From an uncultured Pirellulaceae bacterium (GTDB lineage Bacteria; Planctomycetota; Planctomycetia; Pirellulales; Pirellulaceae): a stretch of 35,616 nt of DNA. The stretch is from NCBI GenBank assembly GCA_937928215.1, contig CALFWL010000053.1, forward strand, positions 1 to 35,616, in the 5' to 3' direction. The notes below the pieces were generated by a model. That model had not been told where the DNA came from and did no database searches. It saw nothing but the letters and a program-made list of their open reading frames with translations. Each line of letters begins with the position of its first letter. The stretch's first letter is position 1. Positions 1 through 35,616 of the stretch are shown here, in pieces. The translations under genes and the position numbers were made by a program.

Positions 1-644
1 GCGTCTGCGTTCTGGCCCAGTTTCTTTCTCAAAGAGCGAATGTGGACATCGATGGTCCGCTCCAGCACCAGAGAATCGCCACCCAAGGCCGAGTCGATCA
101 ACTGCGCTCGCTCGAACGCTCGACCCGGATTCCGAATCAATGTGTCAAGCAACCGGAACTCGCTGGGGGTTAGATCGATCGGATTGCCATCGATGGAAAC
201 TCGATGTTTGACGCGATCGACTTTGATCGGCCCACTGATCACCACGTCGCTGCCTGGCCCATGAGCTCGGCTATGACGACGCAGCAGCGATTTGACTCGC
301 TCCATCAACACTCGGACGCTGAACGGTTTGACAACGTAGTCATCTGCCCCGGCGGAGAACCCTGTCAAATGATCGGACTCTTCTCCCTTGGCGGTCAGCA
401 TCAGGATCGGCGTGTCGCGCGTTGCATCTTCGGACCGGAGCCGTCGACAGGTCTCAACCCCGTCCACCAATGGGATCATCACGTCGAGCACAATCAGGTC
501 AGGCGAATGAGCCCGAGCTTGATTGATGCCGTCAATGCCATCATGAGCACAAGCAACCTCATACCCGGCGTTGGAAAAGTTGTACTCGAGCACTCCGGCC
601 AACGAGCGATCGTCTTCGACAATCAGAATTTTCTTTGACGGCAT
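1..644 (-). CDS. phoB: PhoB/PhoP-type phosphate response regulator (3' end cut by window)
   Basis: DNA-binding response regulator of the OmpR/PhoB class, expected to activate the pst genes when phosphorylated by PhoR. Translating the minus strand from the ATG at 644 gives a receiver domain (about residues 5-118) with acidic residues E10-D12, the phospho-acceptor D54 in LIVLDVMIP, T84 and K106 in VVKPF. A winged-helix domain follows, with the recognition-helix signature RTIDVHIRSLRKKLG close to the window edge. About 214 residues are present; the family is usually 225-235 long, so only the last few are missing. It is the last visible gene of the pst-phoU operon, 21 bases after phoU. The Pho role rests on this context as well as on the sequence. 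No good Shine-Dalgarno precedes the start. Confidence 0.93.
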   Translation of the reverse strand, partial: MPSKKILIVEDDRSLAGVLEYNFSNAGYEVACAHDGIDGINQARAHSPDLIVLDVMIPLVDGVETCRRLRSEDATRDTPILMLTAKGEESDHLTGFSAGADDYVVKPFSVRVLMERVKSLLRRHSRAHGPGSDVVISGPIKVDRVKHRVSIDGNPIDLTPSEFRLLDTLIRNPGRAFERAQLIDSALGGDSLVLERTIDVHIRSLRKKLGQNAD

Positions 645-665
645 GTTTTTTCTGACGGCGGGGTT

Positions 666-1343
666 TCAAGACAGTTCAGACGAGTAGTCTGAGTGTTTGT
701 GTCGAATGATTTCACCATCGATCATGTAAATTACATCTTCGGCGATGTTTGCTGCGTGGTCCGCAATCCGCTCGATGTGGCGAGCGCCAGAGAAACAATG
801 CAGGGCCGCAACCACCAACTGACGATCTTTAATCATCAACTTCTGAAGCTCCTCGATCACGGCAAGGTTATGGCCGTCGACGATGCTGTCGTTCTGGATT
901 ACTTTTTTGGCGAGCGAAATGTCTGAGTTGACAAACGCATCCAACGCCATCCTGACCATCGACTTGGCTTGGTTGACCATTTCGGGAAGTTGATCGGGGA
1001 TCGGAAAGTAGGGGTGTTCGTGCATGTTCTGAGCCCGTTCGGCAATGTTGCACGCAAGATCCGCAATCCGTTCTAGGTCGGAGTTGATTTTCAGAACGGT
1101 GGCGATGCGTCGAAGATCGGCGGCGACGGGCTGGTGCAAGGCCAGAATTTTCAGACAGTCTTCTTCGATTTCCACTTCCAACTGATTGACTTGATCGTCG
1201 GTGGCGATGACTTGGGATGCAAGTTTGAGGTGTTGCTCGCACAAGCCCTGAACCGCTTTATCAATCATTTGCTCGACGATGCCGAAGACAGACATCAGAC
1301 GACTGTGCAGGCGATCCACATCGATCTGTAGGTGACGTGCCAT
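666..1343 (-). CDS. phoU: PhoU phosphate signalling regulator
   Basis: PhoU is a cytoplasmic all-helical protein that links the Pst transporter to PhoR and represses the Pho response when phosphate is sufficient. The 225-residue product has the two tandem three-helix PhoU repeats. Typical features are the opening MARHLQIDVDRLHSRL, the repeat cores around DQVNQLEVEIEEDCLKIL and DLERIADLACNIAE, and near the end HIERIADHAANIAEDV. The E/D-x-x-R-I-A-D-x-A-x-N-I-A-E motif occurs in both halves and forms the metal-cluster site in known structures. The frame stays open to an ATG at 1424, but that would add 27 residues unlike any PhoU N-terminus, so I start at 1343. It lies 125 bases after pstB and 21 before phoB. 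Confidence 0.93.
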   Translation of the reverse strand: MARHLQIDVDRLHSRLMSVFGIVEQMIDKAVQGLCEQHLKLASQVIATDDQVNQLEVEIEEDCLKILALHQPVAADLRRIATVLKINSDLERIADLACNIAERAQNMHEHPYFPIPDQLPEMVNQAKSMVRMALDAFVNSDISLAKKVIQNDSIVDGHNLAVIEELQKLMIKDRQLVVAALHCFSGARHIERIADHAANIAEDVIYMIDGEIIRHKHSDYSSELS

Positions 1344-1468
1344 GGTTTTACGTGAATTGGGGTGAGGCGAAAGATGTAAACTTTGACGGCAGCTCGAGTC
1401 GCGATCGAGCCGCGACGATTTCATGGTATTTCATCGTTGCCTGAAATCCGTAAGCGAAGGTCAAACGA

Positions 1469-2332
1469 CTATCCGAACTTACCCGATACGTAATCCTCGG
1501 TTTGTTGTTTGGCAGGTCGGATGAACAATTGTTCGGTGCTTCCTTCCTCGATGATTTTGCCTTCGAAGAAGAACGCGGTCCGATCACTGCAGCGAGCAGC
1601 TTGGTGCATGTTGTGAGTCACAATCACGATCGTGTATTGCCCTCGAAGTTCGGCAATCAGGTCCTCCACTCGGGCCGTGGATGCTGGATCGAGCGCTGAG
1701 CAGGGTTCGTCCATCAGCAGGATTTCGGGACCGACCGCGATGGCGCGGGCGATACACAATCGTTGCTGCTGACCGCCGGAAAGTCCCAAAGCGGATTGGT
1801 TCAAACGATCTTTTACCTCGTTCCACAACGCGGCCTTCTTGAGCGCCCATTCGACCAGTTCGTCAAGATCGTTTTTGTTCATGCCCGCGAAGTGCAATCG
1901 AGGACCGAAGGCCACATTGTCGTAAATCGATTTCGGGAACGGATTCGGTTTTTGAAATACGATGCCAATTCGTCGTCGAAGCGAAACCACGTCGGTCGAT
2001 CGGGAAAGAATATCAACATCCGGCAGACGCAGACCTCCCGACGCACGAGCGGTAGGCACGACATCGTTCATGCGGTTGATCCACTTCAGCAGCGTGCTTT
2101 TGCCACATCCACTGGGACCGATGAAGGCGGTGACTCGTTGGCCGGGAATCTCAAGGTTCAAATTATGCAGTGCTTGAAAGTCTCCGTACCACGCATTGAA
2201 ATCGGACAGCGTGATGAAAGGTTGGAGAGATTTCTGCTCCTTCGATTCCGGGTGGCGAATCGTTTCAGACGTGAACTGAGCGGACATGGAGGATTTACCA
2301 GAACGTGGTTGAACAGTGGAGGTTTCGAGCAT
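1469..2332 (-). CDS. pstB: PstB phosphate ABC transporter ATP-binding protein
   Basis: Cytoplasmic ATPase of the PstSCAB high-affinity phosphate importer. All ABC motifs are intact: Walker [10 protein letters not shown] (residues 72-80), Q-loop in [14 protein letters not shown], signature LSGGQQQR, Walker [14 protein letters not shown] and the H-loop [24 protein letters not shown] and [10 protein letters not shown] are typical of PstB rather than of ABC ATPases in general. The length (287 residues) slightly exceeds the usual 250-270 because of about 35 low-complexity residues at the N-terminus. An internal ATG (residue 16, position 2287) is an alternative start. It follows pstA by 85 bases and precedes phoU in the same operon. 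Confidence 0.96.
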
Positions 2333-2417
2333 GGGGTCCGGACCAATCCAAGATCGAAACGATCATGGCGAAGGGATCATGTGACGAAGGAATCACAGGG
2401 GTGATGCGATCAGCCGA

Positions 2418-3635
2418 TTATGTTAACCGCTTTTGGGCCAGTTGACGAATCAATACTGCGATTGAGTTGAATGCAAACAGAATAATCAACAGCACAATGA
2501 TTCCACCTGCCGCAATATGCTGAAAATTCAGGGAAGCGTCGGAATCAATGGGCTGCTGAGCCCAATAGTAAATCTGAATCGGAAGGATGGAGAATTTGTC
2601 CATCAGGTGAGCGGGCCCCCGAGCGATGTAGACCGCCACTCCGATCATCAGAATGGGCGCGGCTTCACCAATCGCTCGACTCATCGCCAGAATCGCTCCG
2701 GTCATGATGCCGGGAATCGCAGCGGGCAGGCTGACGTGTCGGACGACCTGCCATGGAGTGCAACCAAGGCCTTCGGCCGCTCGCTTGAGCGAAGGCGGCA
2801 CGGCACGCAGGGCTTCTTGGGTGGAAATAATGATCACGGGAAGGATCACCAGCATCAACGTCAGGCTGGCAGCGAACACGCCTTTGCCAAACGGCAATCG
2901 AAAATAGTACCAGCGATAGTCCTTGAGGATGCCACCTTCGGCATCGGACAAAATGGATCGAGCCAGTGTTTCGTCATCGTCGGGAAAATCATCGTCCGGT
3001 CCAATAATGTTCAGCTTGATCGGGTTGCCGTTCCCATCAATGGCATCCATCCCTTGGGTTAGCTCAAGGACTTCGTCGCGACTGGCGACGGGCACGAAAA
3101 CGATCTCACTTCCTTCTTCGGTGATAAACTGTCGCCGGTAAGTGGCCCCCGTTTCAGCCAGTGGGTCGGCTTCGGATCCGAATAATCCAAACATCATCGA
3201 GAACGCGGTCAGTCCCAAGATGCCGTACACAATCGAGGGCACACCAGCCAAGTTGTTGATGTTCAGTTGCAGCAAGGCGGAAAGCCGTCTCAGCCAGATA
3301 TTGCGAGGTTGGAACTCTTGCAGAAAAATCGCCGTGCCGATTCCCAACGGCAGGCAAACCAAAGCGCACACGGCACATACCCAAACGGAACCCTGAAGAG
3401 CAGGACCGATCCCTGCGTCAATCGGATCGGGCCCCGGCGGGTTGGTCAAAAAATCAGTCGACAAAGCCGGCATTCCTTGGAATACGATCGACGAAAGCAA
3501 AACCAACAGGATCGCCACCGAAGCTGAAGACGTAGCCACGCATATCAACCAGAAAATCCGATTGACCCAAACTCGTTTGCTGAGCGGATTGCTGGGAAAG
3601 TTTTCAAATTCGGGATGGAATTCTTCGGCGCTAAT
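2418..3635 (-). CDS. pstA: PstA phosphate ABC transporter permease, apparent ATT start
   Basis: Inner-membrane permease subunit of the phosphate importer. The EAA loop that contacts PstB is clear (EALRAVPPSLKRAAEGLG, then PAAIPGIMTG; about residues 275-312). Hydrophobic segments include VAILLVLLSSIVF, VWVCAVCALVCLPLGI, LMLVILPVIII and a C-terminal IIVLLIILFAF. The first conventional start is TTG at 3548, but it has no Shine-Dalgarno and would remove the basic cytoplasmic lead-in to the first helix. The frame is open 29 codons further, to an in-frame TGA. The only plausible initiator there is ATT at 3633-3635, exactly 6 bases after a perfect AGGAGG (3642-3647) and overlapping the pstC TAG. That start gives 405 residues. 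A charged insert of about 95 residues (about 154-251) sits in the periplasmic loop before the EAA-bearing half. Confidence 0.9.
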   Translation of the reverse strand: MSAEEFHPEFENFPSNPLSKRVWVNRIFWLICVATSSASVAILLVLLSSIVFQGMPALSTDFLTNPPGPDPIDAGIGPALQGSVWVCAVCALVCLPLGIGTAIFLQEFQPRNIWLRRLSALLQLNINNLAGVPSIVYGILGLTAFSMMFGLFGSEADPLAETGATYRRQFITEEGSEIVFVPVASRDEVLELTQGMDAIDGNGNPIKLNIIGPDDDFPDDDETLARSILSDAEGGILKDYRWYYFRLPFGKGVFAASLTLMLVILPVIIISTQEALRAVPPSLKRAAEGLGCTPWQVVRHVSLPAAIPGIMTGAILAMSRAIGEAAPILMIGVAVYIARGPAHLMDKFSILPIQIYYWAQQPIDSDASLNFQHIAAGGIIVLLIILFAFNSIAVLIRQLAQKRLT

Positions 3636-4584
3636 CGTATGCCTCCTGAAATCTCATCCGAATGATGTTTCCCAAAATCGAAAGCAGGAACGTGATCAGA
3701 AAAAGCACCAGCGCGACCGAGTAGATCGAGAAGTATTCCACTCCGAAATTGGAAATGTCTCCGGTCGCCATTTGAGTCATATGCCCGGTCATGGTTTGAA
3801 TCTGTTGACGAGGATCAGCGGTCAGTCGAGCCATATTTCCGGCCGCAAGCGCGACGATCATGGTTTCTCCGATCGCTCGCGCAACCGCCAGCAGAAAGGC
3901 GGAGATGATTCCGGACAACGCCGCTGGCACGACGACTTTCATCGAGACATCAAACTTTGTCCCGCCCAATCCGTATGCCGCTTCTCTCAATCGACCTGGG
4001 ACTGCTCGTAACGCGTCTTCCGAAAGCGACGCGATGGTGGGAAGGCACAAAATGCCAACCGCAATCCCCGCGCTCAAGGCGTTGTAGTAGTCAAGCTGAA
4101 TGCCCAGACCGTCTCGAAGAAACGGTGTGATGACAACGAGAGCAAAGAAACCGTAAACGACCGTCGGGATACCTGCGAGAAGTTCCAAGCTGGGTTTGAG
4201 GATGTTGCGTAGCCACGCGGGAGCGTACTCGGCAAGATAAATCGCCGACACCAACCCCAGCGGTAACGCAATTGCCATCGCGATCACGGTGACCCACATC
4301 GTTCCACAGATCAGCGGCCAGATCCCAAAGTGCTTGGTCTCGCCCAACAGCGGGTTCCACTTTGTCCCGGTTACAAATTCCCACACGTCCGTTTCAGGCA
4401 TGCTGAAAAACTGAAGCGTTTGCCCGATTAGCAGGCCGATGATCGACAGCGTGATCAAGACCGTGAACAACGCACAACCTGCCAAAGCGACGTAGATCAA
4501 CGATTCACCAACGCGCGTGGCGCCCAGTGATCGCAAGGATCGCTGGGTCAGAATTCGCGGGGTTGCGTCGTTGGCTATTGCCAT
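3631..4584 (-). CDS. pstC: PstC phosphate ABC transporter permease
   Basis: Inner-membrane permease that pairs with PstA in the phosphate importer. The 317-residue product has about six membrane segments (for example LFTVLITLSIIGLLIG, MWVTVIAMAIALPLGLV, VALVLFLITFLLSILG). It also has the PstC hallmarks SLELLAGIPTVVYGFFAL and the EAA-type loop EDALRAVPGRLREAAYGLG, followed by VVPAALSGIISAFLLAVARAIGET. Length is normal for the family. It starts 57 bases after pstS. Its last codons contain the AGGAGG that appears to drive pstA translation, and its TAG stop overlaps the proposed pstA start by five bases, so the two permeases are probably translationally coupled. Confidence 0.95.
   Translation of the reverse strand: MAIANDATPRILTQRSLRSLGATRVGESLIYVALAGCALFTVLITLSIIGLLIGQTLQFFSMPETDVWEFVTGTKWNPLLGETKHFGIWPLICGTMWVTVIAMAIALPLGLVSAIYLAEYAPAWLRNILKPSLELLAGIPTVVYGFFALVVITPFLRDGLGIQLDYYNALSAGIAVGILCLPTIASLSEDALRAVPGRLREAAYGLGGTKFDVSMKVVVPAALSGIISAFLLAVARAIGETMIVALAAGNMARLTADPRQQIQTMTGHMTQMATGDISNFGVEYFSIYSVALVLFLITFLLSILGNIIRMRFQEAYD
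3642..3647 (-). promoter_or_regulatory. Shine-Dalgarno AGGAGG that decides the pstA start
   Basis: The minus strand reads AGGAGG here, inside the last codons of pstC. It is 6 bases upstream of ATT (3635-3633), the first codon of the reading frame that continues into PstA. No ATG, GTG, TTG or CTG occurs in that frame between the upstream stop and the TTG at 3548. Most genes of this window have poor Shine-Dalgarno sites, so a perfect one at ideal spacing is informative. Confidence 0.75.
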
Positions 4585-4641
4585 GAAGATCGGTGATCAA
4601 AGGATGCGGTGGTGAAATTCTGCCTTGCCCTGCGTGCCTTC

Positions 4642-5697
4642 TTAATCCATTTTCAGGATGTTGTCGGCGGTGTACAGGTCGGTGAGGCTTCCATCTTTCT
4701 TTTCCCCGTCTTGATCCCAGAAATGAGTACCGGATTTTCGACGCTTGAAGTGATTGGCCGCCTCTTTTTCGATCGACTCCGGCAGGCCAACGTAATCAAC
4801 GGCCTTGGCAAGCGAGCCCGCGTTTTCCAGGTAGTGGTTGACAAAGACCTTCACCTCGGGGCGACGGGCCGACTTTGCGTTGACGTAGATGAACAGCGGA
4901 CGTGAAAACGGGGCGTACTTGCCGGACTCAATGTTTTCGGCCGACACTTCGATTGCCTCGTTCGTTTTCGGGTTCACGATTTTGACGGCTTTCAGCTTGT
5001 CCTGATTTGAAAAGTAGTACGACGCACCAAAGAAGCCGATTGCTCCATCGGTGTTCGCAATGCCTTGCACCAATTGATTGTCATTCTCGCTACCGGACAT
5101 ATCAGCGCGGATCGAGACGCCTTCGTCCTTGCCAACGATGACTTCTTTGAAGTAGTCAAAGGTTCCGCTGTCGGTTCCGGGTGCAAAAATTTTGATTGGA
5201 GTGGCTGGCCATTCCGAATTCACTTCGTCCCAGTTTTTGGCATTGCTAAAACTTCCATCCGACTTGCTCGCGCGAAAGATTTTTTTCAGCTGGTCGACGG
5301 TCAACACGTCGACAAACGAGTTGTCTTTGGCGACTGCAATCGTGAGCCCATCGTAGGCAACCGGGATTTCAATAAACTGGATGCCGTTCTCCTGACATTG
5401 CTTCATCTCCTTGAACTTGATCGGACGCGAAGCATCCGAGATGTCGGTTTCGCCTTTGGTGAATCGCTTGAATCCGCCACCCGTTCCAGAAATGCTTACC
5501 TGGACCGAGACCTTGGGGCATTTGTCTTTGAAAGTCGTTGAAGCGCGAACTGAAATAGGAGCAACCGTGCTCGAGCCATCGATCTCAATTGACCCTTCCA
5601 ATGCTGACAGGCCCTGGCCCCTAACACTCTGGCCGCCGAAAAAAAAGACGCACGCCACCGCAACAACGGGCAGTGCCCAAGCAGAAACTCGTTTCAT
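4642..5697 (-). CDS. pstS: PstS periplasmic phosphate-binding protein
   Basis: Secreted phosphate-binding component of the Pst importer. The ATG at 5697 gives a clean signal peptide (KR, then WALPVVAVACVFFFGG) with cleavage probably after VRG or nearby, and a 351-residue precursor. Family motifs are visible: IEIDGSSTVAPIS, GTGGGFKRFTKGETDISDASRPI, the phosphate-binding GTDSGTFDYF, and NTDGAIGFFGASYY. The frame is open to 5835, but those 46 extra residues are low-complexity and would bury the signal peptide. A GGAAA lies just before 5697. It is the first gene of pstS-pstC-pstA-pstB-phoU-phoB. Confidence 0.95.
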   Translation of the reverse strand: MKRVSAWALPVVAVACVFFFGGQSVRGQGLSALEGSIEIDGSSTVAPISVRASTTFKDKCPKVSVQVSISGTGGGFKRFTKGETDISDASRPIKFKEMKQCQENGIQFIEIPVAYDGLTIAVAKDNSFVDVLTVDQLKKIFRASKSDGSFSNAKNWDEVNSEWPATPIKIFAPGTDSGTFDYFKEVIVGKDEGVSIRADMSGSENDNQLVQGIANTDGAIGFFGASYYFSNQDKLKAVKIVNPKTNEAIEVSAENIESGKYAPFSRPLFIYVNAKSARRPEVKVFVNHYLENAGSLAKAVDYVGLPESIEKEAANHFKRRKSGTHFWDQDGEKKDGSLTDLYTADNILKMD

Positions 5698-6296
5698 TTC
5701 AATTTCCAATAATCGGGTCAATCGGTAAGTTGTTGTTTGTCGTTGGATCCGTTGCCCAGCTCGATTCGAGCTGGAGTAGAAGCCCGAGCCCGAGCCCAAC
5801 AGATTACTCATTGAGATCGAACGAACAGCTTCCAAAACGTACCGAAACCGCTCGCTTTTTGGTTAAGATTTCTTCAACATTGAGGTATCTTCACATTTTT
5901 ACTCGCACGGTGTCTCCAGTGAAGCGGCTTAGCACTCACCAAGAAACCAGCGTCGAAGCGAAACCCAGCAAAATGCTTCATTTCATTCCCGAAGCGGCCC
6001 TATCCGGTTAAGGACCTCGCCGGGTCATGCTGTCTGGGCGGTGACTGTTGGCTGGCATAAGTTTGCGTATTCCAGTGATTTGAGGACGTTGAAGCACTAA
6101 ACCCCGCTTTTTTCGGTCGGATCGTTCGGCTTGCTGGTTTATCAATGGGTATGGTTAAGGACTTGCGGATCGAAAAGCTACCGGATTAAGAGCGTCCATT
6201 ACCGATCTCGCGGGAGTGAGATGGCACTGAACCCGGTTTATTTGATGGGCAAGTCTTAATCGTCAGCGTCTCAGGTATTTGAAACGAGCCAGATTT
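5698..6296. other. Divergent intergenic region before pstS, possible Pho-regulated
   Basis: No convincing gene lies in these 600 bases between pstS (leftward) and the TIGR03790-like gene (rightward). The pstS leader contains a perfect 8-bp inverted repeat, CCAGCTCG-ATT-CGAGCTGG (5756-5774), and a GCCCGA tandem. GGTTAAGG occurs at 6006-6013 and 6153-6160 (both extend to GGTTAAGGAC), and GGTTAAGA at 5861-5868. On the pstS strand these read (C/T)CTTAACC, which resembles the CTTAACC-type Pho boxes of cyanobacteria. That they bind PhoB is inference from position and resemblance. Confidence 0.4.
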
Positions 6297-8519
6297 ATGT
6301 CACCACGAACTGCTCCAAAAAAGTGCCTGTTTCCCTTATTCAGGACACTGGCAGGCACGCTGATTTTGGTCGTGTGGTTGGGAGCCCTTCAGAGGGAATG
6401 CTTTGCCGGAGGTGGCCCGGAGAATGCGGTGGTGATTGTCAATGACGATTCAGCATCCTCGAAATTGATCGCCAACCACTACGTCCAACTAAGGAAAATT
6501 CCCGCGCGAAATGTGATTCATCTGACTGGCATTCCTGATCGCGAAACGACCAATCTGGAGACGTTCAAAACCAAAATCCTGCTGCCGATTTTGCAGCAAC
6601 TGGAAGCTCGCAAGATTCAACAGTCGGTCGACTACATTTTATACTCGGCAGACTTTCCAACGGTTATCACGATCCTTGGTCACAAGAATTTGTTGCTGGA
6701 TCGAATTCGTTCAAGCTCGGGATTGCCCAAGGATGCCAAAGTTCCCTCGGCCAAGCTGTACGGCGGTCACGCGTCGATCAATTCGCTGACGTACTTTGCC
6801 ATTGCTGCTTTGGCCAATGAGCCTGGCTATCTGATGTTGGATTCAAACTCTTATTACCGGCGCGCCGCCCAAGATATTCTCCGACGTCCGTTTATTGGAC
6901 AGCAACAAAAGGATTATCAAAGTGCAGCCAAAGCATTCGACGAAGGACCGGGAAAGGGCTTTGACGACGCGATTGCAACACTTCAACGACTTGCTGCTGC
7001 GAACCCGGGCCAAGCAGCCGTCTGCTATTGGCTGGCGAAATTTTATGCAGTCCGAGGCGATGTCAGATCATCGGTGAAATGGCTGACCCAGGCGGTTCAG
7101 AACGGTTGGGTGTATCGTGAAGAAACCAAAAAAGAAAAGGCCTTCGACAACGTTCGGTTCAACCCTTTGTTTCGAGGCCTTGAGAATCGCATTCCCGATT
7201 ACCCGTTCACGTTCGCTCCCACCCGAGGTTTCAAGCATCAGCGGCGATGGGCTTTGAACGGAATGGTCAATGGAGAGGATGGGCAAGGCAATAATCTGTT
7301 TCTTTCCACCGTGTTGGCTGTGACACGAAACTACGGCACGACAGAGAAGCAGGCGTTAGAGCAATTGCAGGCGTCAATCAGTGTCGATGAAACCGACCCG
7401 AGCGGTACGTTTTACTTCTCGCTTGGATCAGGTGTTCGCAACACGACGCGCAAGGCGCAGATCAAGCCAGTTGTGGAGACGCTCAAGTCCATGGGAAAGA
7501 GTGCGGTGACGATCAAGGAGAACCTTCCCAGCAACGCCGCCGACGTTGCAGGCCTGTTGATGGGGACTGCTGGATTTGATTTTGAAGCATCTGGAAGCAA
7601 GATCGTGCCCGGTGCGATTTGCGAACATCTGACCAGCTATGGCGGTCGGCTTGCCGTACCCGGCCAGACAAAATTATCCGAGTTCATTCGGTTTGGAGCC
7701 GCCGGTGCCAGTGGAACGGTCACCGAACCCTACGCCTTGGCCGCCAAGTTTCCTCACGCAATGATTCACGTTCATTACGCCCGAGGTTGTTCATTGGGAG
7801 AGTCGTTTTATCAATCGGTTTCCGGTCCCTTTCAACTGCTGATCGTCGGTGATGCACTCTGCCAACCCTATGCCGTGCGTCCGAAGGTGAACATTGACGG
7901 GATGCTACCGATGCAGGAAGTCAGCAACAAAATTTCGCTGAATTTTGATACGACGGAGTCGAAAGTTCCCGTTTCCATGGTGGAACTTTATATCGATGGC
8001 TTGTTACTATTTCGTAATCACGAACTGCAGGCATTGAACTTTGACACTCGATTGTTGGCCGACGGATATCACGAAATGCGAGCGGTCGTGACGGCGAACG
8101 ATTTGATCGAATCCAACGGACACCATATCGTCCCGTTCATGGTGAATAATTCAGGCAACTCGATCACGATTCGATGCGACAAGGAAGCGTGGTCGCAGAC
8201 CGAACATGTGTTCGTCGAAGTGACCAGTAATTTTGGTGACACGGTCAGTGTCGTACAAAACTTGCGGTCCGTCGCAGTCGCACAAGAGATGACCGAGGGC
8301 AAGCGTCCGCTGCGTTTCAAGATTCCGGCCGATGTGCTAGGACGAGGCCCTGTCGAACTACAGGCTGTCGCGATCGATAAGAAAACCAATCAAGCCGTGA
8401 ACAGTGCACCGATTTACCTCAATATCGAAGGCGCTGCCGCCACGACAAAACGCAACACGGAACGCCCAACGCCGAAACGCCCCAAGGTGGTTCCGACTGC
8501 AGCCAAGTCGACCCGTTAG
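6297..8519 (+). CDS. TIGR03790-like secreted protein with embedded TPR-like segment
   Basis: Exported protein of unknown function. The ATG at 6297 is followed by a basic stretch and the hydrophobic TLAGTLILVVWLGAL, ending in CFA-like cleavage. An in-frame TTG at 6279 is less likely. The mature start (VVIVNDDSASSKLIANHYV, then IPARNVIHL) and a later block (SYGGRLAVPGQTKLSEFIRFG, GTVTEPYALAAKFPH, HYARGCSLGESFYQSV, GDALCQPY) match what I recall of the TIGR03790 family, reported mainly from genomes with exosortase/PEP-CTERM systems. Between the two blocks lies a helical segment with TPR-like features (ATLQRLAAANPGQAAVCYWLAKFYAVRGD). The C-terminal third looks like beta-rich domains. No sorting motif is seen at the C-terminus. 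It lies alone between pstS and phoR, and a phosphate role is only suggested by location. Confidence 0.75.
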   Translation: MSPRTAPKKCLFPLFRTLAGTLILVVWLGALQRECFAGGGPENAVVIVNDDSASSKLIANHYVQLRKIPARNVIHLTGIPDRETTNLETFKTKILLPILQQLEARKIQQSVDYILYSADFPTVITILGHKNLLLDRIRSSSGLPKDAKVPSAKLYGGHASINSLTYFAIAALANEPGYLMLDSNSYYRRAAQDILRRPFIGQQQKDYQSAAKAFDEGPGKGFDDAIATLQRLAAANPGQAAVCYWLAKFYAVRGDVRSSVKWLTQAVQNGWVYREETKKEKAFDNVRFNPLFRGLENRIPDYPFTFAPTRGFKHQRRWALNGMVNGEDGQGNNLFLSTVLAVTRNYGTTEKQALEQLQASISVDETDPSGTFYFSLGSGVRNTTRKAQIKPVVETLKSMGKSAVTIKENLPSNAADVAGLLMGTAGFDFEASGSKIVPGAICEHLTSYGGRLAVPGQTKLSEFIRFGAAGASGTVTEPYALAAKFPHAMIHVHYARGCSLGESFYQSVSGPFQLLIVGDALCQPYAVRPKVNIDGMLPMQEVSNKISLNFDTTESKVPVSMVELYIDGLLLFRNHELQALNFDTRLLADGYHEMRAVVTANDLIESNGHHIVPFMVNNSGNSITIRCDKEAWSQTEHVFVEVTSNFGDTVSVVQNLRSVAVAQEMTEGKRPLRFKIPADVLGRGPVELQAVAIDKKTNQAVNSAPIYLNIEGAAATTKRNTERPTPKRPKVVPTAAKSTR

Positions 8520-8590
8520 TCGACGCCACGCCAACGCACCACGGTAGCGAAAGCCGGCTCAGCGCGGTTGACTGGCAACAAGGCTTCGCA

Positions 8591-9931
8591 TCATTCGGAC
8601 GCCAGCGGGAATTCGATTCGAAATACGCTGCCTTTTCCAATTTTGCTTTCGACCGAAACATCGCCGCCCAGTGAAGTGGTCAGATGTTTGACGATTGCCA
8701 ACCCCAGCCCTGTGCCTCCCATGTCTCGCGATCGCGCTTTGTCGGCTCGATAGAACCGCTCGAAGATCCGCGACTGCTGTCCGGGCGAGATACCGATCCC
8801 GGTGTCGATGACTTCGACCCTTACGGTTTTTTCCTCCAAGCTGCTGCGAACGGTTACCGTTCCCTGCAATGTGTACTGAATCGCGTTCGAGATCAGATTC
8901 TTCAAGATCGCGCGGAACGCTTCCGCATCGCCCACGACGTGAAGCGGCTGATCTGCCAGCTCGGTTTGAAAGTCGATGTCACGTTTCGCGGCGATGGCAT
9001 ACAGCTGTTGATGGCACTCAAGGCAAAGTTTGTTCAGATCCAAGATGGTGATTTCCAGATTCGCCTGCCCCGATTCGACTCGGGCTAACTGCAACAGATC
9101 TTGAATCTGTCGTTCAAGCAACGCTGCTTGGACCTCAATCTGATCGACGAATTCCAGGTTTCGTACCTGATCGTTAATCGCGCCCATCTTCAGCGTTTCC
9201 GCGTACGCTTTGATCACGGACAGAGGAGTCTTGAGTTCATGCGAGACATTGGCAACGAAATCACGACGCATCGTTTCCAGCTGTCGAATTTCGGTCACGT
9301 CGTGCATCACGATCGCGGTTGCAACATCGCTTGATTGCAGCGAGGTAAGCTTCGCACGAATCGTTCGACGCGGCTCGGCAAGCGTTTGAAACTCACAATC
9401 CATGCGGATACTGTCTTGCTGAGCCCTTTCGATGGCGGAGGTCAGCTCAGGGATGCGTAGCTGTTCCGTTAGTTTACGCCCCACCAACGTTCGTTCGTCG
9501 ATCGCCAGCATTTGACAAGCCGCCTGATTGGCCATCATCAGCCTGCCTTCCTCGTCGACCGCCAGCACTCCTTCGCTGATACTCGCCAGCACCGCCTCGA
9601 GACTGGCGGAACTGTTAAGCAAACCTGCTTCTCGCCTAGTCAGCACGCCCCCCATTCGCTCGAACGCATCGCTCAATGGTTGCCATTCGTCCAAAACTTG
9701 ATCAGGCAAACTCTGGCGTTCGAAGACCCCTTGTTCGATGTCTCGAGCTGCTTTGACATATCTGCTGACCGGTTGAAGCCATTGATCTCGCTGCCGGAAA
9801 TGAAACGTCAACAATCCGGCAAACATCGCCAGCAACGCCGCGGGCTGCCAATTCCCGGAAATCAAAGCCAGTAGCGCAGCGACGACCAGAAAAACTGGAC
9901 CGACACGGAAAAGACCTGCGTATTCAAACAT
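8591..9931 (-). CDS. phoR: PhoR-type phosphate sensor histidine kinase
   Basis: Membrane-bound histidine kinase expected to phosphorylate PhoB when phosphate is scarce. The 446 residues show two N-terminal membrane segments (about 10-45: VFLVVAALLALISG, ALLAMFAGLLTFHF) with almost no periplasmic loop, as in PhoR. Then come a HAMP-like linker, a PAS domain (about 108-215), HisKA with H231 in VSHELKTPLSVIKAYAETL, and the ATPase domain with N-box LKNLISNAIQYT, G1 DTGIG (376-380), F-box RIFERFYR and G2 GGTGLGLAI (405-413). It is convergent with the preceding gene and separated from the pst operon by about 3 kb. The PhoR assignment rests on architecture and on the nearby pho genes. Confidence 0.88.
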   Translation of the reverse strand: MFEYAGLFRVGPVFLVVAALLALISGNWQPAALLAMFAGLLTFHFRQRDQWLQPVSRYVKAARDIEQGVFERQSLPDQVLDEWQPLSDAFERMGGVLTRREAGLLNSSASLEAVLASISEGVLAVDEEGRLMMANQAACQMLAIDERTLVGRKLTEQLRIPELTSAIERAQQDSIRMDCEFQTLAEPRRTIRAKLTSLQSSDVATAIVMHDVTEIRQLETMRRDFVANVSHELKTPLSVIKAYAETLKMGAINDQVRNLEFVDQIEVQAALLERQIQDLLQLARVESGQANLEITILDLNKLCLECHQQLYAIAAKRDIDFQTELADQPLHVVGDAEAFRAILKNLISNAIQYTLQGTVTVRSSLEEKTVRVEVIDTGIGISPGQQSRIFERFYRADKARSRDMGGTGLGLAIVKHLTTSLGGDVSVESKIGKGSVFRIEFPLASE

Positions 9932-10062
9932 GGCGTAACGGAACTGGATCGTCGACTCTGCATACCGAAGCGATGCAGAATACCGCGTTGGTACGCAGCT
10001 CGGGAGCGGGGCTGCACAAAATATTGCAGTCGGGGCCGTTGATTCAGCTTGATTGTTTCAGA

Positions 10063-10092
10063 TTGAACTGCGACAACGGCCAGACCTATAAT
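10063..10092 (+). promoter_or_regulatory. Candidate sigma-70-type promoter for the long NfeD gene
   Basis: TTGAAC (10063-10068) and a perfect TATAAT (10087-10092) are separated by 18 bases, upstream of the TTG start at 10146. Transcription would begin near 10099 and give a leader of about 47 bases. Recognised by eye from consensus only. Confidence 0.5.
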
Positions 10093-10145
10093 TTAGGCTA
10101 GGCGTCGTTAGATCGCCTGAACATGTCGACTACGACGGGTGATCT

Positions 10146-12380
10146 TTGTTTGTTGTACACGAATATTTTCGAAATCTGTTGACCGGGTTGCTGCTTTGCG
10201 CGGTGGCTCAATCAGCCGTTCCGCAAGTTCAAGCTGCGGTTGTTGAAGGTCCGTCCGATCGTGTTCGCACGGGCCATCTGCTACGAATCCCATTACCGAT
10301 CGATGACCGTGCAGCAGCCAAAGTCAAACAGGCGTTGATGCGTTTGGTCGATCGAACCGAAGCTGTCGTGCGGCCGGAAGATCGTCCATTGGTTGTGCTG
10401 GAGTTCGAAACCGACCGAGGCAAAACCGGCAGCGGAAGCGAATTCGAAGCCTGCATCGGATTGGCTCGATTGCTGACGTCGTCTGACCTGAACCGGCTTA
10501 ACACAGTCGCCCACATTCCCAAGACTCGTCAGCCCGATGCTGAAAGTGAACTGAAAGGACACGCGGTCTTGGTCGCCATTTGTGCCAACCAGATTGCGAT
10601 GGATAAGGGGACTCGGATTGGCAATGCGGGAGCCGACGAGAAAACGGTCGATCCGTTGATCGTGAATTTTTATCGCGGGATCGCGGCCAAGCGACTGCTG
10701 TTGCCTGTGCCGATAATTCTGAGCATGATCGATCCCGGCCAGGAATTGTACCGCGTCAGAACTGACGAAGGCGTCGTTTTCGCCGACCAAGATCAGTTGG
10801 TGGATCTTGAAAAGTCCGGCGATTCGATCGAAACGACGACGCTGACTCGGCAGGGCAAGCCGACGTTCCTAACCAGTGAACAATTGTATGAAGACCGACT
10901 GATCCAGTTTCTGACCGAATCACGCACTGATCTTGCGCAACAGTTGGATCTTGAGCCGGGCGCGCTGGAAGGAGATCCAACGGAGGGCCAACAATGGACC
11001 GCCGTACAAATCAATTTACCATCGTACCTCGACGATCGCACTGCAACCTGGACCATTCGCTCGCTGCAGAAAGAATTGGCATCGGGGAAAACGAACTTGG
11101 TCATCCTTGACATGAATGCCGTCATTGGCGATCTGGACGCTTCGTTGCGACTGGCGACTCATTTGAGCAAGTACGATTCGGATCGGATTCGCACCGTGGC
11201 TCTTGTAACAGGCAAGACCACCGGACCGGCTGCCGTTTTGGCACTATCGGTCGATCACTTGTTGATGAACGATGATGCCACATTAGGTGGGCACGATCCA
11301 AATGATGATCCCGGCGTGGCGACTGCTGACAGCACTTGGGATGACGTGAAGCCAGAAATAAGGCGGATCGCCGAAGATCAACAGCGCGACTGGTCGATCA
11401 TGATGGCGATGCTCGATCCGCGTCTTAAAGTTGCTCGCTATCGCAACCGTGATTCGGGTCAGGTTCGTTTGTTGTCCAGCGAACAATGGAGCGAGTCGGC
11501 GGAACCGGATCGTTGGGTTGAGCTGGGCGATGTGGATGTCGCGGCGGGAATTGGAGCCGCGGAAGCTTCGCAGTTGTATCTCGCCCGAGCGATTGTGAAC
11601 GATTCAGATCAATTGAAGACGTTTTATCAGCTGGACGCGGAGATCCGGACGCTTCAGAAATCCTCCACGGACATGTGGATCGAAAAGGTCGCCGCGACGT
11701 TGTCGTCACCGCTGGTTGCTCCGTGGCTGCTGTTTGGAGCCATGTTTTTTTTCTCGTCTGAAATGTCTGCGCCTGGGTTGGGAGTGCCGGGTTTTCTAGC
11801 TGCGGTTTGCGTGATGCTGTTCTTCTGGAGCCAGTATCTGGATGGAAACGCGGACGCCGTTGAAATTTTACTGTTCGTGGCGGGTTTGGTATTCGTAATC
11901 TTGGAGATCTTTGTCGTTCCTGGTTTTGGTGTGTTTGGCATTGGCGGTTTGTTGATGTTAGTGACCTCAATCGTACTGGCATCGCAAAAATTTTTGCTTC
12001 CTCGCACGGCCGAGGAGATTGCTCAGATTCCATATTCGCTTGCTCCCGTGTTGGCGGCCGGACTGGGGTTTTTTGCGGCGTTGTTCGCTTTAAGGAAAGT
12101 CATCCCCAATTCGCCTTACCTGAGCCGCTTGATTCTGGATTCCCGTCGAAAGAAAGAACTGTCCTTCGAAGACGAAGTCGATTCAGAGTCCGTGGTCGAT
12201 TGGAGCTTCCTGATGGATCGCGCTGGTGAAACCGTGACACGATTGAACCCGTCGGGGAAAGCCAGAATCGATGGCCAAGTGTACGATGTGATCTCGAAAG
12301 GGCAGATGATCGCCAAAGGCGAACCCGTGATCGTTGTGGAAGCCGTCGCAAATCGAGTCGTCGTCGCGCCGAAGATTTGA
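10146..12380 (+). CDS. NfeD-family membrane protein with degenerate ClpP-like domains
   Basis: Long-form NfeD protein (ClpP-like region, membrane segments, OB fold). A TTG start gives a signal peptide (FRNLLTGLLLCAVAQSAVPQVQA); a stop lies just upstream in frame. Residues about 75-160 and 285-375 both resemble the ClpP/crotonase fold of NfeD proteases (each ends in a segment like AICANQIAMDKGTRIGNAG or ALSVDHLLMNDDATLGG). Where active members have a serine (SAG-type motif), these read KGHAVL (about residue 136) and TTGPAAV (about 357), so both copies are probably inactive. Four or more membrane helices span about 520-655, followed by the NfeD OB domain (AGETVTRLNPSGKARIDGQVYDV). A shorter NfeD gene follows 61 bases downstream. 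Function is probably membrane organisation or quality control, by family only. Confidence 0.85.
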   Translation: MFVVHEYFRNLLTGLLLCAVAQSAVPQVQAAVVEGPSDRVRTGHLLRIPLPIDDRAAAKVKQALMRLVDRTEAVVRPEDRPLVVLEFETDRGKTGSGSEFEACIGLARLLTSSDLNRLNTVAHIPKTRQPDAESELKGHAVLVAICANQIAMDKGTRIGNAGADEKTVDPLIVNFYRGIAAKRLLLPVPIILSMIDPGQELYRVRTDEGVVFADQDQLVDLEKSGDSIETTTLTRQGKPTFLTSEQLYEDRLIQFLTESRTDLAQQLDLEPGALEGDPTEGQQWTAVQINLPSYLDDRTATWTIRSLQKELASGKTNLVILDMNAVIGDLDASLRLATHLSKYDSDRIRTVALVTGKTTGPAAVLALSVDHLLMNDDATLGGHDPNDDPGVATADSTWDDVKPEIRRIAEDQQRDWSIMMAMLDPRLKVARYRNRDSGQVRLLSSEQWSESAEPDRWVELGDVDVAAGIGAAEASQLYLARAIVNDSDQLKTFYQLDAEIRTLQKSSTDMWIEKVAATLSSPLVAPWLLFGAMFFFSSEMSAPGLGVPGFLAAVCVMLFFWSQYLDGNADAVEILLFVAGLVFVILEIFVVPGFGVFGIGGLLMLVTSIVLASQKFLLPRTAEEIAQIPYSLAPVLAAGLGFFAALFALRKVIPNSPYLSRLILDSRRKKELSFEDEVDSESVVDWSFLMDRAGETVTRLNPSGKARIDGQVYDVISKGQMIAKGEPVIVVEAVANRVVVAPKI

Positions 12381-12441
12381 TCGGGGCGATGACTCTCCAC
12401 GAACCTACTGAATCAGAACACGAGTTCTCAACACGGTTACT

Positions 12442-13038
12442 ATGGATCCAATCTACTGGTCATTTTTGTTACTTGCTCTGGGGTTTACCTTTATCGTGCT
12501 GGAGGTATTCATTCCATCGGCTGGGTTGTTGGGCATCATGGCCGGCTGCTTCATGGTTGCCGGGATCGTGTTTGCCTTTATGGAGGGCTACTACACCGGC
12601 TCCATCGTGTTGTTGCTGACGTTGCTGGCAGTCCCGGTTTACATGGCCTTGATGGTCCACATCTGGCCTTATACTCCGATCGGGAAGTTGGTGCTGCTGA
12701 AAGACCCGCGAGAAGAGAACGACGATCCGGACAACGAACACTATCAAAAGATGGTGGAGCTGGTCGGGCAGGTAGGAGTCGCAAAGTCTGAGATGATCCT
12801 GAGCGGTCAAATTGTCGTTGGTGACCAGAAGTACGACGCGATCAGCAACGGCTTTCCCATCGAGGCTGGAACCGCGATCAAAGTCGTCGCGGTGAAGGGT
12901 AATCGCATCTACGTCGAAGCCTACGACGGTGATGCGGCATCCAGCGAAGACTTGCCCGTTCGCGACCGCGGCGTGTTGAGCACGCCCATCGAAGAACTGG
13001 GCATCGATCTGTCGGATGATGGTCTTTCGACCTCTTGA
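12442..13038 (+). CDS. Short NfeD-family membrane protein
   Basis: Small integral membrane protein (198 residues) of the NfeD/YuaF class. Two or three hydrophobic stretches (SFLLLALGFTFIVLEVFIPSAG, IMAGCFMVAGIVFAFME, IVLLLTLLAVPVYMALMV) are followed by a soluble beta-rich OB domain with LVGQVGVAKSEMILSGQIVVG and the typical GNRIYVEAYDGD. It has no protease region. Such proteins usually pair with an SPFH/flotillin-like protein, but no flotillin gene follows here. It starts 61 bases after the long NfeD gene on the same strand, so they probably share a transcript. Confidence 0.85.
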   Translation: MDPIYWSFLLLALGFTFIVLEVFIPSAGLLGIMAGCFMVAGIVFAFMEGYYTGSIVLLLTLLAVPVYMALMVHIWPYTPIGKLVLLKDPREENDDPDNEHYQKMVELVGQVGVAKSEMILSGQIVVGDQKYDAISNGFPIEAGTAIKVVAVKGNRIYVEAYDGDAASSEDLPVRDRGVLSTPIEELGIDLSDDGLSTS

Positions 13039-13208
13039 TGCCGGTTGCTCTCGATAATTCTGCTTTCACCAAATGTTTGAGGCAGCAATGAGAAAGTCGC
13101 AGTAGCGTTAAGTGACTTCAAAAAACTTTGCATGACGAGTTGAGCCCGCAATTTGTCTCTGGGCGCCAATCAACCGACCCAAGACGACTCAGGGACGAAC
13201 TTCTTGAG

Positions 13209-13622
13209 TTAGCCTTTCAAGAAGCGTTTCATCGCTGCGAGTGTCTTGAGACCAACGTGATGCTCGATTCCTTCACTATCAATTTCGGCGTTCCGTTTGT
13301 CTACGCCGATGGCGATTAAGAAATCAAGAACAACCTGGTGGCGTTCCCGCACTCGCTTGGCAAGCGTTGCGCCTTTGGGCGTTAGCTCGATAGGACGATA
13401 CGGTTGAGAATGCAGCAGACGCTCATTTTGCAATCGCTTTACGATTCGCGATACCGTCACGTGACTAACATTGAAGTGCCGTGCAAGTTCAAGAACTCTG
13501 CATTCACCAGACTTCGCAATGATGTCCGCAACTGCTTCGACGTAGTCCTCCGCCGTCTCGTTCGCGTGGTGATCGCGCGTTCGAGCAAAAGGGATTGAGC
13601 GTGCCTTGGTTTTTTCTTCCAT
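13209..13622 (-). CDS. mntR: MntR-type manganese-responsive transcriptional regulator
   Basis: DtxR/MntR-family metalloregulator, expected to repress manganese uptake genes when Mn(II) binds. The N-terminal winged helix (ETAEDYVEAVADIIAKSGECRVLELARHF, NVSHVTVSRIVKRLQNERLL) is followed by the dimerisation and metal region. That region shows ERHQVVLDFLIAIGV and DSEGIEHHVGLKTLAAM, with the E/H residues typical of the MntR metal site. There is no C-terminal SH3 domain, as expected for MntR. I chose the ATG at 13622 because GAGG lies 5 bases ahead of it; the ATG at 13637 would sit only about 5 bases from the predicted transcription start. A TATAAT and two palindromes lie upstream. No manganese transporter gene is in the window. 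Confidence 0.88.
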   Translation of the reverse strand: MEEKTKARSIPFARTRDHHANETAEDYVEAVADIIAKSGECRVLELARHFNVSHVTVSRIVKRLQNERLLHSQPYRPIELTPKGATLAKRVRERHQVVLDFLIAIGVDKRNAEIDSEGIEHHVGLKTLAAMKRFLKG

Positions 13623-13649
13623 CGAATCCTCGGTCATGATTTAGGCTTG

Positions 13650-13655
13650 ATTATA
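13650..13655 (-). promoter_or_regulatory. mntR promoter -10 box
   Basis: The minus strand reads a perfect TATAAT here. A start 6-8 bases downstream gives a leader of about 21 bases to the ATG at 13622. The -35 position would fall in the palindrome at 13671-13684, so binding there should block the promoter and give autorepression. Confidence 0.6.
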
Positions 13656-13670
13656 CTCTTGACGCAATCC

Positions 13671-13684
13671 GTAGCCATTGCTAC
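13671..13684. promoter_or_regulatory. Operator-like palindrome 1, GTAGC-N4-GCTAC, probable MntR site
   Basis: GTAGCCATTGCTAC is a dyad with perfect 5-base arms and a 4-base centre. It covers the -35 position of the mntR promoter. A second dyad with the same arms lies 25 bases away, and both are preceded by ATCC. Assignment to MntR is inferred from position beside the regulator gene. Confidence 0.6.
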
Positions 13685-13695
13685 ATTTTAGATCC

Positions 13696-13709
13696 GTAGC
13701 ATTGGCTAC
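13696..13709. promoter_or_regulatory. Operator-like palindrome 2, GTAGC-N4-GCTAC, probable MntR site
   Basis: GTAGCATTGGCTAC repeats the arms of the first palindrome. It lies 41 bases before the DUF1559 gene. TTGGCT inside it, followed 18 bases later by TTTTAT, could be a weak rightward promoter, so the divergent gene may be controlled by the same protein. Confidence 0.55.
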
Positions 13710-13750
13710 AATCTTGATGTTCTGATTTTATCGCTATTGCGAGACAGGAA

Positions 13751-14833
13751 ATGGATACTCAACGAAGTCGGTACGCATTTACGCTGATTGAATTACTAGT
13801 GGTCATTGCCATTCTGGGGATTCTCACCGGGATGTTGCTGCCTGCGGTTCAACAAATTCGTGCAGTTGCTCGCAGAATTTCGTGTGCGAACAACATGCGA
13901 CAACTGGGGCTGGCAATGCATAACTACGAAGGAGCGTTAGGACATTTTCCGCCCGGATTCACCTCGACGCCTAGTCGCGATGGAACGGCTCCCTCTGGCG
14001 TCCATATTGATCCAATTACTTGGAATGCAGCGCCCGGCTGGGGGTGGGGAGCTCACTTGCTGCCCTTCGTCGAGGGGAACAACATTCACGGCGACCTCGA
14101 CTTTGCAAAACCGATCTGGGAAACAAAACACCGAGAGATCATTCAGACGAATCTTCCTGTCTTTTTGTGTCCCTCGTCGTCTGGAGAGAGCCAGCCCTTC
14201 ACCGTTGTCGATGGCGATGAGAACCCGTATTCACCGGACAGCGTGAAGCCCGTCGTGCTTGGTCGATCTCACTACGTCGCCAGCCATGGACAGGAATCGG
14301 CTTGGGGCCCGGAAGCAGGATCGGCTCTCTCGGGTCAGGTCTTCACTGACATTTACACTTTTACAACCGCAACCGTCGATATTCATGGAGACGTGTCACG
14401 GGTTGCAGATGGCCCATTCTATCGGAACTCGAAAACACAAATATCTGAAGTGAGTGACGGCACGACGACCAGTATTTTTCTCGGAGAGCATTCGTCTCGT
14501 TTGAGCGATAAAACTTGGGTTGGTGTTGTTCCTGGAGCAACAGTTCACCCGAGGTTCTCATCTCCAGAAAACGGGCCTGACGGAGCCGCGACTCTCGTGC
14601 TTTATCACATGGGGCCGTCTGGTGGTGAACTGGACATAACCGGTTTTCCCATTATCCATCCGGTGAATTTTCCAACCTATCATGTAGGCCAAATGTATTC
14701 GGAGCATCCCAGTGGAGGAAATGTCTGCATGGGCGATGGTTCGGTTCAATTCATTTCGGAAAGCGTAGACCTGATTACATGGGCAGAGCTAAGTAGCATC
14801 AACGAAGGAGAAGTCATTGGGGAGTGGCAATGA
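13751..14833 (+). CDS. DUF1559 prepilin-like protein with H-X9-DG motif
   Basis: Surface or periplasmic protein of the large planctomycete DUF1559 family. It opens with a type IV pilin-like N-terminus: YAFTLIELLVVIAILGIL with E after the FTLI processing site, then a long hydrophobic helix. The family sequence follows (AVQQIRAVARRISCANNMRQLGLAMHNYE, FPPGF). Near the end, HPSGGNVCMGDG fits the H-X9-DG signature exactly. Processing by a prepilin peptidase is expected. It is coupled to the next gene by an ATGA overlap (14830-14833). Planctomycete genomes carry many such paralogues of unknown role; proximity to mntR and its palindromes is the only functional hint. Confidence 0.92.
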   Translation: MDTQRSRYAFTLIELLVVIAILGILTGMLLPAVQQIRAVARRISCANNMRQLGLAMHNYEGALGHFPPGFTSTPSRDGTAPSGVHIDPITWNAAPGWGWGAHLLPFVEGNNIHGDLDFAKPIWETKHREIIQTNLPVFLCPSSSGESQPFTVVDGDENPYSPDSVKPVVLGRSHYVASHGQESAWGPEAGSALSGQVFTDIYTFTTATVDIHGDVSRVADGPFYRNSKTQISEVSDGTTTSIFLGEHSSRLSDKTWVGVVPGATVHPRFSSPENGPDGAATLVLYHMGPSGGELDITGFPIIHPVNFPTYHVGQMYSEHPSGGNVCMGDGSVQFISESVDLITWAELSSINEGEVIGEWQ

Positions 14834-15156
14834 CGACAAACAGAAACACAATTCTGACAACGCTCGTTCTGGCTGGCTTTCTGTTGACGGCTGGTTCTTG
14901 GTGGTTCAATCGTGGCTACGGTGAAGTTAGCCCGATTACCTATGAGTATTCCAAGGCTCTGTACAGCGCTTGCTTGAACCGGAACGAAGAACATCTTGGC
15001 AAGGTTGAAGAATTACTCGTTACCCGTGGTGATGAAGGCCTGTCGGTCAACGAACGCAAGTGGATCGACGCCATTATCGAAGAGGCTCGCGATGGCCGAT
15101 GGGTGAGCGCCGCCAAACGGGCCCGTCGAATGATGGAAGATCAGGTTCAGTACTGA
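14830..15156 (+). CDS. Small single-span membrane protein coupled to DUF1559 gene
   Basis: Unrecognised 108-residue protein. The start ATG shares ATGA with the stop of the DUF1559 gene, and GGAG lies 6 bases ahead; an in-frame GTG at 14824 is less likely. It has one N-terminal membrane segment (ILTTLVLAGFLLTAGSWWF) followed by a soluble charged helical part (YEYSKALYSACLNRNEEHLGKVEELL, then WVSAAKRARRMMEDQ). The composition and codon pattern look coding. Its tight coupling suggests it works with the DUF1559 protein. No catalytic motif is visible. Confidence 0.8.
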   Translation: MTTNRNTILTTLVLAGFLLTAGSWWFNRGYGEVSPITYEYSKALYSACLNRNEEHLGKVEELLVTRGDEGLSVNERKWIDAIIEEARDGRWVSAAKRARRMMEDQVQY

Positions 15157-15178
15157 AGCTCTGCGATTCAAAATCCAA

Positions 15179-16828
15179 TCACTCGTCTGAATCGAGGAAA
15201 TTCTCGGGCAGTTCGGTAGGGAGAGTGCCGGGAGTGTTCTCCAGTGGATCAATTTCTTCAAGCGCGTCGGTATCAAGCAGCATAGGAATCTGCGAGTCGG
15301 AATCAGACGTTGCGGGGGCGCTGTCTTCTGAATCGTCATCTTCGGGGGCGTCTACGATTGTTTCCCGACGGGTCGAGTCACCGTCCGGTACTGGATTGGG
15401 TTCGGTCAATTCACCGGTTGAACCGTCGCGTCCGCGACTGAGTTTGTCAAAATCTTCTTGGCGAGTGACTGCTCCTTTTTCATCCCACCACGTCCAAGTC
15501 CCTACGGCTTTGTCGTGCTTGTATTCTCCTTGGATGGACTTCATGCCGTTCTCGTGCCACCAGGTCCACATGCCGGCCTTCTGGCCTTCCACGTAACCAG
15601 CTTCCAGCTTGCGACCGCCGTTGGTGTGCCACCACGTGAACTTGCCGATTCGTTGATCTTTCTCATACTGTCCCTGCATTTTGGGCTGGCCATTTTCGTA
15701 CCAGCGACGGATGGGGCCGTGCTGAGTCCGTTGGCCTGATGTCGAAAACGCAGCCGGCTTCGCTTCCCACCATCGATCCTCATCCTCAAGCACCAGCTTT
15801 CCGTCCAGATAAAATTGCTCCTCGCTTGGACGGTTTGGCCGATAGCGACTGACTTGTCGTACGACTCGCTGCCCGCGAATGAACTCGTCACGTCGAGTCA
15901 ATTTGCCTTGATCGTCCCACTCAAGCACTTTGCCGTTGAGCAATCCATTGTCGAAAGTCGCCTCTCGCATTTTGGTCGCCGTCGGGAACCACCATGTCGC
16001 GACGCCATCGCGTTTGCCTTGCGAGTAACGGACCTCGAAGACCTTCTGATTGTTCTGGTCATAGATCGTCCACATCCCATTGAGTTTGCCTTTTTCGAAT
16101 TGAGCAACCGACAGGAAACGACCTTCGTAGTTGTTGAACGGAGCGGTGGAGAACAGTCCGCCTGAGTTTGCGTTGTGGTAACGACGCCACTGGCCCACCA
16201 TCTGGTTGCGTTTGAACTGCCCTTCGGCAATCACGTCGCCACCTCGGCTGTAGACTCGCCACGCTCCGTCGTTGTAGTAGTTTCCAGCGGCGTCTTGAGC
16301 GACCTGGCGGAGCACATGAGTCTTTCCGTCGGGGTAGCGTTGACGAATCGTTTCGCGTCCCGGTTGATCGTCGCCAAAGTTTGATTCTTCCGGCAGGGAT
16401 TCAATAAACGGTTCGTCAGAGTCATCTGCATCGTTCTGCATTTCCAGCAGGCGCGATTCGAACTCCTTATCGGTTAGATCATCAAGACCACCATCGATCT
16501 TGAAGTTACGATCAGCCGACGATGCCGGGGGTGGCAAAAATGAAGTCGACGGCTTGTCGAGATCAACGGGGTCAATTGACTCCATCGAGTTGTTCTGAAC
16601 AACTGGCGAGTCGGCCTGCCCCAAGACGATCGGAATGTTGGCTCGATCGATGATCTGGCTGGAAACCGTAGTGGCCGACGGCACAACGGGTTTACGAAAC
16701 AACGATTGGGCTTCGGCAACGCAGGTTGTCCATCCAAATATCGCGATGGCCAAGCACGCAATGGGCGCGGGTCGGGTTCGTCGCAATTGATTGGGCACTG
16801 ATTCGAGTTGTGAAAGATGCTCGATCAA
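15179..16828 (-). CDS. Secreted MORN/YwqK-type repeat protein
   Basis: Exported protein of 549 residues from a TTG start; GTG (residue 11) or TTG (residue 15) in frame would give a shorter, equally good signal peptide (PIACLAIAIFGWTTCVAEA). After an acidic spacer (about 60-150) come roughly eight repeats of about 23 residues around W-x-x-Y/W-x-x-N-G-x-x-x-x-x-x-x-Y-x-x-G-x-x-x-G. Examples are GMWTIYDQNNQKVFEVRYSQ and GMWTWWHENGMKSIQGEYK. They match MORN-variant repeats as in YwqK-like proteins. The tail is rich in D, E, S and T. It is probably a structural or interaction protein on the cell surface. It converges with the preceding small gene. Confidence 0.78.
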   Translation of the reverse strand: MIEHLSQLESVPNQLRRTRPAPIACLAIAIFGWTTCVAEAQSLFRKPVVPSATTVSSQIIDRANIPIVLGQADSPVVQNNSMESIDPVDLDKPSTSFLPPPASSADRNFKIDGGLDDLTDKEFESRLLEMQNDADDSDEPFIESLPEESNFGDDQPGRETIRQRYPDGKTHVLRQVAQDAAGNYYNDGAWRVYSRGGDVIAEGQFKRNQMVGQWRRYHNANSGGLFSTAPFNNYEGRFLSVAQFEKGKLNGMWTIYDQNNQKVFEVRYSQGKRDGVATWWFPTATKMREATFDNGLLNGKVLEWDDQGKLTRRDEFIRGQRVVRQVSRYRPNRPSEEQFYLDGKLVLEDEDRWWEAKPAAFSTSGQRTQHGPIRRWYENGQPKMQGQYEKDQRIGKFTWWHTNGGRKLEAGYVEGQKAGMWTWWHENGMKSIQGEYKHDKAVGTWTWWDEKGAVTRQEDFDKLSRGRDGSTGELTEPNPVPDGDSTRRETIVDAPEDDDSEDSAPATSDSDSQIPMLLDTDALEEIDPLENTPGTLPTELPENFLDSDE

Positions 16829-17278
16829 GACTGGTGTTGAATCGGGGTTGGAAAAATTGGATTGGAATCGGACTTCGTTGGAAAGGATATCCGTTGCTAA
16901 TGGTCGAGTATCGGAATTCTTCGCTTTCGGCGAACAGACAAGTAAATTGTAGACGGGCCGAAGCGAATGCGAGCGTCAGCGAAACGGCTTGGCTTTTGAT
17001 CCGCAAGATGAACAGCGAAACCTTTCCGACTGTGCCGATTGTGCTGCGTTCGAAGGCCCGACGAGCTTCGCGAACGGAGCGAGCCGGCCAGGTGACGCGG
17101 GTGTCTGGGTACCGTCCGAGTGGCCAAATCTTGATGCGAGCAGGCGAAATCGAAGGTTTGTGCTCAGTTTGTCGTGCTTGCAACCTTGCCGCTGGTTGGC
17201 TGGCCAACGAAAATAACGGTTCACCAGATTCATTTTGAAATCACGTGGATCAACGTCACGTGTGCCTCGCGACAAAAC
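16829..17278. other. Gene-poor stretch
   Basis: No supported gene in about 450 bases. Overlapping open frames on both strands have basic, low-hydrophobicity translations without family resemblance or ribosome sites. I see no strong terminator or promoter. Confidence 0.5.
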
Positions 17279-17599
17279 ATGTCCTTCTTCGGTAAAGATT
17301 TAATCCCTCGCAAGATCGAGATCGATTCGTCGACGCTGACCAGCGAAAGCGACGAGGTGCGCTCACGTCTGGGCCGAATTGATGCCAACTATCAGAAGCT
17401 GTCAGAAATTTTGGGCGATTTGGAAACTCGAATCGACGCTGACGAACAGCTGCGAGCCATCAACGAGTCGATCGACGACGCGGCACTGGAATCGTCTGAG
17501 GACGCGACGGCGAAGAAGCCAAGGCGGAAATGGCGTCCTAGCAAGTCATCGAAGTCCAGATCCCGCCGCAAATCCGCAGGCCCAAACAAGCCACGTTAG
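17279..17599 (+). CDS. Small charged protein with basic tail, unknown
   Basis: Unrecognised protein of 106 residues starting MSFFGKDLIPRKIEIDS. The middle (about 20-75) is rich in heptad-like L/I spacing and acidic residues (VRSRLGRIDANYQKLSEIL, ADEQLRAINESID), which suggests a short coiled coil. The last 30 residues are K/R/S-rich. No signal peptide or membrane segment is seen. The open frame extends upstream to 17174, but those codons look non-coding. There is no clear Shine-Dalgarno. It is reported because the translation has a consistent charge pattern; it could still be spurious. Confidence 0.55.
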   Translation: MSFFGKDLIPRKIEIDSSTLTSESDEVRSRLGRIDANYQKLSEILGDLETRIDADEQLRAINESIDDAALESSEDATAKKPRRKWRPSKSSKSRSRRKSAGPNKPR

Positions 17600-17896
17600 C
17601 ACTCGCGAAGCATAACCGACGGGTCGGTAAGACGATTAGCCGGTGAAGGACGTGGGTTTCGAGTACTCGAATCCGTCATTTGCTTCTTGGCGAGTGCTTA
17701 AGCGAAAGGGCGAAAGGCACTCGCTTTCGCCCCGGACAGCCACAGCATTTCGAGCTCACAGCTGAGTTCAAATTCTGATTGTGGCTGATTGATCACAGGT
17801 CGTCGCGCCGTCACAATATCCAGCCCGCAGCGTCATGTTCGTTGTGACCTGCGCGATCACAAGGTTAAAGTTCTGCCTGCTATCCACGGAAACGTT
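17600..17896. other. Intergenic region before fhcA
   Basis: No gene seen. It contains the REP-like repeat described at 17669-17732 and nothing else that I can support. The fhcA frame is open from 17789, but its first 36 codons do not resemble the family. Confidence 0.5.
17669..17732. repeat. REP-like palindromic repeat, copy 1
   Basis: The 32 bases at 17669-17700 match 22610-22641 at 28 of 32 positions, with only C/T differences. Here the repeat ends in GCGAGTGC (17690-17697), which pairs perfectly with GCACTCGC (17717-17724). An overlapping hairpin is GGGCGAAAG (17708-17716) with CTTTCGCCC (17724-17732). It lies 70 bases after the small charged gene. Confidence 0.55.
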
Positions 17897-19570
17897 GTGT
17901 CCTATCTGAAACTTGCTGGCGGAAAGCTCTACGACCCAGCCAATGGAATCGACGGCATCGTCACCGACCTCTGGGTTTGCGATGGTAAAATCGTTGCGGC
18001 TCCGACGGATACAGCTTCGACCGTCAAAACGATCGACTTGGCGGGCATGGTGGTGATGCCTGGCGGCGTCGACATGCACTGCCACATCGCCGGCCCCAAA
18101 GTGAACACGGCTCGCAAGATGCAGCCGGAACAAGCCCGTGCTGCTGCGGTGGCTCGACAGGCGACACCCGGCACCGTTCTGCACAGCGGTTCGATGGGTA
18201 GCGTGCCCAGCATTTACACCACAGGGTATTGCTACACCGGGATGGGTTACACGACTTGTTTTGACGCCGCCATTTCTCCATTGGCGTCACGGCATACTCA
18301 TCAGGAATTCAGCGAAGTTCCCAACGTCGACGCCGGCTTTTTTGTGCTCGTCGGGAACAATCACTATGCGATGGAGCGGATCTCCGAGGGGGATCAGGCG
18401 GGTCTTGAATCCTTTCTGGCGTGGCTGATCGCTCGCGCAGGTGGCTTTGCGCCGAAGTTGGTAAATCCGGGTGGAGTCGAGTTATTCAAACAATCGGTGG
18501 CGGGAAACGCTCGCGATCTGGATCAGCCGGTTGATGGATTCAGTGGAGTCACTCCGCGGAAGATTATTCAGTCGATTACCGCTGCATCGAATGAGTTAGG
18601 CTTGCCTCATCCGGTTCACATCCACACCAACAATCTGGGAATGCCCGGCAACTGGGAAACGACGCTCGAGACCATGAAGTCGCTCGATGGGCTGAAAGCT
18701 CATTTGACGCATATTCAGTTTCACAGCTACGGCGGAGGCGAAGTTGATCCCGGATCGATCGATTCTCAGGTCAAAACGCTGGCTGCTCACATCAACGCGA
18801 ATCCGAATCTAACCGTTGACGTGGGACAAGTCATGTTCGGTCGCACGACCAGCATGACGGGAGACGGAGCGCTTGGGCATTTCCTGCAGAAGATCAGCGG
18901 CGAGCGTTGGTATTGTGCAGACACGGAACTTGAATCGGGTTGTGGTGTTTCGCCGATCGAATACCGCGACAAGAATTTTGTCCACGCACTGCAATGGGCG
19001 ATCGGGTTGGAGTGGTACCTGATAGTCGACGATCCGTGGCAGGTCGTGATGAGCACCGATCATCCCAATGGCGGCAGTTTTCTTGCGTATCCGCAGATCA
19101 TTCGACTGTTGATGGATCGGAGTTATCGAACCGAAATGCTGAAACAGGTGAATCCTAAAATTCTGGAGCGTTGTTCATTGGCGGACCTGGACCGTGAGTA
19201 CTCGCTTTCCGAAATCGCAATCATCACACGCAGCGGCCCTGCGCGAATTCTGGGGTTGAAGAACAAAGGGCATCTGGGCGTGGGGGCCGACGCGGACATC
19301 ACGGTTTATTCGCCCAACGAAAACTACGAAACGATGTTCGAGCTTCCTCGCATGGTGATCAAGGCGGGAGAAATTCTGATCGAGGACACCGAAGTGCGGC
19401 AAACGGTGACAGGAAAAACGCTCTCGATCGACCCAGCCTATGATCGAGGCCGAGACGAATCGATCGAGTCTTGGTTCAACGATCATTATTCGTTGCGGGC
19501 CCATCACTACGGCGTGCACGATGGCGAATTCAATCGTATCCAACGGCAAGCGGTTGCCAATGAGCCCTAG
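17897..19570 (+). CDS. fhcA: Formylmethanofuran dehydrogenase-type subunit A (FhcA)
   Basis: Amidohydrolase-fold subunit of the formyltransferase/hydrolase complex, which releases formate from formyl-(methano)furan analogues in the tetrahydromethanopterin C1 pathway. The 557-residue product shows an N-terminal LKLAGGKLYDPANG, the metal-binding H-x-H in GGVDMHCHIAGPKVN, the candidate carboxylated lysine in FAPKLVNPGG, VHIHTNNLGMPGN, HLTHIQFHSYGG and a late STDHPNGGSF with the catalytic Asp. I start at GTG 17897 (GGA 6 bases ahead); the frame extends to 17789 without family similarity. Planctomycetes are known to carry this pathway. The partner subunits (FhcB, FhcC, FhcD) are not adjacent, so the gene is isolated here. 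Confidence 0.92.
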   Translation: MSYLKLAGGKLYDPANGIDGIVTDLWVCDGKIVAAPTDTASTVKTIDLAGMVVMPGGVDMHCHIAGPKVNTARKMQPEQARAAAVARQATPGTVLHSGSMGSVPSIYTTGYCYTGMGYTTCFDAAISPLASRHTHQEFSEVPNVDAGFFVLVGNNHYAMERISEGDQAGLESFLAWLIARAGGFAPKLVNPGGVELFKQSVAGNARDLDQPVDGFSGVTPRKIIQSITAASNELGLPHPVHIHTNNLGMPGNWETTLETMKSLDGLKAHLTHIQFHSYGGGEVDPGSIDSQVKTLAAHINANPNLTVDVGQVMFGRTTSMTGDGALGHFLQKISGERWYCADTELESGCGVSPIEYRDKNFVHALQWAIGLEWYLIVDDPWQVVMSTDHPNGGSFLAYPQIIRLLMDRSYRTEMLKQVNPKILERCSLADLDREYSLSEIAIITRSGPARILGLKNKGHLGVGADADITVYSPNENYETMFELPRMVIKAGEILIEDTEVRQTVTGKTLSIDPAYDRGRDESIESWFNDHYSLRAHHYGVHDGEFNRIQRQAVANEP

Positions 19571-19617
19571 CCACCGACCGATGATGATTGACGAATTCCC
19601 ACGTTCACGTGAAACCA

Positions 19618-20895
19618 CTATCGTCTTGACGAAAGCTCTCTCGCTTTAATTTCGCGAAACAGAATATCGGTGGTCGGATCGTGTCCTTGCAGAATAAACG
19701 TGCCCTTCTCTTTCCGTAGTCCTTTGCGTGGGTTGGGGTGAGGCTTTCTCCGGTCCGTCCAGTCGGTGACTTGTAATCCGTTGACCCAGACGCTGACATG
19801 AGGCCCATTGGCAATGATCATTTTGGAAAACCACTGTTGATCGTCCGCGTTGATTCGTCTTGCGTTGGCTTGACGGAAAATGCCTCCGGTGCCGCAATCG
19901 ACGGGGGCCGTTCGATCCCCTGCCTTGAACTGGTTTTGAATCTGGCTTTCGTAGCCGTTGGTGAATTCGCCCGGAATGCTTCTGAAGAAAACTCCGCTGT
20001 TCAAGCCTGTCGCGTTGGTTCGGCATTGCATCGAGAACACAAAGTTCGCCAGTTGAGCTCTGGATTCAAGCTGGCCACGTCCGCCGGTCACTTTCAGTTC
20101 ACCTTCGTCGGAAACGGAAAATTTGCTTTCGCCCGTCTGCGACTGATCCCACTGGCTCAGGTCTTTCCCGTTAAAGATTGGATCGACGCCCAGCGGACGC
20201 AACAGTACGTTACGGAAGCTGATTGGCCCCGCGTTGAACTGCAAACCGATATAGCCTCGTTTGAGTCCAGACGTATCGATGTACTCGTTGACCGTTTTTC
20301 CTTCGAGCGTCACGATGACTCGATCGCCCTGCACCGTTGCGTAAAACGTTCTCCATTGATCATTTTGAAAATCGAGCTCGACTTTATGGCGATCGACCAA
20401 TGATCCCGTTGGGAACGGATGAGCCTGATCGTTGGCGATGTTCAGCTCGTAGCAATCGGTCGCCGTATTTTTGGGATCCGGGTTTGTCCGTAAGAACACG
20501 CCGCTGTTGGTATCGGCGGTCGCTAGGAAGTCCACTTTCAACTGATAGTCGTCGAATTCGGTGGTTGTTCGCAGCAGACTCATCTTGCCGCGATCTGCGT
20601 GAATCGTGTTATTGATCACCTGCCAGTTGGTGCTTTCATCCATGGCTCGCCAACCGAATAAAGTCTCTCCGTCGAACAGAGCGATCCAGCCATCGGCGAT
20701 GTCTGCTTCGGAAAGGCTACCGGGCAACACGATCTCGTTTGACGATTTGAGAGCGTTCTTCGATTGCGCGGATGCGGAGGTCGCGAAAATCAATAGCATC
20801 AGCAATGCAGCGCAATGGGCCGCCATTCGCGCCGGTCGGAATTTCTCCAGTGCGGACTCGAGCACACCTTTACACGCAGGATATAAGAACGGCAT
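19618..20895 (-). CDS. Secreted two-domain DUF1080 protein
   Basis: Exported protein with two DUF1080 (3-keto-disaccharide hydrolase-like, concanavalin fold) domains, a class very abundant in planctomycetes and linked to sugar degradation. Domain 1 begins DGWIALFDGETLFGWRAMDE and includes DYQLKVDFLATADTNSGVFLRT. Domain 2 begins DPIFNGKDLSQWD and includes LNSGVFFRSIPGEFTNGYESQIQNQ and GTGGIFRQANAR. The ATG at 20895 gives 425 residues with a signal sequence (MAAHCAALLMLLIFATSASAQ); the ATG at 20826 at the start of that sequence is an alternative. Upstream codons to 21057 look non-coding. It is convergent with fhcA. The substrate is unknown. Confidence 0.85.
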   Translation of the reverse strand: MPFLYPACKGVLESALEKFRPARMAAHCAALLMLLIFATSASAQSKNALKSSNEIVLPGSLSEADIADGWIALFDGETLFGWRAMDESTNWQVINNTIHADRGKMSLLRTTTEFDDYQLKVDFLATADTNSGVFLRTNPDPKNTATDCYELNIANDQAHPFPTGSLVDRHKVELDFQNDQWRTFYATVQGDRVIVTLEGKTVNEYIDTSGLKRGYIGLQFNAGPISFRNVLLRPLGVDPIFNGKDLSQWDQSQTGESKFSVSDEGELKVTGGRGQLESRAQLANFVFSMQCRTNATGLNSGVFFRSIPGEFTNGYESQIQNQFKAGDRTAPVDCGTGGIFRQANARRINADDQQWFSKMIIANGPHVSVWVNGLQVTDWTDRRKPHPNPRKGLRKEKGTFILQGHDPTTDILFREIKARELSSRR

Positions 20896-21189
20896 TGTTG
20901 CTTTCGGTTGAAAAATATCAGGCCACCACAAGTGCGTCGGGAACGAGCGCGTGTTGAGATTGGAAACTGAAAACGGATCGTAAGTGAACGCAAGGGTTGG
21001 CTCAATGGAGCCTGAATCGTCGTTCAAAATTGACTTCGCACCATAAACCTTAACCATTATGGTGTCTGGCGGGGTGTTAAGGGCGTCTAAGATGCCAAAA
21101 CCGTCATTTTAGTTCTTGATCGAACGGGTTCCCACTGGGCATAATTGCAGCTCGATTTTTTCTTTGAATTTTATCAACATGGCACGCCT
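20896..21189. other. Divergent intergenic region between DUF1080 and SDR genes
   Basis: No gene supported. It contains an imperfect palindromic region, CCATAA (21041-21046) with TTATGG (21057-21062), enclosing CCTTAACC (21048-21055). That core is the same as the candidate Pho-type motif found before pstS. No clear promoter pair was identified. Confidence 0.35.
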
Positions 21190-22611
21190 GTGAGTCACTC
21201 GATTATCCCCGCTGCGCGCGATTACGTTCTGATCACCGGTAGCACAGGTTTGGTCGGTCAGTATCTGGTTCGAGAACTGCTGACCGGCGGACAACGTCTG
21301 GCTCTGGTGGTTCGCCCCAGCAAGAAGCTGACGGCTCAGGAGCGAGTCGAAGCATTCATGCAGCGTTGGGAGGCTGAGCTTGCGATGGCGCTTCCACGTC
21401 CGGTGGTTCTGGTCGGCGACGTGTGCGACGCGAATCTGGGGCTGAGCGATGAATCGCTCGCTTGGGTTGCACGGCATTGCGGGCGAGTCATCCACAGCGC
21501 GGCGGTGTTGACGTTTCACGGTGCGTCAATGGAGGCAGATCCGTGGCGCACCAACTTGGGCGGCACGAGAAACGTGGTTGCACTTTGTGAGCAGTTTCAG
21601 ATTCAAGAATTGCATTACCTTTCGACTGCTTACGTGTGCGGCAAGCGAACGGATCGAGTCATGGAAACGGATCTCGATTGCGGCCAAGAGTTTCGCAATG
21701 ACTACGAACGGTGCAAGTGCCAAGCCGAAAAGATCGTGCATGCGTCCAATATCGAATCGAAAACGATTTACCGTCCGGCTGTGATCGTTGGCGACTCAAA
21801 AACAGGCTACACGGTCACCTACCATGGTCTGTATCTGTATCTGCGATTGATGGCGACTCTGGTGCCGCAGCAGAAACGGAATGAAAACGGTGTGATCGAG
21901 ACCAAGCTACGTCTTCCGATGGACGGTGATGAACCTCGAAACTTGGTGCCCGTCGACTGGGTCGCCGAAGTGGTCGCTCATATTTTTCTCGATCACTCCG
22001 CTCATGGCCAAACTTACCATCTGACTCCCGACGAATATTCGTCCGCGCGGCAGGTGATTGAGTATGGCTACGAGTACTACGGGTCGGAGGGCGTTGTGTT
22101 TGCCGGGTCAGGCGCGTCAAGAGATGCCGACAGCGAATTTGCGGCAAAATATTTTGAAAACGCCGGCATGTATGAGGATTACGAAACCAGCGATCCGTTG
22201 TTCGACAAGAGTTCGCTTGTGGATGTCGCGGGGCATTTGAAATGTCCGCCTGTGGATCGTGATATGGTCTTCCGCTTTATAGATTTCGGGGCGGCCGATC
22301 GTTGGGGCAAGCGGAAGCCGAAACCACCTGAAGTGCCTTTCTGGGGCGCGGATCAGCTTCAAGCGATGCTCGATGAGGTCGAAAGTCTTGAGGGATTGCC
22401 TGAGGGGCTGGCGATCGGAATCGATTTGCATGGTCCAGGTGGCGGTCAATGGCAAATTTCGCAAGATGACTTCGGGAATTTTCAACTGCTGGACGGACTG
22501 CCGGCGAACGAAACCGCCACGATCGCGATTGGCGAAACTGAGACGCTCGCGTCTTTAGGGGAAGACCGTTGGCGAATTTTTCTAGAGTCAGCGGTCGCCG
22601 CTAGAGTGTGA
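21190..22611 (+). CDS. Extended SDR (acyl reductase/epimerase-like) with possible SCP2-like tail
   Basis: NAD(P)-dependent extended short-chain dehydrogenase of the thioester-reductase/fatty acyl reductase type (NAD_binding_4). The Rossmann motif GSTGLVGQYL (G-x-x-G-x-x-G) is near the start, then HSAAVLTFHG, the lower-rim LHYLSTAYVCG and the catalytic Y-x-x-x-K in YERCKCQAEK. RPAVIVGDSKTG is also typical. After about residue 400, GIDLHGPGGGQWQIS and TATIAIGETETLASLG resemble the sterol-carrier (SCP2) fold, but this is tentative. I start at GTG 21190 (473 residues); the TTG at 21145 would add 15 unlike residues. The substrate is unknown, probably an acyl chain by family. Confidence 0.78.
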   Translation: MSHSIIPAARDYVLITGSTGLVGQYLVRELLTGGQRLALVVRPSKKLTAQERVEAFMQRWEAELAMALPRPVVLVGDVCDANLGLSDESLAWVARHCGRVIHSAAVLTFHGASMEADPWRTNLGGTRNVVALCEQFQIQELHYLSTAYVCGKRTDRVMETDLDCGQEFRNDYERCKCQAEKIVHASNIESKTIYRPAVIVGDSKTGYTVTYHGLYLYLRLMATLVPQQKRNENGVIETKLRLPMDGDEPRNLVPVDWVAEVVAHIFLDHSAHGQTYHLTPDEYSSARQVIEYGYEYYGSEGVVFAGSGASRDADSEFAAKYFENAGMYEDYETSDPLFDKSSLVDVAGHLKCPPVDRDMVFRFIDFGAADRWGKRKPKPPEVPFWGADQLQAMLDEVESLEGLPEGLAIGIDLHGPGGGQWQISQDDFGNFQLLDGLPANETATIAIGETETLASLGEDRWRIFLESAVAARV

Positions 22612-22649
22612 ATCCGTTATCTGTTTCTTGGCGAGCGCTTATCGCTCGC
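22610..22649. repeat. REP-like palindromic repeat, copy 2
   Basis: Bases 22610-22641 match 17669-17700 at 28 of 32 positions. The end forms a perfect hairpin, GCGAGCG (22631-22637), loop CTTAT, CGCTCGC (22643-22649). It begins inside the stop codon of the SDR gene. The right arm differs from copy 1 so as to keep pairing. Confidence 0.55.
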
Positions 22650-22983
22650 GAATCAGAATCAATAAGGCTGGATAAACATGATTCAACGCCGATTTTACGC
22701 GAGCGAACGAAATCAATTCTGGCAGTCGTTGGTGGGCAAGTGCTAACGGTGATTCTCCGAACAAAATTTACGATTCTCGCGTAAGCTAGCTTGGGTTGTT
22801 GCGTCAAAGTCGGGTCTTACGGTTCGCAAGTTCGCCCTGACTAGATCGTGAACAGTTGTTTCGTGCAGACATGTCGCGGTCGGGAAGATCCAGTCGTACA
22901 ATAGACTGTCCGTTTTGTGCGAAGACGTGCACGGACATCTGAACCGATCCAGAATGCTCGATTTTCTATCCCGGAGATTTCCA
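22650..22983. other. Intergenic region and leader of the cysteine-rich gene
   Basis: No gene supported. TACAAT at about 22897 could be a -10 box without a good -35. GTCC...GTGC and GCAC...GGAC around 22908-22935 can form a hairpin in the leader. GGAG lies ahead of the ATG at 22984. Confidence 0.35.
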
Positions 22984-23658
22984 ATGAAGTTGTTTATCAA
23001 TCTGATTTTCGCTGCCGTCACCTGCGTGGCGATGCAAAGCACCACCGTGGCTCAAGAGGCATCCGCCGAGAAGCAATGCTGTAGCAAAGAGGCTGGCACC
23101 GACATGTCCGGCGACGTGAAATTGGCAATGGCAAAACTGCCAAAAATGGGTTACATGGTTGCAGGTGAGTCCGCCTGCTGTCTGGGCTCCGCCGAGGCGA
23201 TGGCGAAGTCGAAGTCGGCACCTGTCGAGTATGTCGTGGGCGACGACAAGTTTGAAACGAAGCAGGCCGCTTATACTTCGCTGGTCGAACAAACCGAGGC
23301 GATGGTCGAAGCGTTTGTGACGCCCTGCAAGTGCGAGGTATCGGGCGTGACTTCGATCGCCGGAACAAAATGCAATTGTCCGGTAAAAGCAGGCGAGACC
23401 ACAGAATTGGTCAAGAAAGCGATCAGCGGAATCCAGATGGCTTATGCGGTCGGTGACGAAACCTGCCACTGCCCTACCAAGGCAAAGGAGATGGCCGAAG
23501 CAGCGGGTGTTGAAAAAAGCTACGTTGTCAACGGCGAAAAAACCTCTTGCGAACTGACTGCCCGATTGAATCTTGCCCGCTCCAAGTACCGTGCCGCCGT
23601 TACTGCCATGGTTGCTCAAAATCAGCAGGCCGAGCAGACAGAAACTACTGGAACTTGA
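22984..23658 (+). CDS. Secreted cysteine-rich repeat protein, unknown
   Basis: Exported 224-residue protein with a signal peptide (MKLFINLIFAAVTCVAMQSTTVAQ) and GGAG before the ATG. The mature part has paired cysteines: CC (KQCCSKE), CC (SACCLGS), C-x-C (PCKCEVS), C-x-C (KCNCPVK), C-x-C (TCHCPTK) and a late single C. Two similar units are visible, MGYMVAGESACC...MAKSKSAPVEYVVGDDK and MAYAVGDETCHC...MAEAAGVEKSYVVNGEK. Each is followed by a helix (AAYTSLVEQTEAMVEAF; ARLNLARSKYRAAVTAM). The pattern suggests metal binding or disulfide-linked repeats; I do not recognise a named family. A strong terminator follows. Confidence 0.82.
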   Translation: MKLFINLIFAAVTCVAMQSTTVAQEASAEKQCCSKEAGTDMSGDVKLAMAKLPKMGYMVAGESACCLGSAEAMAKSKSAPVEYVVGDDKFETKQAAYTSLVEQTEAMVEAFVTPCKCEVSGVTSIAGTKCNCPVKAGETTELVKKAISGIQMAYAVGDETCHCPTKAKEMAEAAGVEKSYVVNGEKTSCELTARLNLARSKYRAAVTAMVAQNQQAEQTETTGT

Positions 23659-23721
23659 ACTGGCGGTTTCGCGTCGTCAGCAAGCTTGACGATTTGCCAG
23701 ACCTGAAAATTGAAACTCGAT

Positions 23722-23754
23722 AGACCCGGTTGCTTCGCGCGATTGGGTCTTTTT
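23722..23754 (+). terminator. Rho-independent terminator after the cysteine-rich gene
   Basis: AGACCCGGTTGC (23722-23733) pairs with GCGATTGGGTCT (23739-23750) over 12 positions including G-U pairs, with loop TTCGC and a TTTTT tail. It lies 64 bases after the stop codon. There is no T-run on the other strand, so it acts rightward only. Confidence 0.85.
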
Positions 23755-23771
23755 GCTTTGGCGTGCTACGT

Positions 23772-25070
23772 TTACTGAATGGATTTCGTTGCATCTGTTG
23801 TGGAAACCTGCACGTAAGGAACGTACTGTTGCATCACGACTCTGCTGTCGCGAGTAATCTTGTACCTGATGCCACGCCAGTGAACCAGTTGTGTTGTCCA
23901 TGCCCGGTAGACCGTCAGCGGATAAAGAAATTGGTTCAAGACGGTTGCTAGAATAGTCATGCCCAAACCCGACGCATCCCTCACACCCGGTCGTCCACCC
24001 GTGCGGCGACTCAGGATCGATCGGTTGCAGCGGTCGATTAAAACCAGCAGGCAGACATTGACAATCTGGTAGAGCAGAAAAAAACATGTCAGCATCCATG
24101 CGTTTGAATGTTGCCCCATCGCCCACGTCAGGCCGATCAACACTGGCGTGACGTAACATGCGATTGCCGTCAACAAGCTGTGCATTAGGACGAGTGGCCA
24201 CATGTGGTGGTGTAGTCTGACGGTTAACGTTTGGCGTATGATCCAGCGAAACGCGTCCGGCAGCGTCGTGGACTCGGTGTTCTCCATGATCAATGATGGA
24301 ACTCGGTGCATCGTCATGCCGAGTGGTTCCAGAGTTTCGGCAACCATCGTGTCTTCGCAGAATGCAGATTGCCAAGCTGTCAGAAAGTTGGCTTCTTTCA
24401 ATGCGTCGTGACGAAACGCGAGACTTCCTCCCCAACCGATGTTGTAGAGCGTAACTTGAGGAACCGCGGCAGCATTCCAGATTTTTCGAAATACCGTGCC
24501 GACCGTTGGCTCACGTGGCGTAAACCATCGATTTCCTGTTGTGGCTCCAACCTTGGGGTCCTCGAAGGGAGCGAGCAAGTTGAACAGCCAGTTTTCGTCC
24601 GCGACAGCGTCAGCGTCGATCAGGGCAACGTACTTGACTTCGTCCGGCAACGCCTCAATGGCCGCGATCAGGTTGGAGCATTTCAGAGTGCATGTTTTCC
24701 AATGTGAGGTGTTGAAATGCAGAACTGGCTGGACAGGCTGATCTTGAAAAAACTCTCTGACGTATTCGACCGCGGGGTCATCGTGATCGTCCAGCACGAT
24801 ATGCAGCTGAAAATCGGGGTAGTTCTGGCTGACGATTCCTGCCAAGCAATCGCTCAATGCCGGGTCGGTCCCTCGCAAGCACAAGATGATTGCTGCTGTA
24901 CCGTCGACGATATCACGTGGTTGTGAATCGCCACGCTCATCTCTTTGGGGCTCGACTGAGTCCGTTAGACCGGGAGCCAAAATGCTTTGATATCGAAATA
25001 CGTAAATTGCTTGCAACACCGTTAACAACAACAGCACGCCGCTGTCGATTGCAGTCACAATATTCATCAT
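23772..25070 (-). CDS. Membrane glycosyltransferase family 2 (ceramide glucosyltransferase-like)
   Basis: Processive-type GT2 enzyme anchored in the inner membrane. A short N-terminal helix (VLLLLTVLQAIYVF) precedes the GT-A domain with AAIILCLRGTDPALSDCLAGI, the metal-binding D-x-D in VALIDADAVADENWL, GWGGSLAFR and the acceptor-side EDTMVAE. RWIIRQTLTVRL stands in the place of the (Q/R)xxRW motif. Two or more C-terminal helices and WRGIRYKI follow. This layout resembles ceramide glucosyltransferase and HpnI-type enzymes that act on lipid acceptors. The acceptor cannot be named from the sequence. It converges with the cysteine-rich gene. Confidence 0.82.
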   Translation of the reverse strand: MMNIVTAIDSGVLLLLTVLQAIYVFRYQSILAPGLTDSVEPQRDERGDSQPRDIVDGTAAIILCLRGTDPALSDCLAGIVSQNYPDFQLHIVLDDHDDPAVEYVREFFQDQPVQPVLHFNTSHWKTCTLKCSNLIAAIEALPDEVKYVALIDADAVADENWLFNLLAPFEDPKVGATTGNRWFTPREPTVGTVFRKIWNAAAVPQVTLYNIGWGGSLAFRHDALKEANFLTAWQSAFCEDTMVAETLEPLGMTMHRVPSLIMENTESTTLPDAFRWIIRQTLTVRLHHHMWPLVLMHSLLTAIACYVTPVLIGLTWAMGQHSNAWMLTCFFLLYQIVNVCLLVLIDRCNRSILSRRTGGRPGVRDASGLGMTILATVLNQFLYPLTVYRAWTTQLVHWRGIRYKITRDSRVVMQQYVPYVQVSTTDATKSIQ

Positions 25071-25424
25071 GAAATTTTAAGCGTGAGAGATTCGGACCGT
25101 ATCCGTTCGATCACGAAAGGATACTCGTGAAACCACGCATGAAAAGCGGTACGATCACGACAGGAGCTTCATTTAGTCTGAATCGATGTTCCGTCGAAGG
25201 TCAAATCAAGTGACATGCACCTCGCGACATGCACCCATTGGGCAGTTGCTCACCGGTCGGATCTGACTGTTCCGTCAGTTCGTGGGTGACCAGCTTGTAG
25301 CCGGTGTTTGATGGACAGTGGACGATTGGATTGACAGCCAGTGACGCCGTTGTTGCATCGACCGAGTTTTCTTTGATACCCTATTTGAAGTGACAACGCG
25401 AAATCATGTTTGAACGACGGGGCG
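25071..25424. other. Divergent intergenic region, nothing specific
   Basis: About 350 bases between the glycosyltransferase gene and the next rightward gene. A TTGACA occurs at about 25337 without a good -10 at proper spacing. Short open frames (for example 24 codons from about 25139) show no support. Confidence 0.4.
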
Positions 25425-26186
25425 ATGATGGCGGTTCCGATACTCGATGGCGAAAAGGTGGCCAAAACTGTAACCAGTCTGCGCCGACGCATTAGCGAGC
25501 GATTTCCGGACTCGGGCCTGCTACAGGTTTGCGAGCAGATGGAGCGTATTTCCGCCAAGACTCAACAAACGAGTGCGGAAATCAGCTCGCCGATCTGGTG
25601 GATTCGTGGAACTGGCTGGGCGCTGATCGGATTAGTCGGCCTGATCGGTGTGGTGCTTCCATTCGTGTTGGCGTCCGGATTCACAACCGAGGAGCTGACC
25701 TTGCGATCGTTCATGGAGCTGGGCGACCCGGTCATGAATGAAATTGTCCTGCTGGGGGCGTTGGTTTTCTTTTTGTTTTCACTGGAAACACGAGTCAAGC
25801 GGCATCGAGCGTTGAAAGCGATCCATCAACTGCGATCAATCGCCCACGTGATCGACATGCACCAGCTAACCAAAGACCCCGAACGAGTCGTTTCGGCAAC
25901 CTACAAATCGACGAATCTGTCTCCCACGCCAAAGCTTGATCAGTTTCAGCTACGTCGTTATCTGGACTATTGCAGCGAGATGCTGTCTTTGACCGGAAAA
26001 ATGGCGGCATTGTATGTGCAAAACTTTGACGATGGCGTCGCGTTATCGGCGGTCAACGAAGTGGAATCACTAACGACCGGTTTGTCTCGCAAGGTTTGGC
26101 AGAAGATCATGATTCTGTACAACATGAGCCAACGCGCTGAAGATCTGGCCAGAAAAGATGACGTCGAAGACAACCGCGACGACTGA
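25425..26186 (+). CDS. Two-span membrane protein, unknown
   Basis: Unrecognised protein of about 253 residues. After a soluble N-terminal helix region (VAKTVTSLRRRISERFPD...EQMERISAKTQQ) come two membrane segments (WALIGLVGLIGVVLPFVLASGF and IVLLGALVFFLFSLETRVK) with a short external loop. A cytoplasmic helical domain follows, with HQLRSIAHVIDMHQLTKDPERV and YLDYCSEMLSLTGKMAALYVQ, and an acidic end. The start is ATG at 25425 or 25428 (GGGG just ahead); TTG 25410 is also open. A hairpin AGTGGC-ATC-GCCACT (26200-26214) follows the stop. No enzymatic motif is seen. Confidence 0.75.
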   Translation: MMAVPILDGEKVAKTVTSLRRRISERFPDSGLLQVCEQMERISAKTQQTSAEISSPIWWIRGTGWALIGLVGLIGVVLPFVLASGFTTEELTLRSFMELGDPVMNEIVLLGALVFFLFSLETRVKRHRALKAIHQLRSIAHVIDMHQLTKDPERVVSATYKSTNLSPTPKLDQFQLRRYLDYCSEMLSLTGKMAALYVQNFDDGVALSAVNEVESLTTGLSRKVWQKIMILYNMSQRAEDLARKDDVEDNRDD

Positions 26187-26599
26187 TTTTTCTCGTGTTA
26201 GTGGCATCGCCACTTTGAAGTCGCGACGGTCGCCAGAGTGTGGGAGCATTGGAAATCCGCCTTCCGGTAAACGCAGTTCAGGTAAGTAAGCAAAACGCGC
26301 CATTTCTTTCCCAATGTGGCGCGGTCCAATTAGGGCCGAGCGGCTCAATAAAGTCGCCCTTGGCTCCTAGGCGAATTTGTGATTGGACTCGGCATGCATC
26401 AAGGAAAGACGTGCGTTGGTGCGATCCATGTGTGAGGTATGGAAGTCCCGACTGCGCTCACAAATAGATCACGCTGACACGCTATCAGTTCGAAAACCCG
26501 CGGAAAATGGAAAAAATTGGACAGTTCGGTTCGTGCATGATAACTTCAAGGCCTCTACATCGCGGGATGTTGTATTTGCTATTTCACATGGAGTCGACC
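26187..26599. other. Intergenic stretch with small hairpins
   Basis: About 410 bases without a supported gene. It holds AGTGGC-ATC-GCCACT (26200-26214), possibly a weak terminator for the preceding gene, then GCGAC-G-GTCGC shortly after, and GCGCCA...TGGCGC near 26300. The frame of the next gene is open from 26507, but these codons have no ribosome site. Confidence 0.4.
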
Positions 26600-27151
26600 A
26601 TGAGTATCTGGTTTTCCGAGACAGAATTTCGCCGCAGTGGCGTGTTATCACTTGGCATTCACATGGATGTCGATGGCGAAGCAGAGGTCGCTGAGGATCG
26701 CATAACACTCAATGTGGCATTCATGAGCGAAATCAAGGAGGACTTTGATTTTCGTGAAACGTTGCGCAACGTCTGCCACCGGCTCAATGGCCCGCAGGCG
26801 ATGTCTCCTCGTGACGCTGCCAAAGAGCTGGCAGCACTACGAGACCAATTGGAAACGTATTTTGCTATGGAAGAGTTTTACGGTTACTTCCAGCAGGCGG
26901 CCACGACGAATCCCGGAGTAAACCACAAGGCCGATCTGCTCCGTAGTGATCACGAATCATTGTTCTTGCAGTTGAACGAACTGGTGGATTTGGCGGAACA
27001 GATTGTCTATCGCGAATGTTCCAAACGGGTCACGATCCGCGATCTGGCTGAAAAGCTCGACTCGTTCTGCGAAGCCCTCGCCGATCATGAGCAGGACGAA
27101 ATGGAGCTGATGATGCGATTGCACAATGAAGTGCTTGGCGTCGGAGATTAG
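26600..27151 (+). CDS. Hemerythrin-like protein
   Basis: Soluble 183-residue protein. The ATG at 26600 has GGAG 6 bases ahead. After a short N-terminal segment, about residues 65-175 form a four-helix pattern with E/H at positions expected for a hemerythrin/HHE-type diiron bundle. The key stretches are LRDQLETYFAMEEFYGYFQQ, LLRSDHESLFLQLNELVDLAEQ and FCEALADHEQDEMELM. The role could be binding of oxygen, nitric oxide or iron. The first helix has E rather than H at one usual ligand position, so metal binding is not certain. Confidence 0.72.
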   Translation: MSIWFSETEFRRSGVLSLGIHMDVDGEAEVAEDRITLNVAFMSEIKEDFDFRETLRNVCHRLNGPQAMSPRDAAKELAALRDQLETYFAMEEFYGYFQQAATTNPGVNHKADLLRSDHESLFLQLNELVDLAEQIVYRECSKRVTIRDLAEKLDSFCEALADHEQDEMELMMRLHNEVLGVGD

Positions 27152-27299
27152 GCCTGCGGGTGTCAAGCCCAACATTTTGTACCGTGAACCATGACACTCA
27201 ACTGCGGAACTGACTCAAATGCAGAAGTCAGGATGTGAAACACGGAATCTTTGACACCCTTCCGTATCCGAATTCGAATTTCACACTCCGCATTGGCTT

Positions 27300-27653
27300 T
27301 CACTTGCCATCGTGCAAGCGATCGACCGCCATCATCAGTTGCCGCCACGTGTGAAAGATGGTTTCGGTTTCTAGGCAACCCGCTTCGTCGTAGCCGAAAC
27401 CTCGTTCGCTGAGCCGAATCTCTGGTTCGAACTCTGCCAGCCCATCGAGCATCGCTTCGTAGGGCACGGCAGCCGGAACGCCATCGATCTGGCAGCTGTA
27501 GCCGTCGCTGATGATTGAGGCATCGGCGGATGCCTCCCAGTCGCTGATCTTGCTGTCGATGATTCGGTGCATCGCCCACAAAGCAGCACCTTCGGCATCG
27601 CAGGCTGAAACGACAAAAGAAACGTGTCCCGATTCGATATAATATTTGGCCAT
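27300..27653 (-). CDS. Small conserved-looking protein, unknown
   Basis: 117-residue protein starting MAKYYIESGHVSFVVSACDA, with GGGAG 8 bases before the ATG. It appears to be a single alpha/beta domain: an initial beta pair, a helix EGAALWAMHRIID, then acidic segments and a final helix FHTWRQLMMAVDRLHDGK. I have the impression of similar small proteins in other planctomycetes but cannot name a family. No signal peptide, membrane segment or catalytic motif is seen. It is divergent from the SUFU-like gene. Confidence 0.72.
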   Translation of the reverse strand: MAKYYIESGHVSFVVSACDAEGAALWAMHRIIDSKISDWEASADASIISDGYSCQIDGVPAAVPYEAMLDGLAEFEPEIRLSERGFGYDEAGCLETETIFHTWRQLMMAVDRLHDGK

Positions 27654-27664
27654 TTGGTATCTCC

Positions 27665-27694
27665 CAAAAGTACAGTTTCTGTCTTGCACTTTTG
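27665..27694 (-). promoter_or_regulatory. Leader hairpin touching the ribosome site of the 27300-27653 gene
   Basis: On the minus strand CAAAAGT (27694-27688) pairs with ACTTTTG (27671-27665), and inside it ACAG pairs with CTGT around a TTT/AAA loop, leaving one 5-base bulge. The stem ends directly before the GGGAG that precedes the ATG at 27653, so it could modulate translation. No ligand or protein is suggested by the sequence. Confidence 0.35.
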
Positions 27695-27977
27695 TTATCG
27701 CAGGCGTTTGGACTCGTTAGGTCACGCATCCTGATTAATCTGTTTTTTGTTCTCAAAAGCCGGAAAAACCCGACTCAGGAGCCCTCGCACAGACAATCCG
27801 TTGCTGCGTCGGCTGTACTGGAAACCTATCACCAATTCGTCAGCGTCCAAGTCGCATGAGCCCAATTGGTCAGGAAAACAAAAGGCTCGCCAACCGGTTG
27901 TTCCATCTGTGCGGAGTGGTAAAAACCGGGGGCCTGCCAAAACAAGTTTGACATTTCGCCTATTCTCATCACGACAC

Positions 27978-29081
27978 ATGTCTCCTCAAGAACCCGACGC
28001 CATTCTGTTTGAAACGTCTCCCTTCAAGAACATCGATGCGATCGTTCAGCATGACGGTCGAGTCGTCTATTTTTACCTGAACGGTCACACCATCGATGGT
28101 GAGAACACGTTTGGCACTCGCGCCGTGTGGGTGCGGAATCTGGTCGAAGCCCCCTACGTTTTGGATGAAGACGAAGCTCGCGCTGGGATTGCGCCGATGC
28201 TGCCGAAAACTTGCTGCCAAAGTTCCAAACCGGAACCGATGCTCGATCCGGATCAGCTGGAGATCGTCTGGTTTGAGGAAGGCAACGGCGCAGCACTGCG
28301 GCTGAAGCGGACGGACTCGGGCGCCGCGGAGACATTGGCGGTGATTCCCCCATGGAGCGGACTGGAAGGCTTTCACGGCTATGCGACCGGCTGCGTTGCC
28401 GAAAGCCCGTTGTGTTGGCCGATGCCCGACAATCCAAAACTTCACCAGCGGATCGAAGCAGCGGCAGCATTCTGGTCGGCCTGTGAATCGTACGATCGTC
28501 CATTTGCTACTTTGCAGCCAAAGACCTTGGCTGCGTACCGGCAAGTGTTCACTGATTCTGAATCGGATGAACCTGACGCGGGACAGTATTTTTCAATCGA
28601 TGGCGGACAGTTTCCACCGCGTGGGTTGATCCACTTCGAATCTACAGGAGTCATCGCCACGGTTGGGCTGTCGCTTTGCCCTCAACCAGCCGTCGAACTG
28701 TTCGTGGACGATCCGACAAATTACCGACGGATCGAACTGGCCATTCAACTGCCGCCCGAACAAATGCCCGATCCAGAATTGGTAGATTCTGTCTCTCGGC
28801 AAATCAGCTCGCTCGCCGCGTACCCGTGGCGAAATCTAACGTGGTTGGGCCCAGGCCATACGTGCCGATTGTCAGGGGTTCAGTCCGACAGCCAACTGGC
28901 GTTGCTGGTGCCAGATATTCAAAAATCGACCGCCATCGCCGCGCCTTCGGTATCGCTGGAGAAATTCCGCGACGATCCAGTCAACTTGCTTTGGCTGGTG
29001 CCAATCACGACCGAACAACAGCAACAGCTGGAGGCTGGGGCCCTGACCGCCGACCAAGTGCTGGCTCAAACGAACGAGTGA
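27978..29081 (+). CDS. Protein with suppressor-of-fused (SUFU)-like C-terminal domain
   Basis: Soluble 367-residue protein from ATG 27978. The open frame extends to 27747, but the earlier codons look non-coding. The N-terminal half (about 1-150) is an unrecognised beta-rich domain (KNIDAIVQHDGRVVYFYLNG). The C-terminal half resembles bacterial SUFU domains: LIHFESTGVIATVGLSLCPQ, RRIELAIQLP, LAAYPWRNLTWLGPGHT, and the closing DPVNLLWLVPITTEQ followed by GALTADQVL. Bacterial SUFU proteins often act in immunity or conflict systems or as generic binding modules; no toxin partner is next to it. The assignment is from memory of the pattern. Confidence 0.65.
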   Translation: MSPQEPDAILFETSPFKNIDAIVQHDGRVVYFYLNGHTIDGENTFGTRAVWVRNLVEAPYVLDEDEARAGIAPMLPKTCCQSSKPEPMLDPDQLEIVWFEEGNGAALRLKRTDSGAAETLAVIPPWSGLEGFHGYATGCVAESPLCWPMPDNPKLHQRIEAAAAFWSACESYDRPFATLQPKTLAAYRQVFTDSESDEPDAGQYFSIDGGQFPPRGLIHFESTGVIATVGLSLCPQPAVELFVDDPTNYRRIELAIQLPPEQMPDPELVDSVSRQISSLAAYPWRNLTWLGPGHTCRLSGVQSDSQLALLVPDIQKSTAIAAPSVSLEKFRDDPVNLLWLVPITTEQQQQLEAGALTADQVLAQTNE

Positions 29082-29281
29082 AGTGGTCATGTTGCCAGAA
29101 TTCGCGATCGATCTGCCTGCGCAACACACGAAACGCGTTTGGCAATTCTTGCAGGATAAAACTTGCATCATAACGATCGAGGTGCGATAACGTACTCAAA
29201 TGCCGATCTTTCTCTGCGTGATTGGTGTTCAACTCGCGACTTCCACCGGGGCAATCGGTTTTGACTTGAAGGAGTCTGAAG

Positions 29282-30184
29282 ATGCGATACAGAAAACAGT
29301 TCGTTGTCGGCTTATGTGCTGCTGTGATTGGAACAGTCGCGAGTTACGCGTTCATGCCTGATGCGGCACTCGTTGCCCAACAGCCAGCAACGAATGACGA
29401 CCCATTTGGCGGTGGAAGCCAACCGACAGAAAAACGAGTCGCGTCGATAGCGAACACTGACAACGCGACAGTTTTGCGTCGCCAAGACCCGGACGAAAGA
29501 ATTCGTCAGGCGCTGAACAAACCATGCACACTCGACTTCGATGAAGCGCCGTGGTCGGATGTCAAGCAGGAGCTTGAATCTCTCTACCGTTTCAACATCT
29601 TGCTAACTCCATCTGCCCGGGATGATTCACTCGATGTAGATGAACCCATTACGGTCAGCCTCAAAGGAATAAGCCTTGGGAATGCTTTGCGACTGATGTT
29701 GAGCGAAAAGAATGCGACGTTCGTCGTGCAGGATGAAGTTCTAAAAATTATCTCGCTTGACGACGTTAAAAATCCCGACTACTTCACTCGTCGAATGATT
29801 GACATCAGCGGAATCGTGAACTCGGCGAACCTTTGGCACCACAAGCAAAGGGCAACCAACCACACGCGACACGATAGCGGGCCAGTGGATGGTGGTATGG
29901 ACATGGGAATGGACATGGGAATGGGGAAACGTTCGGGCGGCAGGAGCTTTCAGCCGCAGGTCGACGAGAACACGTTGACGGACTTGGTCCTTCACTCTGT
30001 TCAGCCAGATGCATGGAGAGACAATCCATACGGGTTTGGGAACAGTGAGCAGAAACCGACCGCAACTGGCTTGGCTACATGCACGGGGTTCTGCGGCAAT
30101 TTGATCGTCAATGGTCCAGAAGAGTTGCTGGATGAGGTCGAAAGTTTCGTGCGTAAGATCGAAGCGAATTTCGCAGACAGATAG
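29282..30184 (+). CDS. Exported secretin/STN-like protein with Met-Gly repeat
   Basis: Exported 300-residue protein with GGAG 7 bases before the ATG and a signal peptide (VVGLCAAVIGTVASYAF). About residues 75-165 resemble the N0/STN domain of secretins and TonB-dependent receptors: CTLDFDEAPWSDVKQELESL, FNILLTPSA, ITVSLKGISLGNALRLMLSE, FVVQDEVLKIIS. A low-complexity stretch GMDMGMDMGMG, encoded by tandem 12-base repeats near 29895-29925, follows. The C-terminus has LIVNGPEELLDEVESFVRKIE, like the N1-type end of such modules. There is no outer-membrane pore domain. Probably a periplasmic interaction protein. Confidence 0.75.
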   Translation: MRYRKQFVVGLCAAVIGTVASYAFMPDAALVAQQPATNDDPFGGGSQPTEKRVASIANTDNATVLRRQDPDERIRQALNKPCTLDFDEAPWSDVKQELESLYRFNILLTPSARDDSLDVDEPITVSLKGISLGNALRLMLSEKNATFVVQDEVLKIISLDDVKNPDYFTRRMIDISGIVNSANLWHHKQRATNHTRHDSGPVDGGMDMGMDMGMGKRSGGRSFQPQVDENTLTDLVLHSVQPDAWRDNPYGFGNSEQKPTATGLATCTGFCGNLIVNGPEELLDEVESFVRKIEANFADR

Positions 30185-30221
30185 GTGCCAGCCAGTAATA
30201 AAATGAGCCCGGAAAACACCG

Positions 30222-30249
30222 TTGACATCGGCAACGGTTCGCCTATCAT
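30222..30249 (+). promoter_or_regulatory. Promoter of the his operon
   Basis: TTGACA (30222-30227, perfect) and TATCAT (30244-30249) are separated by 16 bases. The expected transcription start is 30256-30257, which is the A of the leader-peptide ATG or one base before it. This is the best promoter match I see in the window. Confidence 0.7.
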
Positions 30250-30256
30250 GCTTCCC

Positions 30257-30307
30257 ATGAGCACGCATCAGCACCACAATCATTTTCATCTGCACCTAAA
30301 CGGGTGA
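30257..30307 (+). CDS. hisL: His operon leader peptide
   Basis: A 16-residue peptide, MSTHQHHNHFHLHLNG, with six His codons within ten residues (positions 4-13), immediately upstream of a terminator and hisG. High His content is the sensor of transcription attenuation: lack of charged His-tRNA stalls the ribosome on these codons and prevents terminator formation. The reading frame contains another ATG at 30248, but that overlaps the -10 box and would not be transcribed. There is no Shine-Dalgarno, consistent with a leaderless transcript. Confidence 0.88.
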   Translation: MSTHQHHNHFHLHLNG

Positions 30308-30350
30308 TGGTTGTGGCTTAGTCTGCGTTTGCAATCCCATTGCAAAAACG
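30274..30350 (+). promoter_or_regulatory. His attenuator: alternative hairpins
   Basis: Segment A, in the His codons (30274-30284), can pair with segment B (30306-30316) over 11 positions including two G-U pairs. A second hairpin follows: CGTTTGCAAT (about 30326-30335) with ATTGCAAAAACG (30339-30350), loop CCC, two bulged bases. Alternatives visible by eye are B (ATGGTTG, 30307-30313) with CAATCCCAT (30332-30340), and GCGTTTG (30326-30332) with CAAAGACGC at the 5' arm of the terminator. These fit the A:B, C:D, E:F versus B:C, D:E logic of enteric his attenuators. Confidence 0.75.
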
Positions 30351-30358
30351 TGAAATTC

Positions 30359-30394
30359 AAAGACGCTGGCCTCGACGGTCAAGCGTCTTTTTTT
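30359..30394 (+). terminator. His operon attenuator terminator
   Basis: AAAGACGCTGGCC (30359-30371) pairs with GGTCAAGCGTCTTT (30377-30390) with one bulged A, one G-U pair and loop TCGAC, followed by a run of seven T (30388-30394). It lies between the leader peptide and hisG, so it must be conditional. Confidence 0.88.
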
Positions 30395-30476
30395 ATTCTG
30401 CACCCCGTTTTTCGTCACTCGTCACGCAGCTGGCGTGCTGACACTTAACTATACCAACGAGTCCTGAATCAATCTC

Positions 30477-31358
30477 ATGTCGCCTCAACGCACCGCCGAA
30501 TCCGTTCGCCTCGCTCTGCCCAAGGGCCGAATGTTTGACGAAATTGTCTCCCTTCTCAAAGACGCCGGCATCACGATCCGCAATTCCGAACGCGGCTATC
30601 GACCGAATATTTCGCTCGAAAACTACAACGCGAAAATCCTCAAGCCGCGCAACGTGATCACGATGCTGCTGGCCAACGCTCGCGATGTTGGGTTCGCCGG
30701 AGCCGATTGGTTGGACGAGATGGGCGTTGAACTGCCCGAACTTTTGGACACCGGGATGAATCCGGTTCGGCTGGTTGTGGCGGCTCCACACGAGTTACTA
30801 AAAGAAGGCGATGGCGATTTGCCCAAGCGACCGTTGGTAATTGCGTCCGAGTACCCGAATATGGCAAAGCGTTGGGTCGAGAAAAAGGGAATCGACGCCA
30901 GCGTCCTTCAGACTCACGGTGCCACCGAAGTCTTTCCGCCTGAAGATGCGGATCTGATCATTGACAATACGTCGACGGGTTCGACGCTGCGAGCCAACGG
31001 TTTGAAAATCATTGACGAGATCATGACTTCATCGACTCGACTGTACGCCTCGGCTGAGGCGATGGCCGACCCATACCGAAAAGAACAGCTTGAACATTTG
31101 ACCTTGCTGCTGGACGCGGTGTTGCGAGCACGCGGTCGAGTGATGATGGATCTGAATGTTGCCCAAGAAAAATTGGACGCCGTGCTGGAATGCCTGCCAT
31201 CGATGCGACAGCCTTCGGTTTCACCGCTCAGTGAAGACGGTTGGTTCTCAGTTCGCAGTGCAGTGCCTCGGAAGGAGTTGGCGTTGATCGTTCCACAGCT
31301 CAAAGCCCGAGGTGCATGTGATATCGTGACGACCTCAGCAGAGCAGTTGATTCCGTAA
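30477..31358 (+). CDS. hisG: ATP phosphoribosyltransferase HisG, long form
   Basis: Catalyses the first committed step of histidine synthesis, ATP plus PRPP to phosphoribosyl-ATP. The 293-residue product is the long form with a C-terminal ACT-like histidine-binding domain, so it does not need HisZ. Motifs: VRLALPKGRMFDEIVSLLKDAGI, DVGFAGADWLDEMG, the PRPP-binding DLIIDNTSTGSTLRANGL (about residues 158-176), and the regulatory domain with RVMMDLNVAQEKLDAVLECLPSM and DGWFSVRSAVPRKE. It should be feedback-inhibited by histidine, in addition to transcription control by the attenuator 80 bases upstream. It is followed after 210 bases by the hisC-hisB fusion. Confidence 0.96.
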   Translation: MSPQRTAESVRLALPKGRMFDEIVSLLKDAGITIRNSERGYRPNISLENYNAKILKPRNVITMLLANARDVGFAGADWLDEMGVELPELLDTGMNPVRLVVAAPHELLKEGDGDLPKRPLVIASEYPNMAKRWVEKKGIDASVLQTHGATEVFPPEDADLIIDNTSTGSTLRANGLKIIDEIMTSSTRLYASAEAMADPYRKEQLEHLTLLLDAVLRARGRVMMDLNVAQEKLDAVLECLPSMRQPSVSPLSEDGWFSVRSAVPRKELALIVPQLKARGACDIVTTSAEQLIP

Positions 31359-31568
31359 GTGGTCTCGTCAACAGTTGTTAGGGTACGGAGCACACAGGGT
31401 GCGGGATGCAAGCCGAAGCCGGCGAGTTTGCCGGGAAGCGATCGATTGAGCATTAGAATGTCCAAACGCGAAACCCATTTCACACTTGAGCCCCGCACCT
31501 GTTTCACACTTGCCCCCGCACTCTCTCTGAACCCCTGAATCGCTCAATCCGACTTCGGTATTGGAATC
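31359..31568 (+). other. hisG to hisCB spacer with short tandem repeat
   Basis: A 24-base unit TTTCACACTTGAGCCCCGCAC... (31478-31501) is repeated imperfectly at 31502-31524. GGTGCGGG (31398-31405) and CCCGCACC (31492-31499) form an inverted repeat. No gene or promoter is supported. Confidence 0.4.
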
Positions 31569-33272
31569 ATGGCTTACGATCCTCCAAAATTCAAAAATAA
31601 AATCACGCTGCAACTTAGCCGCAACGAATCACGGTGCGCGATTGAGTCGTTGAGCGAAACGTTGGGCGGGCTGAACGAGGACTTCGTTGTTCGGTATCCG
31701 TCGCACATGGCGCTGCAAGATGTGATCGGCCACTGGGTGGGCGTTGAAAGCAGTCGCATCGTGGTCTCGGCGGGCGGCGACGATTCCCTCGATCGGATCA
31801 TGCGAACCATGCTGATCGACCGGCGAAAAAAAGTCGTCTCGCACGCTCCCTCGTTCGAGATGATCGACATCTACGCCAGCAATTACGGTGGAGTGATCGA
31901 TGCTGTTGAGTGGCTTGATGGTGCATTCCCAACGGATCAGCTGCTCGCAAAGATCGATGATTCGACCGGCGTTGTGATCGTCGTGTCGCCCAATAATCCC
32001 ACCGGTGGCTTTGTCTCGAAAACGGATGTTCTCAAAATCGCCGATGCTGCACAGCAACACGGCGCAAAAATGTTGTTGGACAACGCGTACATTGAATTCG
32101 CCGATGATGAGACTCGGATCGAACATGACAATCTGATGATCTTGCGAACGCTTTCCAAGGCTTGGGGGTTGGCCGGTTTGCGAGTCGGCTACTTGATCGC
32201 GCCGGATGAAGCGACGGCGACGAAAATCCGCGACGCGGCAGGTCCGTTCCCGGTCAGCGCGGTGTCGCTGGAGACCGCTCGAATTGCGATGACCGATCAC
32301 CAACCGACGATGCGAACGAACATTGAACGTATCAAGGCCTTCCGGTCGCAACTGGCGGCTTTGCTGGAAGAGTGTGGTGGCAAGCCACTACCGTCAGCCG
32401 GCAATTTTCTGCTGTGCGAATTTCCGAACGCCGAAGAAGTTTGGAAACAGTTGGCGACCGACGGGATCGCCGTGCGAAAGTTCGTTGGTTCGCCCTCGCT
32501 GGAAAACAAACTGCGCATCACGGTTCCCGCGACGGCGGCAGAGTATCTGGAATTGACCCAGTCACTCTGTCGAATCGGTGGCTTGAACTTTGATGTTCAG
32601 ATGGCGGCGGTGGCTGAAGTCATGAAGCCCGAGATGGTGGTGACTGCCGCAACGCCCGAATCCTCCACGGCTCTTCCGGCTGCGAAAGCAGGCGATCGAA
32701 CGGCCCAAACGAAACGGAAAACCAAAGAGACTGACATCGAGATCGCGCTGAACTTGGACGGAACCGGGAAGGCCGAGATCAAAACCGGCATCGGTTTTCT
32801 GGATCACATGCTGACTGCCCTAGCGTTTCATAGCCGCATGGATTTGAAATTGATCTGTGACGGCGACTTGCATATCGACGATCACCACACCGCCGAAGAC
32901 TGCGCGTTGGCTCTTGGAACAGCCATCGACGAAGCCCTCGGGCCTCGGACGGGCATCAAGCGTTTTGGATACGCTTACGCGCCGCTGGATGAATCGCTGG
33001 CTCGATCGGTGGTCGACTTGAGCGGCCGACCGTGGCCTGAAATTCACCTGAATCTGCAACGCGAGATGGTCGGAACGTGGGCGTGCGAAAATATTACTCA
33101 CTTTTTTCAGTCGCTCGCGATGACGCTGCGGTGTTCGCTGCACGTTGATGTGATTCGTGGAGACAATGATCACCACAAAGCCGAAGCGGCTTTCAAGTCG
33201 CTCGCCAAGGCGTTGGGAGAGGCGGTAACGAAAGCTGAAGGAGCCGTGCCTAGCACCAAGGGTGTGCTGTAA
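31569..33272 (+). CDS. hisCB: Fused histidinol-phosphate aminotransferase and IGP dehydratase (HisC-HisB)
   Basis: Bifunctional protein of 567 residues. Residues 1-340 are a PLP fold-type I aminotransferase of the HisC type: SAGGDDSLDRIMR, SPNNPTGG (N143), DNAY (D171, Y174), SKAWGLAGLRVGY with the PLP lysine K197 and R205, and a closing LRITV. A linker rich in A, T and P (about 341-382) leads to a complete imidazoleglycerol-phosphate dehydratase (383-567): KETDIEIALNLDGTG, GIGFLDHMLTALAFHS, DDHHTAEDCALALG (H439, H440), DLSGRPW, and DNDHHKAEAAFKSLAKAL (H535, H536). The halves catalyse consecutive steps (IGP to imidazole-acetol phosphate, then to histidinol phosphate), joined in reverse order. 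No stop or frameshift is seen between them. E. coli HisB is instead fused to the phosphatase. Confidence 0.93.
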   Translation: MAYDPPKFKNKITLQLSRNESRCAIESLSETLGGLNEDFVVRYPSHMALQDVIGHWVGVESSRIVVSAGGDDSLDRIMRTMLIDRRKKVVSHAPSFEMIDIYASNYGGVIDAVEWLDGAFPTDQLLAKIDDSTGVVIVVSPNNPTGGFVSKTDVLKIADAAQQHGAKMLLDNAYIEFADDETRIEHDNLMILRTLSKAWGLAGLRVGYLIAPDEATATKIRDAAGPFPVSAVSLETARIAMTDHQPTMRTNIERIKAFRSQLAALLEECGGKPLPSAGNFLLCEFPNAEEVWKQLATDGIAVRKFVGSPSLENKLRITVPATAAEYLELTQSLCRIGGLNFDVQMAAVAEVMKPEMVVTAATPESSTALPAAKAGDRTAQTKRKTKETDIEIALNLDGTGKAEIKTGIGFLDHMLTALAFHSRMDLKLICDGDLHIDDHHTAEDCALALGTAIDEALGPRTGIKRFGYAYAPLDESLARSVVDLSGRPWPEIHLNLQREMVGTWACENITHFFQSLAMTLRCSLHVDVIRGDNDHHKAEAAFKSLAKALGEAVTKAEGAVPSTKGVL

Positions 33273-33275
33273 CAT

Positions 33276-33362
33276 CAAATGACAATTGAAAAATGACGGA
33301 TGACCAATGACAAATTGAACCGAACCACGATTTGTCATTTGTTATCTATCAATTGTCATTTG
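33276..33362. repeat. Nested inverted repeat between hisCB and hisH
   Basis: Outer arms CAAATGACAATTGA (33276-33289) and TCAATTGTCATTTG (33349-33362) are perfectly complementary over 14 bases. Inside, AATGACAAAT (33306-33315) pairs with ATTTGTCATT (33330-33339). ATGAC/GTCAT words recur throughout. It fills nearly all of the spacer, like a small MITE-type or REP-type insertion. No T-run follows the arms, so it is not a standard terminator, though it may cause partial stops or protect mRNA ends. Confidence 0.75.
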
Positions 33363-33399
33363 TCATTTACTTGAATACGTTCTTCTCGATTTAGACTTT

Positions 33400-34011
33400 A
33401 TGATTCAGATTATTAACACGGGTGTTGCCAATATTCGATCGCTGCAAGCAGCTTTCGATCGACTGGAGGCCGAATGGAACCTGACAGACGATGCCAGCCT
33501 AATCGAATCTTCCAGTCACGTCGTGCTGCCGGGCGTGGGCGCCTATAGCGCGGCGGTCGAACAAGTGGACGCGTTGGGTGTTCGCGAAGTGATCGTGGAG
33601 CGTATCCGTTCGGGCCGCCCTACCCTTTGCATCTGTTTGGGGATGCAAATGTTGGGACAATCCAGCGGGGAAAGCCCCGGCGTGCAAGGGTTGGGCATTC
33701 TCCCATGTGAAATCAAAAGGTTCAGCAACGATGTCAAGGTTCCGCAGCTTGGCTGGAACACCGTCACGCCCGATCCCAATGCGACGCACAAATTTTACGA
33801 GGCTGGCGAAGCCTATTTCGCCAACTCGTTCCGCCTTGTTGAGCCGCCCGACGCATCGACTGGTTGGAACTTTGCGGCAACCGATTACGGCGGGTCATTT
33901 GTCAGCAGCGTATGGAAGGACCAAGTCCTCGCCTGTCAGTTTCACCCGGAGCTCTCCGGGCCATGGGGGCAGCAGTTATTAAAAAACTGGATCGCCGGAG
34001 GGCCGTCGTAA
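33400..34011 (+). CDS. hisH: Imidazole glycerol phosphate synthase glutaminase subunit HisH
   Basis: Class I glutamine amidotransferase that feeds ammonia to HisF. The catalytic triad is visible: C79 in CICLGMQML, and H182 and E184 in CQFHPELSG. LPGVGAYSAA and VPQLGWNTV are typical. The usual HSY-type motif reads YFANSF here (His to Asn), away from the triad. Length of 203 residues is normal. It starts after the inverted repeat and ends one base before hisF, so the two subunits are co-translated. Confidence 0.95.
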   Translation: MIQIINTGVANIRSLQAAFDRLEAEWNLTDDASLIESSSHVVLPGVGAYSAAVEQVDALGVREVIVERIRSGRPTLCICLGMQMLGQSSGESPGVQGLGILPCEIKRFSNDVKVPQLGWNTVTPDPNATHKFYEAGEAYFANSFRLVEPPDASTGWNFAATDYGGSFVSSVWKDQVLACQFHPELSGPWGQQLLKNWIAGGPS

Positions 34012-34012
34012 C

Positions 34013-34774
34013 ATGTTAAAAGCTCGAATCATTCCCTGCCTAGATGTTAACGACGGTCGGGTCGTCAAAGGGGTCAAGTTTCAAAACCTGCGTGACGCCG
34101 GCAGCCCTGAGGAGCTGGCGGCTCACTACGAAGAACAGGGCGCCGACGAACTGGTCGTGCTGGACGTTTCTGCGACTCGTCAGGCAAGACTGGCCATGTT
34201 GGAAACGGTCGAAATCGTGCGGAAGCAACTGTCAATTCCATTGACGGTCGGAGGCGGCGTTGGCTCTGTCGAAGATGCGGGCCGATTGCTGAACGCCGGA
34301 GCGGACAAGGTCAGCATCAATTCAGCTGCTGTTCGCAATCCGGATCTGGTCAACGAAATGGCTCAGCGATTTGGAGCTCAATGCACTGTCGTGGCCATCG
34401 ATGCCAAAATGACTGACGGTCAATTTCAGGTACTCACTCGTAGCGGTACCGAAGCAGAAACGCTGGACGCCGTCGCATGGGCCGGGGAAGCTCAGCAACG
34501 CGGTGCCGGTGAGATTCTGCTGACCAGCTTTGATCGCGATGGGACTCGCAGTGGATACGATTTGCCGATGCTGACCGCCGTGACGAATGCTTGCAGTCTG
34601 CCGGTCATCGCATCGGGTGGAGCCAACAATGTGGCTCACATGGTCGAAGCCTTCGAGCACGGGGCTCACGCAGTGTTAGCGGCATCAATTTTTCACGACG
34701 GAAACATGACCGTTAACGATGTCAAACGCGAGCTTGCGCATCAGGGAATCAGCACTCGCACACTTGTTTCCTGA
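34013..34774 (+). CDS. hisF: Imidazole glycerol phosphate synthase cyclase subunit HisF
   Basis: (Beta-alpha)8-barrel cyclase that converts PRFAR plus ammonia to IGP and AICAR. The catalytic aspartates D11 (IIPCLDVNDGRVVKG) and D130 (VVAIDAKM) are in place. Phosphate-binding motifs are LTVGGGVGSVEDA with DKVSINSAAV, and LPVIASGGANNVAHM with AVLAASIFH. TSFDRDGTRSGYD is characteristic of HisF rather than HisA. The 253-residue length is standard. It begins one base after the hisH stop. Confidence 0.96.
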   Translation: MLKARIIPCLDVNDGRVVKGVKFQNLRDAGSPEELAAHYEEQGADELVVLDVSATRQARLAMLETVEIVRKQLSIPLTVGGGVGSVEDAGRLLNAGADKVSINSAAVRNPDLVNEMAQRFGAQCTVVAIDAKMTDGQFQVLTRSGTEAETLDAVAWAGEAQQRGAGEILLTSFDRDGTRSGYDLPMLTAVTNACSLPVIASGGANNVAHMVEAFEHGAHAVLAASIFHDGNMTVNDVKRELAHQGISTRTLVS

Positions 34775-34818
34775 TAGAATCTGGCCGACTGCAAAGCTCC
34801 ACCAAACGACGACGTTTC

Positions 34819-35616
34819 ATGATCATTCCTAATATTCAATGTCCCACCGATCAACCCTCTGACAGCTTCGTCGAATCGCTGACCGAAAAAATTCGGCACT
34901 GGTCGCTCTTTGATAAGGTTTGTCTGACTATCGACACGACGCCATCGGAATCGTTGGTTGCCGACCTGGAAGTAGTCATCAAACGCATTGGCGGCGCGGT
35001 GGATTTGCTTATTCGCTGCGATCACTTAACCGAAGAAGATGCCCTCAAGCTGCTGAATGTGGGTGGCTCAAAAATCGTATGCCCCACCAGTTTCAAAGAC
35101 CAGGCGCAGGTCATTCCTGACGACCGCATGATCGTGTTGGCGTCGGTGCCGGTGGATGAGCTTGTCGGAGGTGAGTGCCTGCTGTTCGAACATCCGCCCA
35201 GTGTTCCCCAAGTCGCATCGTTGGAGGAAATTCGCGTCGAAACGATCATCGACGCAAATTGGTTGAATGCGAATCCTGAATTCGCAGGCGAATTTTTCTC
35301 GGCAGTACTGAAGTCCGACCGACCGGACGGGCTCTGGCCGACCATCATTACCGACCCGCTGGGGATCGCACTTGGGCTGGCTTACTCGAACGCCGAAAGC
35401 CTCACGCACGCTATCAAGACTCGCCAAGGCACTTACTGGTCACGGTCCAGAAACGGACTTTGGATCAAGGGGGCCACCAGCGGAGCGACTCAGCGGTTGC
35501 TGGGCGTGCGAATGGACTGCGATCGCGATTGTTTGCGATTCACGGTGACTCAGGACCCGCCCGGATTTTGCCATCGCGACACGCACACATGTTTTGGTGA
35601 AGAACGGTCGATCGCC
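34819..35616 (+). CDS. hisI: HIS4-like phosphoribosyl-AMP cyclohydrolase (HisI) with N-terminal extension, 3' cut
   Basis: 266 codons are visible and the frame runs off the window. Residues about 167-262 are a HisI domain (opens the adenine ring of PR-AMP): KSDRPDGLWPT, the core YWSRSRNGLWIKGATSG, the metal-binding DCDRD (233-237) and CHRDTHTC (C251, H252, C258). Residues 1-165 are an extension not found in ordinary HisI. It has half-barrel, HisA-like features (LTEEDALKLLNVGGSKIVCPT) but lacks the HisA catalytic motifs. As I remember it, yeast HIS4 has the same layout and very similar wording (RTDRPDGL, YYSRSRNEIWIKGETSG). A HisE domain, and possibly HisD, may follow beyond the edge. It lies 44 bases after hisF. 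Confidence 0.88.
   Translation, partial: MIIPNIQCPTDQPSDSFVESLTEKIRHWSLFDKVCLTIDTTPSESLVADLEVVIKRIGGAVDLLIRCDHLTEEDALKLLNVGGSKIVCPTSFKDQAQVIPDDRMIVLASVPVDELVGGECLLFEHPPSVPQVASLEEIRVETIIDANWLNANPEFAGEFFSAVLKSDRPDGLWPTIITDPLGIALGLAYSNAESLTHAIKTRQGTYWSRSRNGLWIKGATSGATQRLLGVRMDCDRDCLRFTVTQDPPGFCHRDTHTCFGEERSIA

Follow-up and report, generated by a model that had tools for sequence, protein, structure and literature searches.

A predicted ribosome-mediated attenuator of the his operon on a probably leaderless transcript in a planctomycete

The his leader region and its promoter

The window, which is the whole 35,616-nucleotide stretch of DNA analyzed (contig CALFWL010000053.1 of an uncultured Pirellulaceae bacterium), carries his genes in the order hisG-hisCB-hisH-hisF 3' of a short attenuator-like region at 30257-30394. 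All the features described lie on the forward (+) strand. The hisG gene (30477-31358) encodes an ATP phosphoribosyltransferase with the HisG C-terminal domain (TIGR00070, E 2.9e-43), and hisH (33400-34011) and hisF (34013-34774) match TIGR01855 (E 6.9e-50) and TIGR00735 (E 1.9e-97), respectively. The hisC and hisB genes are seemingly joined in one 567-aa frame (31569-33272); residues 9-319 match the hisC model TIGR01141 (204.5 bits, short of the 276.55 set as its cut-off), and residues 376-567 match the hisB model NF002111 above its cut-off.

Upstream of hisG, a 16-codon frame (30257-30304, followed by TGA at 30305-30307) encodes the leader peptide MSTHQHHNHFHLHLNG, in which six of the 16 codons, i.e., 4, 6, 7, 9, 11, and 13, specify His. 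No other ATG frame of 8-30 codons on either strand of the window reaches both five His codons and a His content of 33%. Region 2, UGGUUGUGG (30308-30316), lies immediately 3' of the leader stop and pairs with region 1 (30274-30282), which runs from the third position of His codon 6 to the second of His codon 9. In the first-pass annotation this pairing was given as 11 bp; it exists in the minimum-energy fold as 9 bp, and the two extra pairs compete with an inner 7-bp helix. A predicted 7-bp spacer hairpin, TTGCAAT/ATTGCAA (arms 30329-30335 and 30339-30345), comes next, and then the intrinsic terminator (30359-30394), recognized from sequence and fold, with arms at 30359-30371 and 30377-30390, 13 pairs, one bulge, and seven T at 30388-30394. 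The T run ends 82 nt upstream of the hisG start at 30477. Thus the six-His leader, the second hairpin, the 13-bp terminator with seven T and the placement before hisG, all proposed from a first look at the sequence, are indeed present.

The fold of 30240-30410 has an energy of -52.2 kcal/mol vs -38.3 kcal/mol for shuffled sequences (z -3.6; none of 200 shuffles as low). A promoter with 11 of 12 consensus matches precedes the leader: a -35 box TTGACA (30222-30227), a 16-nt spacer, and a -10 box TATCAT (30244-30249). It is the only promoter-like site in 29700-31600, where shuffles give 0.8, and the same consensus scan finds none downstream of 30394. This promoter, like the antiterminator described below, adds to the first-pass annotation, which mentions neither. 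A simple scan for terminator-like sites finds one vs 2.2 in shuffles. Since neither promoter nor terminator rises above chance by consensus scanning alone, the case for an attenuator rests on conservation.

Between the end of the -10 box and the leader ATG lie 7 nt. This spacing predicts a transcription start at 30256-30257, on the first base of the ATG or the base preceding it, and translation of the leader peptide is thus probably from a leaderless mRNA. All 18 loci of the genus, the window included, share this arrangement: the spacer between the boxes measures 16-17 nt, and 6-7 nt lie between the -10 box and the ATG. When the survey was extended to 45 leaders (18 from the genus and 27 from elsewhere in the phylum), TTGAC occurs at 35 places with its first base 34-39 nt 5' of the start codon. 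Of the 45 leaders, 40 have a called -10 box, and in 35 (18/18 in the genus, 17/27 elsewhere) the end of this box is 6-10 nt from the start codon. A strict promoter, scoring 8.5 or higher and lying 5-8 nt from the start codon, occurs in 29 of the 45 leaders (the 18 of the genus and 11 of the 27) vs 0.42 expected from mononucleotide shuffles.

The Shine-Dalgarno motifs AGGAG, GGAG, GAGG, AGGA, and AAGG are absent at -20 to -4 from all 18 genus loci, one of which (L008) has GGTG in that interval. AGGAG or GGAG precedes the leader in just two of the 45, L213 and L231, and the remaining matches to the motif list are GGTG in L008 and L206 and AAGG in L190. Genes with a Shine-Dalgarno sequence are a small fraction of those in one planctomycete species examined, according to passages of PMC5397173. 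On these sequence features, the predicted translation of the leader from a leaderless mRNA is well supported in the window's genus; for the leaders elsewhere in the phylum the support is weaker.

This spacing as a genome-wide feature was considered and rejected. The pattern TTGAC-TANNNT-ATG occurs four times in the window's own genome vs seven in the reversed control, and 232 vs 226 times in 17 relatives (summed counts); being not enriched, leaderless-type spacing is not general in these genomes. The remaining three matches in that genome (L074, L075, L077) have no amino-acid-rich frame. Promoter-ATG spacing that would fit a leaderless mRNA is also seen at L141 and L142, before a LysR-type regulator gene with the same protein start, and at L145, before a Fur-like gene; both genes are named from their translations.

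Conservation and spread of the leader

Sixty near genomes, including the window's own, contain 19 with a HisG of the window type (at least 68% identity). One of these (L019) was left out because its contig begins at hisG and has no upstream sequence, and 12 contigs (L031-L042) that by their length are already represented among L002-L018 were counted once. In each of the 18 resulting loci, the window among them, a His-rich frame (15-19 codons, 3-7 of them His) stands ahead of a terminator hairpin, and the other genus loci, like the window, have T runs after it. The peptides themselves vary, from MIRKPKYASHHHNLW to MQSNVHTHHHHAHHLFG, so it is the His-rich character of the frame and not its sequence that is conserved. 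The core of region 2, GUGG, starts 5-6 nt 3' of the leader stop in 18/18 loci. Absence of the His frame or the terminator from relatives, which the first-pass annotation had named as the result that would speak against it, was thus looked for and not encountered. In four genomes of the same genus (G005, G010, G026, G027) the only HisG match is distant, 28-30% identical, and has no His-run frame upstream; the HisG type therefore varies inside the genus.

Beyond the genus, a Planctomycetaceae MAG (L043) with a HisG 62% identical has the leader MKFKIHHHHVHHHHLVFPK, and L044 (53% identical) has no convincing His leader. A long inverted repeat lies upstream of hisG in L044, at ~1840-1900, and folds into a 28-bp stem. 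A search of 392 genomes was taken to its best 29 further loci (L186-L214; HisG 42-59% identical), which are listed under the window's phylum but outside its class, and 24 of these have a His-rich leader. L195, L198, and L203 lack a leader, L214 has none within its 214 nt of upstream sequence, and L213 has merely a two-His frame, with a Shine-Dalgarno sequence. In L231 (HisG 40% identical) the leader MISNRTAHHHHAHRHEVA, whose frame includes HHHHAHRH, follows a Shine-Dalgarno-like sequence, and L232 (39% identical) has no leader. L213 and L231, both with diverged HisG, are possible leadered forms of the attenuator.

For a uniform count, a leader was defined as an ATG or GTG frame of 6-30 codons with at least three His, at least 14% His and three of them clustered, no more than 600 nt upstream of hisG. 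By this definition leaders precede 41 of the 48 hisG genes of this type and none of the 97 planctomycete hisG loci whose product is of another type. The seven loci without one are L195, L198, L203, L213, and L214, together with L211 and L212, whose frames have 33 and 41 codons. The 97 loci, which include L232 and the four genomes of the window's genus named above, represent 96 distinct genes (L136 and L030 are identical) with ~450-600 nt of upstream sequence each (282 nt for L169); L111, L117, and L131 were left out as truncated, and L231 was set apart as it bears a leader. The attenuator is therefore widespread in the phylum yet not general, since it follows one HisG lineage. The earlier proposal that planctomycetes regulate his genes by attenuation is supported by the conservation of the element in relatives; it was too broad, and a general planctomycete trait is ruled out by the 0/97 count.

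A tree of 78 HisG sequences has a clade of 47 rows (support 100/100) that includes all 43 bearing a leader, though long branches in the tree and a bootstrap that had not settled qualify the support value. The other four rows of the clade (L044, L195, L198, L203) have no recognizable leader. The window's genus falls inside this clade, and the seven HisG that represent the rest of its family fall outside it. Transfer of hisG into the genus together with the attenuator could explain this tree, and so could differential loss.

Similar leaders were sought before two other biosynthetic genes. The trpE scan covered 30 loci from 24 genomes, 23 of which have a match. Frames with a run of Trp codons (e.g., GWWWRW, GWCWW) precede trpE in five of the 30 loci (L267-L270 and L274), all from other classes, and have a TTGA-type -35 and a -10-like box that ends 6-7 nt before the ATG. 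An obvious terminator is seen in L274 only; L267-L270 may therefore act on translation. A WWW frame in L275 and a three-Trp frame starting with TTG in L263, from the window's genus, lack a leaderless-type promoter, and the other two-Trp frames before trpE look like chance. No Leu-rich leader was found before leuA in the nine loci above the family cut-off (13 weaker loci were left out). These sequences offer hints that the leaderless leader-peptide design extends beyond his.

Predicted switching between exclusive structures

The segment GUUGUGG that follows the leader stop has two predicted alternative partners, the His codons or the apical half of the terminator. The second pairing produces the predicted antiterminator (30310-30376), made up of the helices 30310-30313/30373-30376, 30315-30318/30368-30371, and 30321-30324/30361-30364. 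It was obtained by folding the transcript without the leader and without the 3' arm of the terminator, and encloses further pairs and the hairpin 30329-30345. In the transcript from stop codon to terminator loop, at least three of the four GUGG bases find partners in the upper 5' arm and loop of the terminator in all 18 genus loci. When the leader is free the core is predicted to pair with the peptide codons, by 4/4 bases in 17 loci and by two in L004.

A stalled ribosome was modeled as covering 13 nt, an assumed footprint counted from the start of the A-site codon, and the modeled transcripts stop at the terminator loop. In this state, before the terminator 3' arm is made, the core is paired with the terminator top for 88 of the 89 stalls at His codons. 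With the ribosome at the stop codon the core is covered in 18/18 loci, and the terminator would thus be left free of it, a consequence of the assumed footprint. With no ribosome, the core in the partial transcript is bound by peptide codons in 12/18 loci and by the terminator top, as antiterminator, in 6/18. In the equilibrium fold of the full leader of the window the terminator is kept for stalls at codons 1-8, which include His 4, 6, and 7, lost for stalls at codons 9-13 (His 9, 11, and 13), and regained from codon 14 to the stop. By this full-length fold the later His stalls switch most clearly; the earlier ones would need folding to occur before the terminator is complete.

In 14 of the 18 genus loci the antiterminator has a lower energy than shuffled spacers give (p up to 0.05; mean z -2.8), and the His-codon pairing beats codon-order shuffles in seven at the 0.05 level (mean z -1.85); in the window itself the latter pairing is no stronger than in codon-order shuffles (p 0.30). 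Outside the genus, a hairpin with a T-rich tail is found in 26 of 26 further leaders; in one of them (L194), left out of the control below, the hairpin finder picked a wrong hairpin. In these 26 leaders the terminator 5' arm is held upstream with a probability of 0.75 at His stalls vs 0.31 at the stop, and in 25 the difference exceeds 0.1, which partly reflects geometry. For this reason the upstream part was shuffled as a control. Across 43 leaders the observed mean is 0.75 vs 0.58 in the control (Wilcoxon 1.6e-12, the rows not being independent); taken singly, 10 of the 43 pass 0.05, and the window does not (0.47).

Covariation was scored from 13 of the 18 sequences, 11 of them distinct (L003, L004, L005, L007, and L008 were left out). 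The L009 terminator has 12 pairs, and none of them is broken in the 11 distinct aligned sequences. Compensatory change in the genus is weak: the terminator has two covarying cells (7/500 shuffles as high), and the antiterminator a double change at one pair, with 115/500 shuffles as high. RNAalifold on whole alignments recovers the terminator alone, a result attributable to the competing states and to the misalignment of L004, L005, L007, and L008 by MAFFT. The support for the predicted antiterminator thus rests on conservation and consistency, not on covariation.

Proposed mechanism and relation to known systems

The reading favored here, with a probability of about 0.86, is a ribosome-mediated transcription attenuator of the his operon that acts on a leaderless transcript. 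RNA polymerase would start at the leader AUG or within one base of it, and a ribosome would load on the 5'-terminal AUG. When charged tRNA-His is present, the ribosome would reach the stop codon and cover region 2 (GUUGUGG), the terminator at 30359-30394 would form, and transcription would end before hisG. When charged tRNA-His is scarce, the ribosome would stall on a His codon and keep the His codons off region 2; the freed region 2 would then pair with the apical half of the terminator, forming the antiterminator, and polymerase would continue into hisG-hisCB-hisH-hisF. Without translation, region 2 would tend to be bound by the His codons, and the terminator would form.

The same attenuator may instead have a conventional 5' untranslated region, with transcription starting further upstream and the leader AUG reached by internal initiation. 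The promoter scan that is not above chance, the Shine-Dalgarno-like sequences before the leaders of the diverged L213 and L231, and the ten of 27 leaders outside the genus with no -10 box called 6-10 nt from the start codon are all compatible with it. This arrangement is nevertheless unlikely, given how regularly TTGAC is positioned across the 45 leaders and that none of the 18 genus loci has a listed Shine-Dalgarno motif (the one GGTG of L008 apart). The hairpin might also control ribosome access to hisG, i.e., act at translation, as some known attenuators are described in passages of PMC9413887 to sequester the ribosome site; a hairpin that ends in seven T, as far as 82 nt 5' of the hisG ATG, and T runs at the other genus loci make this quite improbable.

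Slightly less probable still is a T-box, riboswitch or protein-binding leader in which the His-rich frame is incidental. The his genes of other phyla are under T-box control, as stated in parts of PMC9413887 and PMC3896937. Against this, the His content persists as the peptide sequence changes, with no such frame at the 97 other loci, and the Rfam covariance models, that of the His leader included, give no match at the gathering score in the window and 20 related loci. A T-box or known Rfam element was accordingly rejected, and the element does not belong to the enteric sequence family. Relaxing the limit to E 5 in 30000-30600 brings up no T-box either, and the only sub-threshold matches there are Atu_C9 (14.9 bits) and mir-1306 (14.5). 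Lastly, a chance frame before an ordinary terminator would fit the unexceptional 1:2 pairing of the window; it is ruled out for practical purposes by conservation at 18/18 genus loci and 24/29 distant ones.

A wider history can be proposed, tentatively and at slightly less than even odds. Leaderless ribosome-mediated attenuation would be old in Planctomycetota, and its his version would have been inherited with one HisG lineage across classes. It would have entered one Pirellulaceae genus with that hisG, the neighbors using an unrelated HisG without attenuator, and the leaderless design would also stand before trpE in some members. The Planctomycetota have an unusual cell organization. If the element is conserved across their classes, translation-coupled transcription control would be extended to that phylum. 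The leaderless form would further let one ask if initiation at a 5' AUG keeps pace with the polymerase on an attenuator of only 138 nt.

Control of his genes by amino-acid supply through RNA is shared with the T-box his leaders, which differ in that no translated peptide is needed. Leaderless Cys-rich short frames of mycobacteria were reportedly described by Canestrari in 2020, a study cited in PMC9031893. As in the present case, these are short frames, rich in the sensed amino acid, that precede linked genes (passages of PMC4633059); they differ in sensing cysteine, in belonging to actinobacteria, and in controlling downstream translation, as stated in part of PMC9031893. In trpL of Sinorhizobium meliloti, the 5' end of the attenuator RNA coincides with the ATG of the leader peptide, which is the arrangement predicted here. 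That system, in the passages of PMC7298713 concerned, responds to tryptophan, belongs to an alphaproteobacterium and has been studied experimentally, whereas the start here is predicted from promoter spacing.

Among his systems, the attenuators of Firmicutes (the Bacillus cereus group, some Eubacteriales, and Erysipelotrichales) have the same His leader with terminator and antiterminator, predicted by comparison (PMC9413887, in part). They are likewise patchy, and transfer of operon and attenuator together is suggested in the same passages. They differ in phylum, and the passages of PMC9413887 that describe them do not mention a leaderless arrangement. Parts of PMC2965389 and PMC9413887 place leader-peptide attenuation in Proteobacteria, Actinobacteria, and some Firmicutes, and leader-gene distance statistics are reported for the planctomycete phylum in part of PMC4833913. 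A search of open-licence papers turned up no description of a planctomycete amino-acid attenuator.

A further likeness is to the his attenuator of E. coli and Salmonella (RF00514 in passages of PMC9413887), with the same His-rich leader, exclusive hairpins and terminator before the his operon. The E. coli leader has seven His in a row, as given in part of PMC3896937, and the planctomycete leader six spaced His codons. The planctomycete element differs further in having no Rfam match, in being predicted leaderless, and in its phylum. The enteric-type stalling design first proposed for this locus thus stands as far as its parts, conserved in relatives, are concerned, and needs amendment in that the transcript is probably leaderless, unlike the enteric one. 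Ribosome-mediated attenuation of his is itself known, as a textbook case in enterics and as a proposal for some Firmicutes; for planctomycetes the open-licence papers searched gave no report of it, and its form there is predicted to be leaderless. Judged from its sequence, the planctomycete element appears suited to operate as the enteric his attenuator does while standing outside its sequence family.
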